DNA from: Pseudarthrobacter chlorophenolicus
Lineage (GTDB): Bacteria; Actinomycetota; Actinomycetes; Actinomycetales; Micrococcaceae
Assembly: GCF_000962805.1 (NCBI RefSeq)
Contig: NZ_JZTW01000011.1
Location: forward strand, 62,001-126,000
Length of the DNA: 64,000 nt
Reading direction: 5' to 3'
Below, piece after piece: positions 1-64,000 of the stretch; position 1 is the stretch's first letter; each line of letters opens with the position of its first letter. Position numbers and translations under genes: made by a program. The notes under the pieces were generated by a model, which was not told the DNA's origin, did not search any database, and worked only from the letters and a program-made list of their open reading frames with translations.

Positions 1-860
1 CGGAACCGGCACCCCACAACGCCGGACGCCCGGCGTTCGGCCGTGCGCCCCGGCCGTACCGGCCCCGGAAGCGGAAGCGGCGGCTGCTGCCCGCGCTGGG
101 CGTGGCGCTGGTCATCTGCCTGTACTTCACGCCGTCGTTCCTTAGCCGCGTTGTCCTTCCCTTCGCGGCACCCTACCTGCCGGGGGCAACGGTCCCGCCG
201 CCCGGGTACGAGGCCGTGTCCTCGCCGCTGGGGACTCCCCCGGCCAGCACCGGCTCCACGGTTTTCGTCCTGCAGGAGTCGCCCGATCCCGGCCAGCGGT
301 TCGCCGCCTACGATCCGTGCCGCCCCGTCCACTACGTGGTGCGTCCGGACTTCGCCGTGCCGGGTGGCGACGCCCTGATCCGGGACGCCGTTGCAGCGAC
401 CTCGGCGGCCACGGGCTTACAGTTCGTCTAGAACGGCACGTCCACCGAAGCGCCGGCGGATGAACGGGAGGCCTTCCAGCCGGACCGCTACGGCAAGCGC
501 TGGGCGCCAATACTGATCACCTGGTCCACGCCGCAGGAATCCCCAGGTCTCGCGGGCGACATCGCGGGCGACGGCGGCAGCACCTTCATCCAGGCACCCG
601 GCCAGCCGATGGTCCTCGCCGCCGGCCAGATCCGGCTGGACGCACCCGACCTCGCAGGCATCCTGGCCAGCCGCCCGGACGGAACGGAACAGGTGCGGGC
701 CATCATCATGCACGAACTGGGCCACGTTGTGGGCCTGGACCACGTCAGCGATCCGGCCCAGCTGATGCACGCGGACAACGTGGGCGTGGTGGATTTCGCG
801 GCCGGGGACCGCGCCGGGCTTGCACTCCTGGGCAGCGGGCCGTGTGTTCCCCAGCTATGA
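1..860 (+). pseudogene. Matrixin-like zinc metalloprotease with an in-frame amber stop, 5' end off the window
   Basis: One reading frame runs from base 3 to the TGA at 858-860 and is interrupted once, by TAG at 429-431. After a basic stretch the N-terminal part has one hydrophobic segment (about bases 90-150), so the protein is membrane-anchored or secreted. Downstream of the stop the frame stays open and carries HELGHVVGLDH (from base 711), the HExxHxxGxxH zinc site of metzincin/matrixin-type peptidases. The residues around the stop read TGLQFV-stop-NGTSTEAP, where a single substitution from a sense codon (for example a Tyr codon) is enough to explain the break. An internal restart at GTG/ATG near 600-609 would give only the catalytic half without its anchor. 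It could be a true nonsense mutation or a sequencing error. Confidence 0.75.
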
Positions 861-941
861 CCGCCCGGTCCGTCCCGGGCCGCGGGTAGGGTATGCAAAC
901 CTGCGTAGCCGGGAGCTGCCGCCGATGTTTTACTGTCCCCT

Positions 942-1664
942 ATGACTGAGTTGCTGAAGCAGCACCCCAATGAACCGCACGACGACAGCATTGCTGCGCG
1001 CCTGAACTGGCTGCGCGCGGGTGTCCTTGGAGCCAATGACGGCATCGTGTCAGTTGCTGCGACGGTGGTGGGTGTTGCCGGCGTGACCAACGATGTCACG
1101 CCCATCCTGATAGCCGGGGCAGCCGCCGTGGTGGGCGGTGCCGTGTCCATGGCGCTGGGCGAGTATGTGTCCGTCAGCAGCCAAAGCGACAGCCAGCGGG
1201 CGCTGATCGAGAAGGAACGCCAGGAGCTCCACGACGATCCCGACGGCGAACTGGAGGAGCTTGCCGCCATCTACCAGGCGAAGGGACTCACCGAAGCCAC
1301 CGCGCGCAGGGTGGCCGCCGAGCTCACCGAGCACGATGCGCTGGGCGCGCACCTGGAAGCCGAACTGAAGATTGATGAGGCCAGCGTCGCCAGCGCCTGG
1401 CACGCTGCGTTCGCCTCAGCCATCGCCTTCACCATCGGTGCGGTACTCCCGCTGCTGGCGATCCTGCTGCCTCCGGCCGAGATCCGGGTTCCGCTCACCT
1501 TCGTGGCAGTCGTCGTGGCCCTGGCCATCACCGGTACGGTCAGTGCCAGGATCGGCGGCAGTTCGAAACGGAAAGCCACCCTGCGCCTGGTCATCGGCGG
1601 TGCCCTTGCCATGGCGTTCACCTATGGCGTTGGCCTGCTGCTGGGGACCACGGGGATAGCCTGA
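942..1664 (+). CDS. VIT family (VIT1/CCC1) iron/manganese transporter
   Basis: The 240-aa product has the layout of bacterial VIT1/CCC1 proteins. Near the N-terminus is RAGVLGANDGIVSVAATVVG, then a second membrane segment with GGAVSMALGEYVSVSSQ, a charged cytosolic stretch (about residues 90-145) rich in Glu, and three C-terminal membrane segments. The family exports or sequesters Fe2+/Mn2+ by proton exchange. The ATG at 942 has no clear Shine-Dalgarno sequence. A TACTGT box ends six bases upstream, which would fit a leaderless mRNA, but no -35 box is visible. The gene stands alone, with the next gene 51 bp downstream. Confidence 0.88.
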   Translation: MTELLKQHPNEPHDDSIAARLNWLRAGVLGANDGIVSVAATVVGVAGVTNDVTPILIAGAAAVVGGAVSMALGEYVSVSSQSDSQRALIEKERQELHDDPDGELEELAAIYQAKGLTEATARRVAAELTEHDALGAHLEAELKIDEASVASAWHAAFASAIAFTIGAVLPLLAILLPPAEIRVPLTFVAVVVALAITGTVSARIGGSSKRKATLRLVIGGALAMAFTYGVGLLLGTTGIA

Positions 1665-1715
1665 CTCCAGCACGCCTGATCCGGCGTGACCGCCCCGTCC
1701 AAAGGGAAACATTGC

Positions 1716-2201
1716 ATGATGGAAATCGGCGGCCTTCCGGCCCACATCCTCCTGGTCCACGGAGTGGTTGTCCTTGCCCCGCTGGCCGGCCTGATGGCAG
1801 TGGTCTTCGCGCTCTGGCGCCGCAGCAGGTCCTATCTGGCCTGGCCATTGGGCGTCCTCGCCGTTGTGCTGGTGCCGCTGTCCGTACTCACCGCGGAAGC
1901 CGGTGAGCAGCTGGAAAAGGCGAAACCCGCATCAGACCTGGTCAGGGAGCACGCCGAGCAGGGCAGTTTCTTCCGGTACGTGACGGTGGTTTTCCTGCTG
2001 GTGGCGGCTGCGCAGATTCTGGCCGCGTTCCCCTCCGCCGTGAGCCGATGGCAGGCACTCCGCGGGGCCGGGCGCCTGCTCGCTGCCCGCTGGCTTGTTC
2101 CCGCCACGTCCGTCCTCGGAGTAGTTGCGGGGCTGTTCCTGGTTTACGAAGCCGTGGTGACGGGCCATTCCGGGTCGGCGTCGGTCTGGAGCGGCGTCTA
2201 G
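1716..2201 (+). CDS. Small four-helix membrane protein, DUF2231-like
   Basis: A 161-aa integral membrane protein with about four hydrophobic segments. The opening MEIGGLPAHILLVHGVVVLA resembles the GLPAHPLLVH signature I associate with DUF2231 membrane proteins, whose function is unknown. The ATG at 1716 is chosen over an upstream GTG (1686) because AAAGGGA lies at 1701-1707, nine bases before it. The stop overlaps by 4 bp the stop of the convergent MFS gene, so no terminator fits between them. Confidence 0.6.
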   Translation: MMEIGGLPAHILLVHGVVVLAPLAGLMAVVFALWRRSRSYLAWPLGVLAVVLVPLSVLTAEAGEQLEKAKPASDLVREHAEQGSFFRYVTVVFLLVAAAQILAAFPSAVSRWQALRGAGRLLAARWLVPATSVLGVVAGLFLVYEAVVTGHSGSASVWSGV

Positions 2202-3478
2202 CGCAACGCCGCAGCGGGGCGGTGGTCGCCGCCGCGCATCCGCACCGCCACGACAATCCCGGACACCGCGGTGAGTCCGGCGACGGCGGCGACAGCCACC
2301 GGAATTCCGTACAGGTCCGCGATGAGCCCGGCGAGCAGCGCACCTGCGGCAAACCCGGCGTCGCGCCATAGCCGGTAAATCCCGACGGCGCGTGCCCGCC
2401 ACGCAGGGTGCGCGACGTCTCCGATGCTGGCCAGCAGGGTGGGATACACCATGGCGGTGCCGACGCCGAGGACGACGGCGGCCCCGAGCCATGCCTCGAA
2501 GGTGCTGCCTACCGCGACCATTGCCAGGGCTGCGGCCTGTACCAGCATGCCTGCGGCTATGAACCATTTGCGGCCCCAGCGGTCCGAGGCGGCACCGGTC
2601 ACCAGCTGCGCGGCTCCCCAAACGGCTGGGTAGGCGGCGGCAATGATGCCGATCTGGCCCACGCCCAGGCCGGCGCCGGCAAACAGGACGGGGAAGAGAC
2701 CCCAGGCGAGCCCGTCGTTGAGGTTGTTGACCAGGCCGGCCTGGCTGGCCGCCGAGAGGGAGTGGTCCCTGAAGCTGGTCAGTGTGAACACCTGGCCCGT
2801 GCTGAGGCCGGCTCCGGCAGCACCGGGTGTTCCGGACGCCTCGGCCGTGGCATGGTGGTGGGTTTCGCGGACGGCCAGGACTGTCAGGCCCAGCCCCAGG
2901 GCGATGTAGGCCGCTCCGAGGAGGAACGGTGCCGGCCGGAGCCCGTAAGTGGTGGCGAGGTAGCCGGTAGCCAGTGCCGTGGCAGCCACGCCAAGGTAGC
3001 CGGCCGCTTCGTTGAAGCCCATGGCCAGGCCCCGCTGGCCCGGGCCAACCAGGTCCATTTTCATGATCACGGCCGTGGACCAGGTCAGGCCCTGGCTGAT
3101 GCCCAGCAGGACGTTGGCCGCCACAATCCAGTCCCAGGAGGGGGCGAGGATCAGCATGTCGGGGACCGGGAGTGCTGCCAGCCAGCCGGCGACGAGGACG
3201 GGCTTGCGGCCGTATTTGTCGGAGAGCGTCCCCGCAAAATAGTTCATTGCGGCCTTGGACAGCCCGAACGCGAGGATGTACGTCAGCGCCCCGGTGTAGA
3301 GGTCCAGGTGGAAAGCCTCCGTGGCCGGGAGGGGCAGTACGGTGCGTTCCTGCCCCAGCGTGCCGCCCACCAGCGCGTTGACGGCAACGAGCAGCAGGAA
3401 CTGGGCCAGGTTCTGCCGCAGTCCCAGCACCGGGCGTCGCGTCGCTGCGGGGTTCTCGGGACGTGTGCTGCCGGGCAT
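2198..3478 (-). CDS. MFS transporter
   Basis: A 426-aa major facilitator protein with about twelve hydrophobic segments. Family loop motifs are visible: GTLSDKYGRKPVLVAGW after helix 2 and GAASDRWGRKWFIAAG in the second half. The ATG at 3478 is chosen because GGAG lies seven bases upstream on the coding strand. A longer frame exists but its extra residues are read from the hairpin array at 3509-3642 and look non-coding. The gene follows the MBL/rhodanese gene on the same strand, so export of a sulfur compound or a linked metabolite is a guess from context. The substrate cannot be told from sequence. Confidence 0.8.
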   Translation of the reverse strand: MPGSTRPENPAATRRPVLGLRQNLAQFLLLVAVNALVGGTLGQERTVLPLPATEAFHLDLYTGALTYILAFGLSKAAMNYFAGTLSDKYGRKPVLVAGWLAALPVPDMLILAPSWDWIVAANVLLGISQGLTWSTAVIMKMDLVGPGQRGLAMGFNEAAGYLGVAATALATGYLATTYGLRPAPFLLGAAYIALGLGLTVLAVRETHHHATAEASGTPGAAGAGLSTGQVFTLTSFRDHSLSAASQAGLVNNLNDGLAWGLFPVLFAGAGLGVGQIGIIAAAYPAVWGAAQLVTGAASDRWGRKWFIAAGMLVQAAALAMVAVGSTFEAWLGAAVVLGVGTAMVYPTLLASIGDVAHPAWRARAVGIYRLWRDAGFAAGALLAGLIADLYGIPVAVAAVAGLTAVSGIVVAVRMRGGDHRPAAALR

Positions 3479-3508
3479 ACGGGGACTCCGTTCGGTGGGC
3501 ATGAAGGT

Positions 3509-3642
3509 GCCCGGGCGCGCTTGGGGGAAGCGCACCCGGGCGGGTTGCCCCGAGCGTTGGGGGTAACGCTCAGGGCGTGCCCGCGCCGTTCGGGGAAACG
3601 TGCGCGGGCGGAGCCCGGGCGGGAGGGGGGTCCTGCCCGGGC
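3509..3642 (-). repeat. Array of four consecutive hairpins with G-rich (C-rich in RNA) loops
   Basis: Four stem-loops follow one another between the MBL/rhodanese gene and the MFS gene. (1) arms 3509-3522 and 3528-3541, 14 bp with one mismatch, loop GGGGG. (2) arms 3552-3558 and 3565-3571, perfect 7 bp, loop GGGGGT. (3) arms 3579-3590 and 3597-3609, one bulge, loop CGGGGA. (4) arms 3613-3624 and 3631-3642, one mismatch, loop GGGGGG. In the transcript of the two flanking genes the loops are runs of C. No U-run follows, so they are not classical terminators. They may set the ratio of the two products by RNA processing or attenuation. Confidence 0.75.
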
Positions 3643-3653
3643 GGTCTGTCCGG

Positions 3654-5066
3654 TTAGTGGGCGGCCACGGCGTTGGGCCGGGACTGCCGCCACATGCTCC
3701 AGGCCGCGTAGCTGCCGTCAAGTTCGACGACGTCATACCCTGCACGGCGCAGGGCGCTGGCTGCTACGGAGTTCCGGACGCCGGACTGGCAGTAGGTGAC
3801 GATTGAGCCGTTGGCGGGAAGCTCGTCCAGGTGCCACATCACACGACCACCGCTGAGCTGGTACGAGCCCGGAATGTGGCCGGCCGTGTGCTCGGTCTTG
3901 TTGCGGACGTCCAGGACCATGGCGGCGTCGTAGCCGTCCAGTTCTTCGGGCTGGATGAGCTTTGGGGTGAAGGTGGGCAGTTCCTCGATGCCGGTGACGT
4001 AGCCGGCCGCGTTGTCGATGCCCACGCGTACCAGGTGGTCCCACATGTCCATGGCCTGGTCCTGGCCGCTGGCCAGCAGCACCAGCGGGTTCTTGTCCGT
4101 TTCCGGATTCACCACCCAGGCGCCGTAGCTGGCCACTGATTTGCCGGCCGGAACGTTCAGTGACCGGACCACGGTGCCTTCATGGACCTCGCTGTTGGAC
4201 CGGGTGTCAATGAAGGTCAGGGTGTCTTCGTCGAGGCCGGCGGCCACTATGCCGGCGGAAAGCTCCGGCAGCGGGGTGCGTTCACCCATGACGGCCGGGC
4301 CTACCCGGTTTTCACGCTTCATGCGGCCGAAGTAGGCGTGCGCGTCCGGCTGCCCGTCGAGGAGTTCATCGATGAAGCCCTGCTCATCGTTGGCGGCCAG
4401 GTACGGCCCCCACCAGGCGTAGAGCCGTTCGTAGCCCACCGTGGAGGACGGGATGGCACCCAGCGCCTTGCCGCAGGCGCTGCCCGCGCCGTGGGCCGGG
4501 TGGACCTGGACGTAATCCGGCAGGGTGAGGAATTTGTCCCGCAGGCTGGCGAACAGCTGCCTGGCACCCTCGAAGCGGGTATCGATGCCGCCGGCGGCCT
4601 CGTCCAGGAGATCCGGCCGGCCCAGGTCGCCGGAGAAGACGAAGTCACCGGACAGCAGGTAGCCCGGCTGGTCACTGAAGGCGCCGTCCGTGACCAGGAA
4701 GGACAGGTGCTCGGGCGTGTGGCCGGGAGTGTGGAGGGCCTTGATGGTGATGTTGCCCAGCCTGATGGCGTCGCCGTCGTACAGCCGTTCGCCGTCGAAT
4801 TCGTACTGCCAGTCCGGGCCGCCTTCGCCGGAAACGTACACCTTGGCACCGGTCGCGGCTGCCAGTTCGCGGGTGCCGGAGAGGTAGTCGGCGTGGATGT
4901 GGGTTTCGGTGACGGCCACGATTTTCATGCCGTTCTTCGCTGCGAGGTCCTGGTAAACGGCGATGTCGCGGCGTCCGTCAACCACAATGGCTTCACCCTT
5001 GGCCTGGCAGCCGATCAGGTAGCTGGCCTGGGCGAGGTCTTCATCGTAAATGCGCTCGATAAGCAT
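3654..5066 (-). CDS. MBL-fold hydrolase with two C-terminal rhodanese domains (CstB/persulfide dioxygenase type)
   Basis: The 470-aa protein starts with a metallo-beta-lactamase fold domain (about residues 1-240). It carries THIHADYLSG, which supplies the HxHxD metal ligands, then HTPGH and later VHPAHGAG with further ligand His. Two rhodanese-like domains follow (about 265-355 and 370-465). The second has YCQSGVRN, with the active-site Cys of the CxxGxR loop. The first has no Cys at the expected place, so only one is likely catalytic. Enzymes of this build oxidise glutathione, CoA or low-molecular-weight persulfides and transfer sulfane sulfur. The start is supported by AAGGAGAG upstream. 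No CstR operator is seen next to it; the matching orphan promoter lies 10 kb away at 15213-15242. Confidence 0.85.
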   Translation of the reverse strand: MLIERIYDEDLAQASYLIGCQAKGEAIVVDGRRDIAVYQDLAAKNGMKIVAVTETHIHADYLSGTRELAAATGAKVYVSGEGGPDWQYEFDGERLYDGDAIRLGNITIKALHTPGHTPEHLSFLVTDGAFSDQPGYLLSGDFVFSGDLGRPDLLDEAAGGIDTRFEGARQLFASLRDKFLTLPDYVQVHPAHGAGSACGKALGAIPSSTVGYERLYAWWGPYLAANDEQGFIDELLDGQPDAHAYFGRMKRENRVGPAVMGERTPLPELSAGIVAAGLDEDTLTFIDTRSNSEVHEGTVVRSLNVPAGKSVASYGAWVVNPETDKNPLVLLASGQDQAMDMWDHLVRVGIDNAAGYVTGIEELPTFTPKLIQPEELDGYDAAMVLDVRNKTEHTAGHIPGSYQLSGGRVMWHLDELPANGSIVTYCQSGVRNSVAASALRRAGYDVVELDGSYAAWSMWRQSRPNAVAAH

Positions 5067-5319
5067 GAGGTGCTCTCCTTATGTTGTTGTCGGGTGGTTC
5101 CGCGGCTGTTGTAGGGTCGTGGCTACCCAGGGGAGGCAGGTATGGCTTTGTTGCTGTGGCTGGACGATTCACGTCGTTACGGCTTCGAAGGATTGGCCGC
5201 CCGCACTCTCCGCGATGACCCGACCGCTGATTGAGAGACGCGACATGATCGCCGGATAAGGACACGACGGCGCGGTTATCTGCTGGGCTCTACCCAATCC
5301 CACAGACTGGAGGCTGTTC
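5067..5319 (+). other. Non-coding region between the MBL gene and the IS110 transposase
   Basis: About 250 bp without a convincing gene. It must hold the leader of the minus-strand MBL gene (RBS at 5075-5083) and the left end of the IS110 element, whose boundary I cannot place. IS110-family elements are known to encode a structured bridge RNA in such an end region, so this is the place to look for one. GGAGG at 5309-5313 is the RBS of the transposase. Confidence 0.4.
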
Positions 5320-6524
5320 TTGGTGCAATTATGGGCCGGCATTGACGCCGGCAAAGCCCATCACCACTGCTTTGTGATCGACGGCGACGGAAACCGCCTG
5401 CTGTCCCAACGGGTTCCCAACGATGAACCAGCACTGCTTCAGCTCTTAGCTAACGTGCTGGAGCTGGCTGCGGGGGATTCGGTGGTCTGGGCGACCGACC
5501 TGAATCGTGGCGGAGCGGCGCTGCTGATCGCCTTGCTCATCGGCCACGGCCAGGACATCCTCTACATTCCTGGCCGTGCCGTTCACCATGCCTCTAAGAT
5601 TTACCGGGGTGAAGGCAAGACAGACGCCAAAGATGCCGCAGTCATCGCGGACCAGGCCCGAATGCGAACTGACCTCCAACCGCTGCGTGCGGGGGATGAC
5701 ATCAGCACGAGCCTGCGGATCCTCACCGCGAGGCGGGCGGACAAGTCCGCTGACCGGGTCCGGGCCATCAACCGATTGCAGGCCCAGCTGCTCGAATACT
5801 TCCCTGCGCTGGAACGGGCCTTCGACTACAGCCGCTCCAAGGCCGCGCTGACGCTGCTAACAAAATACCGGACTCCAGACGGGATCCGTCGTGCCGGTGA
5901 GGCAAGGATTCACGCCTGGCTGAAGAAGCAAGGGGCGCGGTCCTCGGCCGCAGTCGCCGCATCAGCAGTAGAGGCCGCGAAATCCCAGCACACGACGGTT
6001 CCCGCACAGGGTATGGGAAAGGAGATTGTTGCCGCACTCGCCAAGGTAATCCTCACCCTGAACGAGGAGCTGGTCGAACTCGATGCTCTCATCAGCAAAA
6101 AAGTCACCGAACACCGGCACGCGATGGTGCTGTTGAGCATGCCCGGCTTCGGCCCGGTTCTTGCAGCCGAGTTCCTCGGTGCTACAGGTGGGGATCTCAC
6201 GGTCTTTCAGACTGCGGACCGGTTCGCTGGCGTAGTTGGGCTGGCTCCGGCCCCCGTGACTCCGGAAGGATTAGCGGAAACCATCATCGCCCCCGCCGTT
6301 ATGATCGCCGGCTCCTGCGGGTCTTCTACCTCTCCGGCCTGTCGGCGCTGAAATCGTGTCCGGCTTCGCGGACCTACTACGACCGAAAACGCTCCGAGGG
6401 AAAAACCCACATCCAGGCGATGCTGTCTCTTGCCCGCCGCCGACTCAACGTCCTCTGGGCCATGCTGCGCGACGGCACAAACTATGAGCCGGCTTGCTCC
6501 CAAGCACCACGTTTGGCTGCCTGA
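5320..6524 (+). pseudogene. IS110 family transposase, frameshifted in a C-run
   Basis: The frame from TTG 5320 (GGAGG six bases upstream) encodes the RuvC-like DEDD N-terminal domain (AGIDAGKAHHHCFV, later GKTDAKDAAVIAD) and the start of the transposase_20 region (LLSMPGFGPVLAAEFLGATG). At the run of five C at 6251-6255 the frame shifts. Continuing in the +2 frame gives the expected end: RDSGRISG, then YYDRKRSEGKTHIQAMLSLA, to the TGA at 6522-6524. One missing C explains it. The conserved Ser-containing C-terminal domain is cut off, so the unshifted product should be inactive. Restored length would be about 401 aa, normal for the family. Confidence 0.88.
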
Positions 6525-6615
6525 CGTAAACGACTATTGTTTCGGGTCGGCAGCCGAGTCAACGATAATCGCTGTGAGATCACTTATGGCGTTCTTCCCG
6601 CCATACTGCTTCAGC

Positions 6616-6993
6616 TCAGGTCTTGGCAGCCCCTGAATGACCGCTACCCCAAGAGTGATTCCCTCCCCACCCGTAAATCAAGGGGGTGCTGTAGTAGGAC
6701 CAGACGTTATTAGCTCCGTATACCCAGCCGCCCCTGACCTGGTGGTACTGGTCGTAGACGGCTACAGATACTTGTGCGTTGCCAAACCAGCAAAAGTTAC
6801 CGTATTCGTTGGTGTTTGCTTCCGCTCGGCCGTAGCTGTTCCATGCACTGGATCCGGAATAGTAGCCCTCGTTGCAGCCGTAGGGCTGTATTTTCCACGT
6901 CCCCGAACTGTAGGCCGATCCCGGGGCTGCCGAAACTATGGACAGACAGGAGGCAGCTATCACGGTCATGGCTGCCATTCTGAGGGTTCTCAC
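6616..6993 (-). CDS. Small secreted aromatic- and Gly-rich protein, unknown
   Basis: A 125-aa protein with a clear signal peptide (MRTLRMAAMTVIAASCLSIV, cleavage near SAAPGSAYS). The mature part of about 95 aa is rich in Tyr, Trp, Gly, Ser and Asn, has two Cys (YGCNEG and NFCWFG) that could form one disulfide, and ends in repeated Gly-His/Ser-Trp. It starts at GTG with AGGGGA five bases upstream. It lies 10 bp after the membrane-anchored protein gene on the same strand, so the two are probably cotranscribed. A secreted bacteriocin-like or surface role is possible but no known family was recognised. Base composition is lower in GC than in flanking chromosomal genes. Confidence 0.6.
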   Translation of the reverse strand: MRTLRMAAMTVIAASCLSIVSAAPGSAYSSGTWKIQPYGCNEGYYSGSSAWNSYGRAEANTNEYGNFCWFGNAQVSVAVYDQYHQVRGGWVYGANNVWSYYSTPLIYGWGGNHSWGSGHSGAAKT

Positions 6994-7002
6994 AACGTTC
7001 CC

Positions 7003-7500
7003 CTAACGCTTGTCGGATGAATTTTGGCGGAGAAGCAGGTTTGGTGCCTGCTTGGTCCATCCGTCGTCGTTCTTCACTGATTCAAGGGTGTCGTCAGCGG
7101 CGGAAGGGATCACCAACCATGCCTGCTCAGTGCGCTCTTCATTTTCAATTCGGAGCCCGTAGGACTCGAATCCTTCCAGTGTGGTGCAGCCGACAAATTC
7201 ACCACCGCCATCGCCACGTACTGGGATCATGCACATTTTGTTGTCTGCTGGGACGACATAATATTTCAAGTGTGAACCCTCGCCCACAAGCCTCGTTAAA
7301 GCGGAATCAATTTTAATCGGAAGGCGCTCACTCACCCGTAAAGGCAGCTTGTCTTTTGCTGTTTGAGGAAGGGCCAGGGAATGGACTATTCGAGATGCAT
7401 CTCGTGATCTATCCGCCGGCGGAGCTGTAACTGCCACGATCCCTGCCGCGGTGCCGAGAAGGATTGCTCCACCAAGGAAAAACTTTAGGCGCTTTTGCAT
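7003..7500 (-). CDS. Membrane-anchored extracytoplasmic protein, unknown
   Basis: A 165-aa product with a single hydrophobic segment near the N-terminus (KFFLGGAILLGTAAGIVAVT) followed by about 135 polar residues, so it is anchored and faces outwards. Two Cys (NKMCMIP and FVGCTTLEG) may pair. The ATG at 7500 is chosen because GGGGGAG lies just upstream on the coding strand. A longer frame to 7770 overlaps the divergent gene and its extra residues look non-coding. It is followed after 10 bp by the small secreted protein. No family was recognised; this is an anchored-partner/secreted-partner pair by layout only. Confidence 0.6.
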   Translation of the reverse strand: MQKRLKFFLGGAILLGTAAGIVAVTAPPADRSRDASRIVHSLALPQTAKDKLPLRVSERLPIKIDSALTRLVGEGSHLKYYVVPADNKMCMIPVRGDGGGEFVGCTTLEGFESYGLRIENEERTEQAWLVIPSAADDTLESVKNDDGWTKQAPNLLLRQNSSDKR

Positions 7501-7651
7501 GTCATCTCCCCCAAGATAGCGATAAAACGAGGGTAGAACCTCAAGCATGTCCTTGGCAATAGCCGATATTATTCGTTCCCATTGACCTCGTGAAGACGAC
7601 GGTGTAGCTTCCCCACTATAGATTTGCTGGCCATCAATTGGGGGATTCACT

Positions 7652-7942
7652 ATGAGTACCAGCGTGCCCGGATTACCAGAACCGAAGCTGCCTAAGCGGC
7701 GTGCCTTCTTCCGAGGCGTCCTCAGGACTCTTGGGATCGGATTTGTTGCTGCTGCCGGTCTACCCAGCACCTCGCCTGCTCATGCAGATCCGCATGTTCA
7801 CTGCGAGTACACAACCAAGAAGTTAGTCTGGTTGCGATGCAACTGCAACACCTGGCTAGAGGACTGGCGACATAGTTGCACTGGTTGCGGTAGTACGTGC
7901 TTCACCATCACAGTAATCACTGGCAAATACTGCATTTCATAG
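7652..7942 (+). CDS. Tat-exported Cys-rich small protein
   Basis: A 96-aa precursor. KRRAFFRG matches the twin-arginine pattern and is followed by a hydrophobic stretch and a cleavage-like site (PSTSPAHA-DPH), leaving a mature peptide of about 50 aa. That peptide has seven Cys and three Trp, including LRCNCNTW and DWRHSCTGCGSTC. Tat export suggests it folds, is modified, or is kept reduced before leaving the cell. The gene is first of three closely spaced plus-strand genes ending in a MauE-like protein. The methylamine dehydrogenase light chain is also Tat-exported, Cys-rich, dependent on MauE and has a WRHC segment, but this peptide is much shorter, so the likeness is one of architecture. 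GGGGGA lies upstream of the ATG. Confidence 0.65.
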   Translation: MSTSVPGLPEPKLPKRRAFFRGVLRTLGIGFVAAAGLPSTSPAHADPHVHCEYTTKKLVWLRCNCNTWLEDWRHSCTGCGSTCFTITVITGKYCIS

Positions 7943-7966
7943 ACCTAAGAACGGCAGGGAAGCACC

Positions 7967-8257
7967 ATGCAGCACAAAGTAAAGGTACGCGAAGTACATA
8001 AAAATGAACGTGATGAAATCGGTCCTCAGGACCGCCCTCCCTACATCTCGTTGGAACAGCTTGTCTCTTCCTTCGGTGGTTATGAGTTCAACCTTGAGTT
8101 GAGCGATGGCACAAAGGTGCCAGTGTCTGTCAGGCAATTTATGGGAAGGGACCCACGGACCACCTTCCTTCGAGTGGAAGTTGAATCGCGACCTGAAAAT
8201 GAAAAGGAATCGGCGGAGTTTGACGCCCGAGCCCAGGCGCGTCACGGGAAGAAATAG
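7967..8257 (+). CDS. Small soluble protein in the MauE-like locus, unknown
   Basis: A 96-aa, highly charged, Cys-free protein without signal peptide or membrane segment. The middle (YISLEQLVSSFGGYEFNLEL) looks folded, while both ends are Lys/Arg/Glu-rich. It sits 24 bp after the Tat-exported peptide gene and 3 bp before the MauE-like gene, so the three form one operon. From position it could be a chaperone or binding partner that handles the Cys-rich precursor in the cytosol. No family was recognised. Confidence 0.6.
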   Translation: MQHKVKVREVHKNERDEIGPQDRPPYISLEQLVSSFGGYEFNLELSDGTKVPVSVRQFMGRDPRTTFLRVEVESRPENEKESAEFDARAQARHGKK

Positions 8258-8260
8258 CTT

Positions 8261-8671
8261 ATGGATACAGTGCTGCTTACAGCACTCAGTCTCTTCCTGT
8301 TTATAACTCTCTTCTTTCCCGCAGTAACAAAAATCAAGAGGCGTCCGATCCTCGTAGCCTACTATTCTGAGTTACTCGAGGTAGATGTAAAGGTCGTACG
8401 GCTTGCACTATCCGTTACATGCATTGCCGAAAGTATTCTCGCATTCGGTATTCTATTCCGAATCATTCCTGTTATTACGGGAACTATTACGCTTAGTTTG
8501 CTTTTAGCGTTTCTCGGCTTCCGTATCCTCATTCTTTCCAGATCTAGAGGCCGCGCATCGTGCGGGTGCGACGGATCCACGGCGGCCATCTCCGCACCGG
8601 AAAGTCTTGGCGCTTTGGTGGGCACTGTGATCTTGGTGGCCACTGCAGGGGCGTGGATGATTCTGGCGTAG
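8261..8671 (+). CDS. MauE/DoxX-like redox membrane protein
   Basis: A 136-aa integral membrane protein with about four hydrophobic helices (near residues 5-22, 45-65, 70-90 and 113-135). Between helices 3 and 4 is the paired-Cys motif SCGCDG, which corresponds to the CGCFG motif I know from MauE, the membrane protein needed for disulfide-rich methylamine dehydrogenase light chain maturation. Length and topology fit that family. It ends the three-gene operon starting with the Cys-rich Tat peptide, which makes oxidation or quality control of that peptide the obvious hypothesis. No methylamine dehydrogenase subunit is present nearby. Confidence 0.7.
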   Translation: MDTVLLTALSLFLFITLFFPAVTKIKRRPILVAYYSELLEVDVKVVRLALSVTCIAESILAFGILFRIIPVITGTITLSLLLAFLGFRILILSRSRGRASCGCDGSTAAISAPESLGALVGTVILVATAGAWMILA

Positions 8672-8850
8672 AGGTTCCGAAGAGGATTGAGCCGGCTGTG
8701 TTCTTAGTGAAGCACTGACTGGGAGGGCCCAGCGCATCGGATCGTCCCTTCTTCGGAGACCGTCGATGAGCGGCCAAATGAGTGGCTCACCCCCAAAGTT
8801 GAAGGCAGCGATGACGCTGCAGCGCTGAGTAGTCCTTTTGAGGGAAAAAT

Positions 8851-8878
8851 TGAGGCCGGCCCCAACGGGCCGGCCTCA
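8851..8878. terminator. Strong GC-rich stem-loop after the MauE-like gene
   Basis: Perfect 12-bp inverted repeat (TGAGGCCGGCCC and its complement, arms 8851-8862 and 8867-8878) with loop CAAC. It is preceded by an A-run and followed by CCCTTT, so it can work in both directions. It lies about 180 bp after the MauE-like gene. The ISL3 element is inserted only 11 bp beyond it. Confidence 0.65.
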
Positions 8879-8889
8879 GCCCTTTAACC

Positions 8890-10336
8890 GGCTCTTCACG
8901 GTTCGTGGTGAATGTTCTGCCGTGATGGACATTCATGCCGCTGTTTTGGCGGCACTGCGCAACAGGATACGCGTTTTATAGTTACGGGCGTTGGTGAATC
9001 CCCGGCCTGTCCTTTTTATGTGCTTGATCGCGGTGTTGTTAGCTTCCACTTTCGCCGTTGTCGCGCCGGTGACAATGAGGACCTCAATCTCTTTCCACCA
9101 GCGGCAGATGGTGCGCCAAAACCGGTTCGTTTCCGGCTGCGCAGCACGTTCTACGAGAGCCTGCAGTCGGTCTTTCGCAGCGGCCGCGTCGGCGAGGGAT
9201 CCGGTGGCGAGCAGGGTCCGCAGCTGCTCCTTGACCAGCCAGGCGGCCTGCAGCTTCCCGGTGGCGTCGTCGATGGCGAACACGGTGCTGAGCCTGTTTC
9301 GTGCCCGGTCCGAGAGTGTGTCACCGGCCCGCAGTAGCAGCCTTCGGTTGGCCCAGACGGGATCAATGGAGCGTCCCCGCCGGCCGTGGACCTGCTGGGT
9401 GAGCCGTTGGCGGACCTCGGTAACCATGTCGTTGCCCAGCTTGACGAGGTGAAACGCGTCGACCGAGACGGCGGTGCGCGGAAGCCACATCCGCAACGCC
9501 TTGCGGAACGCAGCTGACGGATCGATTGCGACGACCTGCACGCCCAGGCGCCACTGAAGAGGCCGGGCGAACAGCCAGTCTCCGACGCCTTCGCTGTCGC
9601 GGCCGTCGACGATCCCGAGAACTTGTCCGGTGTCCAGATCGACGATGGTGGTCATCCAGGGTTCGTAGCGTTTCCAGGCCTTGGTGGCAGGGTCGCGGAA
9701 GAACCGCACGGAACGGTAGCGGTGTTCATCGATGCCGAGCATCCGGGGTGCCAGGGCATCAACGTCAGGCAGGGTCAGCGCCGCTGAGTCCAGGGCCCGC
9801 TGGACCAGCCACCAGGAGATATCGAAAGAGGAAGCCGTCTCGGCGGCGGCCCTTCCGGAACCGATGACAGCCCCCACGAGGGCGTCGCGGAGCCGGCGGG
9901 TGGACCGAGCGCGGCGTGGGACCTGGGCGGTCTCCTCGGCGAATGTCCGCCGCGGGCAAAGGTACTCATCGCAGAAGAATCTCCGCTTGGACCAGATCAC
10001 TTCGACCGGACCGGCGACGGGGATGTCGCGCAGTCGTTGTGGCCGGCGTGAATGCACCCGCGTGCTGATCACACCACAGGACGGGCAGCCGGCCTCGGCA
10101 GTGGCTTCGACGCGGACGCGCCGCTGCCCGAAGGCGAGGACCTCGGTGCCGGTGACGCGGTAGTCGGGCAGGTTGAAAATGGCGGTGGCAGCATCGGGGC
10201 GCGGGGAAGTAGGCTCGATCAAGGCTCGTAGCTCCTGACTCTTGATGAATGCGTAGAGAACATCCATCACAGCAGGGCTACGAGCCCTTCAGCTTTCAAG
10301 ACACGGAATCCGCTTCACCACGAACCACGGAGAGCC
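8890..10336 (-). mobile_element. Complete ISL3 family insertion sequence, 1447 bp
   Basis: Both ends are visible. The left end is 8890-8912 (begins GGCTCTTCACGGTTCG) and the right end is 10314-10336 (ends GAACCACGGAGAGCC). As 23-bp terminal inverted repeats they agree at 20 positions. They are flanked by the direct repeat CTTTAACC at 8882-8889 and 10337-10344, the 8-bp target duplication typical of ISL3. Intact ends, an intact transposase and a perfect target duplication indicate a recent single insertion. Rejoining the flanks gives GCCCTTT-AACCGCTGA-AAAGGGC, so the target was a hairpin loop. Confidence 0.93.
8933..10267 (-). CDS. ISL3 family transposase
   Basis: A 444-aa transposase with the ISL3 layout. 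An N-terminal zinc-finger-like part has CPSCG near residue 60 and a second Cys pair around FFCDEYLCPRRTF. A DDE-type catalytic core follows, with MLGIDEHRYR, VVAIDPSAAFRKAL and SVDAFHLVKLGND. The C-terminus has the conserved EANNTAIKHIKRTGRGFTN. The catalytic frame is full-length and uninterrupted, so the element may be active. The ATG at 10267 is used; a GTG three bases earlier is also possible. It fills nearly the whole element, leaving about 45-70 bp to each end. Confidence 0.93.
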   Translation of the reverse strand: MDVLYAFIKSQELRALIEPTSPRPDAATAIFNLPDYRVTGTEVLAFGQRRVRVEATAEAGCPSCGVISTRVHSRRPQRLRDIPVAGPVEVIWSKRRFFCDEYLCPRRTFAEETAQVPRRARSTRRLRDALVGAVIGSGRAAAETASSFDISWWLVQRALDSAALTLPDVDALAPRMLGIDEHRYRSVRFFRDPATKAWKRYEPWMTTIVDLDTGQVLGIVDGRDSEGVGDWLFARPLQWRLGVQVVAIDPSAAFRKALRMWLPRTAVSVDAFHLVKLGNDMVTEVRQRLTQQVHGRRGRSIDPVWANRRLLLRAGDTLSDRARNRLSTVFAIDDATGKLQAAWLVKEQLRTLLATGSLADAAAAKDRLQALVERAAQPETNRFWRTICRWWKEIEVLIVTGATTAKVEANNTAIKHIKRTGRGFTNARNYKTRILLRSAAKTAA

Positions 10337-10368
10337 CTTTAACCGCTGAAAAGGGCGTCCGCTGGCGC

Positions 10369-10641
10369 GGCCGGCTGTTGGGTCCAGGGCGTGCCGTCGC
10401 AGAGCTCCGGACCCCCTGGCCCTGTTCTGTCTACGACGTTTTGGCTGCTGTCCTGACGGATTGTACGTGTCCGCTCCGGCCCGTCTAGCCCCTCCTTCGT
10501 CGGGGCCTGCGGTGAGGAATTCTTCGACGGCGCTCCTCCGTCGCTGATTTCCTTACGAAGATTTCCGCCCCTTGCCCTTACGGGTAGACAGGCCTCCGTC
10601 GGCCACAGCTCCGCAAGCTTCGCCAGCAGCCAAAACAACAA
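10369..10641. repeat. ~270-bp direct repeat, copy 1
   Basis: This stretch is about 90 percent identical, in the same orientation, to 14665-14934. Within it, GTTTTGGCTGCTG (10438-10450) and its exact complement CAGCAGCCAAAAC (10624-10636) bound a 199-bp core, giving it the look of a small non-coding element with 13-bp inverted ends. No convincing gene lies in it; short frames differ between copies. It begins 25 bp beyond the ISL3 target duplication. Function unknown: a MITE-like element, a recombination site or the remnant end of a larger element are all possible. Confidence 0.8.
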
Positions 10642-10939
10642 CTGTGAGTCTTGACGTGGCTGGTCTGGGACTAGCTGGCAGTGTTAGTGCCGGTCGTTCT
10701 GCTTGGCGCGTGACTCGAAAAAACAATTGCCCCTGGAGGGTGCGTTTCCCCCGATTTGTCCACGCCGGGTGGAGCAACCGGCGCTGATCTGTCCCACGTC
10801 GTTGGCTTGATTAGAAGCTTGCCCAACCTGTGAGGTTGTGGCTCATCACAGTTTTGCCGCGGAGTGACCCTTCCCAGATCCGGCGCCGGTCGTGCTGCGA
10901 CCTGTCCTGTCAGTTCGAAATGAAAGGAGGGTGGCCGCG
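10642..10939 (+). other. Non-coding region upstream of the second IS110 transposase
   Basis: About 300 bp with no convincing gene. It runs from the end of the ~270-bp repeat to the transposase start, with the RBS AAAGGAGG at 10923-10930. It should contain the left end of the IS110 element and, by analogy with the family, a possible bridge RNA. I could not place the element boundary. Confidence 0.4.
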
Positions 10940-12100
10940 TTGACCCTCGTTGCGCAGACCCGCCCGTTCATAATCGGCGTGGACTGCCACGCCCGCACCC
11001 ACACGTACGCCATCATCGAAGCCAACAACAAGCAGCAGGTCGCGTGCGAGCAGTTTCCGACCACCTCGGCGGGGATCTCACGCGCACTTGCTTGGGTAGC
11101 CCGAAGGACAGACGGCGATATGGGCTGTTTATGGGCTGTGGAGGGTATCGGCTCATATGGGGCACGTTTAGCTAGGGCAGTAACGGACGCCGGTTACGAC
11201 GTCGCCGAAGCACCACGAATGAATCCCCGAGGCCGTCGAGGGCTGGGCAAATCCGACCCATTGGATGCTGCAGCCATCGGAATCGCTGTGCTGGGCTTGC
11301 AGGAGTCCCACCTCCGGACTCCGCGAAAGGATGAAGGAACCCGTGCCGGACTCAGGATTCTAAGTGCAGCCCGTGATCAGCTGACACGGGAACGAACAGT
11401 GAACGTCAACGCACTCATCGCCCTTCTAAGGGCTCATGATCTGGGAATCGACGCCCGTAAACCTTTGGTGCCGGCGCAGATCGCCATTATCACCAGGTGG
11501 CGGGAACGACAGGAGCAGTTAGAGCTATCAATCGCGCGCGAGGAAGCAATCCGTTTATCACGCCGCGTCTTGGAAGTAACCGCGCAGCTCACGGCGAACC
11601 AGAAGCGGATGACAGAACTGATTCAGCAGAGCCCTGCTGCGCCGCTACTGGACATGGTGGGCGCCGGGGCCGTCACAGTATCAGCTGTCCTGACGGCCTG
11701 GTCGCATCCAGGCAGGGTTCGCAACGAAGCTGCTTTCGCCTCACTGGCAGGGGTGAGTCCCTTGCCAGCCTCAAGCGGCAACATTGTCCGGCACAGACTC
11801 AACAGAGGCGGTGACAGGCGCCTTAACCGTGCCTTGCACACCATCACCATGACCCGGATGATCCACGATCCCGGCACACGCGACTACGTCGCCAAGCGCA
11901 CTCAGGAGGGCCGGAGCTACCGCGAAATCCGCAGATCCCTCAAGCGATACCTAGCCCGAACCCTCTACCGCCAACTGAACACGCTTTACGCCACCGCCGG
12001 ACCGACGCCATCTCACGCCGTAAGCGAGAAACCTCCAAAGAACTGGCCCACATCGTCAGCTCTGCGGGACCAACAATCTTGGTTGCCAGTGGTCGCCTGA
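10940..12100 (+). CDS. IS110 family transposase (recombinase)
   Basis: A 386-aa protein with the two IS110 domains. The RuvC-like DEDD domain has IIGVDCHARTHTYAII, then WAVEGIGSYGARLARAV and GKSDPLDAAAIGIA. The C-terminal transposase_20 domain has LLDMVGAGAVTVSAVLTAW, AGVSPLPASSGNIVRHRLNR and GGDRRLNRALHTITMTRM, including the Ser-rich segment expected to hold the nucleophilic Ser. The frame is intact. The TTG at 10940 is chosen because AAAGGAGG ends nine bases before it. It is not closely related to the IS110 copy at 5320, so the island received at least two different IS110 elements. No terminal repeats were found, as is usual for this family. Confidence 0.9.
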   Translation: MTLVAQTRPFIIGVDCHARTHTYAIIEANNKQQVACEQFPTTSAGISRALAWVARRTDGDMGCLWAVEGIGSYGARLARAVTDAGYDVAEAPRMNPRGRRGLGKSDPLDAAAIGIAVLGLQESHLRTPRKDEGTRAGLRILSAARDQLTRERTVNVNALIALLRAHDLGIDARKPLVPAQIAIITRWRERQEQLELSIAREEAIRLSRRVLEVTAQLTANQKRMTELIQQSPAAPLLDMVGAGAVTVSAVLTAWSHPGRVRNEAAFASLAGVSPLPASSGNIVRHRLNRGGDRRLNRALHTITMTRMIHDPGTRDYVAKRTQEGRSYREIRRSLKRYLARTLYRQLNTLYATAGPTPSHAVSEKPPKNWPTSSALRDQQSWLPVVA

Positions 12101-12474
12101 GTCCCTGAACTTGCTTGGGGCGCTAGTCCGGAATCAGCCGCAAACCCGGTCCCCGGCTGTAACTGTCTCATTCCCTAGAGATTTGAGGCGCGGCGGACCG
12201 AATGCCGCTGCGCCGTGGGCCAAGTGGGCGGCATCACCGAGCATGCGCAGAGCCGGACCTGTGCCTGGGCTGCGTCCTAGTTCGGCGACGAACCGCAATT
12301 GCCGCAACGGTCACTACAAGGGCAGGAACCAAAGCACGAGAGCTACGGGACTCCTGAAGGCGCCGTCGCTAACGTACGCCAAGAGGGAAACGCCCAGGTA
12401 GGAGCGGCCGCATAGTCAGCGACGACATCCACCGAGCCCGGAACTGCGGGGTCACGGAAGGAAAAGAAATGGGT
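12101..12474. other. Non-coding stretch after the IS110 transposase
   Basis: About 370 bp between the IS110 transposase and the padR promoter. It should contain the right end of the IS110 element. No inverted repeat, no RNA gene and no credible coding frame was seen; a 96-codon frame from 12111 has no RBS and no recognisable protein character. Confidence 0.5.
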
Positions 12475-12502
12475 TTGACTTACAAATCTATATAGATAGT
12501 GT
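12475..12502 (+). promoter_or_regulatory. padR promoter with palindromic operator
   Basis: TTGACT (12475-12480) and TAGTGT (12497-12502) form a -35/-10 pair with a 16-bp spacer. The spacer holds the perfect 12-bp palindrome ATCTATATAGAT (12486-12497), in keeping with autoregulation by the PadR protein. The start codon at 12509 lies six to seven bases after the -10 box, so the mRNA would start at or very near the ATG. Confidence 0.65.
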
Positions 12503-12508
12503 TGCCAT

Positions 12509-12841
12509 ATGGAGAATCTTGGACGTCTAACTCCCGCCACTGCGCTGGTACTTGAAGCACTGCTGTCAGCAGATAGCGTTTGGGGTCTCCACATCATCAG
12601 GTCCAGCGGTAAGAAACCGGGAACCATCTACCCCATCCTGGATCGACTTGAGAACGCAGGCTGGGTCGTCAGCGAATGGGACATGACCCAAGCTCGTCGA
12701 GGGCCCCGCAGGCGCTACTACCGGCTTCTCGCCGAGGCGCGTCCACTCGCACAAAAGTACGTTAAGGCTCAACGGGAAAAACTCACACCGATCACCCGGC
12801 CATCACCGGTGACGGCGGAGGCAAGATGGTTGCCGGCATGA
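12509..12841 (+). CDS. PadR family transcriptional regulator
   Basis: A 110-aa winged-helix protein of the PadR family. LTPATALVLEALLSADSVWG is followed by the KKPGTIYPILDRLENAGWVV recognition region and a wing with ARRGPRRRYYRLLAEAR. No RBS precedes the ATG and the predicted -10 box ends six bases upstream, so translation is probably leaderless. It overlaps the next gene by 16 bp, meaning the two are translationally coupled, as is common for PadR regulators and their membrane partners. Confidence 0.85.
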   Translation: MENLGRLTPATALVLEALLSADSVWGLHIIRSSGKKPGTIYPILDRLENAGWVVSEWDMTQARRGPRRRYYRLLAEARPLAQKYVKAQREKLTPITRPSPVTAEARWLPA

Positions 12842-13509
12842 CGCTCGACCGGCTGGTTCTTGCTACTTGCGTAAGACTCACGCCTAAAGGTGCTCGCTCG
12901 ATGCGAGAAGAGCAGTGGCAGGCCGATCTGTTGGACGGTCCTGACTTAGGAATCTCCAGATCAGCACTGCTGACGGCCGTGGCTCGAACCTCACTTACGT
13001 TGAGGGGCCGAGATTTGTTATACCGCGGCAGCAGTATGCTGTCGCAGCTCACTAAGGGGGAAAAATTGAAAACATTAGCGGTCGCACTGGGAACAGCAGC
13101 GGTACTAGCAGGTATTGCCGTTGCTGGGACTCAAGGAAGCGGAGCAAGCGGAACGGATAGTACCGCTGTCAAGGCGCCCATGGAAGGCCGCCCCTTGGGC
13201 GGATATGAAGGCTGGTGGACGTCCACGCCATTGTCGGGTGACACTTCTGGTCTGCCGGAAGAAACCATCGCGGTGAACACTTCCAGCGGAAAAATCGTTG
13301 ATGTTTTCAACCGAGCGGATAACGCAGCTGGGTTGACAACATCTGCTTCTAGTGTGCGTTTCGACGTTGTTTCAGATCCAGCTTGGCCCAGTAACTCTGT
13401 TGTGATTATTGATACCTCTTCCGGGAATGTTATCGAAATTTTCCCCGTCGATGGTAATGGATCGCCGATAATCCTCGACAAGGACGGAAAGCGACTCAAT
13501 ACCCCCTAA
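12826..13509 (+). CDS. PadR-coupled single-pass membrane protein
   Basis: A 227-aa protein in three parts. A cytosolic N-terminal part of about 65 aa includes MREEQWQADLLDGPDLGISR, a motif I associate with actinobacterial proteins encoded after PadR genes. A membrane helix follows at about residues 83-102 (LKTLAVALGTAAVLAGIAVA). An exported C-terminal part of about 125 aa is rich in Ser, Thr, Asp and Gly. The layout resembles a signal-transducing or regulatory partner of PadR. It overlaps padR by 16 bp and ends just before a strong terminator. Ligand and function unknown. Confidence 0.7.
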   Translation: MVAGMTLDRLVLATCVRLTPKGARSMREEQWQADLLDGPDLGISRSALLTAVARTSLTLRGRDLLYRGSSMLSQLTKGEKLKTLAVALGTAAVLAGIAVAGTQGSGASGTDSTAVKAPMEGRPLGGYEGWWTSTPLSGDTSGLPEETIAVNTSSGKIVDVFNRADNAAGLTTSASSVRFDVVSDPAWPSNSVVIIDTSSGNVIEIFPVDGNGSPIILDKDGKRLNTP

Positions 13510-13535
13510 CCGGATAATGGCAGTTGGTTTGCTGA

Positions 13536-13582
13536 AATGCCGACAGCGCAAGCCCCGAGATGGGGCTTGCGCTGTCGGCATT
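13536..13582. terminator. Bidirectional terminator with a 21-bp perfect stem
   Basis: Arms 13536-13556 and 13562-13582 are perfectly complementary over 21 bp (core GCCGACAGCGCAAGCCCC), with loop GAGAT and A/T-rich edges on both sides. It lies between the convergent PadR-coupled membrane protein gene and the secreted crystallin-like gene and serves both. Confidence 0.85.
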
Positions 13583-13603
13583 CATTCAATGCAGTTTTAA
13601 TAA

Positions 13604-14215
13604 CTAGTTAATGGTGACTGCCATAACGTCAACGGCGACCGAGAAGTGAAAGCAGGTGGTACGGGGATAAACCGGACCACGATCGGGGCTGTTGTAGTAC
13701 TCCAGATTTGCCGTTCGATAGAGAACGTGCCCATTGTTGTTCCCAGGGCAAACCTTGTAGATCCCTGGCATGTAAAAACTCATTGAGCCTGCGTTGGCGA
13801 AGCAGTATTCCCTGTTGTCGCCAGCGCGAACGATGCTGTAGAAATCGACGTTGTTGCAGATGGGATTTGTGATTCTGCGTACAGGCTGATCCGCCTCGTC
13901 ATTACGAAAAGCTTCCACTTCTTCTGCGGTTGCCTCAGGATAGTACTTGTTGATCTCTTCCAGAGTTGCATCCCGGAGCGCAAAATCTTTCACGCTGAAT
14001 GCGTCACGCACTTCGTCGTCAGAGAGCTTGTGGCTGTTTTCCGGTGTTATGTCGTTGCCGCCATTCACAGCCTCTTGGGCGGTCCCCTCACCTACGTAGG
14101 TGATACTGCCGGCCGGATCGGAAGCGTCAGAAGCACTTGCCGAGCTCATGCCAGCGCCCATCAGAGCTGTGAAAATGGCAATTGACAAAAACGCAGATTT
14201 TCGCATCATGCGCAT
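13604..14215 (-). CDS. Secreted beta/gamma-crystallin-like protein with pro-region
   Basis: A 203-aa precursor. The signal peptide spans about residues 1-28 (SAFLSIAIFTALMGAGMSSA). An acidic middle of about 85 aa looks like a pro-region. A C-terminal domain of about 80 aa follows, with VDFYSIVRAGDNREYCFANA, then MPGIYKVCPGNNNGHVLYR and three or four Cys. The CFANAG and SGNN-like blocks resemble the small secreted beta/gamma-crystallin proteins of Streptomyces, such as the killer-toxin-like protein and metalloproteinase inhibitor. Family assignment is by eye. A secreted toxin or inhibitor activated by removal of the pro-region is a reasonable hypothesis. GC is lower than in the flanking chromosome. 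Confidence 0.6.
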   Translation of the reverse strand: MRMMRKSAFLSIAIFTALMGAGMSSASASDASDPAGSITYVGEGTAQEAVNGGNDITPENSHKLSDDEVRDAFSVKDFALRDATLEEINKYYPEATAEEVEAFRNDEADQPVRRITNPICNNVDFYSIVRAGDNREYCFANAGSMSFYMPGIYKVCPGNNNGHVLYRTANLEYYNSPDRGPVYPRTTCFHFSVAVDVMAVTIN

Positions 14216-14664
14216 AGTTCCCCCAATTTTAAATTAAGTAAGTTACCCCGCCACGGCTGTTTGCATATGTCCAAATGTCGTGATCGGGTGCCTATCGGCG
14301 TCTCATTACCCTCAGGGGAAATGGCAGAGCAAAATCACCGAGTTTGCGGAAGCCATATAAGTATCCGTCAAACGCAGCATGAGTTTGTCTTTGTAATCCC
14401 CCAAAGTCGAACCTGCACAGTTCTGAAATGAAAGTAACATAGTTTTTTGAACTAATGCGAATCAGGCGAATGGCCTTCCCCTCGGCGTCCAACCGCGGTG
14501 TCGGAGCAACGTCGATGACCGAGAAATGGATGCGCAATGCAACGCAGGCGCACACACCGGTTCAACCAACGCCCCAGGGTAGCTCCCTTTGGCGCCCTGG
14601 GCGGCAGTCCTGGTCTGCGCTGCACTCCGACCAGGTGTTGGGCGTCCTCTCCGCTTCGCTCCGT
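14216..14664. other. Gene-poor stretch between the crystallin-like gene and repeat copy 2
   Basis: About 450 bp. It begins with the promoter region of the secreted protein (A/T-rich, around 14216-14250). A minus-strand frame of 87 codons (14292-14555) has no RBS and no recognisable similarity, so it is not called. The right part becomes GC-rich before the repeat begins. Confidence 0.4.
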
Positions 14665-14934
14665 GGCCGGCTGTTGGGTCCAGGGTGCGCCGTCGCAGAG
14701 CTCCGGGCCCCTGGCCCTGTCTTGTCTATGACGTTTTGGCTGCTGTCCTGACGGATTGTACGTGTCCGCTCCGGCCCGTCTAGCCCCTCCTTCGTCGGGG
14801 CCTGCGGTGAGGAATTCTTCGACGGCGCTCCTCCGTCGCTGATTTCCTTACGAAGATTTCCGCACCTTGCCCAAGGGTAGACAGGCCTCCGTCGGCCACA
14901 GCTCCGCAAGCTTCGCCAGCAGCCAAAACAACAA
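14665..14934. repeat. ~270-bp direct repeat, copy 2
   Basis: Second copy of the repeat at 10369-10641, in the same orientation, with only scattered substitutions and small indels (for example around 14690 and 14870). It keeps the internal pair GTTTTGGCTGCTG and CAGCAGCCAAAAC. The two copies enclose about 4 kb with the IS110 transposase, the PadR pair and the secreted protein, so recombination between them would remove exactly that block. Confidence 0.8.
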
Positions 14935-15049
14935 GGGGGAGAGGGGAAGCTGGCCGGTCACCACGAACCGCGTCCGCACCCTTTTTCACCCGCTTGACAG
15001 ACATAGAAGCGTCGGGGGAGAAGGGGAGCTGGCCGGTCACCACGAGCCG
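14935..15049. repeat. Two 36-bp near-identical direct repeats with a 43-bp spacer
   Basis: 14935-14970 and 15014-15049 share GAGCTGGCCGGTCACCACGA-like sequence with about three differences. The spacer contains CGCTTGACAGACATAG, which resembles the short TTGACA..CATAG tail I recall from the 3' ends of IS110-family elements. Each repeat also contains TCACCACGA(A/G)CCG, close to the inner part of the ISL3 terminal repeats. This looks like a scar of earlier insertions. Confidence 0.5.
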
Positions 15050-15075
15050 TCCCACCCACCGAAAGGAACACAACC

Positions 15076-15162
15076 ATGAGCCTAAGGACGTCGCCCGACC
15101 CATACCTCAGCTTCCCGAGTGGGAGGGGACCGCCGCTGACCGATCCGCTGGAATCGCGTTGA
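15076..15162 (+). CDS. Possible 28-codon ORF or truncated gene start
   Basis: ATG at 15076 has a good RBS (GAAAGGAACACAACC upstream) but the frame (MSLRTSPDPYLSFPSGRGPP...) stops after 28 codons. Directly opposite, a minus-strand ATG near 15170 also has a good RBS (GAAGGAATCTCA) and stops after about 29 codons. Both look like the beginnings of genes that have lost their bodies, at the edge of the island. Confidence 0.2.
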   Translation: MSLRTSPDPYLSFPSGRGPPLTDPLESR

Positions 15163-15212
15163 CAACATCATTGAGATTCCTTCGGTTGGAAAGGGGGTGG
15201 GGGTTTGCATCC

Positions 15213-15242
15213 AGTATAGATACCCCAGGGGGTATGCTGCAA
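15213..15242 (-). promoter_or_regulatory. Orphan CstR/CsoR-type promoter-operator
   Basis: On the minus strand TTGCAG (15242-15237) and TATACT (15218-15213) form a promoter with an 18-bp spacer. The spacer contains the palindrome ATACCCCAGGGGGTAT (15220-15235), the same operator type as those at 17069-17126. No intact gene follows; the transcript would run into the island. It is most simply the original promoter of the MBL/double-rhodanese gene now 10 kb away. Confidence 0.65.
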
Positions 15243-15350
15243 CTGGGTCACGGCCTGGGTTTTTCCTGCAAAGAGCCTTGGCAACAGGTGCAGGGGCCCG
15301 ATGCTGCGCGGTCGCTGCTTGGTGGTGCCGGAGCCGCTACGGGGCAGGTT

Positions 15351-15647
15351 TTAGGTGGTGGGGAGTCCGGCGCGGGCCCAGGCGGTCATGCCGCCGGCCA
15401 TGGTGTCGGCCTTGTAGCCGGCGCCGTTGAGCGCGTCCGCGACGGCGGCGCTGCGGTTTCCGCTGCGGCAGACGGCGATCACGGGGACCGCGGGGTTGAG
15501 CTCGCCCAGGCGGGCCTGCAGCTGGCCCATGGGGATGTGCAGGGCGCCGGGGATCATGCCTTCAGCCACTTCGAAATCCTCGCGGACGTCGAGGACGTTG
15601 TCGGTGGCACGGCGCTGGTCCGTCTCGGTGATGGTGATTTCAGCCAT
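15351..15647 (-). CDS. Single-domain rhodanese sulfurtransferase
   Basis: A 98-aa cytosolic protein covering one rhodanese domain: NVLDVREDFEVAEGMIPGAL, then the active-site loop VCRSGNRS with the persulfide-forming Cys, and GGMTAWARAGLP at the end. It moves sulfane sulfur between low-molecular-weight thiols and acceptors. The ATG at 15647 has GAGGAG seven bases upstream. It is third in the operon rhodanese-DUF2892, TauE/SafE, rhodanese, divergent from the CstR-like gene, so it should be induced by persulfide stress. Confidence 0.9.
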   Translation of the reverse strand: MAEITITETDQRRATDNVLDVREDFEVAEGMIPGALHIPMGQLQARLGELNPAVPVIAVCRSGNRSAAVADALNGAGYKADTMAGGMTAWARAGLPTT

Positions 15648-15670
15648 GGGGTTTCTCCTCTGTGGATGGG

Positions 15671-16425
15671 TCAGGCGGTGACCGTGCCGGCGGTGACCCA
15701 CGCCGCGACGGCGAAGATGAGTACCGCGAAAGAGATGCGGATGTGCTTGTCGTGCAGGCGCCTTGAAAACCGGGCGGCAACCACCGATCCCGCGATCGCC
15801 GGAATGGCGAACGCCAAGGTGGTGGCCCAGTCGATGGTGTAGCCGGCTGCGTGGGCGCTGAATCCGGCAGCCGAGTTGACCACGATGATGGCCAGGGATG
15901 TCCCTACGGCCTGCTTCATGCGCAGGCCCAGGAAGATGGTCAGTGCGGGGGTGATGAGAAAGCCGCCACCCACGCCCAGCAGTCCGGTCAGAAACCCGAC
16001 CAGAAGGCCCACTCCCACGGCTTTCGGCGCGCAGGACCGGAAGGCCCGGTTCGGCCCGGTGCTGCAGGACCCTTCGCTTTCGCGGGGCTTGCTGAGCATC
16101 CGGATGCCCGCGCCCACCATGATCACGGCGAAGGCCAGCATCAGGATGTTCGGGTCCAGCATCTTTCCCAAGGCTGCGCCTCCCCAGGCCGCCGGGATTC
16201 CGGCACCCCCCACCAAGGCGATCACGGGCCAGTTCAAGCCTTCCCGCAACCTGGGAAGCAGGGCTGCCAGCGAGGAGACTCCCACCACCAGCAGGGAGGT
16301 GGGAATGGCCTGGGCCGGGCTCATGCCCACGCCGTACACCAGGGCCGGAACGGCAATGATGGACCCACCGCCGCCTACTACGCCCAGTACGACGCCGACG
16401 ACGAGCCCCAGGCCCAGGGCCGGGA

Positions 16426-16429
<4 letters not shown>
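15671..16429 (-). CDS. TSUP (TauE/SafE) family permease
   Basis: A 252-aa integral membrane protein with about eight hydrophobic segments. The two TSUP half-repeats are visible as [20 protein letters not shown] near the N-terminus and [19 protein letters not shown] in the middle. In sulfur loci such proteins are thought to export sulfite or thiosulfate made by persulfide oxidation. The start overlaps the stop of the upstream rhodanese gene by 4 bp (ATGA), which indicates coupling. Confidence 0.88.
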
Positions 16430-17421
<992 letters not shown>

Positions 17422-17422
17422 A

Positions 17423-17656
17423 CGGAACAGCAACCCGGCACTGGCCAGTCGCGCGCTGGCCGCGGAGCCGAAAATGGGCGCCCTGCTGCCCTGCAACGTT
17501 GTAGTTCGCCGTAAAAGTTCAGCGGATTACACCACGGTGGAGGCCATCGATCCGCAGACCATGGTGCAGCTCAGCAGCACCCCCGCCGTGAGGGACGTGG
17601 CAGACGACGCCGGCACGCGCCTGCGGGAAGCGCTCAGAGCCTTGGCAGCAGGCTGA
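17423..17656 (+). pseudogene. DUF302 protein remnant (C-terminal part only)
   Basis: Immediately after the CstR stop, the frame SNPALASRALAAEPKMGALL, PCNVVVRR, then IDPQTMVQL and a final RLREALRALAAG matches the C-terminal half of DUF302 proteins, which often accompany CsoR/CstR-type genes and rhodaneses. The N-terminal half and any start codon or RBS are missing; the homologous part begins within a few codons of the CstR stop. It is therefore a deletion remnant, unless translated by reading on from cstR. Confidence 0.6.
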
Positions 17657-17697
17657 TCACCGGCTGCACAGAACAGGGCCTGTAGCCCCTTCGGAAA

Positions 17698-18132
17698 TTA
17701 GGCCTCTGCCTGCAGGCCCAGGGAGGGCAGGTGGGCGGGACCGGCCAACGGTGCCATGGCGGCAGTAGCGGGAAGCCCCAGCCCATCCGGCAATGCAGGC
17801 GCGTCCGTCAGTGCGGGACGCCGCAGGTACTCGTCGAGCTCCTCGGGGCTGAGGCTGGCCGCCCTGGCCAGGGCCGCCGCGCTGACACTGGAGGCCGAGG
17901 CGCCGCGGAGGGCCGCGCACAGGTCCTCTTCGGCAGCATCCAGCTCCCACTGGAGTTGCTCCAGCTTGGCGGACGCCAGGGCGACGGCCTTCATCCAGCC
18001 GCCGGATTCCGTGGACGCTTCGGTCGCTTCGGCGGGATCGGCGTTGAAACCATAGCCGTCAGGCAGCGGCAGGGCGACGACATCGGCCAGGTGGTCCCGG
18101 TTCCGGCTCTGTGGTTCTGCTACCGCTGTCAT
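17698..18132 (-). CDS. Small acidic protein of unknown function
   Basis: A 144-aa Ala/Leu/Glu-rich soluble protein. The middle, about residues 45-105, is strongly helical (GGWMKAVALASAKLEQLQWE, later AAALARAASLSPEELDEYL) and may form a coiled coil or a small helix-turn-helix-like bundle. No known family was recognised. It is 83 bp downstream of the marR gene on the same strand, but the A/T-rich gap has palindromic CTAG repeats (18160-18195) that look like its own promoter with a regulator site, perhaps for the MarR protein. Confidence 0.55.
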   Translation of the reverse strand: MTAVAEPQSRNRDHLADVVALPLPDGYGFNADPAEATEASTESGGWMKAVALASAKLEQLQWELDAAEEDLCAALRGASASSVSAAALARAASLSPEELDEYLRRPALTDAPALPDGLGLPATAAMAPLAGPAHLPSLGLQAEA

Positions 18133-18144
18133 ACCCGCCTCGAT

Positions 18145-18205
18145 CGCTCGTTTACCAAATTGCTAGTCCGCCTAGTATTTAGTACCTCTAGGAAATTGTC
18201 CAGCC
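18145..18205 (-). promoter_or_regulatory. A/T-rich promoter region with repeated CTAG half-sites
   Basis: Between marR and the 144-aa gene is a short A/T-rich stretch unlike its surroundings, with CTAGTCCGCCTAG and CTAGTATTTAGTACCTCTAG. A related CTAGTAAC sits upstream of marR near 18735. The repeated half-sites suggest a MarR operator controlling both genes. Confidence 0.4.
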
Positions 18206-18215
18206 AATCGGCGAA

Positions 18216-18716
18216 TCAGTCCCGCGCCACCTCGTCCATGGCCTGGCGCATGCGGGCAAGGAATGCCAGGACTGTCCCGAGTTCTTGATCATCCAGGGAA
18301 GAGATGAAGTCGGCAATGGGCCGCCGGGCATTATCGAGCGCCCTGTCCTCCTCCGATTCGCCCTGCTCGGTACTGCGAAGAATAGAAGCCCGGCGGTCTG
18401 ACGGATGCGGCTCCCGCGCAACCGCTCCTCCCGCTACGAGCCGGTCCACGAGCGCGGTCACCGACGCCGAACTCAGCCCGAGCAACGCCGTCAATTCGGT
18501 GGGGCGCATTCCACTGCCTCCGCGGAGGGTTGACTCCCGGATATACCGCAGGGCGAGGACGTCATTGGCGCCGCGGTCCATGATGGGCCTGGTCCGCCGA
18601 AGCATCGCAGCTTCCGCTGCGCGGAACTCACTCAGCGCGTCGAGTACGGCTGTTTCTGCGGGGCTGGCAGCCGCCACACGGGTATCGACGCTCCCGGATC
18701 CGCCTAAAGGAGCCAT
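18216..18716 (-). CDS. MarR family transcriptional regulator
   Basis: A 166-aa winged-helix regulator. NDVLALRYIRE is followed by MRPTELTALLGLSSASVTAL (recognition helix region), then VDRLVAGGAVAREPHPSDRR, the DxRxxx wing typical of MarR, and a C-terminal dimerisation helix. The ATG at 18716 is chosen because AGGAAGG lies just upstream; the frame extends 12 codons further without a better RBS. Ligand unknown. Its possible target is the gene 83 bp downstream. Confidence 0.87.
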   Translation of the reverse strand: MAPLGGSGSVDTRVAAASPAETAVLDALSEFRAAEAAMLRRTRPIMDRGANDVLALRYIRESTLRGGSGMRPTELTALLGLSSASVTALVDRLVAGGAVAREPHPSDRRASILRSTEQGESEEDRALDNARRPIADFISSLDDQELGTVLAFLARMRQAMDEVARD

Positions 18717-18816
18717 GGCCCTTCCTCGATCGCCTAGTAACACGCCTGTCAAGCTAAAAATACTAAAGCATCAGGCCGGAAGTGTCGATGTAGGAGCCAA
18801 CTCCGGGGGTGCGGCC

Positions 18817-19755
18817 CTACGGCAGGGCGTTCATCTCCGCCCGCGTAGGCGGATTGGCGCCGGGCCGGGAAACGGTGACGGCTGCTGCGCGGGCAGCGTG
18901 GGCCAAGAGTTCCGCCAGGGCCTCCGCGGGCAGTTCACGCAGGTCCTTTCGGTTTTGTGCGCCGTCCAGGCCGCGGTCCACCAATCCCGAGAGCAGCGCA
19001 GCCATGAAGGAGTCGCCTGCGCCTACGGTGTCCGCCACCTCAACACGCGGCGCCGCGACTGCGGCCTCGCCGGCGGCCGTGATGCCCCACGGGCCCTCGC
19101 CGCCCCGGGTCACCACTACCATCGCGGGCCCCTCGGAACCGCCCAGTGCCAGCCACCGCCGCGCGGATTCCAGGACATCCTGCCCCGGATACAGCCAGGC
19201 GAGGTCCTCATCCGAAGCCTTCACAACGTCGGCGAGGGACACAAACTTCTCCGCATGGCGGCGCGCATAATCCACGTCGGCGATGATGCTCGGCCGGCAG
19301 TTGGGGTCGTAGCTGATGGTGGCATGCGGGTGGGCGTATTCGACGGCGGCCAGCACCTCGGTGGCACCGGGCGCCAGCATGGCGGCAATCGATCCGGTGT
19401 GCAGCAGCGTGGTGCCCTGGAGCATGAAGCCGAGCCGGTCCGCGATGCCGGGGAGCTCCCAGGTGAGGTCGAACGTGTAGGTGGCGGCGCCGTCGTCGTC
19501 AATCAGGGCAGTGGCAACGCTGGTGGGCAACTCATCCGGACCCAGCGGGAGCATCACGGAACTGGCGCGGAGGTGCGCGGCCACGGAGTCCCCGTAGGCG
19601 TCGCGCCCGTAGCGGCCAATGAACTGCACCGGGTGGTCCAGGCGGGCCAGGCCCACCGCAACGTTAAGCGGGCTGCCGCCCACATGGGCCTCAATTCCCG
19701 AGGCGCGCTGGACAACGTCAACAAGGCCTTCGCCGATCACTGTGAGCATGGTCAT
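18817..19755 (-). CDS. PfkB family carbohydrate kinase (fructokinase-like)
   Basis: A 312-aa kinase with both PfkB signatures: HVGGSPLNVAVGLARLDHPV near residue 25 and the ATP-site VEVADTVGAGDSFMAALLSG near residue 250, which includes the catalytic Asp of GAGD. Length is normal. Similar actinobacterial proteins are annotated as fructokinases, but the sugar specificity cannot be read from sequence. The neighbour on the same strand is an alpha/beta hydrolase 36 bp upstream, so they may be cotranscribed. Confidence 0.85.
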   Translation of the reverse strand: MTMLTVIGEGLVDVVQRASGIEAHVGGSPLNVAVGLARLDHPVQFIGRYGRDAYGDSVAAHLRASSVMLPLGPDELPTSVATALIDDDGAATYTFDLTWELPGIADRLGFMLQGTTLLHTGSIAAMLAPGATEVLAAVEYAHPHATISYDPNCRPSIIADVDYARRHAEKFVSLADVVKASDEDLAWLYPGQDVLESARRWLALGGSEGPAMVVVTRGGEGPWGITAAGEAAVAAPRVEVADTVGAGDSFMAALLSGLVDRGLDGAQNRKDLRELPAEALAELLAHAARAAAVTVSRPGANPPTRAEMNALP

Positions 19756-19791
19756 ACTCTGCCAGAGAAGCGGGCGGCGCCGAACTCCGTG

Positions 19792-20592
19792 TCAGCGCAG
19801 CAGTTCACACACCAGGTCCCGGCACGACAGGTACGCCGGAGACGAGATGTCGATCAGCGCAAAGTGGTCCCCGGGGACGCTGACGAAGTGTGCGGGCACC
19901 GCCGATCCGCGGGTGGCGTCAACGTAGGCCATGGACATTTCCGGCGGCACGTCCTGGTCGGCCTCGGCATGGACGGCATACACGGGAACATCCAGCGGCA
20001 GCGCGGCCATGGGGCTGGCCGTGCGGTGCCGGACGGGGAATTCCGACGACGGCCCGCCCAGGAGGTTGGCCACCGCACCGTTGCTGAGGTTGAGCCGCTC
20101 GGCGCCGGCGAGGTCCAGGACACCGGACTGGCTGACCACGCCGGTGAGCCGGACTCCGCCTCCGCCACGCAGGCTGTCCCTGTCCCCCGTGCCGGCCTCC
20201 GCCACTTTCTCCCGGCCGGCGGCCCAGACGGCCAGGTGTCCTCCGGCGGAATGGCCCAGGGCCACCACCCTCCGCAGGTCCAGGGCGTGCGGTTCCGCGA
20301 GCGCGGCCAGCCTGTCGATGCCCGCCAAAATGTCGTCAAACGTGCCGGGCCATCCGCCGCCGTTGCCGGCGCGCCGGTACTCCAGGTTCCACGCGGCGAT
20401 GCCGTGCTCCGCAAGGTCCCGGGCCAGGGGTTCACCCAGCTCAGCGCCATACTTCGAGCGCCAGTAGCCGCCGTGGATCACCACCACCACGCCCTGGTGC
20501 CGGGTTCCCGCGGGAAGGTCGGGGAGGAATAGTTCGCCCCATTGGCTGGGATCTTCCCCGTACTGGTAGCGGTGGCACTGAACACCAGTGAT
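19792..20592 (-). CDS. Alpha/beta hydrolase (BD-FAE-like esterase), unusual ATC start
   Basis: The core is an alpha/beta hydrolase with the oxyanion HGGYW, nucleophile elbow GHSAGGH, acid in HAEADQDVPP and His in PGDHFALI. The first ATG/GTG/TTG in frame is GTG 20490, inside the first strand, which would delete the family's usual N-terminus (YQYGEDPSQWGELFLPDLP, seen upstream in frame). The frame stays open to beyond 20592. AAGGGAGG on the coding strand ends five bases before ATC at 20592-20590, so this may be an ATC start, or an ATG lost by mutation or sequencing error. Role unknown; probably a small-molecule esterase or kynurenine-formamidase-like enzyme. Confidence 0.75.
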   Translation of the reverse strand: MTGVQCHRYQYGEDPSQWGELFLPDLPAGTRHQGVVVVIHGGYWRSKYGAELGEPLARDLAEHGIAAWNLEYRRAGNGGGWPGTFDDILAGIDRLAALAEPHALDLRRVVALGHSAGGHLAVWAAGREKVAEAGTGDRDSLRGGGGVRLTGVVSQSGVLDLAGAERLNLSNGAVANLLGGPSSEFPVRHRTASPMAALPLDVPVYAVHAEADQDVPPEMSMAYVDATRGSAVPAHFVSVPGDHFALIDISSPAYLSCRDLVCELLR

Positions 20593-20789
20593 GACGGCCT
20601 CCCTTATTGCGTGTTTCCTGTTTTTAGCACGGCCAGGAGCGGTTCGGCGTCACGCCAGGCATGCATTTGGCCCACCCAACCGGCGCGGACCCCGAAAACA
20701 CGGGGACTCGCCGTCGGACATTCGGCAAGAGCGTGCTCCGCGTGACGCCGTTCCGTTTAGGCGGGGCGGATTATGGGCACGCTCCCTGC

Positions 20790-21446
20790 ATGGAAGAGCC
20801 CGAAGTAACTACCCAACATTCCACTGTGGAGGACTGGACCAGAGCCCTTGCCGAGTCGACCGGTTCACCCGGCGGCGGCGCCGGGACGGGCGTGATGCTG
20901 GCCGTCGCAGCCTCGCTGACCTCGATGGTGGCCGGTTACACCGAACCCGCCGCGGATCAGCAGCAGGCCGTTGACGGCATCAGGGACCGGGCCCGGGACC
21001 TCCGGGGACGCGCGCTGCAGCTCGCGGATGAAGACGCGACGGCGTCCCAAGCCTTCGGTGCGGCGTTCCGGCTCGAGAAGGGTACGGAACGCGACGAGGC
21101 AATCCGTCACGCCTCCGTCGATGCCGCCAAAGCCTCCGCGGTCCTCGGCGCCCGGGCCATCGACGCTATCGAGGACCTCGCCTGGCTGGCGCACGGGGGC
21201 AACAAGGCGCTGGTAGCCGATGTCGTCGTCGCGTTCGGAGCCCTCCGCGCGGCCGTGGCGGGGGCGCGGACCAACGTCAGCTTCGATCTGGGCTCCCTGC
21301 GCTCAACCGGCGCTTCCCTTGACCAGATCCGCGAACAGCATCCGGAACTGTGGGCCTCCGTGGAGCGCCTCAGCGGCGCGCTGGAGCGGATCGACGCACT
21401 CATGGAGGAAATTGATTCCCGCGCCGCCCCTACCGATAGCATCTGA
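20790..21446 (+). CDS. Cyclodeaminase/cyclohydrolase-domain protein (FTCD C-terminal type)
   Basis: A 218-aa helical protein matching the formiminotransferase-cyclodeaminase C-terminal domain. TGSPGGGAGTGVMLAVAASL is the Gly-rich opening, then SMVAGYT and ADEDATASQAFGAAFRL, and a later NKALVADVVVAFGALRAAVA. The domain processes formimino- or methenyl-tetrahydrofolate; free-standing forms occur in bacteria. No other histidine-degradation gene is near, so its role is uncertain. The ATG at 20790 is chosen because the family homology begins just after it, with weak RBS support. Confidence 0.75.
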   Translation: MEEPEVTTQHSTVEDWTRALAESTGSPGGGAGTGVMLAVAASLTSMVAGYTEPAADQQQAVDGIRDRARDLRGRALQLADEDATASQAFGAAFRLEKGTERDEAIRHASVDAAKASAVLGARAIDAIEDLAWLAHGGNKALVADVVVAFGALRAAVAGARTNVSFDLGSLRSTGASLDQIREQHPELWASVERLSGALERIDALMEEIDSRAAPTDSI

Positions 21447-21540
21447 CAGGGCCCGCTGCCAGGGGCAGCGGCCAGCACAAGCGGCCAAAGGCTCCGCCAG
21501 GTACTGCCGCCCCCGGGGCGTTGAGATTGAGGACAGCGGT

Positions 21541-22464
21541 GTGGACGGCGTCTTAAAGGGATTTTTTGTGGTGGGCGTGGTCATGTTCGTGGGCTACGTG
21601 CTGGGCAAGACGAATTCGCTGGGCCCGCAGGGTACCAAGGTGCTTTCCAGCCTGACGTTCCTGGTGGGACTGCCCAGCCTGATGTTCTCGATGATCGCCA
21701 CCCGGCACATCTCGGAGGTCCTGAGCGAGACGGGCCTGATCTCCGTGGTCACCGCCGTGGCCATGATGGCGGTGTTCGCCCTGGTGGGCGTGATCGCCCG
21801 CTGGGGAGTCCGCCGCACCACCATTGGCGCCCTGGCCACGGGCATCGTGAACTCCACCAACCTGGGCGTTCCGCTGTCGCAATATGTCATGGGAAGTGCC
21901 ACCTACGTCACGCCGATCATGCTGTTCCAGCTCGCCGTCATCACCCCGATCGCCCTGACCATCCTGGACCTGACCAATCCGGACGGGACCAAACCGTCCC
22001 TGCGGCGCATCCTTGCCACCCCGTTCCGCAACCCCGTGACCGTGGCGGCCATTTTGGGCATCATCGTCAGCGCCGCGGGCATTGAGATCCCGGAACTGGT
22101 CCTGGACCCGCTTAAGCTCATCGCGCAGGTGACGGTTCCGCTGATGCTGATCATTTTCGGCATGTCCCTCCATGGCCTTTCACCGCGGGCCAGCAGCAGC
22201 GACAGCGCCCCCACGTTCCTGGCCGTCGTCCTGAAATCAGCCATCCAGCCAGCCCTGGCATGGATCCTGGCCAGGTACGTCTTCCACCTGGACGACTTCA
22301 ACACCTTCGTGGTGACCGCCTGCGCCATCCTGCCCACCGGCCAGAACGTGGTCCTCTACGCCGTCCGCTATCGGGTAGGCCAGAGCCTTGCACAGACGAC
22401 GGCGGTCATCACCTCGGCGCTGGCCGTTCCGCTGCTGCTGGGGGCCGCCTGGCTGCTGAACTGA
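21541..22464 (+). CDS. AEC (auxin efflux carrier) family permease
   Basis: A 307-aa membrane protein with about ten hydrophobic segments in two inverted halves. SSLTFLVGLPSLMFSMIATR and IVNSTNLGVPLSQYVMG in the N-terminal half, and VTACAILPTGQNVVLYAVRY in the C-terminal half, are typical of the AEC family, whose bacterial members carry malate, malonate or other small organic acids. The GTG at 21541 has GAGGA seven bases upstream. It ends at a strong bidirectional terminator. Confidence 0.85.
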   Translation: MDGVLKGFFVVGVVMFVGYVLGKTNSLGPQGTKVLSSLTFLVGLPSLMFSMIATRHISEVLSETGLISVVTAVAMMAVFALVGVIARWGVRRTTIGALATGIVNSTNLGVPLSQYVMGSATYVTPIMLFQLAVITPIALTILDLTNPDGTKPSLRRILATPFRNPVTVAAILGIIVSAAGIEIPELVLDPLKLIAQVTVPLMLIIFGMSLHGLSPRASSSDSAPTFLAVVLKSAIQPALAWILARYVFHLDDFNTFVVTACAILPTGQNVVLYAVRYRVGQSLAQTTAVITSALAVPLLLGAAWLLN

Positions 22465-22503
22465 GCTTCCGGCGGGGGCGGACCACAGCCGCTGAGTCCT
22501 GGC

Positions 22504-22548
22504 CTTGTTCGCCGGTCCTTGCCGTGAAGGTCAGGACCGGCGAACAAG
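22504..22548. terminator. Bidirectional terminator with a 16-bp perfect stem
   Basis: CTTGTTCGCCGGTCCT (22504-22519) pairs perfectly with 22533-22548 around a 13-base loop. It lies between the convergent AEC gene and rbsK. Confidence 0.85.
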
Positions 22549-22570
22549 CTTAGGATCGGGCGCCTGGCTG

Positions 22571-23554
22571 TCAGGACTTGCGCAGGCGCCGTTCGACGTC
22601 GGCCGTCTCCGGGTACGCCGCTTGGGTGCCCTTGCGGGTGGTGGCCAGGGCCGCGGCCACGGAGGCGAACGCTGCGGCGTCGGTGAGCGCGTCGCCGGCC
22701 GCGAGGCGTACGGCCACGGCACCGGTGAAGGCGTCGCCGGCACCGGTGGTGTCCACGGCGTCCACTTTGGTGGGTGCTACGAACACCACGGCGCGGCCGG
22801 CGGGAGCGTCGGAATCGAGCACCACGGAACCATGGGCCCCGAGGGTTACAAGGACCTGCCGGATCCCCCGTTCAGCGAAGCGTTCGCGGACGGCATCCCA
22901 TTGCGCGGCGTGGGCGTCGGCACCCGGGACGGATGCCCCCGGACCCAGGAACAGTGCGGCTTCGTGGGCGTTGACCAGCAGGACGTCCACCAACCCGGCC
23001 AGCTCTGACGGAATGTGCGCATACGGCGAGAGGTTCAGCAAAACTTTCGCGCCGGCGTCGTGCCCTGCCTGCGCTGCGGCCAGGACCGTGGGCATGGCAA
23101 CTTCCAGGCAGAGGCTGACGACGGCGGCGCCGTCCAGCACGTCCGCGGCCTCGGCCACGTCCGCCGGGGACAGCGTGCCGTTGGCACCTGCAGAGATGAT
23201 GATGCTGTTTTCGCCGGCCGCGTCTACGGAGATGACGGCCACGCCGGTGGGCTCGCCGGAGCTGCGCACCAGCCCCACGTCCACGCCGGCACCGGCCACT
23301 GATGCCAGCAGCATGTGCCCGTTGGGGTCATCCCCCACGGCACCCACCAGGCTCACGCGTCCGCCCAACCGGCCGGCAGCGACTGCCTGGTTGGCGCTCT
23401 TGCCGCCCGGGTTCACGGCGAAGCCATTGCCGTGGACCGTCTCGCCGGGCTGGGGAAGCCGTTCGCAGTAGATGGTGAGATCGGCATTGAGGGAACCGAC
23501 GACGACGATCCGGCCGGTGCCCACTGAACCTGTGGACCCGTCTGCGGGGCTCAT
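22571..23554 (-). CDS. rbsK: Ribokinase of the uridine operon
   Basis: A 327-aa PfkB-family kinase. VVVGSLNADLTIYCERLPQP near the N-terminus and FAVNPGGKSANQAVAAGRLG are the ribokinase substrate-site signatures; VDAVDTTGAGDAFTGAVAVR carries the catalytic Asp. It phosphorylates ribose released from nucleosides to ribose 5-phosphate. The start overlaps the upstream MFS gene's stop by 4 bp. With uriT and uriH upstream and a LacI regulator divergent, the gene order matches the uriR-rbsK1-uriT-uriH cluster known from Corynebacterium glutamicum, with regulator and operon order rearranged. Confidence 0.9.
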   Translation of the reverse strand: MSPADGSTGSVGTGRIVVVGSLNADLTIYCERLPQPGETVHGNGFAVNPGGKSANQAVAAGRLGGRVSLVGAVGDDPNGHMLLASVAGAGVDVGLVRSSGEPTGVAVISVDAAGENSIIISAGANGTLSPADVAEAADVLDGAAVVSLCLEVAMPTVLAAAQAGHDAGAKVLLNLSPYAHIPSELAGLVDVLLVNAHEAALFLGPGASVPGADAHAAQWDAVRERFAERGIRQVLVTLGAHGSVVLDSDAPAGRAVVFVAPTKVDAVDTTGAGDAFTGAVAVRLAAGDALTDAAAFASVAAALATTRKGTQAAYPETADVERRLRKS

Positions 23555-24978
23555 TCGGCCACCTCGGCCTCAACCGGCTTGGGGATCAGCAGCGAAGCCG
23601 CAAAGGCGGCCACTGTCAGCGCCAGGCCCACCATCACGACGGTGAGGTAGGAGGCGGTGGCATCGCCAAGGGCGGCGGTAGCCACCAGCACGGCGGGCAG
23701 GATGAGGAAGCTCAGGCCCGCACCCAGGTTGAAGGCGCCGGCGTTCATGCCGGGCAGGAAGCCAGGGTTCCCGGCGGGCGAGAGGACAACGCCAAGTCCG
23801 TTGAGCATGATGTTGACCGTACCGGCGTACATGATGCCCAGCAAGACCGTGCCGGCAATCATCATGGGCAGGCTGTGCAGGCCCAGGAACGCGATGATGG
23901 CCAGGGCTGCGATGCTGCCCAGCAGGCCGATGCGCAGCACCTTGGTATAGCCGAGGACCGGCGCCAGCTTGCCGCTGAGCGGGCCCACCACCCAGCCGAG
24001 CAGGGCGTACGGGGTGAGGATGATCAGTGACATCTCGGTGGGGCCCACCCCGAAGCCGGGTTCCGCGGCCTGGACGTAGGCGGGAACAATGCCGTTGATG
24101 ACGGCAAAGATGCCGGTCATGGTCAGGGTGGTGGTGAGCAGCGGGGCCCACGTGGCGCGCTGGCGCAGGTGAACCGTTTCCACCATGGGCTGGGCGGCGC
24201 GCTGTTCGGTGCGCCAGAAAGCGAAGAACGCGACGGCGGACACGCCCACCAGCGCCAGGCTCAGGATGAGCGTGCCGGAGCTGAAGCCGCCCACCAGCTT
24301 GGAGCCTTCATTCAGGGCGGTGAGCAGGGCGCCGACGGCTACCACAATGAAGAACACGCCCAGCCAGTCCATCCGGGTACCGGCGGCAGGCCTGCTTTCG
24401 GCGGCCAGGAACATGATGAGGGCGGTGGCAGCGACAGCCAGGACCACCATCAGCCAGAAGATGCTGCGGAAGCCGAAGTGCTCGGCGAAGTAGCCGCCCA
24501 CGAAGGAGTCAACGCCGGCCACGCCGCCGTTGACCGCGGTGATCAGGCCCATGAGGGTGCCGTACTTGCGGGGGTTGCTGACGGCGGAGCGGAGCATGAT
24601 CAGGCACAGCGGGACGGTGGGTCCGCTGACGCCCTGTATGATGCGGCCCACAAAGAGCCAGGTGATGTCCGGAGCCAGTGCGGCGATGACCGAGCCCACG
24701 GCCATCAGCACCATCATTCCGACGAGGACCTTCTTGCGGCCCACGATGTCGCTCAGCCGGGGCAGGAACAGGGAGAACAGGGCGGCGGCGGTGAAGAACC
24801 AGGTCTGCGAAAGCCCGATGACGGCCTGGTCAGCCTTGAGTTCCTCGCCCATGGTCACCAGGGCGGGGCTGAGCATGGACGCGTTGAGCTGGAAGGCCAC
24901 ACAGGCCGCCAGCAGCGCGGTCATAAGGGCGGCGGTGTTGCCGCGGCCGGTCTTGGTTTCGGTAAGGGTGGCGGTCAT
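23551..24978 (-). CDS. uriT: MFS nucleoside (uridine) transporter
   Basis: A 475-aa MFS protein with the 14-helix DHA2-like layout. The loop motif PRLSDIVGRKKVLVGMM follows helix 2, and GRIIQGVSGPTVPLCLIML lies in helix 4. It lies between the nucleoside hydrolase (ATG begins directly after its stop) and rbsK (4-bp overlap), the position of UriT in uridine operons. Uridine uptake is inferred from this context and from family likeness. The product ends in an acidic tail (PVEAEVAE). Confidence 0.85.
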   Translation of the reverse strand: MTATLTETKTGRGNTAALMTALLAACVAFQLNASMLSPALVTMGEELKADQAVIGLSQTWFFTAAALFSLFLPRLSDIVGRKKVLVGMMVLMAVGSVIAALAPDITWLFVGRIIQGVSGPTVPLCLIMLRSAVSNPRKYGTLMGLITAVNGGVAGVDSFVGGYFAEHFGFRSIFWLMVVLAVAATALIMFLAAESRPAAGTRMDWLGVFFIVVAVGALLTALNEGSKLVGGFSSGTLILSLALVGVSAVAFFAFWRTEQRAAQPMVETVHLRQRATWAPLLTTTLTMTGIFAVINGIVPAYVQAAEPGFGVGPTEMSLIILTPYALLGWVVGPLSGKLAPVLGYTKVLRIGLLGSIAALAIIAFLGLHSLPMMIAGTVLLGIMYAGTVNIMLNGLGVVLSPAGNPGFLPGMNAGAFNLGAGLSFLILPAVLVATAALGDATASYLTVVMVGLALTVAAFAASLLIPKPVEAEVAE

Positions 24979-26046
24979 TTACTTAACCCCTCCGGCGGTG
25001 AGCTGGGCACTTTCGGAACGGACGACGTCGGCCGCGCTGGCTTTCGTGTCCATGTCGCCGGTACCCGGCTCGCCGATGCGCACCAGGGCATCGGTGACCA
25101 GGTCCCAGAACCGGGCGTGATCCAGGTCCACCGCCACGCTGGTGTGGCAGTCGGCCGGGGCAGGGGCGCGGAAGTCCGCCACTGTCATGCCCAGGGTGAG
25201 GGTGCCCTGGAGTTCGATGTTCACGGGGACCTTGCGGGTGCTGACGATGCTGGGGTCGATCACGTACGCGACGGCGCAGGGATCGTGGACCGGCGGGTAG
25301 TCGAAGCCCTGGGCGTCCTTGTAGGTGTGGGCGAAGAAGTCCATCAGCTCGGTGACGAACCTGGCCGGGCCGGTGCCGATGGCGGCGATCTTCTCCACCA
25401 CGTCCGGGGTGGCCAGCGCCTGGTGCGTGAGGTCCAGGCCCACCATCACAACGGGCCACTTCTCGTTGAAGACGATGTGGGCGGCTTCGGGGTCGATGAT
25501 GATGTTGAACTCGGCCACAGCGCTCCAGTTGCCCACGTGGTAGCCGCCGCCCATGAGGACAACTTCCTTGACGCGTTCCACGATGCGCGGTTCCTTGCGG
25601 GCGGCCAGGGCGATGTTGGTCAGGCCGGCGGTGGGGACCAGGGTGACGGTGCCCGGCTCATGCGCCATGACGGTCTCGATGATGAGGTCGACGGCGTGGC
25701 GCGGGTCCAGCTCGATGGTGGACTCGGGCAGGGCGGGGCCGTCCATGCCGGACTCGCCGTGGATGTCCGGTGCAGTTTCGATGCTGCGGACCAGTGGGCG
25801 GTCACAGCCGGCAGCGAACGGGACGCCGGTGATGCCGGCGATGGTGCCCACGGCGAGCGCATTGCGGGTGACTTTTTCGAGGGTCTGGTTTCCCACCACC
25901 GTGGTGACGGCCAGCAGGTCGATGTTCGGGTTTCCGTGTGCGAGCAGCAGCGCCACCGCGTCGTCATGCCCGGGGTCGCAGTCCAGGATGATCTTCCTGG
26001 GCTCGATGTCCTGGACCGGCTCAGGGTTCTGGAAGGTGGGTTCCAT
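24979..26046 (-). CDS. uriH: Inosine-uridine preferring nucleoside hydrolase
   Basis: A 355-aa nucleoside hydrolase that splits ribonucleosides into base and ribose. IILDCDPGHDDAVALLLAHG near the N-terminus holds the Asp cluster that binds Ca2+ and the ribose. Later HDPCAVAYVIDPSI supplies the other metal/active-site residues, and VVLMGGGYHVGNW is the family middle motif. The ATG at 26046 is preferred to a GTG 12 bases upstream because GGAG sits six bases before it. First gene of the uriH-uriT-rbsK operon, downstream of two LacI-type operators. Confidence 0.9.
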   Translation of the reverse strand: MEPTFQNPEPVQDIEPRKIILDCDPGHDDAVALLLAHGNPNIDLLAVTTVVGNQTLEKVTRNALAVGTIAGITGVPFAAGCDRPLVRSIETAPDIHGESGMDGPALPESTIELDPRHAVDLIIETVMAHEPGTVTLVPTAGLTNIALAARKEPRIVERVKEVVLMGGGYHVGNWSAVAEFNIIIDPEAAHIVFNEKWPVVMVGLDLTHQALATPDVVEKIAAIGTGPARFVTELMDFFAHTYKDAQGFDYPPVHDPCAVAYVIDPSIVSTRKVPVNIELQGTLTLGMTVADFRAPAPADCHTSVAVDLDHARFWDLVTDALVRIGEPGTGDMDTKASAADVVRSESAQLTAGGVK

Positions 26047-26141
26047 GGTGTTCTCCACGTCATTGGGGCCCGTGCCAGCTGCCTGGCGTCCGGGGAGTTG
26101 TAGCGTTCAGGAGTGATCATGGCAGCAGGTTGTGGCGTACG

Positions 26142-26177
26142 TCAAACGCTTAACGTTGATGCAGGTCAAGCGCTTGA
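26142..26177 (-). promoter_or_regulatory. LacI-type operators upstream of the uridine operon
   Basis: TCAAGCGCTTGA (26166-26177) is a perfect 12-bp palindrome with the central CG of LacI/PurR operators. TCAAACGCTTAACGTTGA (26142-26159) is a second, imperfect copy 12 bp away. They lie about 95-130 bp upstream of uriH. Two sites suggest repression by UriR, relieved by uridine, as known for the Corynebacterium system. Confidence 0.75.
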
Positions 26178-26336
26178 TGTCTTGCGGTGTCGGGCTACTG
26201 CTTTTGCAGCACATGCGTGCTAATTACGTCCCGCTGACGGTGCTGCCGTTCGCGCTGGAAATGCTGGCGCTGCAACGGAGGACGTAGGCCCGCCTTCGTG
26301 GCGGTGAGCAGGGCAAATGTCGCCTAGGCTGAACCA

Positions 26337-26540
26337 ATGGATAACACCAAGAGGGCAACGCTCATTTGGTCGCTGGGGGCAGTTGTCTTCTCTCTCATCG
26401 GCGTCTACATCGCACTTACCGCCAATGGAGTCTGGTACTCCATCGTGTCGGCAGTAATTCTGCTGCTCGCCGGCTGCGCGTCCGCGGCCCGGGCCATACT
26501 CACTTCGCGCGGGCAGGCCCAGAGCGGCCGCCACAGCTAG
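26337..26540 (+). CDS. Small two-helix membrane protein
   Basis: A 67-aa protein with two hydrophobic helices (residues about 8-28 and 33-50), a short polar N-terminus and a basic C-terminal tail. No family recognised. Codon use fits the neighbourhood. It lies between the uridine operon operators and uriR, ending 36 bp before the uriR ATG. Confidence 0.6.
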   Translation: MDNTKRATLIWSLGAVVFSLIGVYIALTANGVWYSIVSAVILLLAGCASAARAILTSRGQAQSGRHS

Positions 26541-26576
26541 GACCCAAGCACTCCCTCCGCCCACTACGATCAACAT

Positions 26577-27614
26577 ATGGAATCCGCGGAACAGAGGCTG
26601 CAGCACACGCGCCCACGGCGGATCACTGCGGCCATGGTCGCAGCCCGGGCAGGCGTTTCGACGGCGACAGTATCCCTCGTGGCCAACGGCAAGACGGCGG
26701 GCCGCGTCTCCGAGGACAACGTTGCACGGGTTCGTGACGCCATTGCGGAGCTCGGCTATGTTGTGGACGGGATCGGCAGCTCGCTGGCCAAGGGCGTAAG
26801 CTCCATCGTCATCCTGGTGGCGCCTGATATCTCCAACCCCTTCTTCGCCAAGGTCATCGACGGGGTACGGGAATCACTCGGCCCGCAGTACCAGCTGCTC
26901 CTGTCCGTCACCGAAGCGGGCGAGTTTCCGCAGGCCGCCGACGTCCGGCGGCTCATGTCGCTGCGCCCGGCCGGGCTGCTGGTGGACGCACCCAACGCGG
27001 ACTTCCTCGAGGACCTCGCTTCGCCGTCGCCCCTTGTCCTGCTGGACGCGCCCGGGCTGGAATCCTACGCACCCTCTGTCAACCTCGATGTGGCCAGCGG
27101 GGCACGGCAGCTGGCAGCACACTTGGCCGCCGCCGGGCACACGGAAGCGGCCTATGTGGACAGCGTGACCGGCACCGACACGTTTGCCGTGCGCCGTGCG
27201 GCGTTTCTGGAAGAGGCCGCGGCACGTGGCATCTCCGTGAGCCCGAACAGGATCATCAGCACCACCATCGACGTGGGAACAGCGGCCGCCGCGTTCGCCG
27301 CCGCCTGGCCGGAGTGGCAGCGTGCGGGGGTGACCGCCGTGGTTTGCGGAACCGATACGCACGGTTACGGCGTGCTGCAGGAGGCCCGGGTGGCCGGGGT
27401 GCGGATCCCGGAAGAACTCGCGGTGGCCGGCTTCGACGACCTCCCCTACTCGGCCACCAGCAATCCCGGTCTGACCAGCGTCCACCTGCCCGCCACGTCA
27501 CTGGGCCAGAAAGCGGGCGAGCAGCTGCGCAGGCTGATGGAGGGCAAGTTCCTGAAGCCGGGCGGCGTCACGCTGGAAACATCGCTGGTGGTGCGCGGCT
27601 CCACTACGGCATAG
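26577..27614 (+). CDS. uriR: LacI family repressor of uridine utilisation
   Basis: A 345-aa LacI-type regulator. The N-terminal helix-turn-helix is ITAAMVAARAGVSTATVSLV with NGKTAGRVSEDNVARVRDAI, followed by the hinge and a periplasmic-binding-protein-like domain (IVILVAPDISNPFFAKVIDG, and at the end ELAVAGFDDLPYSATSNPGL). It is divergent from uriH-uriT-rbsK, with palindromic operators in between, matching the UriR of C. glutamicum in role. It ends overlapping the convergent M1 peptidase gene by 11 bp. Confidence 0.85.
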   Translation: MESAEQRLQHTRPRRITAAMVAARAGVSTATVSLVANGKTAGRVSEDNVARVRDAIAELGYVVDGIGSSLAKGVSSIVILVAPDISNPFFAKVIDGVRESLGPQYQLLLSVTEAGEFPQAADVRRLMSLRPAGLLVDAPNADFLEDLASPSPLVLLDAPGLESYAPSVNLDVASGARQLAAHLAAAGHTEAAYVDSVTGTDTFAVRRAAFLEEAAARGISVSPNRIISTTIDVGTAAAAFAAAWPEWQRAGVTAVVCGTDTHGYGVLQEARVAGVRIPEELAVAGFDDLPYSATSNPGLTSVHLPATSLGQKAGEQLRRLMEGKFLKPGGVTLETSLVVRGSTTA

Positions 27615-29081
27615 CCGGGCGGTCCCCCTCCCGCAGCCAATCATTGAAGAACGCGTCAAGCTGCTGGCCGGAGGCTTCTTCCATCACTGCTTCAAAATCC
27701 CCGGTTGTTGCCGAGGAATTGCGGTAGCGGTCCAGCCACTCATTGGCCCCGGCAAAGAAGGCCGCATCCCCGATCCTGACCCGCAGTGCATGGAGCGCGG
27801 CGGCTCCCCGGCGGTATACCGGCTCGGCGAACAGGTTGTCCCGCCCGGATTGGAAATGTCCAGTGCCCAGAGGTTCTTGCTGTCCAGTTCGGCCACGGCG
27901 TCCGTGAACTGCTTTGCCAGCGTCGCCTTGCCCTGGTGTTCGGCCCACAGCCATTCGATATAGGTTGCCCAGCCCTCGTTGAGCCAGATGTCCTTCCAGT
28001 CCGCCGGGCTGACGCTGTTACCGAACCATTGGTGGCCCAGTTCGTGGACAACGGTGTCCTCGTCGGCAAACTCTGAATAGACCGGCCGGGTTTGCGTCTC
28101 CAGGGCGTAGTCCACCGAGTCATCGTCCACGGTCGCGCCGAAGGCCTCGAACGGGTACGGTCCGAACACGTGCGACAGGTACCTGATCATCTGCGGCTGC
28201 AGCGCAAGGGCCTCATTGGTTTTCACCAGCGCGGGGCCGGTCACACCGTTGTCCACCGCATTGATAATCGGCAGGCCGCGGGTGCCTTCTCCGTACGACA
28301 GCGTGACGTCTCCCACGCTTGCCGTGGCAAGGTAGCTGGCCATCGGGTCCGCAGCCTCCCAGGTCCAGGTTGTCCAACCGGCCTGTGTTTCCGGGTCGCC
28401 GCCGGGCAGCCCATTCGCCACCGCGGTTTTTCCTTCCGGGACGGTGATGCGGAAGGAGTACGTGGCTTTGTCCTCGGGGTCGTCGTTCACTGGAAACCAG
28501 GTGGGCGCGCCATCGGGTTCGTTGACCACGATGGCTCCGTCAGCGGTGGTCACCCACCCGCACAGCGCCCCCGTGGTGTCCTGGGGCCGGCCGGTGGCAC
28601 CGCCGTAGCTGATGGTGATGGTTTTTGTCTGGCCTTCCTTCACTTTTGGCCGCAGTCCGACGTTGAGTTCCCACCGGCGGTTCACATCGTCCTGCACCTG
28701 GGCCCATTCCGAGGGGCCAGCGCCGCGGTTGACGTCCTTGCCGTCCACGTCCACGGTTGTGACGGCGAGTCCGCGCAGGTCGAAGTTGAGGGCGTCCAGG
28801 TCCTGGGTGGCGCGCAGGGTGATGGTGGCCTCCGCGGTCAGGTTTCCCGCTGCGCCCGGGTCCGACGGCGGCGTGTAGCGGAGGTCGAGGCCGTAGTTCA
28901 GGACGTCGTACCCGCCGTTGCCCGCGTACGGGAAGTAGGGATCACCACTTCCCGCCGCACCTGGACTGTAGCGTGGGCCGCTTTGGGGTACGGCCTGCGC
29001 CGGGGTGATCCCTGCGGCGGCGGCCGTTAGGAGTGCTACTGCGGCCGCGGCGATGCGGCGGGCCTTCGTCAGGTGGGTCAT
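27604..29081 (-). pseudogene. Secreted M1 family aminopeptidase, frameshifted near the C-terminus
   Basis: The first frame (27684-29081) has a signal peptide (RRIAAAAVALLTAAAAGITP), the M1 N-terminal beta domain and the zinc site HELGHQWFG with the third ligand in NEGWATY. After DISNPG (near 27845) the expected sequence continues in another frame: RDNLFAEPVYRRGAAALHAL to FFNDWLREGDRP, stopping at 27604. One base is missing in the G/C run around 27840-27850. The unshifted product keeps the active site but loses about 80 C-terminal residues and gains an unrelated tail. It may be inactive, or the shift may be a sequencing error. Restored length would be about 490 aa. Confidence 0.85.
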
Positions 29082-29389
29082 GGTTGCAGTCCTGGAATGG
29101 TGCCGGGCGCCGGGCGGTTCCGGCCGTGACAGTTCCGCCCACGCCCGCCGGAGGAAACAGGTTGTGTGCCTTCGCGGCGACGAGACCGGTACCGGCGGCT
29201 CCGGGGCCGCTCTTACCCCACCAGATGGAATGAAAATTAGGCCAGCCCGCTGGACGTGTCAACACTTCCGTGCCCCCTTCATTCCGCTCTCCCTCCCAAA
29301 ACCGGGACGGGCGGATATTCGGTGGCGTCCTGTGACGCGCAAGGATTGGCCGCCGCCGTTCTGTCAGACCCCGGCCGTAAGCTGGGATC
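29082..29389. other. Divergent intergenic region, nothing recognised
   Basis: About 310 bp between the M1 peptidase start and the RelA/SpoT-domain gene. It must hold both promoters. No RNA gene, repeat or palindromic site was recognised. The first 60 bases form the 5' leader of the peptidase gene. Confidence 0.5.
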
Positions 29390-30496
29390 ATGCCGAGTAA
29401 CTGGGAGAGTCTGGACGAGCCGCTGCGCGAATCCGTGCAGCACAATGTGGAGCTGTACGAGCGCGTCCGCCCTGCCCTGAAGCTGGTTACCCGCGACGTA
29501 CTGCTGGTTCTGCGGGACATGCTCAAGGACAGCGAGGTCACCCCGCTGTTCGTCACCGGCCGCACCAAAACGGTGGAGTCGTTCAAGGAGAAGATCTCCC
29601 GCACTGAGGAGCCGCTGGAGCCTGGCGGTCGGCGGCTGCTGAAATTCCCGGACCCGTTCCGGACCCTCAATGACATGGTGGGGATCCGCGTCATCACCAA
29701 GCTTCCCGCTGAGAATGCAGCGGTGGCCAACATCATCAAGCGGCAGCGCCAGCTGTTCGACTGCCGCGGGGACCGGGAAAAGGACATCGGCTCCATCGAG
29801 TCCGGCACCTATGGGTATTCCAGCCGGCACCTGATCCTGCGGACCATCCAGAACGAGGCCGTCAAGGAGTACCAGCAGGTCTTCAACCCGGAGATCACGC
29901 CCAACGGCAGCTATTTCTTCGAGTGCCAGATCCGCACCATCTTTGCGCACGCGTGGAGCGAGATCGAGCACGATATCCGCTTCAAGGCCGAGGATCCCCG
30001 GGCCTGGACCCCGCACTTCGACCGGCAGTTCACTGCCACAGCAGCCATGCTGGAAACGGTGGAGACGGCGTTCGCGGACCTCCACGAACGCTACGAGGAA
30101 GTGCGCAGCTTCTGGGACATGGACGGGGAGGGCGCCGCGCCGCTGACACCCAACCGGATCCGGGACGTGTGGCGCACACTGCTGCCGCACGTGGACCGCA
30201 AGGTGGATGACGACTGGGGCTGGGCCTCGGAACTGCTCGCGGCACACGGGCTCACCCAGACCATGGAACTGGCCGGGTTGCTCCGCGCAGAGCAGATCAC
30301 CGAGGTCCGCAAGGCCTTGGACCACCGCTACTCCCCCGGGCCGGACCGGCTGCTGGATGACCTCCTGCTGTGGCAATTCGGCACCAGGCACATTGACCTC
30401 ACGGCAGAAGCGGCCGACGCCGTTCCGCACCCCCGGCGCGACAGCCTCCTGCGGCGTCTCCGGCAGATCGAACGGTACCGGGTCACTAAGAAGTAG
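29390..30496 (+). CDS. RelA/SpoT nucleotidyltransferase domain protein (alarmone synthetase-like)
   Basis: A 368-aa protein with a RelA/SpoT synthetase domain at about residues 45-220: FVTGRTKTVESFKEKI, FRTLNDMVGIRVITKLP, GYSSRHLIL, then FECQIRTIFAHAWSEIEHDI with the Glu needed for catalysis. There is no HD hydrolase domain and no TGS/ACT domain, so it is a synthetase-only form. The remaining 140 residues are helical and longer than in ordinary small alarmone synthetases. It may make (p)ppGpp, or modify another substrate as known for toxic RelA/SpoT homologs, but no antitoxin gene is adjacent. Monocistronic by layout. Confidence 0.8.
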   Translation: MPSNWESLDEPLRESVQHNVELYERVRPALKLVTRDVLLVLRDMLKDSEVTPLFVTGRTKTVESFKEKISRTEEPLEPGGRRLLKFPDPFRTLNDMVGIRVITKLPAENAAVANIIKRQRQLFDCRGDREKDIGSIESGTYGYSSRHLILRTIQNEAVKEYQQVFNPEITPNGSYFFECQIRTIFAHAWSEIEHDIRFKAEDPRAWTPHFDRQFTATAAMLETVETAFADLHERYEEVRSFWDMDGEGAAPLTPNRIRDVWRTLLPHVDRKVDDDWGWASELLAAHGLTQTMELAGLLRAEQITEVRKALDHRYSPGPDRLLDDLLLWQFGTRHIDLTAEAADAVPHPRRDSLLRRLRQIERYRVTKK

Positions 30497-30508
30497 GTCC
30501 CGGCGGTT

Positions 30509-30550
30509 GGGGAACGTTCCCCTGGTGGTGGCCGCGGACCGGTCCGCGGC
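30509..30550. repeat. Two adjacent perfect palindromes
   Basis: GGGGAACGTTCCCC (30509-30522) and GCCGCGGACCGGTCCGCGGC (30531-30550) follow the RelA/SpoT-domain gene within 55 bp. They have no loop, so they are better as protein-binding sites or cruciforms than as terminators, though the second may still slow transcription. Confidence 0.6.
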
Positions 30551-30669
30551 GGGGTTGGGCAAATTAACAGCGCGGTGTTTGGCGTCCGTGGATTGCGCCG
30601 GGCGTAGGATGTGAAAATCCGCGGGCTAAAGCACAATTCCATCCGAAATTTACCCACAAGGAGAATTCC

Positions 30670-30816
30670 ATGTTGCTTTGGATTGCCATCATCATCGCCG
30701 TTCTGTGGCTGCTCGGACTGCTCGCCAATATTGGCGGCGGCCTGATCCACATCCTGCTGGTTGTCGCCGTTGTTGTCCTGATTTTCCACTTCGTCCAAGG
30801 CCGGACCCGCGCCTGA
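30670..30816 (+). CDS. 48-aa lmo0937-type small membrane protein
   Basis: A 48-aa protein with two hydrophobic helices separated by LANIGGGLIHIL, ending in FHFVQGRTRA. The LLWIAIIIAVLWLLGLL start, the Gly-rich turn and the length fit the lmo0937 family (DUF5670) of tiny stress-related membrane proteins. AAGGAGAATTCC precedes the ATG at 30670. Function unknown; general envelope-stress association is known only loosely. Confidence 0.8.
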   Translation: MLLWIAIIIAVLWLLGLLANIGGGLIHILLVVAVVVLIFHFVQGRTRA

Positions 30817-30913
30817 CGAAAACCCCCAAGTCCGGCATCACAGCCAGGAGGTCCCGGCCGCCCGGGGCCTCCTCCGGGCACGCCGGAAAAATGCCGCATG
30901 CGAGAATGACCGG

Positions 30914-31396
30914 ATGACTTCCGAAACCCGGCTGCCGGACGCCACGGCGCCCCCGCAGGCCACTTCCGAGAGCGCCTTCGAAGCCGCCTACGCGGCGGCC
31001 CGGAAAAGTTCCAGCGAAGGCGGCATCCCCATCGGCGCGGCACTTGCCCGCAACGGCGTGGTCATTGCCAGCGGGCACAACGAGCGGGTCCAGAACGGCG
31101 ATCCGATAGCGCACGGGGAAATGTCAGCGCTCCGGGCGGCCGGGCGGCAGCGAAGCTACCGGGACACCACGCTGTACACCACCCTTGCCCCGTGTGCCAT
31201 GTGCACGGGGACCATCATCCAGTTCAAGATCCCGCGGGTTGTGGTGGGCGAAGCGCGCACCTTCCCCGGCGAGTTTGATCTTCTGCGCTCCCGCGGCGTC
31301 GAAGTGATAGTCCTCGATGACCAGCGCTGCGTGGACATGATGCGCGATTTCCAGGACGCCAGCCCGGAACTCTGGGCAGAGGACATCGCCGAGTAG
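30914..31396 (+). CDS. Cytidine/deoxycytidylate-type nucleoside deaminase
   Basis: A 160-aa zinc deaminase. HGEMSALRAAG gives the His ligand and catalytic Glu, and LAPCAMCTGTIIQFKIPRVV gives the PCxxC zinc Cys pair. Similar proteins act on cytosine, guanine or other free bases; the RSRGVEVIVLDDQRCVDMM region and the short C-terminus recall yeast-type cytosine deaminase. Substrate not settled by sequence. It lies about 100 bp after the small membrane protein and converges on the GntR gene. Confidence 0.82.
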   Translation: MTSETRLPDATAPPQATSESAFEAAYAAARKSSSEGGIPIGAALARNGVVIASGHNERVQNGDPIAHGEMSALRAAGRQRSYRDTTLYTTLAPCAMCTGTIIQFKIPRVVVGEARTFPGEFDLLRSRGVEVIVLDDQRCVDMMRDFQDASPELWAEDIAE

Positions 31397-31420
31397 GCCC
31401 CCGGCGCCACCCTGCCCCTG

Positions 31421-32098
31421 TTACTCTCCGTGCACTGCGGCGAGGTTGTCCTCGGAGCGGTCCAGGTAGGCCAGCAGGAGATCCGCAGCCCGGTCCGGCT
31501 CGCCGGCTTCCAGTGCCTCACAGATTGCTTCGTTGTCCGGCAGGTAGCGCTGGTAGAACAGTGCGTCGGCGGTGGCCTTGTGGAAAAACAGGCGCATCTC
31601 CGCCAGCACCTGGGCCATGATCGTGTTCAGCCGCGGGCTCCGTGCCATCGCCACAATGGCACCGTGGAAGTGCTGGTTGGCGGTTCCCCCGGCTTCATCG
31701 TCACCGGCCGCCGCAGCGCGTTTGCCTTCCTCCACCGCAGCCCGGACAGCGGCCACATCCTCGGGGCTGCCCCCGCCGCGCATCGCGCTGACCTCGATAA
31801 ACCGCCGGACCGTGTAGACATCGTGGATGTCCTCAGCCCCCAGGCTCGCCACGAAAACGCCGCGGTTGGGATGCCGGACCACCAGCCGCTCACTGGCAAG
31901 TTCCGCAAAAGCCTCCCGCACCGTGTTCCGTGAGACACCCAGGTCCTCGGCGATGGTGGATTCGGTAAGCCTGGCCCCGGGGATCAGCGTGCCTTCGGCC
32001 AGCTGGCGGCGGAGTTCCCGGGCCACCCGTTCGGCCACGGACGGCACGGCTACCCGGAGGCGGCCTGCGGAAGCGGGGACGGAATCGATGGTGGCCAT
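31421..32098 (-). CDS. GntR family (FadR/FCD type) regulator of the 5-oxoproline operon
   Basis: A 225-aa regulator. An N-terminal winged helix ([40 protein letters not shown]) is followed by a helical FCD domain with metal-binding-type residues (about 90-215, including [13 protein letters not shown]). It is divergent from pxpA with the perfect palindrome GGATTGTTGAACAATCC between them, so it probably represses the pxpA-MFS-pxpBC-carboxylase operon and itself. The likely effector is 5-oxoproline or a related acid (inference). Confidence 0.85.
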
Positions 32099-32137
32099 AC
32101 CCGAGAATTTACACGATCGTCACATCGTTGAATCGAA

Positions 32138-32154
32138 GGATTGTTGAACAATCC
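32138..32154. promoter_or_regulatory. GntR operator
   Basis: GGATTGTTGAACAATCC is an exact 8-1-8 palindrome centred between the divergent GntR gene (start 32098) and pxpA (start 32206). Its position lets it control both. Confidence 0.8.
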
Positions 32155-32205
32155 GTAGATTTGGTGCATCCTAGATATGACCAACCAATGAGACGGGGAT
32201 CACAA

Positions 32206-32964
32206 ATGACTTCCATCGACCTCAACAGCGACGTCGGCGAGTCCTTCGGCCGCTGGACCCTCGGCGACGACGCCGCCATGTTCAGCTCAGTGTCCAGCGC
32301 CAACGTGGCCTGCGGATTCCATGCCGGCGACCCCACCGTGATCCGCCGGACCTGCCGGAACGCGGCGGAGGCCGGCGTGGTCATCGGCGCGCACGTTGGC
32401 TACCGGGACCTCGCCGGCTTCGGACGCCGCTTCCTGGACATCAGCCCCGGCGAACTGGCCGACGACGTGGTGTACCAAATCGGTGCGCTGCAGGCGTTGG
32501 CTGCGGTCGAAGGAACGAAGGTCCAGTACGTGAAGCCGCACGGCGGCCTGTACAACGCGATTGTGTCGCACACCGCCCAGGCGCGCGCCGTCGTCGACGC
32601 CGTGAAGTCTGTGGACCCGGGCCTGCCCATCATGGGGTTGCCGGGCTCGGAAGTCCTGCGGCTGGCAGAGGAAGCAGGCCTGAGGGCAGTGACCGAAGCC
32701 TTCGCCGACCGCGCCTACAACCCGGACGGAACCCTCGTGTCCCGTACCCAGCCGGGCGCAGTCCTTCACGATCCCGCCGAAGTGGCGGAGCATGTATTAA
32801 GGATGGCCACCGAACAGTCCGTCAGGACCATCGACGGGTCCATCCTGAAGATCCGCGCAGAAAGCATCTGCGTGCATGGTGACTCCCCAGGCGCGGTGGC
32901 AATGGCTACCGCTGTGAAGTCCGCCCTCGCCGACGCCGGCATCAGCATCGGCGCGTTCGCCTAG
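32206..32964 (+). CDS. pxpA: 5-oxoprolinase subunit A (LamB/YcsF family)
   Basis: A 252-aa protein of the LamB/YcsF family: [60 protein letters not shown] and HGDSPGA. PxpA with PxpB and PxpC hydrolyses 5-oxoproline to glutamate using ATP. The ATG at 32206 is chosen because the family motif starts three codons later and GGGGAT lies upstream. First gene of a four-gene operon: MHS transporter, fused pxpB-pxpC, biotin carboxylase. Confidence 0.9.
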
Positions 32965-33042
32965 CCAGTCCGCCCGGCTACCGCCACCCGCATCCATGGC
33001 CAACAGGCCCCGCGCAACACCCACATCCTTCGGAGAAACACC

Positions 33043-34392
33043 ATGACCAGCACCAACAAGGCAGCAAAGACGGCGGCAAGGAAGCCGCCGGCCGGCGCAC
33101 TCAAGGCCTATGTCGCCAGCCTCACCGGCACCTCGCTCGAGTACTACGACTTCGCCATCTACTCGGTGGCCTCGGCCCTCGTCTTCCCCAAGATCTTCTT
33201 CCCCTCGGATGACGAATTCGTGGGCCTGCTGCTCTCCTTCTCGGCCTTCGCCGTCGGCTACCTGGCCCGCCCCATCGGCGGCGTGGTGTTCGGCCGCCTC
33301 GGCGACAAGGTAGGCCGCAAGTACGTCCTCGTTTTCACCCTTGTGCTGATCGGCGCAGCCACCGTCCTTATCGGCGCCCTGCCAGACTACTCAGCCATCG
33401 GCGTCGCCGCCCCCATCATCCTGGTGCTGCTGCGCCTGGCCCAGGGGATCGGCGTCGGCGGCGAATGGGGCGGCGCAGTGCTCCTCTCCAGCGAATTCGG
33501 CGATCCCAACAAGCGCGGCTTCTGGTCCTCCGCCGCACAGATCGGCCCGCCCGCCGGCAACCTCATGGCCAACGGTGTCCTGGCCGTCCTGGCAGCCTCG
33601 CTCAGCAACGAAGCGTTCCTGTCCTGGGGCTGGCGCGTCGCCTTCCTGGCTTCCGCGCTCCTGGTGGCGTTCGGCCTGCTGATCCGCCTCAAGCTTGAGG
33701 AAACCCCGGTCTTCAAAGCCATCCAGGCCCAGGGTGACCGCCCCAAGGCCCCCATCAAGGAGGTCTTCACCAAGGAGCCCAAGGCCCTTGTTTCGGCAGC
33801 CCTGTCTCGCCTCTGCCCTGACGTCCTGTACGCCCTCTTCACCGTGTTCGTGGCCGTTTACGCCACCAAGGAACTCGGCATGACCACCGGGAACGTTCTG
33901 GCTGCCATCCTGATCGGTTCCGCATTCCAGCTCTTCCTCATCCCGGCCGCCGGCGCCCTCACGGACCGCTTCAACCGCCGCTGGGTCTACGGGATCGCCG
34001 CCGCAGCAACCGCCGTCTACATTCCGTTGTTCTTCCTGATGATCCAGGGCAAGTCCGTGCTGATGCTCACCATCGGCGTGGTGATCGGCCTGGCCCTGCA
34101 CGCCTTCATGTACGGCCCGCAGGCCGCGTTCATCACCGAACAGTTCCCGGCCCGGCTCCGCTACGCCGGCAGCTCACTCGCGTACACCCTGGCCGGCGTG
34201 ATCGGCGGCGCCGTGGCCCCGCTGATCTTCACCGCCCTCTACGGCGCGGCCTCCGGCGGCTGGCACCTGATTGCCGGTTACCTCGCCCTGACCGCGGTCA
34301 TCACCATCGTGGGCATGCGCCTGGGCCGCGATCCGCAGCCTGAAGAAGATGTCCGCCTGCTCCACAACAGCACAAAGGAGAGCCACGCCTGA
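33043..34392 (+). CDS. MFS transporter, metabolite:H+ symporter (MHS) type
   Basis: A 449-aa protein with twelve membrane segments. SLTGTSLEYYDFAIYSVASA is the MHS-family start motif, and GRLGDKVGRKYVLVFTL is the helix 2-3 loop. MHS members import organic acids and related compounds with protons. It lies between pxpA and pxpBC, so it probably imports the lactam or acid used by this operon. The start has TTCGGAGAAACACC upstream. A paralog of the same subfamily occurs in the second pxp operon (48966-50315). Confidence 0.85.
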   Translation: MTSTNKAAKTAARKPPAGALKAYVASLTGTSLEYYDFAIYSVASALVFPKIFFPSDDEFVGLLLSFSAFAVGYLARPIGGVVFGRLGDKVGRKYVLVFTLVLIGAATVLIGALPDYSAIGVAAPIILVLLRLAQGIGVGGEWGGAVLLSSEFGDPNKRGFWSSAAQIGPPAGNLMANGVLAVLAASLSNEAFLSWGWRVAFLASALLVAFGLLIRLKLEETPVFKAIQAQGDRPKAPIKEVFTKEPKALVSAALSRLCPDVLYALFTVFVAVYATKELGMTTGNVLAAILIGSAFQLFLIPAAGALTDRFNRRWVYGIAAAATAVYIPLFFLMIQGKSVLMLTIGVVIGLALHAFMYGPQAAFITEQFPARLRYAGSSLAYTLAGVIGGAVAPLIFTALYGAASGGWHLIAGYLALTAVITIVGMRLGRDPQPEEDVRLLHNSTKESHA

Positions 34393-34411
34393 GCGGCGCG
34401 GCCCGGTCCCC

Positions 34412-36097
34412 ATGGAAACAGTCAGCAGCCCCGCCACAGCCGCCCGCGTCTTGGCCGTACGGCCCGTAGGCACCACGGCGGTACTCGCCGAGCTCTCCGG
34501 CCTCCACGACGTCCTGGCCCTGCAGACCCTCCTGCTCGAATCGCCGCTGCCCGGCCAGGTGGACGTCCTGGCCGCTGCCGAAACCGTGATGGTCAAGGCG
34601 GACTCGCCCGCGGCGGCGCGAAGGATGGCTGCACGTCTGCTGGCGATGGACCTGACGGTCCAGTCCCACACCGAGGGCGCGCTGGTCACCATCGACACCG
34701 TGTACGACGGCGAGGACCTCGCCGAGGTGGGCCGGCTCACCGGCCTGGGGGCTGACGGAGTGGTGGCCGCCCATACAGGGCAGGTCTGGACGGTGGCCTT
34801 CGGTGGCTTCGCCCCCGGCTTCGGCTACATGGTGGGGGAAAACCAGGCCCTGGAAGTCCCGCGCCGGAGTTCACCCCGCACCGCTGTCCCTGCTGGATCC
34901 GTGGCGCTGGCCGGCAACTATTCTGCCGTCTACCCCAGGCAGTCGCCGGGTGGCTGGCAACTGATCGGACGCACCGCGGCACCCATGTGGGACCTAAGCC
35001 GGGAGCAGCCGGCACTGGCCGCTCCGGGAGACCGGGTCCAGTTCCGCGCGGTCCGGGAACTCGTGGAAATTCCGGCCGCACCGGCCGAAACCTCCGGGCA
35101 TTCCGCCGTGAAGTCCGGCCTCCGCATCCTCTCCCCCGGGCTCCAGAGCCTGATCCAGGACCTGGGCCGGCCCGGGCATGCGGGTCTCGGGGTATCCTCA
35201 GCCGGCGCGCTGGACCGTGCCTCGGTGCGGCGCGCCAACCGGGTGCTGGGCAACGGCCCCTCCGCCGCCGTGATCGAAAGCGTGGCCGGCGGCCTGCGCG
35301 TCCAGGCCATGGGCGACCAGGTGCTGGCCGTCACCGGTGCGCCGTCGGCACTGACTGTAGTGACGCCGTCGTCCGCTGCCGGAACCCATAACGACGAAGA
35401 CGGTGCCCAGCAGGAAGAGGTGCGTACCGTGCCCATGGCCACCGCCTTCGCCCTGCTGGACGGCGAAACCCTGACCGTGGGCGCCCCGGAAAGGGGCTTC
35501 CGCACCTATCTGGCCATCCGCGGCGGCGTGGAAGCGGAATCCGTGCTGGGCAGCCGGTCCACGGACACCATGTCCGGTATCGGGCCGGCACCCTTGGCCG
35601 CCGGACAACTGCTCGGCGCCGGGGCTGCCACGAACTCCAACGTGGTGGGCAACCCCGAGCTGCAGCCCGACTACCCGGATGCCGGGGTCACGGTGCTGGA
35701 CATCGTGCCCGGTCCCCGCGACGACTGGTTTGATGCGGCGGCGCTGGAATTGTTGTGCAGCCAGGATTGGGCCGTGACTCCGCGTTCCAACCGGGTGGGC
35801 ATGCGCCTGGCCGGTGAACCGCTCCGCCGCAGCCGGGACGGTGAGCTGCCCAGTGAAGGGACCATGGCCGGCGCCCTGCAGATCCCGCCGGAAGGCCAGC
35901 CCGTACTGTTCTTGGCGGACCATCCCATCACGGGCGGCTACCCGGTGATCGGCGTGGTGGCGGACTACCACCTGGATCTCGCCGCGCAGGTTCCGGTGGG
36001 CGGCTCCATCCGGTTCCGCTGGACGCCCGGGCCGCCTGTCCCCGCGGATACCTCCCACGACCATCCACACGATTCCCTAAACGAAGTGAGCAACTGA
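34412..36097 (+). CDS. pxpBC: Fused 5-oxoprolinase subunits B and C
   Basis: A 561-aa single chain. Residues about 1-220 correspond to PxpB (cyclophilin-like CT_C_D domain, with [20 protein letters not shown] and [20 protein letters not shown]). Residues about 240-545 correspond to PxpC (CT_A_B domain, with [40 protein letters not shown] and [12 protein letters not shown]). Usually these are two genes, as in the second cluster at 46221-48021. No RBS is clear before the ATG at 34412; an upstream ATG at 34349 inside the transporter gene is an alternative. The stop overlaps the next ATG by one base (TGATG). Confidence 0.88.
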
Positions 36098-37872
36098 TGC
36101 GCAAGGTCCTCATCGCCAACCGAGGAGAAATCGCTGTCCGCGTCGCCCGGGCCTGCGAGGACGCCGGGCTCGAATCCGTGGCGGTCTACGCGGACGTGGA
36201 CGCCGATGCCATGCACGTGGGTGCCGCCACCGAGGCCTACAGCCTGGGCGGCAACGCGCCGTCGGAAACCTACCTGGACATCGCCAAGCTGCTGGGCGTC
36301 GCCGCGGAGTCCGGAGCGGACGCCGTGCACCCCGGCTACGGTTTCCTGTCCGAGAATGCCGGTTTCGCGGAAGCGGTCATCGGCGCCGGGCTGACGTGGA
36401 TCGGACCCAGCCCGGAGGCCATCCGGCAGCTGGGCAACAAGATCACGGCGCGGGAAATCGCCGTGCGCGCCGGGGCGCCTTTGGTGGCCGGAAGCGACGG
36501 TCCGGTGGACTCCGCCGCTGAGGCGCGCGCCTTCGCCGAGGAACACGGCCTCCCCATCGCCATCAAGGCTGCCTTCGGTGGCGGCGGGCGCGGGCTGAAA
36601 GTGGTCCGGGACATGGGCCAGGTGGAGGAGGCGTTCGATTCCGCCGTCCGCGAGGCCGTGGTGGCCTTCGGCCGTGGCGAATGCTTCGTGGAACGCTACC
36701 TGGACCGGCCCCGGCACGTGGAGGCCCAGGTCCTGGCGGACCAGCACGGCAACGTGGTGGTGGTGGGAACCCGGGACTGCTCGCTGCAGCGCCGGCACCA
36801 GAAACTCGTGGAGGAAGCCCCCGCCCCGTTCCTCACCGACGGCCAGACCCGCCAGATTTACGACGCCGCCAAGGCAGTCTGCCGCGAGGCCTCCTATGCG
36901 GGGGCCGGGACCGTCGAATTCCTGGTGGCCGCCGACGGCACCGTCGCCTTCCTCGAGGTGAACACCCGCCTGCAGGTGGAACACCCCATCACCGAGGAAA
37001 CCACCGGCATCGACCTGGTCCAGGAGCAGTTCCGGATTGCTGCGGGCGAACGGCTCCGGTTTGCCTCCGATCCCCAGCCGCGGGGGCATGCTTTCGAGTT
37101 CAGGCTGAACGCCGAGGACGTGGGCCGCGGCTTCCTGCCCTCACCCGGGACCGTTACCTCTTTCAGCGGCCCCACCGGCCCCGGAATCCGCCTCGATTCC
37201 GGCGTCCGGGCAGGGTCGGTTGTGGCGCCGCAGTTCGATTCGCTGCTGGCCAAGCTGATCGTCACCGGCGCGGACCGGCAGCAGGCGTTGCGGCGGGCAC
37301 GCCGGGCCCTGGCCGAGATGCAGATCGGCGGCGTGGCCACCGTCCTGCCGTTCCACCGCGCCGTGGTGGAGGCATCCGATTTCACGTCCGAAACTGAGCT
37401 GCGAATCCACACCCGCTGGATAGAAACGGACTTCGCCGAGACCATCGGCGCGGACCCGGAGTTCGGCACGTCCGTCCCGGACGGTGAGCGGCGCACCATC
37501 ACCGTTGACGTGGACGGCCGGCGCCTTGCCGTCGGGCTGCCCGCAGCGCTGCTGGACGGGTGGGCGCGTTCCGGCGGCCCGGTTCCCGCGGGCGTCAGCC
37601 CGGCGGACGGCCCCTTCGGTGCTGAGAACGACGGCGGCAGTGCCTCAGGTGCCGCGGCCCCCGGTGAGTTGCGGGCGGACATGGCGGGGACCGTGGTGAA
37701 GTGGCTGGTCGGACCGGGCGCCGAGGTGGCGGCCGGGGATCCCGTCGTCGTCCTGGAAGCGATGAAGATGGAGACCCAGGTAGCCGCCCACCGCGCCGGC
37801 ACCCTCGCCGATGTGCAGGTGGATGCAGGAGGCGTGGTCGCCGCGGGCGGCGTGCTGGCACTGATTGCCTAA
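36097..37872 (+). CDS. Biotin carboxylase with C-terminal biotin carboxyl carrier domain
   Basis: A 591-aa protein with an N-terminal biotin carboxylase ([35 protein letters not shown]-grasp residues up to about 450) and a biotinyl domain at the C-terminus with [12 protein letters not shown], the lysine being the biotin site. It is coupled to pxpBC by a one-base overlap. 5-Oxoprolinase itself needs no biotin. The pairing of PxpB/C-type (CT-domain) proteins with a biotin carboxylase is as in urea carboxylase-type enzymes, so this operon may carboxylate its substrate before ring opening (inference). The linker of about 60 aa is Gly/Ala-rich. Confidence 0.88.
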
Positions 37873-37895
37873 TTTCGTGCGGGCGGCCGGCGGGG

Positions 37896-39035
<1,140 letters not shown>

Positions 39036-39968
39036 TCAGTCGCCCACAGCGTCCCGGCCGCGCCGGACGATCAGGGGATCGGGTCCGAAGACGATGGAGG
39101 GGTCTTTGCCGTCGTACTCAAACTGGTTAAGGAAATAGCGCATGGCGTTGAGCCTTGCGCGTTTCTTGTCGTTGGACTTGATGGTGATCCACGGCGCGTG
39201 GTCCGTATCGGTCCGCAGGAAGGTTTGTTCCTTCGACTCCGTATAATCCTGCCAGCGGTCCAGTGATGCCAGGTCCATCGGAGAGAGCTTCCAGCGCCGG
39301 ACGGGGTCGATCTGCCGGATCGCGAACCGGGTGCGCTGCTCGAGGCGGGTGACGGAGAACCAGAACTTGGTCAGGTGGATCCCGGAGTCCACCAGCATCT
39401 GTTCGAACAGGGGCGCCTGTGCCATAAAGGTCTCGTACTCGGCGTCGCTGCAGAATCCCATGACCCGCTCCACGTTTGCGCGGTTGTACCAGGAGCGGTC
39501 GAACATGACGATCTCCCCGGCGGTGGGCAGGTGCTGGATGTAGCGCTGGAAATACCACTGCCCCTGTTCCCGGTCCGAGGGTTTGGCCAAGGCAACCGTC
39601 CTGGCGGAGCGCGGGTCCAGGTGTTCGGTGAAACGCTTGATGGACCCGCCCTTGCCGGCGGCGTCCCTGCCTTCGAAGACGATGACCGTTTTCAGGCCCT
39701 GGTCCTGGCCCCAGTACTGGAACTTGAGCAGCTCGATCTGCAGCCGGTACTTCTCCAGGTCATACTCTTCCCGGGTCAGCCGCTCCCCATAGGGATAGTC
39801 CTCGCGCCAGGTCTCCACTGCCGATCCGCCGGGATCAATCAGCTCCGGGTCATCGCCCTGGCCGCCCGTCACCGTGTAACCCAGATCCACCAGGCGGTCG
39901 ATGGCCTCACGCAGGTTCTCCCTGACCCACCCCTGGCCCCAGGGCGTCAACTCCCCGCCAACATCCAC
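39036..39968 (-). CDS. ppk2: Polyphosphate kinase 2 (PPK2)
   Basis: A 310-aa PPK2 family protein: VIVFEGRDAAGKGGSIKRFT (Walker A), VMFDRSWYNRANVERVMGFC (Walker B and lid) and a TRFAIRQIDPVRRWKLSPMD region. These enzymes transfer phosphate between polyphosphate and nucleotides. It has one domain, with an N-terminal extension of about 75 aa. The GTG at 39968 is preferred because AGAGGAG lies six bases upstream; GTG 39995 is an in-frame alternative. It is transcribed divergently from idnO. Confidence 0.9.
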   Translation of the reverse strand: MDVGGELTPWGQGWVRENLREAIDRLVDLGYTVTGGQGDDPELIDPGGSAVETWREDYPYGERLTREEYDLEKYRLQIELLKFQYWGQDQGLKTVIVFEGRDAAGKGGSIKRFTEHLDPRSARTVALAKPSDREQGQWYFQRYIQHLPTAGEIVMFDRSWYNRANVERVMGFCSDAEYETFMAQAPLFEQMLVDSGIHLTKFWFSVTRLEQRTRFAIRQIDPVRRWKLSPMDLASLDRWQDYTESKEQTFLRTDTDHAPWITIKSNDKKRARLNAMRYFLNQFEYDGKDPSIVFGPDPLIVRRGRDAVGD

Positions 39969-40121
39969 CACAGTCTCCTCTCGCCCCTTCGGCACCGCCG
40001 GAATCTAACAGCCCCACATGAACGGAAGGTGACCCGGCTGCTGCCCGCCGACCTTCCGGGATTCCCCCGTCATCGAAGAGTGCGCACATGCACTGCCACA
40101 AAACAATAATTGAATCGCAAA

Positions 40122-40163
40122 TGAGAATTTATTCTTGACTCGGCAGCCGGCCGGACCTAGGCT
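40122..40163 (+). promoter_or_regulatory. idnO promoter with degenerate operator
   Basis: TTGACT (40135-40140) and TAGGCT (40158-40163) with a 17-bp spacer form a good promoter for idnO-idnD. TGAGAATTTATTCTTGA (40122-40138), a weaker relative of the TGAGAANAGTTTCTCA operator, overlaps the -35 box. Confidence 0.55.
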
Positions 40164-40221
40164 CGATATGTGGCCCACAGCACCACGAGTCCCCGCATGC
40201 ACACCGAGAAGAGGCAGCTCC

Positions 40222-40998
40222 ATGGATCACCCATCACCCTTTGACCTGACGGGGCGGACAGCCCTGGTGACGGGATCCAGCAGGGGTATCGGGAAAGCCC
40301 TGGCGACGGGCCTTGCCAAGGCCGGGGCCGCCGTCCTGCTTCACGGCCTGGATCCGCAGCGGCTGGAAGCCACCCGCCGGGAACTGGCCACGGAGTTCGG
40401 TGATGGCAAGGTGGGTTCGGTCTCCTTCGACATCACCTCTGAGCCCGCGGTGTCCGCGGGGATCGCCCAGGCAGAAGAGTCTTTCGGGCCGCTGGACATC
40501 CTGGTCAACAATGCCGGCATCCAGCACCGCGTCCCGCTGCTGGACCTAGACATCGATGACTGGAACCGCGTCCTGGCCACCGACCTCACCAGCGCCTTCC
40601 TGGTGGGCCGCGAAGCCGCCCGCCGCATGCTGGAGCGCAAGCGCGGCAAGATCATCAACATCGGCTCCGTCCAGTCAGACCTCGCCCGTCCCACCATCGG
40701 CGCCTACACAGCCGCGAAGGGCGGGCTGCGGAACCTCACCCGCGCCATGACCGCCGAATGGGCCGCCCACGGGCTGCAGGTCAACGGCATCGCCCCCGGG
40801 TACATCCACACCGAAATGACCCAGGTCCTGGTGGACGACGAAGCCTTCAACGCCTGGATCCTCGGCAGGACCCCGGCCGGCCGCTGGGGAACCGTGGACG
40901 ATCTCTCCGGCCCGGTGACCTGGCTCGCCTCGGAGGCCTCGAACTACGTCAACGGGCAAACAATCTTCATCGACGGCGGAATGACAACGGTGGTCTGA
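40222..40998 (+). CDS. idnO: Gluconate 5-dehydrogenase (5-keto-gluconate reductase), SDR family
   Basis: A 258-aa short-chain dehydrogenase. TALVTGSSRGIGKALATGLA is the cofactor site, ILVNNAGIQHRVPLLDL follows, and the catalytic Ser/Tyr/Lys are in NIGSVQSDLARPTIGAYTAA and KGG. The sequence and its neighbour idnD fit 5-keto-D-gluconate reductase, which forms gluconate in the L-idonate pathway. The ATG at 40222 has GAGG upstream. It stops one base before the ATG of idnD. Gluconate would then be phosphorylated by the gluconokinase at 56613-57161. Confidence 0.85.
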   Translation: MDHPSPFDLTGRTALVTGSSRGIGKALATGLAKAGAAVLLHGLDPQRLEATRRELATEFGDGKVGSVSFDITSEPAVSAGIAQAEESFGPLDILVNNAGIQHRVPLLDLDIDDWNRVLATDLTSAFLVGREAARRMLERKRGKIINIGSVQSDLARPTIGAYTAAKGGLRNLTRAMTAEWAAHGLQVNGIAPGYIHTEMTQVLVDDEAFNAWILGRTPAGRWGTVDDLSGPVTWLASEASNYVNGQTIFIDGGMTTVV

Positions 40999-40999
40999 C

Positions 41000-42082
41000 A
41001 TGGCAACAGCAGCAGCAACACAGGCAGTGACCGGTCCGGCAGTGGTGGTACACGGCGTCGGGGACCTCCGGATTGAAGCCATCGAACACGCAGGGCCCCG
41101 CCCGGACGAAGCGGTGGTGGACATCGCATACGGCGGTATTTGCGGCTCGGACCTGCACTACTGGCTCCACGGCGCCGCAGGCGAATCCGTTCTACGCGCG
41201 CCGCTGGTCCTTGGCCACGAGGTAGTGGGCACGGTGGTGCAGGCGGCCGCCGATGGCTCCGGACCCGCCGCCGGCACCAACGTGGCAGTCCACCCCGCCA
41301 CCCCCGGCGCCGGGGAATCACGGTACCTGGAAGACCGGCCCAACCTCTCACCCGGATGCACCTACCTGGGCAGCGCTGCCCGCTTCCCCCACACCCAGGG
41401 AGCCTTCAGCCGCTACTCGGTACTGCCCGCCAGGATGCTCCGTGCATTGCCCCACGGCCTGGACCTGCGCGCAGCCGCCCTCGCCGAACCTGCGAGCGTT
41501 GCCTGGCACGCGGTGGCACAGGCGGGCAACCTGGCGGGCAAACGGGTCCTGGTGATCGGCAGCGGACCCATCGGCAGCCTGATCGTTGCGGTCGCCAAGC
41601 GTGCGGGTGCAGCCGAAATCATCGCGGTGGACATGCACGAGGCACCCTTGGAGATCGCGACGGCGGTGGGCGCCACGCGCACCATCCTCGCCACCGACGC
41701 GGACGCCATCGCCGCCGTGGAGGCCGACGTCGTGCTCGAATCCTCCGGCAACCACCGCGGCCTCGCCTCGGCGCTGCGCGGTGCCATGCGCGGTGGGCGC
41801 GTGGTCATGGTGGGACTCCTTCCCACCGGCGACCAGCCGGTCCCCATCGCGCTTGCCATCACACGGGAACTGGAACTGTTGGGCTCCTTCCGCTTCAACG
41901 ACGAGATCGACGGCGTCCTGGCCGCCCTTGCCGATGGCTCGCTGTACATCGAACCGGTGGTGACCCACGAATTCCCCTTCACGCAGGCGCTCGACGCCTT
42001 CCACCTAGCCAAGGACCCCACGCGGTCCGGCAAGGTGCTGATCAACTTCCGCAACGACGACAACCCCGGAGCCACGCCATGA
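41000..42082 (+). CDS. idnD: L-idonate 5-dehydrogenase, zinc-type MDR family
   Basis: A 360-aa medium-chain dehydrogenase. GGICGSDLHYWLHGAAGESV (catalytic zinc Cys), LVLGHEVVGTV (His-Glu) and RVLVIGSGPIGSLIVAVAKR (Rossmann fold) are visible. The Cys-rich structural zinc loop is not seen. It oxidises L-idonate to 5-keto-gluconate. Cotranscribed with idnO, with the ATGA overlap of the next small gene. Similar sorbitol or threonine dehydrogenase-like activity cannot be excluded. Confidence 0.83.
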   Translation: MATAAATQAVTGPAVVVHGVGDLRIEAIEHAGPRPDEAVVDIAYGGICGSDLHYWLHGAAGESVLRAPLVLGHEVVGTVVQAAADGSGPAAGTNVAVHPATPGAGESRYLEDRPNLSPGCTYLGSAARFPHTQGAFSRYSVLPARMLRALPHGLDLRAAALAEPASVAWHAVAQAGNLAGKRVLVIGSGPIGSLIVAVAKRAGAAEIIAVDMHEAPLEIATAVGATRTILATDADAIAAVEADVVLESSGNHRGLASALRGAMRGGRVVMVGLLPTGDQPVPIALAITRELELLGSFRFNDEIDGVLAALADGSLYIEPVVTHEFPFTQALDAFHLAKDPTRSGKVLINFRNDDNPGATP

Positions 42083-42288
42083 TGTCTGCCTTCAAAGCCA
42101 CCAAACAGCGCTGCCGGTCCGCCCGCCCCATGACGGCGGGCACCGGCACACACTGCCCTGCAAGCGGCCGCTGGAACCCTGCCGGCGAGTCGCAGAACGG
42201 CCAGGTGTTCTTTGAGGGCAGCCTCATGCCGTCCTTTGCCGGCGCACCCGTGGTGTGGGTGCTGGAACCGGAAGCGGACGTGGACTGA
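42079..42288 (+). CDS. 69-aa YjzC-like small protein
   Basis: Starts at ATG 42079 overlapping the idnD stop by 4 bp. The core GTHCPASGRWNPAG followed by EGSLMPSFAGAPVVWVLE resembles small proteins with a CPxSGxW motif and a G(S/D)xMP block, like YjzC. A single Cys and several Trp; no membrane segment. Function unknown. Coupled translation with idnD supports it being real. Confidence 0.55.
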   Translation: MMSAFKATKQRCRSARPMTAGTGTHCPASGRWNPAGESQNGQVFFEGSLMPSFAGAPVVWVLEPEADVD

Positions 42289-42289
42289 C

Positions 42290-42796
42290 GTGGCGGTCCA
42301 GCCCATGCAGCCGGGCCGGCGCCGCCGTTTCCAGCCCCTCGACCAGGATGCCCTGCGCTGCCAGCTGGCCTTGAACAGGCAGCATATTGCCCAGGCAGAC
42401 AGCAGCATCCGCACGGCCATCAGGCTCCGCAACGAATGCGTGGCCCGGGCGTTGGCCGACCGCATCCCCGTTACCGCCGTCGCCGAGGCGGCAGGGGTCA
42501 ACAAATTTGATGTACGACGACGGCTTGGCGCCGCGTACACGGACCTTCAGCCGCCGGGGTGGCCGGCTGCAGCGCATCTCCGGGCGATCCGCGACGCGGC
42601 ACAGGCCCTGGCCGAGGCGGCCCGGCACAAAGGGGACCTCGAAACCCGGCGCCGCGCACTGTCGGTGATGGCGTTGAAGACCAGCCAGCTGGACCTGTTT
42701 GAAGTGGCTTCCCTGGCTGCCGTACCCGCCGAAAGGATCCGCAGCGAGATGCGCGGCGTCACCCTGCGGAGCGTCAGCGTGACCGAGCGGGGTTAG
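42290..42796 (+). CDS. Helical DNA-binding-like protein, unknown
   Basis: A 168-aa basic protein, all helical. ADRIPVTAVAEAAGVNKFDV followed by RRRLG (about residues 55-80) looks like a helix-turn-helix of the type in which a stable helix pair meets DNA; the C-terminal VASLAAVPAERIRSEMRG may be a second one. No family was recognised with certainty. The GTG at 42290 (two bases after the previous stop) is used; ATG 42305 is an alternative. It ends overlapping the convergent TetR gene by 4 bp. Confidence 0.5.
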   Translation: MAVQPMQPGRRRRFQPLDQDALRCQLALNRQHIAQADSSIRTAIRLRNECVARALADRIPVTAVAEAAGVNKFDVRRRLGAAYTDLQPPGWPAAAHLRAIRDAAQALAEAARHKGDLETRRRALSVMALKTSQLDLFEVASLAAVPAERIRSEMRGVTLRSVSVTERG

Positions 42797-43383
42797 CGTC
42801 CTGGAGCGGACTTGTCCCCGTCCCAGCCTTTCAGGGCGCCGCAGAGGGCGGCCACCAGCCTGCCGCTGGCCTGCTGCCGGGTCAGTCCCACGGTGTTGAT
42901 GAGGTCAAGGATTTCACGCGGATCGAACAGGATGTTCCAGAGGAACAGTGCCTCATCCCCCAGCGCGGCGAGCCCGAGCTCTTCGCACGCCTCGGACAGT
43001 GGCCGCTGCAACGCCTCCGCCTGGACGGTGAGGTAGAAAGCACCGCCCCGGAGACGGGCAAGGTATCCCTCGCCGGAACGGGTGTAGAGCATCGCCCCGC
43101 CGTGCTTGACCACCAGGTCCACCCATTTGCGGCTGACGGCCTCGAGCAGTTCAAGCCCGCCGGTGGTCTGCTTCAGGCTGTAGTCGCGCAGCTTCTGGCC
43201 CACGTTGAAGCGGTATTCGGCCAGGACGTCCTCGACGGAGGCGAAGTGCCGGTATGCGGTGGCAGTGGAGATCTCGGCGTGCTTGGCGATGTCCGTCATG
43301 TTGATCGGCCCGCGGCGCGCAGCGAACAGCGCGCCTGCGGCATTGACGAGTTCCCTGCGGTTTCGTTGGGTGTCGCTTCGCAC
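42793..43383 (-). CDS. TetR family regulator, paralog 1
   Basis: A 196-aa TetR-type protein: GPINMTDIAKHAEISTATAY then RHFASVEDVLAEYRFNVGQK (helix-turn-helix), ligand domain beyond. It is clearly a paralog of the next gene upstream (43414-44028): the same STATAYRHFASV recognition helix, YTRSGEGYLARLR and FDPREI(L/F)DLI. The pair shares recognition helices, so both may bind the same operator, TGAGAANAGTTTCTCA, found in this region. Last gene of the SDR-aminotransferase-TetR-TetR operon, 31 bp after its paralog. Confidence 0.87.
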   Translation of the reverse strand: MRSDTQRNRRELVNAAGALFAARRGPINMTDIAKHAEISTATAYRHFASVEDVLAEYRFNVGQKLRDYSLKQTTGGLELLEAVSRKWVDLVVKHGGAMLYTRSGEGYLARLRGGAFYLTVQAEALQRPLSEACEELGLAALGDEALFLWNILFDPREILDLINTVGLTRQQASGRLVAALCGALKGWDGDKSAPGR

Positions 43384-43413
43384 TCCCCAGCCCCTTTCTG
43401 TTGCGTACCAAGC

Positions 43414-44028
43414 TTATGGCCTGCGCCCGGCGTCCGGGCCGCACCAGCCTTTCAGGGCCGCAACGAGCGTGGTCACCAGGCGCCGGGCCGTTTCTTCAGG
43501 GGTCAGGCCCAGGGTCTCGATCAGGTCAAAGATTTCACGGGGATCGAACATGACGTTCCAGAGGAACATGGCTTCGTCCCCGGGATCGTCCACGCCCAGT
43601 TCCAGGCAAGTGTCCCGCAGGGCCGGACTCAGGGCGTCCGCCTGGACAGTCAGGTGGGTGGCACCGGTACGCAGGCGGGCAAGGTAGCCTTCGCCGGACC
43701 TGGTATGGACCATGGCCCTGCCGTGGGCCACCACGAGCTCCACCCACTTGCAGCTGACCAGCCGCAGCAGTTCCAGCCCTGCGGCCTGCTGCCCGCGGCT
43801 GTACTCCAGCAATTCGCTGCCCACGTCGAAGCGGAAGCGGGCCAGAACCTCGTCCACGGACGCGAAGTGACGGTACGCGGTAGCGGTGGAAACTTCAGCA
43901 GCCCGGGCAATATCGGCCATGGTGGCCTGCCGGCCCTCAGCGAATAGCCGGCCGGCGGACCGGATGATGTGCTTTCGGTTGCGCAGCGTATCGCTGCGCA
44001 ACCCGGGAGCCGCGCCGGCGGTGGTCAT
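43414..44028 (-). CDS. TetR family regulator, paralog 2
   Basis: A 204-aa TetR-type protein: QATMADIARAAEVSTATAYR plus HFASVDEVLARFRFDVGSEL form the helix-turn-helix, followed by an aromatic and Leu-rich ligand domain. Similar across its full length to the adjacent 42793-43383 gene, so the pair arose by tandem duplication and may form heterodimers or respond to two related ligands. The ATG at 44028 overlaps the aminotransferase stop (ATGA). Likely autoregulated through the operator at 46179-46194. Confidence 0.87.
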   Translation of the reverse strand: MTTAGAAPGLRSDTLRNRKHIIRSAGRLFAEGRQATMADIARAAEVSTATAYRHFASVDEVLARFRFDVGSELLEYSRGQQAAGLELLRLVSCKWVELVVAHGRAMVHTRSGEGYLARLRTGATHLTVQADALSPALRDTCLELGVDDPGDEAMFLWNVMFDPREIFDLIETLGLTPEETARRLVTTLVAALKGWCGPDAGRRP

Positions 44029-45203
44029 CACCGCTGCTTCAGTGCCGCCAGGCCGGCCCCCAGGCGTTCCACGCCTGCTGCGATGGCCTCCGCGCTGGCG
44101 GCGTAAGACAGCCGGAGGTGGAACTCGCCGTTGCGGCCGAATTCGCTGCCGGGGCGCACGGCCACGCCGTGGTTGCGAAGGTGCGCCACCATCTCGGCGG
44201 CGGGCAGGCCGGCGTCGTACTTCGGGAAAAGGTAGAACGCACCCTCCGGTGAGCTGACCGTCAGCCCCGGAATTTCCTTCAGGCCCGTGTACATCAGCTC
44301 CCGGCGGGCCGCATAGGAGGCGTGCATCCGCTCGATGTCCGGGCCGCAGGTTTCCAGTGCGGTCAGGGCTGCCAGCTGCACGGCGGTGTTCATGGACCCG
44401 TTGAAGGTGTTGTGCACCCGGGCCGCGGAGGCGATGACGTCCGGCGGGCCCCACAGGTAGCCCACCCGCCACCCGGTCATGGCGTAGCTCTTGGAGAAGG
44501 TCTGGCAGTAGATGGTGCGTCCGGCCAGGCCGTCGATTTCAAGTGCGGAGGTGAACGGTTCAGGGGTGTAGACCAGATCGCTGTAGGCCTCGTCGGAGAG
44601 CACCAGGATGTCCGTCCCGGCCACGAACCCGGCAAGGGCTTCGAGTTCTGCCCGGGAGTGGACAATGCCGGTGGGGTTGGACGGGTTGCAGAAGACGAAC
44701 ATCTTCGCTCCCTCCAGGGCTCCGGCCAGCTTCTCGAGGTCCCAGTGCAGGTCCTCCGCCAGCGGTACCGGGACAATGATTCCGCCGGCCATGCTGACCA
44801 GGTCCGCGTACAGCGAGTACGTGGGGTCCGGAATGACCACCTTGTCCCCGGGATTGACCGTGCCCAGGATGGCCGCGGCCAGCCCGGCCGTACCGCCCTG
44901 GGTCACCAGGATGTCGCCGGTGCTCACCGGGGAGCCCCGCAGGGCACCGATTCGCCCGGCCAGGGCATCCCGAAGCGCGGGTTCGCCCAGCAGCGGCGAG
45001 TAGTGGGTGTGGCCGTCCTTTAGGGCCTGGGCCGCTGCTTCGCGGACCTGCACCGGGGTGTCGAAGTCAGGTTCACCCATGGCCAGGGACACCAGATCGC
45101 CGCTGGACTGGGGCTGTTGGACGCGAAGGGACGTCCGGAGCACGCGCTGGACGGCTTCGGACGGCGGGAAGCTGAGGGCTGTGGGGGCTGCAGGGATGGT
45201 CAT
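44028..45203 (-). CDS. PLP-dependent class I/II aminotransferase
   Basis: A 391-aa fold-type I aminotransferase. Motifs: TQGGTAGLAAAILGTVNPGD, FCNPSNPTGIVHSRAELEAL, LSDEAYSDLVY and the PLP lysine in QTFSKSYAMTGWRVGYLWG. The C-terminal Arg for the substrate carboxylate lies in FHLRLSYA. Specificity cannot be told, but it fits aspartate/alanine-type enzymes. It overlaps the TetR gene by a few bases and lies 84 bp after the SDR gene, so it is part of that operon. Confidence 0.88.
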   Translation of the reverse strand: MTIPAAPTALSFPPSEAVQRVLRTSLRVQQPQSSGDLVSLAMGEPDFDTPVQVREAAAQALKDGHTHYSPLLGEPALRDALAGRIGALRGSPVSTGDILVTQGGTAGLAAAILGTVNPGDKVVIPDPTYSLYADLVSMAGGIIVPVPLAEDLHWDLEKLAGALEGAKMFVFCNPSNPTGIVHSRAELEALAGFVAGTDILVLSDEAYSDLVYTPEPFTSALEIDGLAGRTIYCQTFSKSYAMTGWRVGYLWGPPDVIASAARVHNTFNGSMNTAVQLAALTALETCGPDIERMHASYAARRELMYTGLKEIPGLTVSSPEGAFYLFPKYDAGLPAAEMVAHLRNHGVAVRPGSEFGRNGEFHLRLSYAASAEAIAAGVERLGAGLAALKQR

Positions 45204-45286
45204 GGGGTGTCCTTCCAGACAAAAGGGAGCGGGGTTCCTGCCGGGGTCTTACGCGGCAGGAACCATCAGGTGGTGGGCCGCAGGTT

Positions 45287-46090
45287 CTACGCGGTGGTTT
45301 CGGGGAGGTCTGCTGCGGGCGCGCCGGTCCAGCGGCTGATTTCGATGTCGCCGGACGTATCGCGCTGCCGGGTGGGGGCGATGACCAGCTCCTGGACCAC
45401 CGTGCGCTGCGGGAGGGTGGCCACCAGGTGGATGGCACGGGCCACGTCTTCGGGCTGGACCATGGCGTCCCGCTCCTCCTGGCGTGGCGGACGGGCGCGG
45501 TTGTCCAGGATAGGCGTGGCCGTCTCGCCCGGCAGGATGGTGACGGCCCGGAGACCGTCGTTGCGGAACGTCGTATGCAGGTACGTCATGAAGTTCCGCA
45601 CGGCGGCCTTCGCTGCACCGTACGCTGCGCCACCCAGGAGATTGGGGGTCACTGCGGCCAGCGAAGAGACGGTGATGATGGTACCGGTGTTGCGGGCCAG
45701 CATGTCCGGCAGGACGGCCTGGCTGAGCAGGAACACGGCGTTCAGGTTGACGTCCAGGACCTGGTTCCACTCCTCCTCGGCGATCCACCGCACGTTGAGG
45801 ATCTTGCTGGCACTGCCGGCGTTGTTAATTAGGATGTCCACCGGTCCCACGTTGTCCCGGGTCCAGGCCACAAGGGCGTCCACCTCGTCCTTGTTCGCGA
45901 TGTCCGCGGTCCGTGCGTACGCCGTGCCTCCGGCTTCCGTGATCTCAGCGGAGAGTTCGTCCAGGACGTCCCGGCGGCGGCCCACGAGAACCACCGCGGC
46001 GCCTTCGGCGGCGAGGAGTTTGGCGGTTTCACGGCCCATGCCCGTACCGGCCCCGGTGATGATGGCAGCCTTGCCGTTCAGTAGCTCCAT
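45287..46090 (-). CDS. Short-chain dehydrogenase/reductase
   Basis: A 267-aa SDR: NGKAAIITGAGTGMGRETAK (cofactor site), DILINNAGSASKILNV, Ser in ITVSSLAAVTPNLLGG and Tyr/Lys in AAYGAAKAAVRNFM. The C-terminal part is acidic and longer than usual for small reductases. First gene of the operon behind the operator at 46179-46194. Substrate unknown; it may act on the same acid or keto compound as the rest of the regulon. Confidence 0.85.
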   Translation of the reverse strand: MELLNGKAAIITGAGTGMGRETAKLLAAEGAAVVLVGRRRDVLDELSAEITEAGGTAYARTADIANKDEVDALVAWTRDNVGPVDILINNAGSASKILNVRWIAEEEWNQVLDVNLNAVFLLSQAVLPDMLARNTGTIITVSSLAAVTPNLLGGAAYGAAKAAVRNFMTYLHTTFRNDGLRAVTILPGETATPILDNRARPPRQEERDAMVQPEDVARAIHLVATLPQRTVVQELVIAPTRQRDTSGDIEISRWTGAPAADLPETTA

Positions 46091-46178
46091 GGTGTGTCTC
46101 TTTCTTCCGGCGCGCTGCGGTTGGCTGCGCGGCAGGCGGTGCCGGGCAAACCGGCTAAAGCAAGAACAAACTTATATT

Positions 46179-46214
46179 TGAGAATAGTTTCTCATTTGAT
46201 ACTCGGCTAGTCAA
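46179..46214 (-). promoter_or_regulatory. Promoter-operator of the SDR-aminotransferase-TetR operon
   Basis: On the minus strand TTGACT (46214-46209), 17-bp spacer, GAAACT (46191-46186). The palindrome TGAGAATAGTTTCTCA (46179-46194) covers the -10 box. Same layout as at 51071, 51209 and 57222. Confidence 0.75.
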
Positions 46215-46220
46215 CGCGTT

Positions 46221-47258
46221 TTATGCGGCGCGGACGCCGGAGGGCGCAGCGTTGCTGGCTGCGAGGGGAAGCCCCACGGCGGTGAACAGGGCGCGGACCC
46301 GGTCCTCCAGGGTGGCCAGCAGCCTTTGCTGTTCCCGCCACCGTTCGACGGCGGCCTCCTGGCTGAGCCAGCGGAAGGTCATCTTCCGGCCGGGGCTGGC
46401 CTGGCCCAGGAGCGGCAGGGAGGCTTTGGCGGCCACTGCCACGATCGGATAGCCGGCGGTCAGGGTCCGGGAGCGGCCCAGGATAATCAGTTCGTCGCCG
46501 TGCGGGATCTCGAACGCGCCGATCGGAACACCATGGGAAACAATCTCGCCGAGACCCTCCGGATGGATCACCGGCCCGTCCAGCCTGAGCCCCACATGGT
46601 TGGACCTGCCGCCAACGGTATAGACGCTGCTGCTCAGCAACTCCCGAATGCCCGGCGTTCCCGCCGTTTCCGGCCCGTCCACCACATCAATGGTCCATAC
46701 GCCGGCGCTGAAGTCCGGGACGGGTACCGGCAGCCGGAAGAGCGGCTGGCCCAGGTAAGGCTGGCTGAAGCCGCGGTACCGGCTGTCCAGCGCCACCTTC
46801 TGCCCGGCGGCAAGCTGCTGCGGGAACCCCATCCTGGACTCCGGCGCTGCGCTGCCCATGAACCGCGGCGTCTCCAGTTCGCCGCTGAAGGCGAGGTAGT
46901 TACGCATGCCGTCGCGGGCGTTCGAGATGGCCACCCGGGTCTGTGCCGGGACGCAGACCGGCTGCCACATGGGCACGGGCACTCCCCCGACGGCAACATC
47001 GGCCGGGGTTCCTGTGACGGAGATGAAGACGTCCCGGGACGCGGTGAAGGTGAACCGGCCGCCCATGATCTCCACCAGCGCATCAGTGCGTCGGTTACCC
47101 ACCAGGATGTTGGCGGTGGCGGCGGAAAGCTGGTCCGCGGCCCCACCGCAGGGAACACCGAGGTATTCGGAGTCCTCGCGGCCCAGGTCCTGGAAGGTGG
47201 AGAGCCAGCCCGCTTCGTGGATGGTGATGGCGGCCTGGTACTCATGCGTCGGTTCCAT
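46221..47258 (-). CDS. pxpC: 5-oxoprolinase subunit C (biotin-dependent carboxyltransferase-like)
   Basis: A 345-aa protein with the CT_A_B domain: ITIHEAGWLSTFQDLGREDS, NYLAFSGELETPRFMGS, VDGPETAGTP and SNHVGLRLDGPVIHPEGLGE. Usual length of PxpC, about 310-350 aa. It overlaps pxpB by 17 bp. Third gene of the rraA-MFS-pxpABC operon and a separate, non-fused homolog of the C-terminal half of 34412-36097. Confidence 0.88.
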   Translation of the reverse strand: MEPTHEYQAAITIHEAGWLSTFQDLGREDSEYLGVPCGGAADQLSAATANILVGNRRTDALVEIMGGRFTFTASRDVFISVTGTPADVAVGGVPVPMWQPVCVPAQTRVAISNARDGMRNYLAFSGELETPRFMGSAAPESRMGFPQQLAAGQKVALDSRYRGFSQPYLGQPLFRLPVPVPDFSAGVWTIDVVDGPETAGTPGIRELLSSSVYTVGGRSNHVGLRLDGPVIHPEGLGEIVSHGVPIGAFEIPHGDELIILGRSRTLTAGYPIVAVAAKASLPLLGQASPGRKMTFRWLSQEAAVERWREQQRLLATLEDRVRALFTAVGLPLAASNAAPSGVRAA

Positions 47259-48021
47259 GCCGGCCGCCTTCCTGCTGGTGTGCGGGCCGGAGGAACCGGC
47301 CTTCCAGTTCAGCCCAGCGGCTTTCCGGGATGATCTCGAACCTGACGCGGTCCCCCGGGCGGTACGAGGTTGCGGGATCCTCGTGGATGTCGCAGATGGT
47401 CAGGGGCGTGCGGCCGATGACTTTCCAGCCGCTGGGGCCGGGGAACGGCTGGATGATGGCACTGGTCCCGGCCACCATGACCGATCCGGGCGGAACATCG
47501 GTCCTGGGCTCGGCGCAGCGGCTGACCTGGCCGGGGAAGTTCACGCCGGCCATCATGGGCGCCATGGCGGCCGCCAGGAGGTTGATGGTCAGCACGGATG
47601 AGGTCAGCGCCGAAAGCGTGGCCTCCTGGCTCAGTCCCAGCTCCTGGGCCACTCCGGGAAGGTCGGGCGAAAACTCCCCGCTGACCACCATGGGAACCAC
47701 CAGGTCCTTGGCTCCGGCAACGGGGCCGGCGTCCTGGAGGCCCATGCCTGCAACAGCCAGCCGGATGGTCTGGGCAAGCTGGCCGTGGCTGACCGCAAGG
47801 CAGTCGAACTCCACCAGCAGCGATTCGGCGCCCGAGACCAGGTTCAGGACTCCGTAGGGACGGACGTCAAGGAGGATGTCACGCAGCCTCCGGGCACCCG
47901 CGCGCCGGGCCTCCGCGTCCTCGTCGGCAATTCTTAGCATGAGGGCTGAATCCCCGAAGGGTTCGGCTTCCACGCCGGGGGGACGGCGGAGGGATCCGGC
48001 TGGCGGTAGTGGCGTGGTCAT
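47242..48021 (-). CDS. pxpB: 5-oxoprolinase subunit B
   Basis: A 259-aa PxpB (CT_C_D domain): VEAEPFGDSALMLRIADEDA, VRPYGVLNLVSGAESLLVEF and a CAEPRTDVPPGSVMVAGTSA block. In PxpB the conserved RTxVPAGSVxxAG is read here as RTDVPPGSVMVAG. Residues between about 150 and 190 (MMAGVNFPGQVSRC) differ from the GFAPGFGYM expected at this place, so its substrate or partner may differ. The start ATG 48021 lies 50 bp after pxpA. Confidence 0.82.
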   Translation of the reverse strand: MTTPLPPAGSLRRPPGVEAEPFGDSALMLRIADEDAEARRAGARRLRDILLDVRPYGVLNLVSGAESLLVEFDCLAVSHGQLAQTIRLAVAGMGLQDAGPVAGAKDLVVPMVVSGEFSPDLPGVAQELGLSQEATLSALTSSVLTINLLAAAMAPMMAGVNFPGQVSRCAEPRTDVPPGSVMVAGTSAIIQPFPGPSGWKVIGRTPLTICDIHEDPATSYRPGDRVRFEIIPESRWAELEGRFLRPAHQQEGGRHGTDA

Positions 48022-48070
48022 CAGTCCTGCTCGGCGGTGCTGGCGGCGGTCAAGGGGTGCGGTGGGGCGG

Positions 48071-48877
48071 TCAGGCCGCGGCTGCTGCCTTGGCTTTTTC
48101 GGCCAGGACGTCCTGCAGGCCGGTTGCGGCAATGCCTGCCTTGTCCAGCGCGGCGCGCAGCGCTGTGCCGTTCTCCAGGACCTGGGGGTGGTCGCCGTGC
48201 AGGAGGACCACGTCGGCGTCGTGGCCCAGCGGGACCACCTTGCCGGTGACCGCACGGACGGTGCCTTCGGTGACCACCTGGACAACCCGGCGGCCGATCT
48301 CTTCCGGATCGTGCAGCAGGGCGCCCTCGGTGTTGCGGGAGACGGGCATGCCGTCCTCACCGTAGCCGCGGTCGGCCAGGAAGACGTAGCCCACTTCCAG
48401 GCCGCGTTTACGGGATTCCTCGGCGAGCAGGCCGTTCTGGCAGATGACGATGTAGGAGGGATCGTAGGCCTTGATCGCATCGGTGATGGCGCGGGCGTGC
48501 TTCGCATCGGTCTGGGCGATGCTGCCCATCCGGCCGTGCGGCGCCACGTGGCTGATCTTGCCGCCGTGGATCCGGGCGAAGGCGTCCAGGGCACCGATCT
48601 GGTAGAGGACGTCCGTGCGGATTTCCTCTTCGCTGGCCTCGATCAGGCGGCGGCCAAAGCCCACCAGGTCCGGGTAGCCGGGGTGGGCGCCGAGCTCGAT
48701 GCCGCGCTCCACGCAGGACTTCACGGTGGCGTCCATGACGCGCGGATCGCCGGCGTGGAAGCCGCAGGCGATGTTGGAGGCGGTGACGAGGCCCAGCAGG
48801 GCCTCGTCGTCGCCGATGCTGTAGTTTCCGTAGCTCTCGCCGAGGTCCGCGACGACGGCGACTGAGTTGATGCCCAA
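48071..48877 (-). CDS. pxpA: 5-oxoprolinase subunit A (LamB/YcsF), second copy
   Basis: A 268-aa LamB/YcsF protein: [60 protein letters not shown] and LLHGDHPQ. Compared with the other copy (32206) the LNSDVGES motif is VVADLGES and VKPHGGLYN is VAPHGRMGS, so the two are divergent paralogs, not a recent duplication. The start is taken as TTG 48877 with GGGAG five bases upstream; a TTG at 48916 is in frame but adds a His-rich stretch. It follows the MFS gene in the operon. Confidence 0.8.
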   Translation of the reverse strand: MGINSVAVVADLGESYGNYSIGDDEALLGLVTASNIACGFHAGDPRVMDATVKSCVERGIELGAHPGYPDLVGFGRRLIEASEEEIRTDVLYQIGALDAFARIHGGKISHVAPHGRMGSIAQTDAKHARAITDAIKAYDPSYIVICQNGLLAEESRKRGLEVGYVFLADRGYGEDGMPVSRNTEGALLHDPEEIGRRVVQVVTEGTVRAVTGKVVPLGHDADVVLLHGDHPQVLENGTALRAALDKAGIAATGLQDVLAEKAKAAAAA

Positions 48878-48965
48878 GGTGACTCCCGAGTTCGTGGTGT
48901 GGTGCTTATGGTCCAACGACGGCGGCCTCCCGGCAATGGCGGCAGGCCGCCGTCGTGCGTGTTCT

Positions 48966-50315
48966 TTAGTGCGTGGCCAGCGGCTGGCCCTTGGTCTCCT
49001 TGAGGAAGTAGACCGAGACGAGCGTGATGATGGCGGTGCCGATGGAGGCGTACGCCGGAACCATGCTGTTGCCCGTGGCCTTGATGATTTCCGTCATGAC
49101 CAGCGGGGCGCTGCCGCCGAAGATGATGGTGCTGAGGCTGAACCCGATGCTGTAGGCGCTGTAGCGGACGGTGGTGGGGAACATCTCCGTCAGGACGGTG
49201 TGCACCACGGCGGCGTGGCCGGAGAAGGCGATGGCCATGACCACGGTGGCGATGCAGGCCATCAGCATGTTGCCGGTGGTGATCATCGCGAACATGGGGT
49301 AGGAAACGGCGGCCATCAGAACCGCGGACAGTGCCAGCACAGGCTTGCGTCCGATGCGGTCCGAGAGCCGCGCCATCAGCGGGATGGAGATGATGATGGC
49401 CACGAGGCTGAAACCGGTGACGGTGAGGGCCTGGAGCATGCTGAAGTTGTGGCCGGAGCCCAGTTGGGTCTTCAGGTACGTAGGCATGTAGGCGAACAGC
49501 AGGTAGTAGCCGGGGCCGTTCAACGCCGGCAGGAAGATGGTCAGTGCGATGGCCTTCAGGTGGCGCTTGGACGTGAAGACCGCGCGCAGGGGGTTACGCT
49601 CTACTTCGTTGCGTTCGCGGAGGGCCGCGAAGTGCGGGGTGTCTTCCATCTTGGAACGGATGTAGTAGCCCACATAGCCGAGCGGTACCGCGAAGAGGAA
49701 CGGGATGCGCCAAGCCCAGGATTCCATGGTGGCATCACCCAAGGTGGTGATCAGGACTGCGGAGAAGCCGCTGCCGAAGAGCAGCGCGCAGAAGGAGCCC
49801 ACCGCGATAAAGCTCATGGAGTAGTTGCGGTGTTTGTTGTGCGCGTATTCGCCCACAAAAGCCATGGCACCGGCAACCTCGCCGCCGGCGGAGAAGCCCT
49901 GAAGGATGCGGAGCAGGATGAGCAGGGCCGGGGCCGCCCAGCCGATCACTGAGGATGACGGGATCAGGCCGATGCAGGCCGTGGCGCCGGAGATGAGCAG
50001 CAGGAGCATGGAGAGCAGGTTCTTGCGGCCCAGCCTGTCGCCCAGGTAGCCGCAGATGACGCTGCCGAAGGGGCGGGCCAGGAAGCTTACCAGGAAGCCG
50101 ACATTGGTCAGCAGGAGCGATCCCACGTCCTTGGAACCCATGATGTTGATGGCCAGGTAGGTGGTCAGCAGCCCGTAGATGCCGTAGTCGTACCACTCCA
50201 CGAAGGAGCCCATGGTGCCGGCGATGGTTGCCTTGCGCACCACTTTGCCGTCGGCGGTGACGACTTTGATTTGTGCGGTGTTCAGTTCCACTGAGTCCGT
50301 CGATGCAGTAGTCAT
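48966..50315 (-). CDS. MFS transporter, MHS type
   Basis: A 449-aa metabolite:H+ symporter type MFS protein. GTMGSFVEWYDYGIYGLLTT carries the EWYD motif of the MHS family, and GYLGDRLGRKNLLSMLLLLI is the loop motif. A distant paralog of 33043-34392, and here too it lies next to pxpA. The start region has no strong RBS on view. It probably imports the compound metabolised by rraA and pxpABC. Confidence 0.87.
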   Translation of the reverse strand: MTTASTDSVELNTAQIKVVTADGKVVRKATIAGTMGSFVEWYDYGIYGLLTTYLAINIMGSKDVGSLLLTNVGFLVSFLARPFGSVICGYLGDRLGRKNLLSMLLLLISGATACIGLIPSSSVIGWAAPALLILLRILQGFSAGGEVAGAMAFVGEYAHNKHRNYSMSFIAVGSFCALLFGSGFSAVLITTLGDATMESWAWRIPFLFAVPLGYVGYYIRSKMEDTPHFAALRERNEVERNPLRAVFTSKRHLKAIALTIFLPALNGPGYYLLFAYMPTYLKTQLGSGHNFSMLQALTVTGFSLVAIIISIPLMARLSDRIGRKPVLALSAVLMAAVSYPMFAMITTGNMLMACIATVVMAIAFSGHAAVVHTVLTEMFPTTVRYSAYSIGFSLSTIIFGGSAPLVMTEIIKATGNSMVPAYASIGTAIITLVSVYFLKETKGQPLATH

Positions 50316-50363
50316 TGGATGTCTTTCAGTCTAGGGCTGGTTCATGGCACCGGATAGCGGCGC

Positions 50364-50996
50364 TCAGCTGTATTCGCGGGTAGTCTCGGCCGTCATTTCG
50401 GCCTCGTGGGCGGCGACGGCGATGACGCGTTCCAGGATTTCTGCCGCACGGGCCTGGGGGATGATCACGACGCCGTCATCGTCGGCGGCGACGATGTCAC
50501 CTGCGGCGCACACGATGCCGCCGATGGCCACCGGTTCGCCGATGACACCCGGGCCGTTCTTGAACGGACCAGCAGGGGTGACGCCGCGGGCGAACACCGG
50601 GAACTTGATCTCGGTGATCGTCTGGCGGTCGCGGATGTAACCGTCGATCACGGCGCCGGTAGCGCCGGCTGCTTCGAACCGCTGGGACAGCTGCTCTCCC
50701 ACCAGGGCGCGGTGTTCGTGGCCGAAGCCGTTGATCACCACCACGTCGCCCGGCTGGATGTAGTTAAGGGCTTCGATAACTGCAGCGTTGTCGCCGGCAG
50801 CGCCGAGGACCGGGAGTGCCGAACCGACGCACCGGGCACCGGGCCAAACGGCACTGATGCCCCCGTCCACAATGCCCAGGCGCTCCATGGCGTCGCCGAT
50901 GTTGGCTACCGGGAATGCCTCGAACGCCTTGACCAGTTCCTGCGGCAGGCGCGTCCAGGCGGCCTTGCGGACTGTGAGCTCGAGAGTTGTTGCCAT
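50364..50996 (-). CDS. RraA-like aldolase/decarboxylase
   Basis: A 210-aa protein of the RraA / 4-hydroxy-4-methyl-2-oxoglutarate aldolase family: ANIGDAMERLGIVDGGISAV, VVINGFGHEHRALVGEQLSQ, GAVIDGYIRDRQTITEIKFP and DDDGVVIIP. The G-x-x-DG-x-RD arrangement of the metal site is present as VIDGYIRD. Such enzymes split HMG-type keto acids or decarboxylate oxaloacetate. The ATG at 50996 has AAAGGTG upstream. First gene of the operon that continues with MFS and pxpABC. Use on a keto acid derived from the lactam or sugar-acid pathway is inference. Confidence 0.82.
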   Translation of the reverse strand: MATTLELTVRKAAWTRLPQELVKAFEAFPVANIGDAMERLGIVDGGISAVWPGARCVGSALPVLGAAGDNAAVIEALNYIQPGDVVVINGFGHEHRALVGEQLSQRFEAAGATGAVIDGYIRDRQTITEIKFPVFARGVTPAGPFKNGPGVIGEPVAIGGIVCAAGDIVAADDDGVVIIPQARAAEILERVIAVAAHEAEMTAETTREYS

Positions 50997-51070
50997 TGTT
51001 GTCACCTTTGCTGGTTCTGCGGACGACGCCGGCCCTGATCCGGTTGATCAAATGAGGCGGCAATCACATA

Positions 51071-51106
51071 TGAGAAAAGTTTCGCGTTTAAACCGGGATT
51101 CGTCAA
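51071..51106 (-). promoter_or_regulatory. Promoter-operator of the rraA-MFS-pxpABC operon
   Basis: On the minus strand TTGACG (51106-51101), 17-bp spacer, GAAACT (51083-51078). TGAGAAAAGTTTCGCG (51071-51086) is the operator, with one degenerate arm, overlapping the -10 box. It is about 75 bp upstream of the rraA start and 130 bp from the divergent promoter of the ABC transporter. Confidence 0.7.
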
Positions 51107-51208
51107 GGGGTGCGATGGCGGCCCCTTGAATAAGTCGGAGGTTTGTTGCCAGCTCGTAAATTCCCGGCAGGGCGAGGTAACAACCGTGTGTCAGCTCACA
51201 AATTTCCG

Positions 51209-51244
51209 TTGACTTGACTCCTGCAATAAGAGAAACTCTTCTCA
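51209..51244 (+). promoter_or_regulatory. Promoter-operator of the ABC transporter operon
   Basis: TTGACT (51209-51214), 17-bp spacer, GAAACT (51232-51237), continuing into CTTCTCA (to 51244). On the opposite strand the operator reads TGAGAAGAGTTTCTCT. Same promoter and operator layout as the three others. The first gene starts at 51290. Confidence 0.75.
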
Positions 51245-51289
51245 TTCGCGAACTTTCTCGCAGATTTCCCCTTGTATCGAGGAGACACC

Positions 51290-52867
51290 ATGCACGGACG
51301 AATTACCGCCCTGGGCGCAGCCGCGGCGGCCGCAGCGTTGCTGCTGACCGGCTGCACCACGGGCAGCACAGGTGCTGCCGCCCCTGCCGGCAGCGCAGGC
51401 CCATCGACGGACACCATCCGGACCGCGCTCAACGCGGACCCCACCACCTTCAACGCTGCCAAGGCCAACGCCAAGGACGACTACGAGGTGGCGCGCTTCC
51501 TGTACGACACAGTGGTCCGGCGCGATGCCGACGGCAAGTTCATCGGCGGCCTGGCCACCGACTGGAAGTCAACCGCCACCGAGGCGTCACTGACCATCCG
51601 CAAGGACGCCACCTGCGCCGACGGCACCGTCATCACGCCCGGCATCGTGGCCAAGTCCCTCAGCTATTTCGCCGATCCCGCCACCAAGAACAACTTCGGC
51701 AAGCTGGTCTTTGGCCCCGGCCAGCCAACCATCACCGCCGACGACGCGGCCGGCACTGTAGACATCAAGCTCGCCCAGCCCTGGTCGGAACTGATCGGCG
51801 GCCTGACCCTGGCCCAGACCGGCATCATCTGCCCCGCCGGACTTGCCGACCTTGACGGGCTCGCCAAGGGCTCCGTACAAGGTGCTTTCTCCGGCCCGTA
51901 CACGCTGACCAAGGCCAGCCACGGCGTCAGCTACGACATGACCCTGCGCGACGACTACAAAGCCTGGCCCAAGTGGTCACAGGAACCGGAAGGAACCCCG
52001 GCCAAGACCGTGCGGTTCTTCCCCGGCGTCAACAAGACGACGGTGGCCAACCAGCTCCTCACCGGTGAGATGGACGTTTCCGACATCGCGCCGGCGGACA
52101 CGGCCCGCTTTGAAGGCAACAAGGACTACACCGTCACCACTGTGCCCTTCGCCGGTATCTTCCTGCTCTTCAACCAGCGCCCGGGAAGCCCCTTCACCGA
52201 TCCGGCCCTGCGCAAGGCGGTGGCCCAGCTGATGAACCAGCAAGCCTTCAACGCCGCGGCCTACGCCAACAAGGGAATCACCTACAACTCCATCGTCGCT
52301 CCCACGGTCGCCTGCGCCCTTGAAGATAGCTCCCGGATCACCAAGGAAGACGCCGACGCTGCCAAGGCTGTGCTCGCCGGAAAGACCTTCAAGATGGTGG
52401 GCACCACCAGCATCGGCCCCAACGGCGCCGGAAGCACCTATGTGCAGGAGGCCCTTCGCGCCGCCGGTGCCACCGTGGACCTGAACCTCGTGGACAACGG
52501 AACCTGGGCCACCATGACCCAGACCAAGCCTGAAACCTGGGACATGACGGTCCAGGGCGACGCCAACTTTGTTGGAACTGTCGCTGCCTCCCTTACCCGC
52601 ATCGCCGGCGTCCCCACGGACAAGGGCGGGCGCAACATCGGCGGCGGCGAAAATGCCGACATCCTTGCCGACATTTCAGCTGCCCAGGCCGCCACCGATG
52701 ATGCCCAGCGCTGCGACGCCTACACGAAGGCACAGATCAGCGCCTTGGAAGACAACGACATCTACCCGTTCGTGGGCGAACCCCAGATCGTCGCCCAGCG
52801 CCCCGGATTCTCCATCCAGGCACCGTCGGGCATCGTCGACTACGGCACCCTGCGGATCACTAAGTAA
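51290..52867 (+). CDS. ABC transporter substrate-binding lipoprotein (peptide/oligomer type)
   Basis: A 525-aa SBP_bac_5-type protein with a lipoprotein signal (AAAAAALLLTGC, lipobox Cys at about residue 24) and a mature domain with the family's N-terminal TALNADPTTFNAAKANAKDD-type start, KTVRFFPGVNKTTVANQLL and a long C-terminal lobe. The ATG at 51290 has GGAG six bases upstream. It begins the operon with DppB, DppC-DppD and DppF-type genes. Despite the peptide-transporter family name, the ligand may be a sugar acid or a lactam given the regulon (inference). Confidence 0.88.
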   Translation: MHGRITALGAAAAAAALLLTGCTTGSTGAAAPAGSAGPSTDTIRTALNADPTTFNAAKANAKDDYEVARFLYDTVVRRDADGKFIGGLATDWKSTATEASLTIRKDATCADGTVITPGIVAKSLSYFADPATKNNFGKLVFGPGQPTITADDAAGTVDIKLAQPWSELIGGLTLAQTGIICPAGLADLDGLAKGSVQGAFSGPYTLTKASHGVSYDMTLRDDYKAWPKWSQEPEGTPAKTVRFFPGVNKTTVANQLLTGEMDVSDIAPADTARFEGNKDYTVTTVPFAGIFLLFNQRPGSPFTDPALRKAVAQLMNQQAFNAAAYANKGITYNSIVAPTVACALEDSSRITKEDADAAKAVLAGKTFKMVGTTSIGPNGAGSTYVQEALRAAGATVDLNLVDNGTWATMTQTKPETWDMTVQGDANFVGTVAASLTRIAGVPTDKGGRNIGGGENADILADISAAQAATDDAQRCDAYTKAQISALEDNDIYPFVGEPQIVAQRPGFSIQAPSGIVDYGTLRITK

Positions 52868-52884
52868 GTAGAGGTTCGTAGAAG

Positions 52885-53937
52885 ATGACAGAACCTACAA
52901 TGCTCTCCAAGGAAGCAGTAATCCTTGAGGAGAGCCGGACCCAGGGAGCCGCCGCAGGCTCCCGGGGTACCCCCCGGGGGCTCTCGCCCTGGGGCAGTTA
53001 CGCCCTTCGCCGCGCCGGCGGCGTGGTGCTCTCCGTGGCCCTTCTCGTCGTCGTGACCTTCTTCATGGTGCCGCTGATCCCCGGCGACCCGGCGGTGGCA
53101 GTTGCCGGCGCTGACGCCACCAGCGAGCAGATCGAAGCGATCAGGCAGAACCTGGGCCTCAACCAGCCGCTGCACCTGCAGTTCATCCAGTACCTCGGGA
53201 ACCTGGTCACCGGCAACCTTGGTGAATCCTTCGCGTACAGCACATCCGTGTCCACCATCATCGCCACAAAGCTGCCGTTCACAGCCGAGATCGCCATCCT
53301 GGGAATCCTGGTGACCCTGCTGGTCTCCATTCCCGCCGGAATGGCAGTTGGAATCATGACCCGCGGTGGCCGCCAGAAATGGATGGATGTGGGGTTTGGC
53401 ATGCTGACCGGCTTCTTCCAGGCCGTGCCGCAGTACGTCATTGCCACCATGCTGGTGGTGGTCTTCGCGATTGTCCTGAAGGTACTGCCCGCGGCCGGCG
53501 CCGCGACCCTGAGCTCCCTGATCCTGCCCGTGGTGGGCCTCTCCATCGCGCCGATCTGTTCCATTTCCCGCGTGGTCCGGCGCGAAACGGCGACCGTCCT
53601 GGAGCAGGACTACCTCCGGACAGGGCGCGGCTGGCGGCTTCCGGCCCTGCGGCTCTACGCACGTCACGCGCTGCCCAACCTGATGACCACCACCCTGACA
53701 CTTGCCGGGCTCGTTCTTGCGGGCATGCTCGGCGGCGCGATCATCATCGAAAACGTCTTCAACTGGCCCGGCCTCGGCAAGGAAATCGTCACGGCCATCA
53801 TCAACAAGGACTACCCCGTCATCCAGGGCATCATCCTGGTCCTGGGCTTCCTGGCCATCATCCTCAACCTGCTGGTCGATGTCATCCTCGGCATCATCGA
53901 TCCGCGCACCCTCGGAGGGGGAAAGTCACATGGCTGA
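52885..53937 (+). CDS. ABC transporter permease (DppB/OppB type)
   Basis: A 350-aa permease with an N-terminal tail of about 30 polar residues, then six hydrophobic segments. RRAGGVVLSVALLVVVTFFM, MVPLIPGDPA and the C-terminal EAA loop region IEAIRQNLGLNQPLHLQFIQ are family-typical. It pairs with the permease half of the next gene. It overlaps the next ATG by 8 bp. Confidence 0.88.
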   Translation: MTEPTMLSKEAVILEESRTQGAAAGSRGTPRGLSPWGSYALRRAGGVVLSVALLVVVTFFMVPLIPGDPAVAVAGADATSEQIEAIRQNLGLNQPLHLQFIQYLGNLVTGNLGESFAYSTSVSTIIATKLPFTAEIAILGILVTLLVSIPAGMAVGIMTRGGRQKWMDVGFGMLTGFFQAVPQYVIATMLVVVFAIVLKVLPAAGAATLSSLILPVVGLSIAPICSISRVVRRETATVLEQDYLRTGRGWRLPALRLYARHALPNLMTTTLTLAGLVLAGMLGGAIIIENVFNWPGLGKEIVTAIINKDYPVIQGIILVLGFLAIILNLLVDVILGIIDPRTLGGGKSHG

Positions 53938-55693
53938 AAACCACCCCGCGAAACGCCGCTTCCGCTGGACGCCCGGCCTCGTCCTCGGCATCGTCCTGAT
54001 GACCGCGATGGTACTGGTGGGCCTCCTTGCGCCCCTGTTCCTCTCTGATGCCGCCGAAAAGCTCACAGCCAACCCGTCCCAGGGGCCCGGGCCCGGGCAC
54101 TGGCTCGGCACAGACGACTTCGGCCGGGACGTGCTGGCGCGCTCCCTGGTGGCCACCCGGCTCACGCTGCTGATGACCGCTGCGGCCACGGTGATCGCCG
54201 TCGTCGGCGGCATCCTCATTGGCACATTCATCTGGCTGGCGCCGCCCAGGATCCGCAACGCTGTCCTCCGCGTCATCGACGCCGCCGTCGCGTACCCCAG
54301 CCTGATCTTCGCCCTTCTTATCGCCGCGATCCTGGGGCAGGGCGCATGGTCCGCAGTGCTTGCCATCGCCATTGCCAGCATCCCGGCGTTCGCCCGCCTC
54401 ACCGCCAACATGGCAGCCTCGATCTCACAGCGGAACTACGTTTCCACCGCGCGGCTGCTCGGAGTCCCCGGTCCCCGGATCATCACCCGGCATATGCTGC
54501 CCAACATGGCCGAGCCGCTGCTGGTGCTGACCGCCACGGTGTTCGCCACCACCCTGATCGAGCTCTCCAGCCTGTCGTTCATCGGCCTCGGCGTCCAGAA
54601 CCCCGAGTACGACTTCGGCCGCCTCCTCAACGAGTCCCTGGTCAACATCTACTCGCAGCCGCTCCAGGCCGTGATGCCCTCGATCATGATCACCGTGGCG
54701 GGCCTGAGCGCCATGCTCATCGGCGACGGGCTGGCCGCGGCCACCGACCCCCGGGGCGGACGGAAGTTTGGCAGTGTCAAGACAGCTTCTGAAGTGCCGG
54801 CCTCGCTGCGGGCGGACACCCAGTCGCTGGTGGAGGTGAACAACCTCACGGTCAGCACGCCCAACGGCGTCCCGCTGGTCAAGGGCGTCTCCCTGAGCAT
54901 CCATCCCGGCGAAGTGGTGGGCCTGGTGGGCGAGTCCGGGTCCGGCAAGTCGCTCACCGCCATGTCCATCGCCGGATTGCTGCCCGAGGAGCTCACCGTC
55001 ACGGCGCACTCGCTGCGGCTGGGCGAGCTGGACCTGCGGAAGAAGAACGATCCGCGCACGCTGGCCACGTCCATCGGGCTTGTCTACCAGGACCCCGGGA
55101 CCAGCTTCAACCCCGCGTTGCGGATCGGCTCCCAGCTGACCGAGGTCAGCCGGGTCCATCTCCGGCAGTCCAGGAAGGCGGCCTACGGAAGGATGGTCAA
55201 AGCCCTGGCGGACATCCGCATCACCCAGCCGGAAACCCGGATGGGCCAGCACCCGCACGAACTCTCCGGCGGCATGCTGCAGCGCGCCATGATCGCTTCC
55301 ACCCTGGTTACCGACCCGCGGCTGATCATCGCCGATGAGCCCACCACGGCGTTGGACGTCACCGTCCAGGCGGACGTCCTGCGGCAGTTCCGCACCATCA
55401 ACAGGGAAATGGGCACCGCGATGCTGTTCATTTCCCACGACATCGGCGTGGTGCAGGCCCTGTGCGACAAAGTCATAGTGATGAACGGAGGAAAGATCCT
55501 CGAACGCCTCACCGGCGCACAGCTGGCGGCCGGCGATGTCCGGCACCCCTACACCAAGGCATTGCTTGCCGCGACGCCGAGCATCGCCGAGCGGAAAGCC
55601 GAACTTGTCTCCGTCCGGGCCGAGGACTTTACCTACGACGAGGTTCCCGATGAGGTTCCGTCAACCGCAGTGCTTTCGGAAGGAAAAGAGTAG
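53930..55693 (+). CDS. Fused permease (DppC type) and ATPase (DppD type)
   Basis: A 587-aa chain. Residues about 1-275 are the second permease (GLVLGIVLMTAMVLVGLLAP, GTDDFGRDVLARSLVATRLT, PAFARLTANMA). Residues about 300-580 are the ABC ATPase (Walker A GLVGESGSGKSLTAM, signature LSGGMLQRAMI, Walker B LIIADEPTTALDVT, switch His in FISHDI), ending with an acidic tail. In most oligopeptide transporters these are two genes. The join lies around TDPRGGRKFGSVKTASEVPA. No stop separates the parts, so it is a true fusion. It starts with AGGGGGAAAGTCAC upstream. Confidence 0.88.
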   Translation: MAENHPAKRRFRWTPGLVLGIVLMTAMVLVGLLAPLFLSDAAEKLTANPSQGPGPGHWLGTDDFGRDVLARSLVATRLTLLMTAAATVIAVVGGILIGTFIWLAPPRIRNAVLRVIDAAVAYPSLIFALLIAAILGQGAWSAVLAIAIASIPAFARLTANMAASISQRNYVSTARLLGVPGPRIITRHMLPNMAEPLLVLTATVFATTLIELSSLSFIGLGVQNPEYDFGRLLNESLVNIYSQPLQAVMPSIMITVAGLSAMLIGDGLAAATDPRGGRKFGSVKTASEVPASLRADTQSLVEVNNLTVSTPNGVPLVKGVSLSIHPGEVVGLVGESGSGKSLTAMSIAGLLPEELTVTAHSLRLGELDLRKKNDPRTLATSIGLVYQDPGTSFNPALRIGSQLTEVSRVHLRQSRKAAYGRMVKALADIRITQPETRMGQHPHELSGGMLQRAMIASTLVTDPRLIIADEPTTALDVTVQADVLRQFRTINREMGTAMLFISHDIGVVQALCDKVIVMNGGKILERLTGAQLAAGDVRHPYTKALLAATPSIAERKAELVSVRAEDFTYDEVPDEVPSTAVLSEGKE

Positions 55694-55698
55694 CCGCC

Positions 55699-56520
55699 AT
55701 GACAAGCTCTGTTACGCCCGCAACCCCCGTCCTGGAAGTCCGCGACCTCGAGGTCACCTTCGGTTCCGGGCACTCCGCAGCGAAAGTCCTCAAAGGCGTC
55801 TCCACCGCCATCCTCCGGGGCAAGACACTGGGCATCGTCGGAGAATCCGGCTCGGGCAAGTCCACCCTGGCCAAAGCCATTGTGGGGCTGAACCCCGTCA
55901 GCGCCGGAAGCATTGCCGTCAACGGCAAGGACGTCTCGCGGATGTCCGCTGCAGAACGCCGGGCCATGCGGCGGGAAGTCCAAATGATCCCCCAGGACCC
56001 TTACTCGTCCTTGAATCCCCGCCGCACCATCGGCCAGACCCTGGCGGAGGCGATCGACCCGGTCCGCTCCAACCCGCGGCTGCACACCGACAGGATTACG
56101 CACTGGTTGTCCACCATCCGGCTGGACCCCGACGTGGCCACCAGGTACCCGCACGAGTTCTCAGGCGGGCAGCGGCAACGCATAGCCATCGCCCGCGCCC
56201 TGGCGGTGGAACCCCGGCTGATCATTGCCGACGAAATCACCTCAGCCCTGGATCTCTCCGTGCAGGCTGAAATCCTCAACCTCATCAGCCGGCTACGCAC
56301 CGAACTGGACCTGACCATGGCATTTATCTCCCATGACCTGGACGTGGTGCATCACGTCAGTGACGACATCATGGTGCTTTTCCACGGCGAGGTAGTGGAA
56401 CTCGGTGACGTGGACAGCGTCTACGGCGCACCCCGGCACCCCTACACCCGTAAGCTGATCGATTCTGTGCCCGGCGGACCGGGGTTCGACATCGGCGAGC
56501 GCCGCCAGGCAGCGGCGTAG
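55699..56520 (+). CDS. ABC transporter ATPase (DppF/OppF type)
   Basis: A 273-aa ATPase: Walker A GIVGESGSGKSTLAKAIVG, signature EFSGGQRQRIAIARALAVEP, Walker B LIIADEITSALDLSVQ (Ile in place of the usual Pro in ADEPTSALD) and switch FISHDLDVVHHV. It pairs with the ATPase half of the previous protein. The C-terminal HPYTRKLIDSVPGG is the oligopeptide-transporter signature. Fourth and last gene of the operon, ending at a long hairpin terminator. Confidence 0.88.
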   Translation: MTSSVTPATPVLEVRDLEVTFGSGHSAAKVLKGVSTAILRGKTLGIVGESGSGKSTLAKAIVGLNPVSAGSIAVNGKDVSRMSAAERRAMRREVQMIPQDPYSSLNPRRTIGQTLAEAIDPVRSNPRLHTDRITHWLSTIRLDPDVATRYPHEFSGGQRQRIAIARALAVEPRLIIADEITSALDLSVQAEILNLISRLRTELDLTMAFISHDLDVVHHVSDDIMVLFHGEVVELGDVDSVYGAPRHPYTRKLIDSVPGGPGFDIGERRQAAA

Positions 56521-56547
56521 GGGCACCCGCCATACCAGGCCGCAGTG

Positions 56548-56577
56548 GTTGCGGTTCCGGACACCCGGAACCGCAAC
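56548..56577. terminator. Bidirectional terminator between the ABC operon and gntK
   Basis: Arms 56548-56560 and 56565-56577 (GTTGCGGTTCCGG and its complement) with loop ACAC. An outer stem pairs GCCGCAG near 56539 with CTGCGGC at 56581. Lies between the convergent ABC ATPase and gluconokinase genes. Confidence 0.8.
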
Positions 56578-56612
56578 GGCTGCGGCCTGCCGTGTTTAGG
56601 GCGGCGAAACGC

Positions 56613-57161
56613 CTAGCCGCCCGCCGTCGTCGTTATTGCTGCTCCTGCCATGTCCCGGACAGCTGCGGCAGCGGCTCCTGCGAGCTCATTTGGCGACAGG
56701 CGGATGTCGAGCAGGATGTGCCGTTCGTCGGCGCCAAGCGGTTCCAGTGCCTCAAGTTGTGAAGCCAGCAGGGAGGCAGGCATGAACTCGTGGTCACGGG
56801 CCGCCATCCGGTGAGCCAGCGTATCCATGGCCCCGTCAAGGTGCACGAACAACACCTCCGGGGCATGATGGCGCAGAACATCCCGGTAGCGCCGTTTCAA
56901 GGCTGAACACGCGATGATTACCCCGCGTCCCTTGTCCGAACCGGACTGCAGCTCCAGTCCAATCGCCTGGAGCCAAGGTGCGCGGTCCTCGTCATTCAGC
57001 GGACTGCCCGCTCCCATCTTCACCTTGTTCGCGGCCGGGTGAAGATCGTCGCCGTCGATGAAGGTCACCCCCAGCGCCCGGCCCAGCAGGGAACCAACCG
57101 TTGACTTGCCGGACCCCGAGACGCCCATCACCACCATGGGCGGGCAGCTGTTAGCACTCAT
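56613..57161 (-). CDS. gntK: Gluconokinase (GntK type)
   Basis: A 182-aa kinase with VVMGVSGSGKSTVGSLLG (Walker A), FIDGDDLHPAANKVKMGAG, PLNDEDRAPWL and CSALKRRYRDVLR, the hallmarks of thermoresistant gluconokinase. It phosphorylates gluconate to 6-phosphogluconate, completing the L-idonate route from idnD and idnO. The ATG at 57161 has GGAGG about eight bases upstream. The operator at 57222-57237 covers its promoter, so it belongs to the same regulon as the idn genes and the pxp operon. Confidence 0.9.
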   Translation of the reverse strand: MSANSCPPMVVMGVSGSGKSTVGSLLGRALGVTFIDGDDLHPAANKVKMGAGSPLNDEDRAPWLQAIGLELQSGSDKGRGVIIACSALKRRYRDVLRHHAPEVLFVHLDGAMDTLAHRMAARDHEFMPASLLASQLEALEPLGADERHILLDIRLSPNELAGAAAAAVRDMAGAAITTTAGG

Positions 57162-57221
57162 TTGAATTGCCTCCGTTGAACTCTTGCCTGCATCTGCACG
57201 AAGTGCGATGATTGTCACACA

Positions 57222-57258
57222 TGAGAAAAGTTTCTCAGATTGGCGGCGGGGACGTCAA
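57222..57258 (-). promoter_or_regulatory. Promoter-operator of gntK
   Basis: On the minus strand TTGACG (57258-57253), 18-bp spacer, GAAACT (57234-57229). TGAGAAAAGTTTCTCA (57222-57237) is a perfect palindrome in its 7-bp arms and covers the -10 box. It is also 79 bp upstream of the divergent 2-hydroxyacid dehydrogenase start, so it could control both. Confidence 0.78.
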
Positions 57259-57315
57259 CGGATTTTTCGTTCGACGCCGCTCCATCTGGGTCCAACTATC
57301 AACGAGGCGCACCCA

Positions 57316-58257
57316 ATGCAGACAGTTCGTACCATCACCTTCCCGGACCGGGAACTGCTCGCCAAGCTCCAGCCACTGCCGGCCGGTATCGAGGCCGCAG
57401 TTTGGGACTTGAAGTCTGAGCCGGAGGGAGTTGACCTGCCCGGGATCGACGGCGTGATCCTGCCCTACATTGATGCCTCCGCCGTCCTGGGCTCGCTGGC
57501 CGAGGCGCCCAACCTGAAGTTCGTCCAGACACAGTCCACGGGCTTCGACGGCGTTCCGGAAGCGGCCGGCCCCGCGGCTGCGGTGTCCAGCGCCTCCGGC
57601 GTCCATGCCGCAGCCACGGCAGAACTCGCCATTGGCCTGATCATCGCGAAACTCCGCGGCATCGACGAAGCGGTACGCAACCAGCAGACAGGGACCTGGA
57701 AGCCGCAGCGCCGGTCCTCGCTGGCAGACCGCAGGGTGCTGCTGGTCGGCGTTGGCGGAATCGGCCACGAGATAGCCCGGCGCCTGGAGCCCTTCGAGGT
57801 GGAGATCACCCGCGTGGGAAGCTCCGCCCGGGACGACAGCGAAGGGTACATCCACGCCTCAACCGAACTTGAAGCGCTGGCCGCAACCCACGACATCCTG
57901 GTGGCCGTGACCCCGCTGAACCAGCACACGCACCAACTGGTCAACGCCGCCGTCCTGGCAGCACTTCCGGACGGCGCCCTGGTGGTCAACGTGGGCCGCG
58001 GGCCCGTGGTGGACACTGCGGCGCTCACCGCAGAAGTCGTCGCGGGCCGGCTGCACTGCGCCCTGGACGTGGTCGACCCGGAACCGCTGCCGGCCGACCA
58101 CCCGCTATGGGCCAGCCCCAACGCCCTGATCACCCCGCATATCGGAGGCAACGCTTCAGCCTTTGAGCCGCGAATCGTGAAGTTTCTGGCCGCGCAGCTG
58201 GCAACCCTGGCCAGTGGCGGCAGGCCGGCCAACCTTGTCCAGGAAGGGCGGCTCTGA
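57316..58257 (+). CDS. D-isomer specific 2-hydroxyacid dehydrogenase
   Basis: A 313-aa dehydrogenase. NAD-binding RRVLLVGVGGIGHEIARRLE, Arg in NVGRGPVVDTAALTAEV, Glu in VVDPEPLPADHPLW and His in TPHIGGNASAF form the family's Arg-Glu-His site. It may be a 2-ketogluconate or glyoxylate/hydroxypyruvate reductase; specificity is not certain. The ATG at 57316 follows GAGGCGCACCC. Divergent from gntK with the shared operator between. Confidence 0.85.
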   Translation: MQTVRTITFPDRELLAKLQPLPAGIEAAVWDLKSEPEGVDLPGIDGVILPYIDASAVLGSLAEAPNLKFVQTQSTGFDGVPEAAGPAAAVSSASGVHAAATAELAIGLIIAKLRGIDEAVRNQQTGTWKPQRRSSLADRRVLLVGVGGIGHEIARRLEPFEVEITRVGSSARDDSEGYIHASTELEALAATHDILVAVTPLNQHTHQLVNAAVLAALPDGALVVNVGRGPVVDTAALTAEVVAGRLHCALDVVDPEPLPADHPLWASPNALITPHIGGNASAFEPRIVKFLAAQLATLASGGRPANLVQEGRL

Positions 58258-58706
58258 CAGCCGCTTGGTCCGGGGACCTTTTGCTGGTGCTTCGCCCCTG
58301 AACCAATCCCCACCCCGCCCATTGACCCATCCGACGCAGAATTGATGACAGTCATGAAAAGCAGAGCCCTCGTCCATCGGAAGTTTGAAGACCGTGTGGG
58401 GCCCATCCTCCCCCGTGGCGCACAGATGCCACAGGACGGACCGGCCCCCGCCATGGCAGGCCGGGCGCCGGCAGTGGGGATCAAGGACACGTCGGTTGGG
58501 GATTACGGCAGAGGTGCCGCAGAGGCGGCAGCCTTCGGCCCGACTGGTGGCTACCGCTGAATGATGCTGGGGGTAGGCCGGGGGGCGATTATGAAGCCCG
58601 CCGCTCATAAGCCCCCGTGGATTCTGACCTGAATCCAAGGCAGGCACTTATTAGGTTGCTCGACTCCTCGCCCCCTTCATTCTTCATGGGAATAGATCCT
58701 GAGCGC
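58258..58706. other. Gene-poor stretch, no supported gene
   Basis: About 450 bp between the dehydrogenase and the OYE promoter region. Frames of 72 codons (plus strand) and 163 codons (minus strand, Cys/His-rich) exist but have no RBS, overlap each other and show no recognisable family. No terminator, repeat or RNA was identified with confidence. Confidence 0.45.
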
Positions 58707-58720
58707 ACTCAGTTATGAGT
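58707..58720 (+). promoter_or_regulatory. TetR-type operator, copy 1
   Basis: ACTCAGTTATGAGT, a 14-bp palindrome (5-bp arms ACTCA/TGAGT with 4-bp centre). The OYE start is 105 bp downstream. Copies 2 and 3 lie at 60756 and 63582. Confidence 0.65.
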
Positions 58721-58824
58721 GTAATCACCGACGCATGGATGCGCAGCAAACCTGAGCCTCCATGACAGCCACGTGGCTGGACAGCGGTGATGCACTGATA
58801 CATCGAACGCAAAAGGACCACTCC

Positions 58825-59901
58825 ATGACCCTTTCCGCACTATGGCAACCTTTGACTCTTGGCCGCCTTGACCTGTCCCACCGGCTGGCACTGGCACCCA
58901 TGACCCGCAACCGTTCCAATCCGGATGGCACGCCGGGCAGCCTTGTGGCCGAGTACTACGGCCAGCGCGCCTCCCTGGGATTGATCATCACAGAGGGCAC
59001 GCAGCCTTCTCCAGACGGTCAGGGCTACGCGAACACGCCGGGAATCTACACGCCCGGGCATGTAGCTGGCTGGCGAAACGTCACAGAAGCAGTCCATGCG
59101 GAAGGCGGGGCGGTGTTCATCCAGCTGATGCATGCGGGACGCATGTCCCACCCGGACAACACTCCCCACCACCGCCAGCCCGTAGCACCGTCAGCCATTT
59201 CCGCCGGGCAGGACATCTTCACGCCGAACGGGCCTCAAAAGACGCCGACACCAAGGACGCTGAGTGCGGCTGACATCCGGGCCACCATTGATGACTTCCG
59301 CCACGCCGCCGCATCGGCCATCGCAGCCGGCGCGGACGGAGTGGAAATCCATGGGGCTAACGGTTACCTCCTGCACCAGTTCCTCTCCCCCAACGCAAAC
59401 CACCGCACCGACGCCTATGGCGGAACGATAGAGAACCGCTCGCGGTTCGTGATCGAACTCGCAGAGGCCATAGCCGAGGAAATCGGAGCCGACAGGGTTG
59501 GCATTCGCCTCTCCCCCGCCATGCCCCTGGGCGGAATCGACGAAGGAGACACCGAGAGCGTCCGCGCCCAATACCGGCACCTGGTCGGCGAACTTGCGTC
59601 CCTGAACCTGGCATACCTGCATCTTCACCATGTAGGCGACGACGAACTGCTCCGCACCCTCAGGAAGATGTGGCCGACGGCGGTACTTGTAGTCCGCTAC
59701 GGACGGAACCGCGAGCAGATCGCCGACGACGTCGCGGCCGGCTTTGCGGACGTGGCCCCGTTGGGCCGTTTCGCCCTGGCCAATCCCGACATCGTTGAGC
59801 GCCTGCGCCTAAACGCCCCGTTGAACGAGGTGGATCCCAGCACCCTCTACGTCGGCGGGGCAACCGGGTACACCGACTACCCGGCCCTTGCCCACTCCTA
59901 A
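58825..59901 (+). CDS. Old yellow enzyme family NADH:flavin oxidoreductase / alkene reductase
   Basis: A 358-aa FMN enzyme. LALAPMTRNRSNPDGTPG, QLMHAGRMSHP, the substrate-binding His-Asn pair in VEIHGANGYLLHQFLSPNAN, and HRTDAYGGTIENRSRFVIEL are hallmarks of OYE/NemA-type ene-reductases, which reduce activated C=C bonds. RBS AAAAGGACCACTCC before the ATG. First of a series (OYE, SDR, MDR, hydrolase, unknown, TetR) bearing copies of the ACTCA-N4-TGAGT operator, which suggests response to electrophiles or quinones (inference). Confidence 0.9.
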   Translation: MTLSALWQPLTLGRLDLSHRLALAPMTRNRSNPDGTPGSLVAEYYGQRASLGLIITEGTQPSPDGQGYANTPGIYTPGHVAGWRNVTEAVHAEGGAVFIQLMHAGRMSHPDNTPHHRQPVAPSAISAGQDIFTPNGPQKTPTPRTLSAADIRATIDDFRHAAASAIAAGADGVEIHGANGYLLHQFLSPNANHRTDAYGGTIENRSRFVIELAEAIAEEIGADRVGIRLSPAMPLGGIDEGDTESVRAQYRHLVGELASLNLAYLHLHHVGDDELLRTLRKMWPTAVLVVRYGRNREQIADDVAAGFADVAPLGRFALANPDIVERLRLNAPLNEVDPSTLYVGGATGYTDYPALAHS

Positions 59902-59959
59902 TCCCGCCCTATCCCGGCCGACCGGCGCGGATGGAAAATCACCACAGAAAGTTCTTGAA

Positions 59960-60670
59960 ATGCACTCACTCCATGGAGCAGTCGTCTTCGTCACCGGCGC
60001 AAACGGCGGCATCGGAACCCACTTCGTCCACGCGGCCCTGGCGCGCGGCGCCAGCAAGGTCTATGCGACCGCACGCACGCCCCGGACCTGGGAGGACGAA
60101 CGCATCGTCCCACTGACCCTGGACATCACAGACCCGGCGTCAATACAGGCCGCCGTCGAGACTGCAGGCGATGTCACAGTACTGATCAACAACGCTGGAG
60201 CGTCCGTGGCAACTTTCGGCATCCTGAGCCATACGGATGAGGAGATCCGCACCAACGTGGAGACGAACTTCCTCGGCCCCCTCTTCCTGGCCCGCGCTTT
60301 CGCGCCGATCCTCTCAGCCAAGGAAAACGCCGCGATCATCGACATCCACTCCGCCATGAGCTGGTACGCCGTCGGTGGCATCTACAGTGCCACCAAGGCC
60401 GCACTCTGGTCGGCAACCAACTCGTTGCGCCTGGAACTCGCCCCTGCAGGCGTCCATGTGGTGGGCGTCCATGTCGGCTATGTCGATACGGCGATGGCCG
60501 CACACGCCACCGACCCCAAGATGGACCCTGCCGAACTGGTGACTACGGTACTGAACGCCGTCGAAGCCGGCGAGTATGAAGTTCTCGCCGACGAGACATC
60601 GGTGCAGCTCAAGGCCGGGCTCAGCGCCCCCATCGAGGCGGTCTACCCGCAACTTGCGGCCAGCAAGTAG
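59960..60670 (+). CDS. Short-chain dehydrogenase/reductase
   Basis: A 236-aa SDR: VVFVTGANGGIGTHFVHAAL, LINNAGASVATFG, Ser in IIDIHSAMSWYAVGG and Tyr/Lys in IYSATKAALWSAT. A compact, single-domain enzyme typical of carbonyl-reducing SDRs. The ATG at 59960 is used; no strong RBS is seen but the family motif begins immediately after. It follows OYE by 58 bp, so they are probably cotranscribed, and ends at a terminator. Confidence 0.88.
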   Translation: MHSLHGAVVFVTGANGGIGTHFVHAALARGASKVYATARTPRTWEDERIVPLTLDITDPASIQAAVETAGDVTVLINNAGASVATFGILSHTDEEIRTNVETNFLGPLFLARAFAPILSAKENAAIIDIHSAMSWYAVGGIYSATKAALWSATNSLRLELAPAGVHVVGVHVGYVDTAMAAHATDPKMDPAELVTTVLNAVEAGEYEVLADETSVQLKAGLSAPIEAVYPQLAASK

Positions 60671-60684
60671 TAGCAACAACTGCC

Positions 60685-60721
60685 GCACCGTGGTGATGCG
60701 GCCACCCCGTCACCACGGTGC
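60685..60721 (+). terminator. Rho-independent terminator after the OYE-SDR pair
   Basis: GCACCGTGGTGA (60685-60696) pairs perfectly with 60710-60721, followed by ATTTT. It separates the OYE-SDR pair from the MDR-hydrolase unit. Confidence 0.8.
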
Positions 60722-60735
60722 ATTTTCATCACCTC

Positions 60736-60769
60736 TTGACATAAAAAATGAGTTCACTCATAATTGAGT
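60736..60769 (+). promoter_or_regulatory. Promoter with TetR-type operator, copy 2
   Basis: TTGACA (60736-60741), 17-bp spacer, CATAAT (60759-60764): a near-consensus sigma-70 promoter. ACTCATAATTGAGT (60756-60769) covers the -10 box, as expected for a TetR-type repressor. The MDR ATG is at 60800. Confidence 0.8.
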
Positions 60770-60799
60770 TAAGTCATTCACTAGAAGGAGCTGCGCGGC

Positions 60800-61798
60800 A
60801 TGCGGGCATTCGTTATCAGCAAGTACAAAGGACCCCTCCAGGAAGCCGAGGTAGCCGAACCTGTCGTAGGCGAGCGGGACGTGCTGGTGCAGGTCCAGGC
60901 TGCCGGCCTGAATCAGTTGGACGAGAAGATCCGCTTGGGCGAGTTCAAGCAGATCCTTCCTTACAAGCTCCAACTGGTCCTCGGCAACGACGTCGCCGGC
61001 ACCGTATTGAGCGTCGGAAAGAAGGTGTCGGGGTTCAAGCCCGGTGATGCGGTTTACGCCCGTCCGCGCCAGGACCGCATCGGCACGTTCGCTGAACGCA
61101 TCGCCATTGCTGAGGACGACCTTGCGCTCAAGCCCGTATCGGCCAGCATGGAGGAAGCCGGCTCACTGCCCCTGGTGGCGCTCACGGCATGGCAGGCCCT
61201 CGTAGAACGCGGAAACGTGCAACCCGGGCAAAAAGTTCTCATCCATGCCGGCGCCGGCGGGGTCGGATCCATCGCCATCCAACTCGCCAAATATCTCGGC
61301 GCGACCGTTGCAACAACCGCCAGCAGTGCCAACGCCGACTTCGTGCGCGACCTCGGCGCCGACATCGTTATCGATTACCGCACTGCGGACTTCGAACAAC
61401 TCCTCAGCGGATATGATCTGGTTCTCGACAGCCTCGGAGGAGAGAACCTGCAGAAGTCCCTCCGTATCCTCAAGGCCGGTGGGAAGGCGATAGGTATTTC
61501 CGGCCCGCCCGACCCTGCGTTCGCACGCGCAGCAGGCCTCAATCCCCTGCTGCGCTTGGCGATCGCCGCACTCAGCAGCAAGATCCGCCGGCAGGCACGG
61601 AAGCTCCACGTCACCTATGAATTCCTCTTCATGCGCGCCAGCGGCGACCAACTGCGCCAGATCAGCGCCATGGTGGACGCCGGAGTACTGCGCCCCATGG
61701 TCGGAAAGGTTTTCACCTTCAGCCAGGCTCCTGAAGCACTGCAGTCCATGGCCGCAGGTGGATTCCGGGGCAAAGCTGTCCTCACCGTCACAAACTGA
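60800..61798 (+). CDS. NADP-dependent oxidoreductase, MDR superfamily (quinone reductase-like)
   Basis: A 332-aa zinc-free medium-chain reductase. VLGNDVAGTVLSVGKKVSGF, then GQKVLIHAGAGGVGSIAIQL (nucleotide-binding AGxGGVG) and ARAAGLNPLL. Related to quinone/alkenal reductases. RBS AGAAGGAGCTGCGCGGC. First gene behind a strong promoter covered by the operator, so it is the main target of the regulator at 63624. Confidence 0.9.
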   Translation: MRAFVISKYKGPLQEAEVAEPVVGERDVLVQVQAAGLNQLDEKIRLGEFKQILPYKLQLVLGNDVAGTVLSVGKKVSGFKPGDAVYARPRQDRIGTFAERIAIAEDDLALKPVSASMEEAGSLPLVALTAWQALVERGNVQPGQKVLIHAGAGGVGSIAIQLAKYLGATVATTASSANADFVRDLGADIVIDYRTADFEQLLSGYDLVLDSLGGENLQKSLRILKAGGKAIGISGPPDPAFARAAGLNPLLRLAIAALSSKIRRQARKLHVTYEFLFMRASGDQLRQISAMVDAGVLRPMVGKVFTFSQAPEALQSMAAGGFRGKAVLTVTN

Positions 61799-61847
61799 CC
61801 CACCGCCCGGCCATCTTCACCCACATGGACCAAGGAGAACGAACGCC

Positions 61848-62714
61848 ATGGACAACAACTACGCAGCACACGAACCGGCCATCACCTCCTACGCGAAGGC
61901 ACCTACCCGCAGCGTCACCGCCGGTGGCGTCAGTTACGCCTACCGCGAGCTGGGGCCTAAGGGCGGGATCCCGGTCATCTTCTTAGTCCACCTCGCAGCT
62001 ACATTGGACAACTGGGATCCAAGGATCATCGACGCCATCGCCAGGAACCGCCACGTCATCACCTTCGACCAGCCAGGTGTCGGCGCGTCCACCGGACACG
62101 TACCCGACAGCATCGAAGCAATGGCCGACGACGCCTACACCTTCATCAAGGCCCTCAGCTTCGAAAAGATAGACATCTTCTCCTTCTCATTGGGCGGCAT
62201 GATCGCCCAAGACCTGGTGGTCAAGCATCCCCGCCTCGTCCGAAAGCTCGTCCTGACCGGAACGGGTCCCCGTGGCGGCAAGGACATCGACAAGGTGATC
62301 GGCACCACCTACTGGGACATCCTCCGGGCAGCGCTCACCCGGTCCGATCCCAAGGAATTCCTGTTTTTCAATCGCAACTCCAACGGAAAGTCCGCTGCGA
62401 AAGCCTTCATTAAGCGCCTGCAGGAACGGACCGAGAACCGCGATAAGTCAATCAGCACCCGCGCATTCCAGACGCAGCTGAAGGCAATCCAAAAGTATGG
62501 CCGCTCGGCACCGTCAGACCTGTCCCACCTTGATCAGCCCACCCTGATCGCCAACGGCGACAATGACCGAATGGTGCCCTCGGGGCTCTCCGAAGACCTG
62601 CACCGCCGCATTCAAGGATCCGAACTTATCATCTACCCCGACGCCGGCCACGGCGGTATCTTCCAGAACCATGCCACATTCGCGCCCGCCGTCGTCGACT
62701 TCCTCACCCCCTGA
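61848..62714 (+). CDS. Alpha/beta hydrolase
   Basis: A 288-aa alpha/beta hydrolase. ELGPKGGIPVIFLVHLAATL, nucleophile elbow SFSLGGMIAQ, acid in NGDNDRMVPSG and His in DAGHGGIFQN complete the triad. Serine in the elbow (GxSxG is read as SFSLGG). RBS AAGGAGAACGAACGCC. It lies 49 bp after the MDR gene, so cotranscribed. Possible esterase or haloalkane-like enzyme; substrate unknown. Confidence 0.85.
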   Translation: MDNNYAAHEPAITSYAKAPTRSVTAGGVSYAYRELGPKGGIPVIFLVHLAATLDNWDPRIIDAIARNRHVITFDQPGVGASTGHVPDSIEAMADDAYTFIKALSFEKIDIFSFSLGGMIAQDLVVKHPRLVRKLVLTGTGPRGGKDIDKVIGTTYWDILRAALTRSDPKEFLFFNRNSNGKSAAKAFIKRLQERTENRDKSISTRAFQTQLKAIQKYGRSAPSDLSHLDQPTLIANGDNDRMVPSGLSEDLHRRIQGSELIIYPDAGHGGIFQNHATFAPAVVDFLTP

Positions 62715-62737
62715 CCACGCCCGCGAAAGAAGGCACC

Positions 62738-63544
62738 ATGAGTACCCCACCGGTAACAGCCCAGCCCCACATGACCAAGCACTTCACCTCCTCGGTCCTG
62801 CTGTGGGTACGAAATGACCAGCCCCGCCACACGGGCATGGACTACTGGAAGAGCCCCCACTCGGGCATCATCTCCGCAACACCAGGGTTAGACGAGTATC
62901 GGCAGATCCACCTCGCCGAACACAACCCCGGCCTCTGGCCCGAAACCACGGGGGTGGAGACCACCATCCCTGCAGATAGGAAGATCGACGGAATCGCCGA
63001 AGTCACCTTTCAAACCGCGTTCTCGCCGCTCAAAGGACGCAAGCAGACCGCCTTGGCGTACAAAGACGAAGTCAACGTCTTCCGCCGCACCCTTCTCTAC
63101 GCCGGCCCGCCCAACACCTCCCGCTGGTACGACGTTGGCTCCCCGGACGAGACTGTCGGGGCACGCGCGATCATTTACGTCCGCCGCCGCTCGGGTGTTC
63201 GCGCAGGCGAATTCAGGCGGACAGTGAAGAACACACTCATTCCCGCGTTAATAAATACCGGCATGCTGAAGGAACTGCGCACTCAGTCCTTCATGCCATG
63301 GATACAACAAATGTGGAACACCCCCAACGTCGCCCACGACAACCCAGCAGACCAACGATTCCACGCATCCATCATCCTGGGATCCGCCGACCCCGCAGCC
63401 CTCGATGCCTTCTTCGGCAGTGCTGCTGTCCGGGACCTCTCCCATCAACTGGCCTCGGTCACGTCGGCCGTCCACGCCTATCACGTTGACGCAGCACTGA
63501 CATACGTCAAGCACGGCAGGATCCTTCCCCACTACGAGGATTAG
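62738..63544 (+). CDS. EthD-like/dimeric alpha-beta barrel protein, unknown
   Basis: A 268-aa soluble protein without signal peptide. MDYWKSPHSGIISATPGLDE and YRQIHLAEHNPGLWP resemble the dimeric alpha-beta barrel (EthD-like) proteins in which a His and Trp/Tyr line a small pocket; a similar half-repeat appears near VGARAIIYVRRRSGVRAGEF. It may be a two-domain EthD-like protein. Weak family assignment. 23 bp after the hydrolase, likely cotranscribed, RBS GAAAGAAGGCACC. Confidence 0.55.
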   Translation: MSTPPVTAQPHMTKHFTSSVLLWVRNDQPRHTGMDYWKSPHSGIISATPGLDEYRQIHLAEHNPGLWPETTGVETTIPADRKIDGIAEVTFQTAFSPLKGRKQTALAYKDEVNVFRRTLLYAGPPNTSRWYDVGSPDETVGARAIIYVRRRSGVRAGEFRRTVKNTLIPALINTGMLKELRTQSFMPWIQQMWNTPNVAHDNPADQRFHASIILGSADPAALDAFFGSAAVRDLSHQLASVTSAVHAYHVDAALTYVKHGRILPHYED

Positions 63545-63581
63545 AGGCAGCCGCCGCCGGACCGGCCCACAGCCTCGATAT

Positions 63582-63595
63582 ACTCATTACTGAGT
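63582..63595 (+). promoter_or_regulatory. TetR-type operator, copy 3
   Basis: ACTCATTACTGAGT, 29 bp upstream of the TetR start, in keeping with autoregulation. Same 14-bp layout as at 58707 and 60756. Confidence 0.7.
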
Positions 63596-63623
63596 CCAGT
63601 CATTTAGGCCCAGAGGAAGCACC

Positions 63624-64000
63624 ATGCCCGTCACATCCCAGCCCCTCGGACGGCGCGAACGGAACAAACAGGAAAAGCTGGACCGCATCACGGCCGCGGC
63701 TACAGAGCTCTTCGCCGAATACGGGGTCGAAGACGTGACCACCCAGCAGATCGCCGACAAAGCCGATATCGGCACCGGAACCCTGTTCCTCTACGCCAAA
63801 ACCAAAGGCGAACTCCTCCTTCTTGTCCAGAACGCCCACTATGCCGAAGCCCTCGAACGAGGCCGTTCACATGCGTCAATCATCCAAAACGCCCTGGACG
63901 CGGTGATGGCCATCGTGCGGCCGATCGTGGAGTGCAACAGGACCCAGATCGACAACGGACGCTTCTACCTGCGGGAAATGGTCTTCGGTGACCCCACAGA
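63624..64000 (+). CDS. TetR family regulator, cut by the right window edge
   Basis: At least 125 aa. GRRERNKQEKLDRITAAATE, LFAEYGVEDVTTQQIADKAD and IGTGTLFLYAKTKGELLLLV form the helix-turn-helix of a TetR protein; the ligand domain continues past base 64000. RBS AGAGGAAGCACC. It closes the OYE-SDR-MDR-hydrolase series and has the operator directly upstream, so it is the probable regulator of that series through ACTCA-N4-TGAGT. Confidence 0.88.
   Translation, partial: MPVTSQPLGRRERNKQEKLDRITAAATELFAEYGVEDVTTQQIADKADIGTGTLFLYAKTKGELLLLVQNAHYAEALERGRSHASIIQNALDAVMAIVRPIVECNRTQIDNGRFYLREMVFGDPT

Follow-up and report, generated by a model that had tools for sequence, protein, structure and literature searches.

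Gene content and layout of the locus

The window, by which we mean the whole 64,000-nucleotide stretch of Pseudarthrobacter chlorophenolicus DNA that was analyzed, contains a run of three short genes that we call tat, sol and mauE (Table 1). The original prediction had described three open reading frames with gaps of 24 bp (tat-sol) and 3 bp (sol-mauE), and the frames and both gaps were borne out. The triad was also sought in other genomes, and the same gene order was found in three of them, G780 and G797 of the same genus and Psychromicrobium silvestre, which makes four genomes in two genera. The 3-bp gap between sol and mauE is kept in all four loci, and the gap between tat and sol measures 39 bp in P. 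silvestre (counted with a GTG start), 50 bp in G780 and 47 bp in G797. The three-gene boundaries first proposed proved too narrow, since two conserved exported genes, anch and lcn, adjoin the triad in all four loci. In the window this pair is divergent from the triad; in the other three loci all genes point in one direction, in the order anch, lcn, tat, sol, mauE, and P. silvestre has two copies of lcn. We took the ATG at 7500 as the start of anch, and the listed open reading frame continues to 7770. No sigma-70-type promoter was matched within 7501-7651.

Table 1. Positions in the window of the five genes and of the region between the two divergent groups
Feature	Position	Strand	Description
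tat	7652..7942	+	96-aa precursor with twin-arginine signal; mature part predicted at 51 aa, with 7 Cys
sol	7967..8257	+	96-aa soluble protein, family not recognised; conserved middle GGYxF...P
mauE	8261..8671	+	136-aa MauE-family membrane protein; CGC motif, invariant Cys54; PF07291
anch	7003..7500	-	Predicted to be exported and anchored in the membrane; two Cys invariant; oriented divergently to tat
lcn	6616..6993	-	Small secreted aromatic-rich protein; two invariant Cys; GTW ... NFCWxGN ... WGGxHxWG
Intergenic region anch/tat	7501..7651	.	Divergent; 48% GC; probable shared control region, a role suggested by position only

The tat precursor reads LPKRRAFFRGVLRTLGIGFVAAAG...SPAHA/DPHVHC..., in which KRRAFF is followed by a hydrophobic stretch and then by an AxA site, as assigned by motif. 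Its earlier description as a Cys-rich precursor with a twin-arginine motif, seven Cys and three Trp stands, with a mature part predicted from the sequence at 51 residues. A twin-arginine motif can be read in all four tat precursors, and the Pfam model TAT_signal matched two of the four, with an E value of 3.5 at best. Given the predicted cut, every mature peptide has 51 residues and exactly seven Cys, although identity with the window copy is only 35-39% for the other three. At least seven Cys within the last 51 residues occur in 2 of the 361 window open frames of at least 90 codons, tat's own frame included. This low count and the recurrence of the triad in three other genomes speak against a chance find. 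Six Cys columns are shared in the alignment; the remaining one is C65 of the window copy, and in the other three it forms the C-terminal residue. Because seven is an odd number, at least one Cys must lie outside intrachain disulfides, either free or bonded to another chain or a metal. All four peptides also have the motif DPxHxHC (DPHVHC in the window), and no known metal-binding family matched tat in Pfam or in a PDB profile search.

The methylamine dehydrogenase light chain carries two cross-linked Trp, which form tryptophan tryptophylquinone, and a modification of Trp in tat had been raised as one outcome of maturation. The mature window peptide has three Trp beside its seven Cys, but the other copies have two each in G780 and G797 and one in P. 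silvestre, and a single Trp column is invariant across the four. A Trp-Trp cross-link within tat cannot be conserved, because the P. silvestre peptide has only one Trp, and the idea of a modified Trp lost its footing accordingly. The WRH segment of the window copy is missing from the other three. We rejected tat as a relative of the light chain, since none of the four peptides matched PF02975 at E <= 10 and the PDB profile search with tat found no methylamine dehydrogenase light chain.

In the MauE family (PF07291), a CGC motif typically lies toward the end of the domain's third quarter. The third protein of the triad had been called MauE-like, and this was confirmed: it has the motif SCGCDG and scores 38.3 bits against PF07291, whose curated cut-off is 27. 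The copies of G780, P. silvestre and G797 exceed the cut-off as well, with homologs scoring 44.5 and 38.7 bits, and CGC and Cys54 are invariant in the alignment of the four. A four-helix layout of the protein is a reading from its sequence and family. A RiPP is defined by a core peptide that dedicated enzymes modify covalently, and here MauE is the only candidate for such an enzyme. The claim that dehydrogenase genes are absent held for the surroundings, as a Pfam scan of the ten open reading frames of 3654-13509, triad included, gave no dehydrogenase match. For the genome as a whole, PF02975 also had no match, which is weak evidence because the same search came up empty in all 148 genomes and all 14 controls. 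No MauD-like thioredoxin was found by Pfam among the same ten frames, and neither it nor a dehydrogenase gene was seen in the ORF lists of the other three triad loci.

At the limits applied, Pfam, NCBIfam, PHROGs and PADLOC returned no match for sol, and PADLOC gave no match for anti-phage defence at E <= 0.01. Six sequences share a conserved middle, GGYxF..E...G...P.S.....G..P..T. The structure model of sol is of low confidence (mean pLDDT 68.6), and a fold search with it returned nothing convincing, with best E values of 0.23 and 0.13. In G662 and G792 sol is present and tat is not detected, which fits poorly with a role as an escort of tat and fits immunity too.

The seven lcn sequences that we aligned begin with what looks like a signal, carry GTW or a near variant and share two invariant Cys, and six of them have WGGxHxWG near the end; the lcn model (mean pLDDT 38.2) was not usable. 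Lcn resembles lactococcin 972 in its signal peptide, a GTW near the mature start, small size and aromatic composition. We rejected it as a member of that family, however, because PF09683 matched none of the seven copies at E <= 10 and a profile comparison aligned only the signal and GTW, with a probability of 23.6. Two Cys are likewise invariant among eleven anch sequences, one of which matched NF038083 (CU044_5270 family) at E 0.0011; the window copy had no match. All eight genomic loci with a detected lcn, as well as plasmid pYJN5-2, have anch next to it, and the two occur together on two predicted conjugative plasmids.

Anch also occurs away from the triad: the joined alignment was matched in part by 21 of the 206 genus genomes, usually through its anch portion. 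In several genomes a sigma factor gene is followed by a form of anch that is extended at the N terminus. This extended form directly follows a sigma-70-type gene in L054, L057, L058, L059, L061 and L063 and a sigma-like frame in L056, and the six frames tested, from the loci other than L056, all match sigma-70 regions 2 and 4. From gene order and sequence, this is the layout of a sigma factor with a putative membrane anti-sigma partner. At another locus (L066 5182-6200, in G837), a diverged anch-like protein is accompanied by two others, one secreted, aromatic-rich and 136 aa long and the other a membrane protein of 146 aa; the arrangement may be a remote form of the anch-lcn pair.

Distribution, selection and mobility of the island

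Searching 295 genomes of the family with tat gave one clear match besides the query itself, P. silvestre (G129), at E 6.5e-15; of the seven genomes that matched, five were set aside as weak, with E values of 0.002-0.009 and 18-20 bits, and internal stops interrupt two of the five. In the genus, a search of 206 genomes with a joined alignment that omitted MauE placed tat and sol together in the own genome (G000), G780 and G797, and tblastn confirmed MauE in the latter two and found none in the corresponding stretches of G662 and G792. The full set is therefore rare, being present in 3 of 206 genus genomes and in one of seven from the genus of P. silvestre. Clear matches were confined to the own genome among 396 genomes of the order (sol query) and 394 of the class (tat and sol query), two sets that overlap. 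The joined searches scored at most seven (genus) and eight (class) first-look candidates per genome, so absence from them is not strict. Matches in G625 (order), G971 and G1027 (class) and G689, G732 and G744 (genus) were set aside as weak. A four-protein joined alignment found five loci in the contigs of named genomes, and a single-sequence tat scan of such contigs found no relative. There was no match in viral contigs scanned with MauE or in plasmids searched with tat, MauE and sol.

All five genes are under purifying selection between G780 and G797. For this one pair, the two closest copies, a simple Nei-Gojobori count gave dN/dS values of 0.16 for anch, 0.24 for lcn, 0.32 for tat, 0.13 for sol and 0.13 for mauE. 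In P. silvestre (L009 9877-11342), an in-frame stop interrupts anch and one lcn, and the second lcn copy has an altered end, beside intact tat, sol and mauE. This decay argues against an obligate link among the five genes.

The island has a GC content of 52.7%, compared to 65.3% for the window, and only 1 of 207 sampled 2.1-kb stretches is lower. A similar difference from the flanks exists in the other three loci (56.1 vs 61.9%, 56.1 vs 63.0% and 53.1 vs 59.5%). In the window the island sits between an IS110-type gene (5320-6351) and an ISL3-type element. The family match of the IS110-type transposase covers 263 of 343 positions, and this gene appears truncated or frame-shifted. The ISL3-type element (8884-10342) looks complete, with a transposase at 8933-10270 and 29-nt inverted arms that are 83% complementary. 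Neighboring genes, read from ORF lists, differ among the four triad loci. In G662 the flanking genes are those of G780, and only anch and sol were detected between them. We conclude that the low-GC island is probably mobile and was probably acquired horizontally.

Related MauE loci and known systems

Among the PF07291 matches listed for the 206 genus genomes, ten loci in nine genomes span the domain nearly fully, and the others mostly cover its first 85-95 positions. Three of these ten loci are the triads. Two more, L159 (G797, 1034-2995) and L160 (G807), encode a protein of no known kind, a MauE with CxCFG, a thioredoxin-like protein and a Tat-signal peptide in which 13 Cys fall within about 76 residues. 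The thioredoxin of L159 is above the cut-off for Thioredoxin_2 and matches the MauD model TIGR02661 at E 4e-4, below its cut-off. These loci share with the triad a MauE, a Tat-signal Cys-rich peptide and a further uncharacterized protein upstream, but they differ in the MauD-like thioredoxin, the CxCFG in place of CGC and the number of Cys, and no anch-lcn pair is seen in their 3.4 kb. In another actinobacterial family, L123 (G902, 2495-3911) has in succession a MauE, a CASC-motif gene that matches nothing in Pfam, and a Tat-signal peptide whose 14 Cys lie in a stretch of about 69 residues; the gene ends overlap. This peptide was clear in one of eight genomes of its family. It was aligned, and we do not claim it as a homolog.

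Tat-signal Cys-rich peptides thus lie beside MauE in two of the seven other nearly full-length loci listed for the genus and in 1 of 40 hand-chosen class loci. None was found among the 30 top-scoring MauE loci, only part of which have the CGCF motif, among 21 partial matches or among 15 anch loci. Flanks of about 2.5 kb were surveyed for the 40 class loci, which came from lower-scoring matches, and 1.5 kb for the 30 top-scoring and the genus loci. These counts are exploratory because the survey used three hand-set filters that were chosen once the triad had already been found; the first missed the window's own tat, and the second and third were loosened afterwards. Survey matches from the second filter in L141 and at 26220-26606 of the window, and from the first and third in L049 (one and two, in other frames), were judged spurious by eye.

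The triad resembles the mau system in having a MauE family member and, encoded beside it, a small, signal-bearing, Cys-rich candidate substrate. It differs in that it has no PF02975 match, no MauD beside MauE, a predicted product of only 51 residues and one invariant Trp. By analogy, the triad would work like a reduced mau-like maturation system that lacks MauD and the dehydrogenase.

Another parallel comes from Streptomyces, where three candidate peptide families identified with decRiPPter hold mauE homologs and have precursors with at least eight Cys each (PMC7794033). In the portion of that work that concerns them, the families are listed as candidates with no experiment given, and a role of MauE in forming light-chain disulfides is presented as speculation (PMC7794033). 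As described there, they have in common with the triad a mauE homolog and a small Cys-rich precursor, with no other mau genes reported; compared by description only, they differ in having at least eight Cys and, in one case, mauD, whereas the triad has seven Cys, no thioredoxin found, sol and the anch-lcn pair (PMC7794033). We found no account of the present locus in the openly licensed papers that were searched. Because it combines the lack of a thioredoxin gene with a new sol family and a link to anch and lcn, it appears to be new among MauE-linked loci for Cys-rich peptides.

A candidate disulfide-maturation core

We propose that the triad is a dedicated disulfide-maturation core for an exported 51-residue peptide, and we put the probability of this reading at about 0.5. 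Tat would be made as a precursor with a twin-arginine signal, whose motif is visible, and sol may bind or escort it in the cytoplasm before export. The Tat pathway would then carry the precursor across the membrane, and signal peptidase would presumably cut after the AxA motif. MauE, using its CGC motif and perhaps Cys54, would oxidize the conserved Cys to disulfides and pass the electrons into the membrane, as its family membership suggests. Outside the cell, the peptide may act alongside lcn, and anch, anchored in the membrane and with its own Cys pair, could protect against the peptide or sense it. That the island as a whole serves competition or has an antibacterial purpose is a more tentative suggestion, to which we give somewhat less than even odds.

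Several observations favor the disulfide core. The order of the triad and its 3-bp sol-mauE gap persist in four genomes of two genera, and the length and Cys number of the mature peptide are constant at low identity to the window copy. All four MauE copies exceed the family cut-off, and the five genes have dN/dS values of 0.13-0.32. Additionally, Tat-signal Cys-rich peptides stand beside other MauE genes, and the Streptomyces families, as far as they are described, offer a precedent (PMC7794033). Other findings count against it: the triad loci have no MauD-like partner that we could find, whereas the two 13-Cys loci have one; the Cys number is odd; sol occurs where tat was not detected; anch and lcn have decayed in P. 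silvestre; and the set is rare. The free-standing maturation system first envisaged for this locus is supported in part, namely in the triad with its fixed order, the MauE family assignment and the Cys-rich peptide with its Tat motif; the Trp branch and the limit to three genes are not supported.

The strongest competitor, although we think it rather unlikely, makes tat a Tat-exported bacteriocin and sol its cytoplasmic immunity protein instead of an escort, with MauE still folding tat. Sol has no signal, is strongly constrained (dN/dS 0.13) and stands without detected tat in G662 and G792, much like an orphan immunity gene, and the island is rare and looks mobile. A product exported by Tat would rarely require immunity in the cytoplasm, however; no known bacteriocin or immunity family was matched in Pfam and the further family scans, and G662 has simply lost the rest of the locus, for which no selection on sol is required. 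The odd Cys count and the invariant DPxHxHC lend themselves to another reading, in which tat would bind a metal in the cytoplasm through HxHC and further Cys, and for that reason take the Tat route, while MauE maintains its redox state. Tat is the usual route for proteins that receive a cofactor before export. We nevertheless regard a metallopeptide as improbable, given that tat matched no known metal-binding family, that no metal chaperone gene was recognized and that a disulfide-forming MauE next door would oxidize metal-binding thiols.

Two further explanations seem to us scarcely credible. A tat with modified Trp, comparable to the tryptophan tryptophylquinone of the light chain, would draw on the kinship of MauE and on the three Trp and WRH of the window copy, but the Trp counts of the other copies, the single invariant column and the confinement of WRH to the window speak against it, as do the lack of a PF02975 match and of any modifying-enzyme family among the ten frames scanned around the window triad. 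One could argue from the rarity of the triad, its flanking insertion sequences and its decayed relatives that unrelated small frames have met by chance or are decaying, yet this is contradicted by the order kept in two genera, the constant length and Cys number, and the dN/dS range. A bolder version of the disulfide core, which we consider quite improbable, would make the island a mobile cassette in which a thioredoxin-free MauE oxidizes a Tat peptide whose spare Cys joins it to lcn or another chain as a two-part weapon; sol would then be a Tat escort of a new type, whereas anch, as an ectodomain-only relative of the sigma-adjacent proteins, would serve as an immunity decoy.

MauE is known for assisting a single enzyme, and the locus bears on how MauE-type proteins select their substrates. 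If the disulfide core is real, few such systems would be smaller than this one, in which a single dedicated MauE and a single soluble partner serve a 51-residue peptide, and it could be rebuilt in a laboratory strain. The locus could then be used to test whether a MauE without MauD forms disulfides, why short Cys-rich peptides take the Tat route, and whether relatives of Arthrobacter hold a family of mobile disulfide peptides active against competitors.
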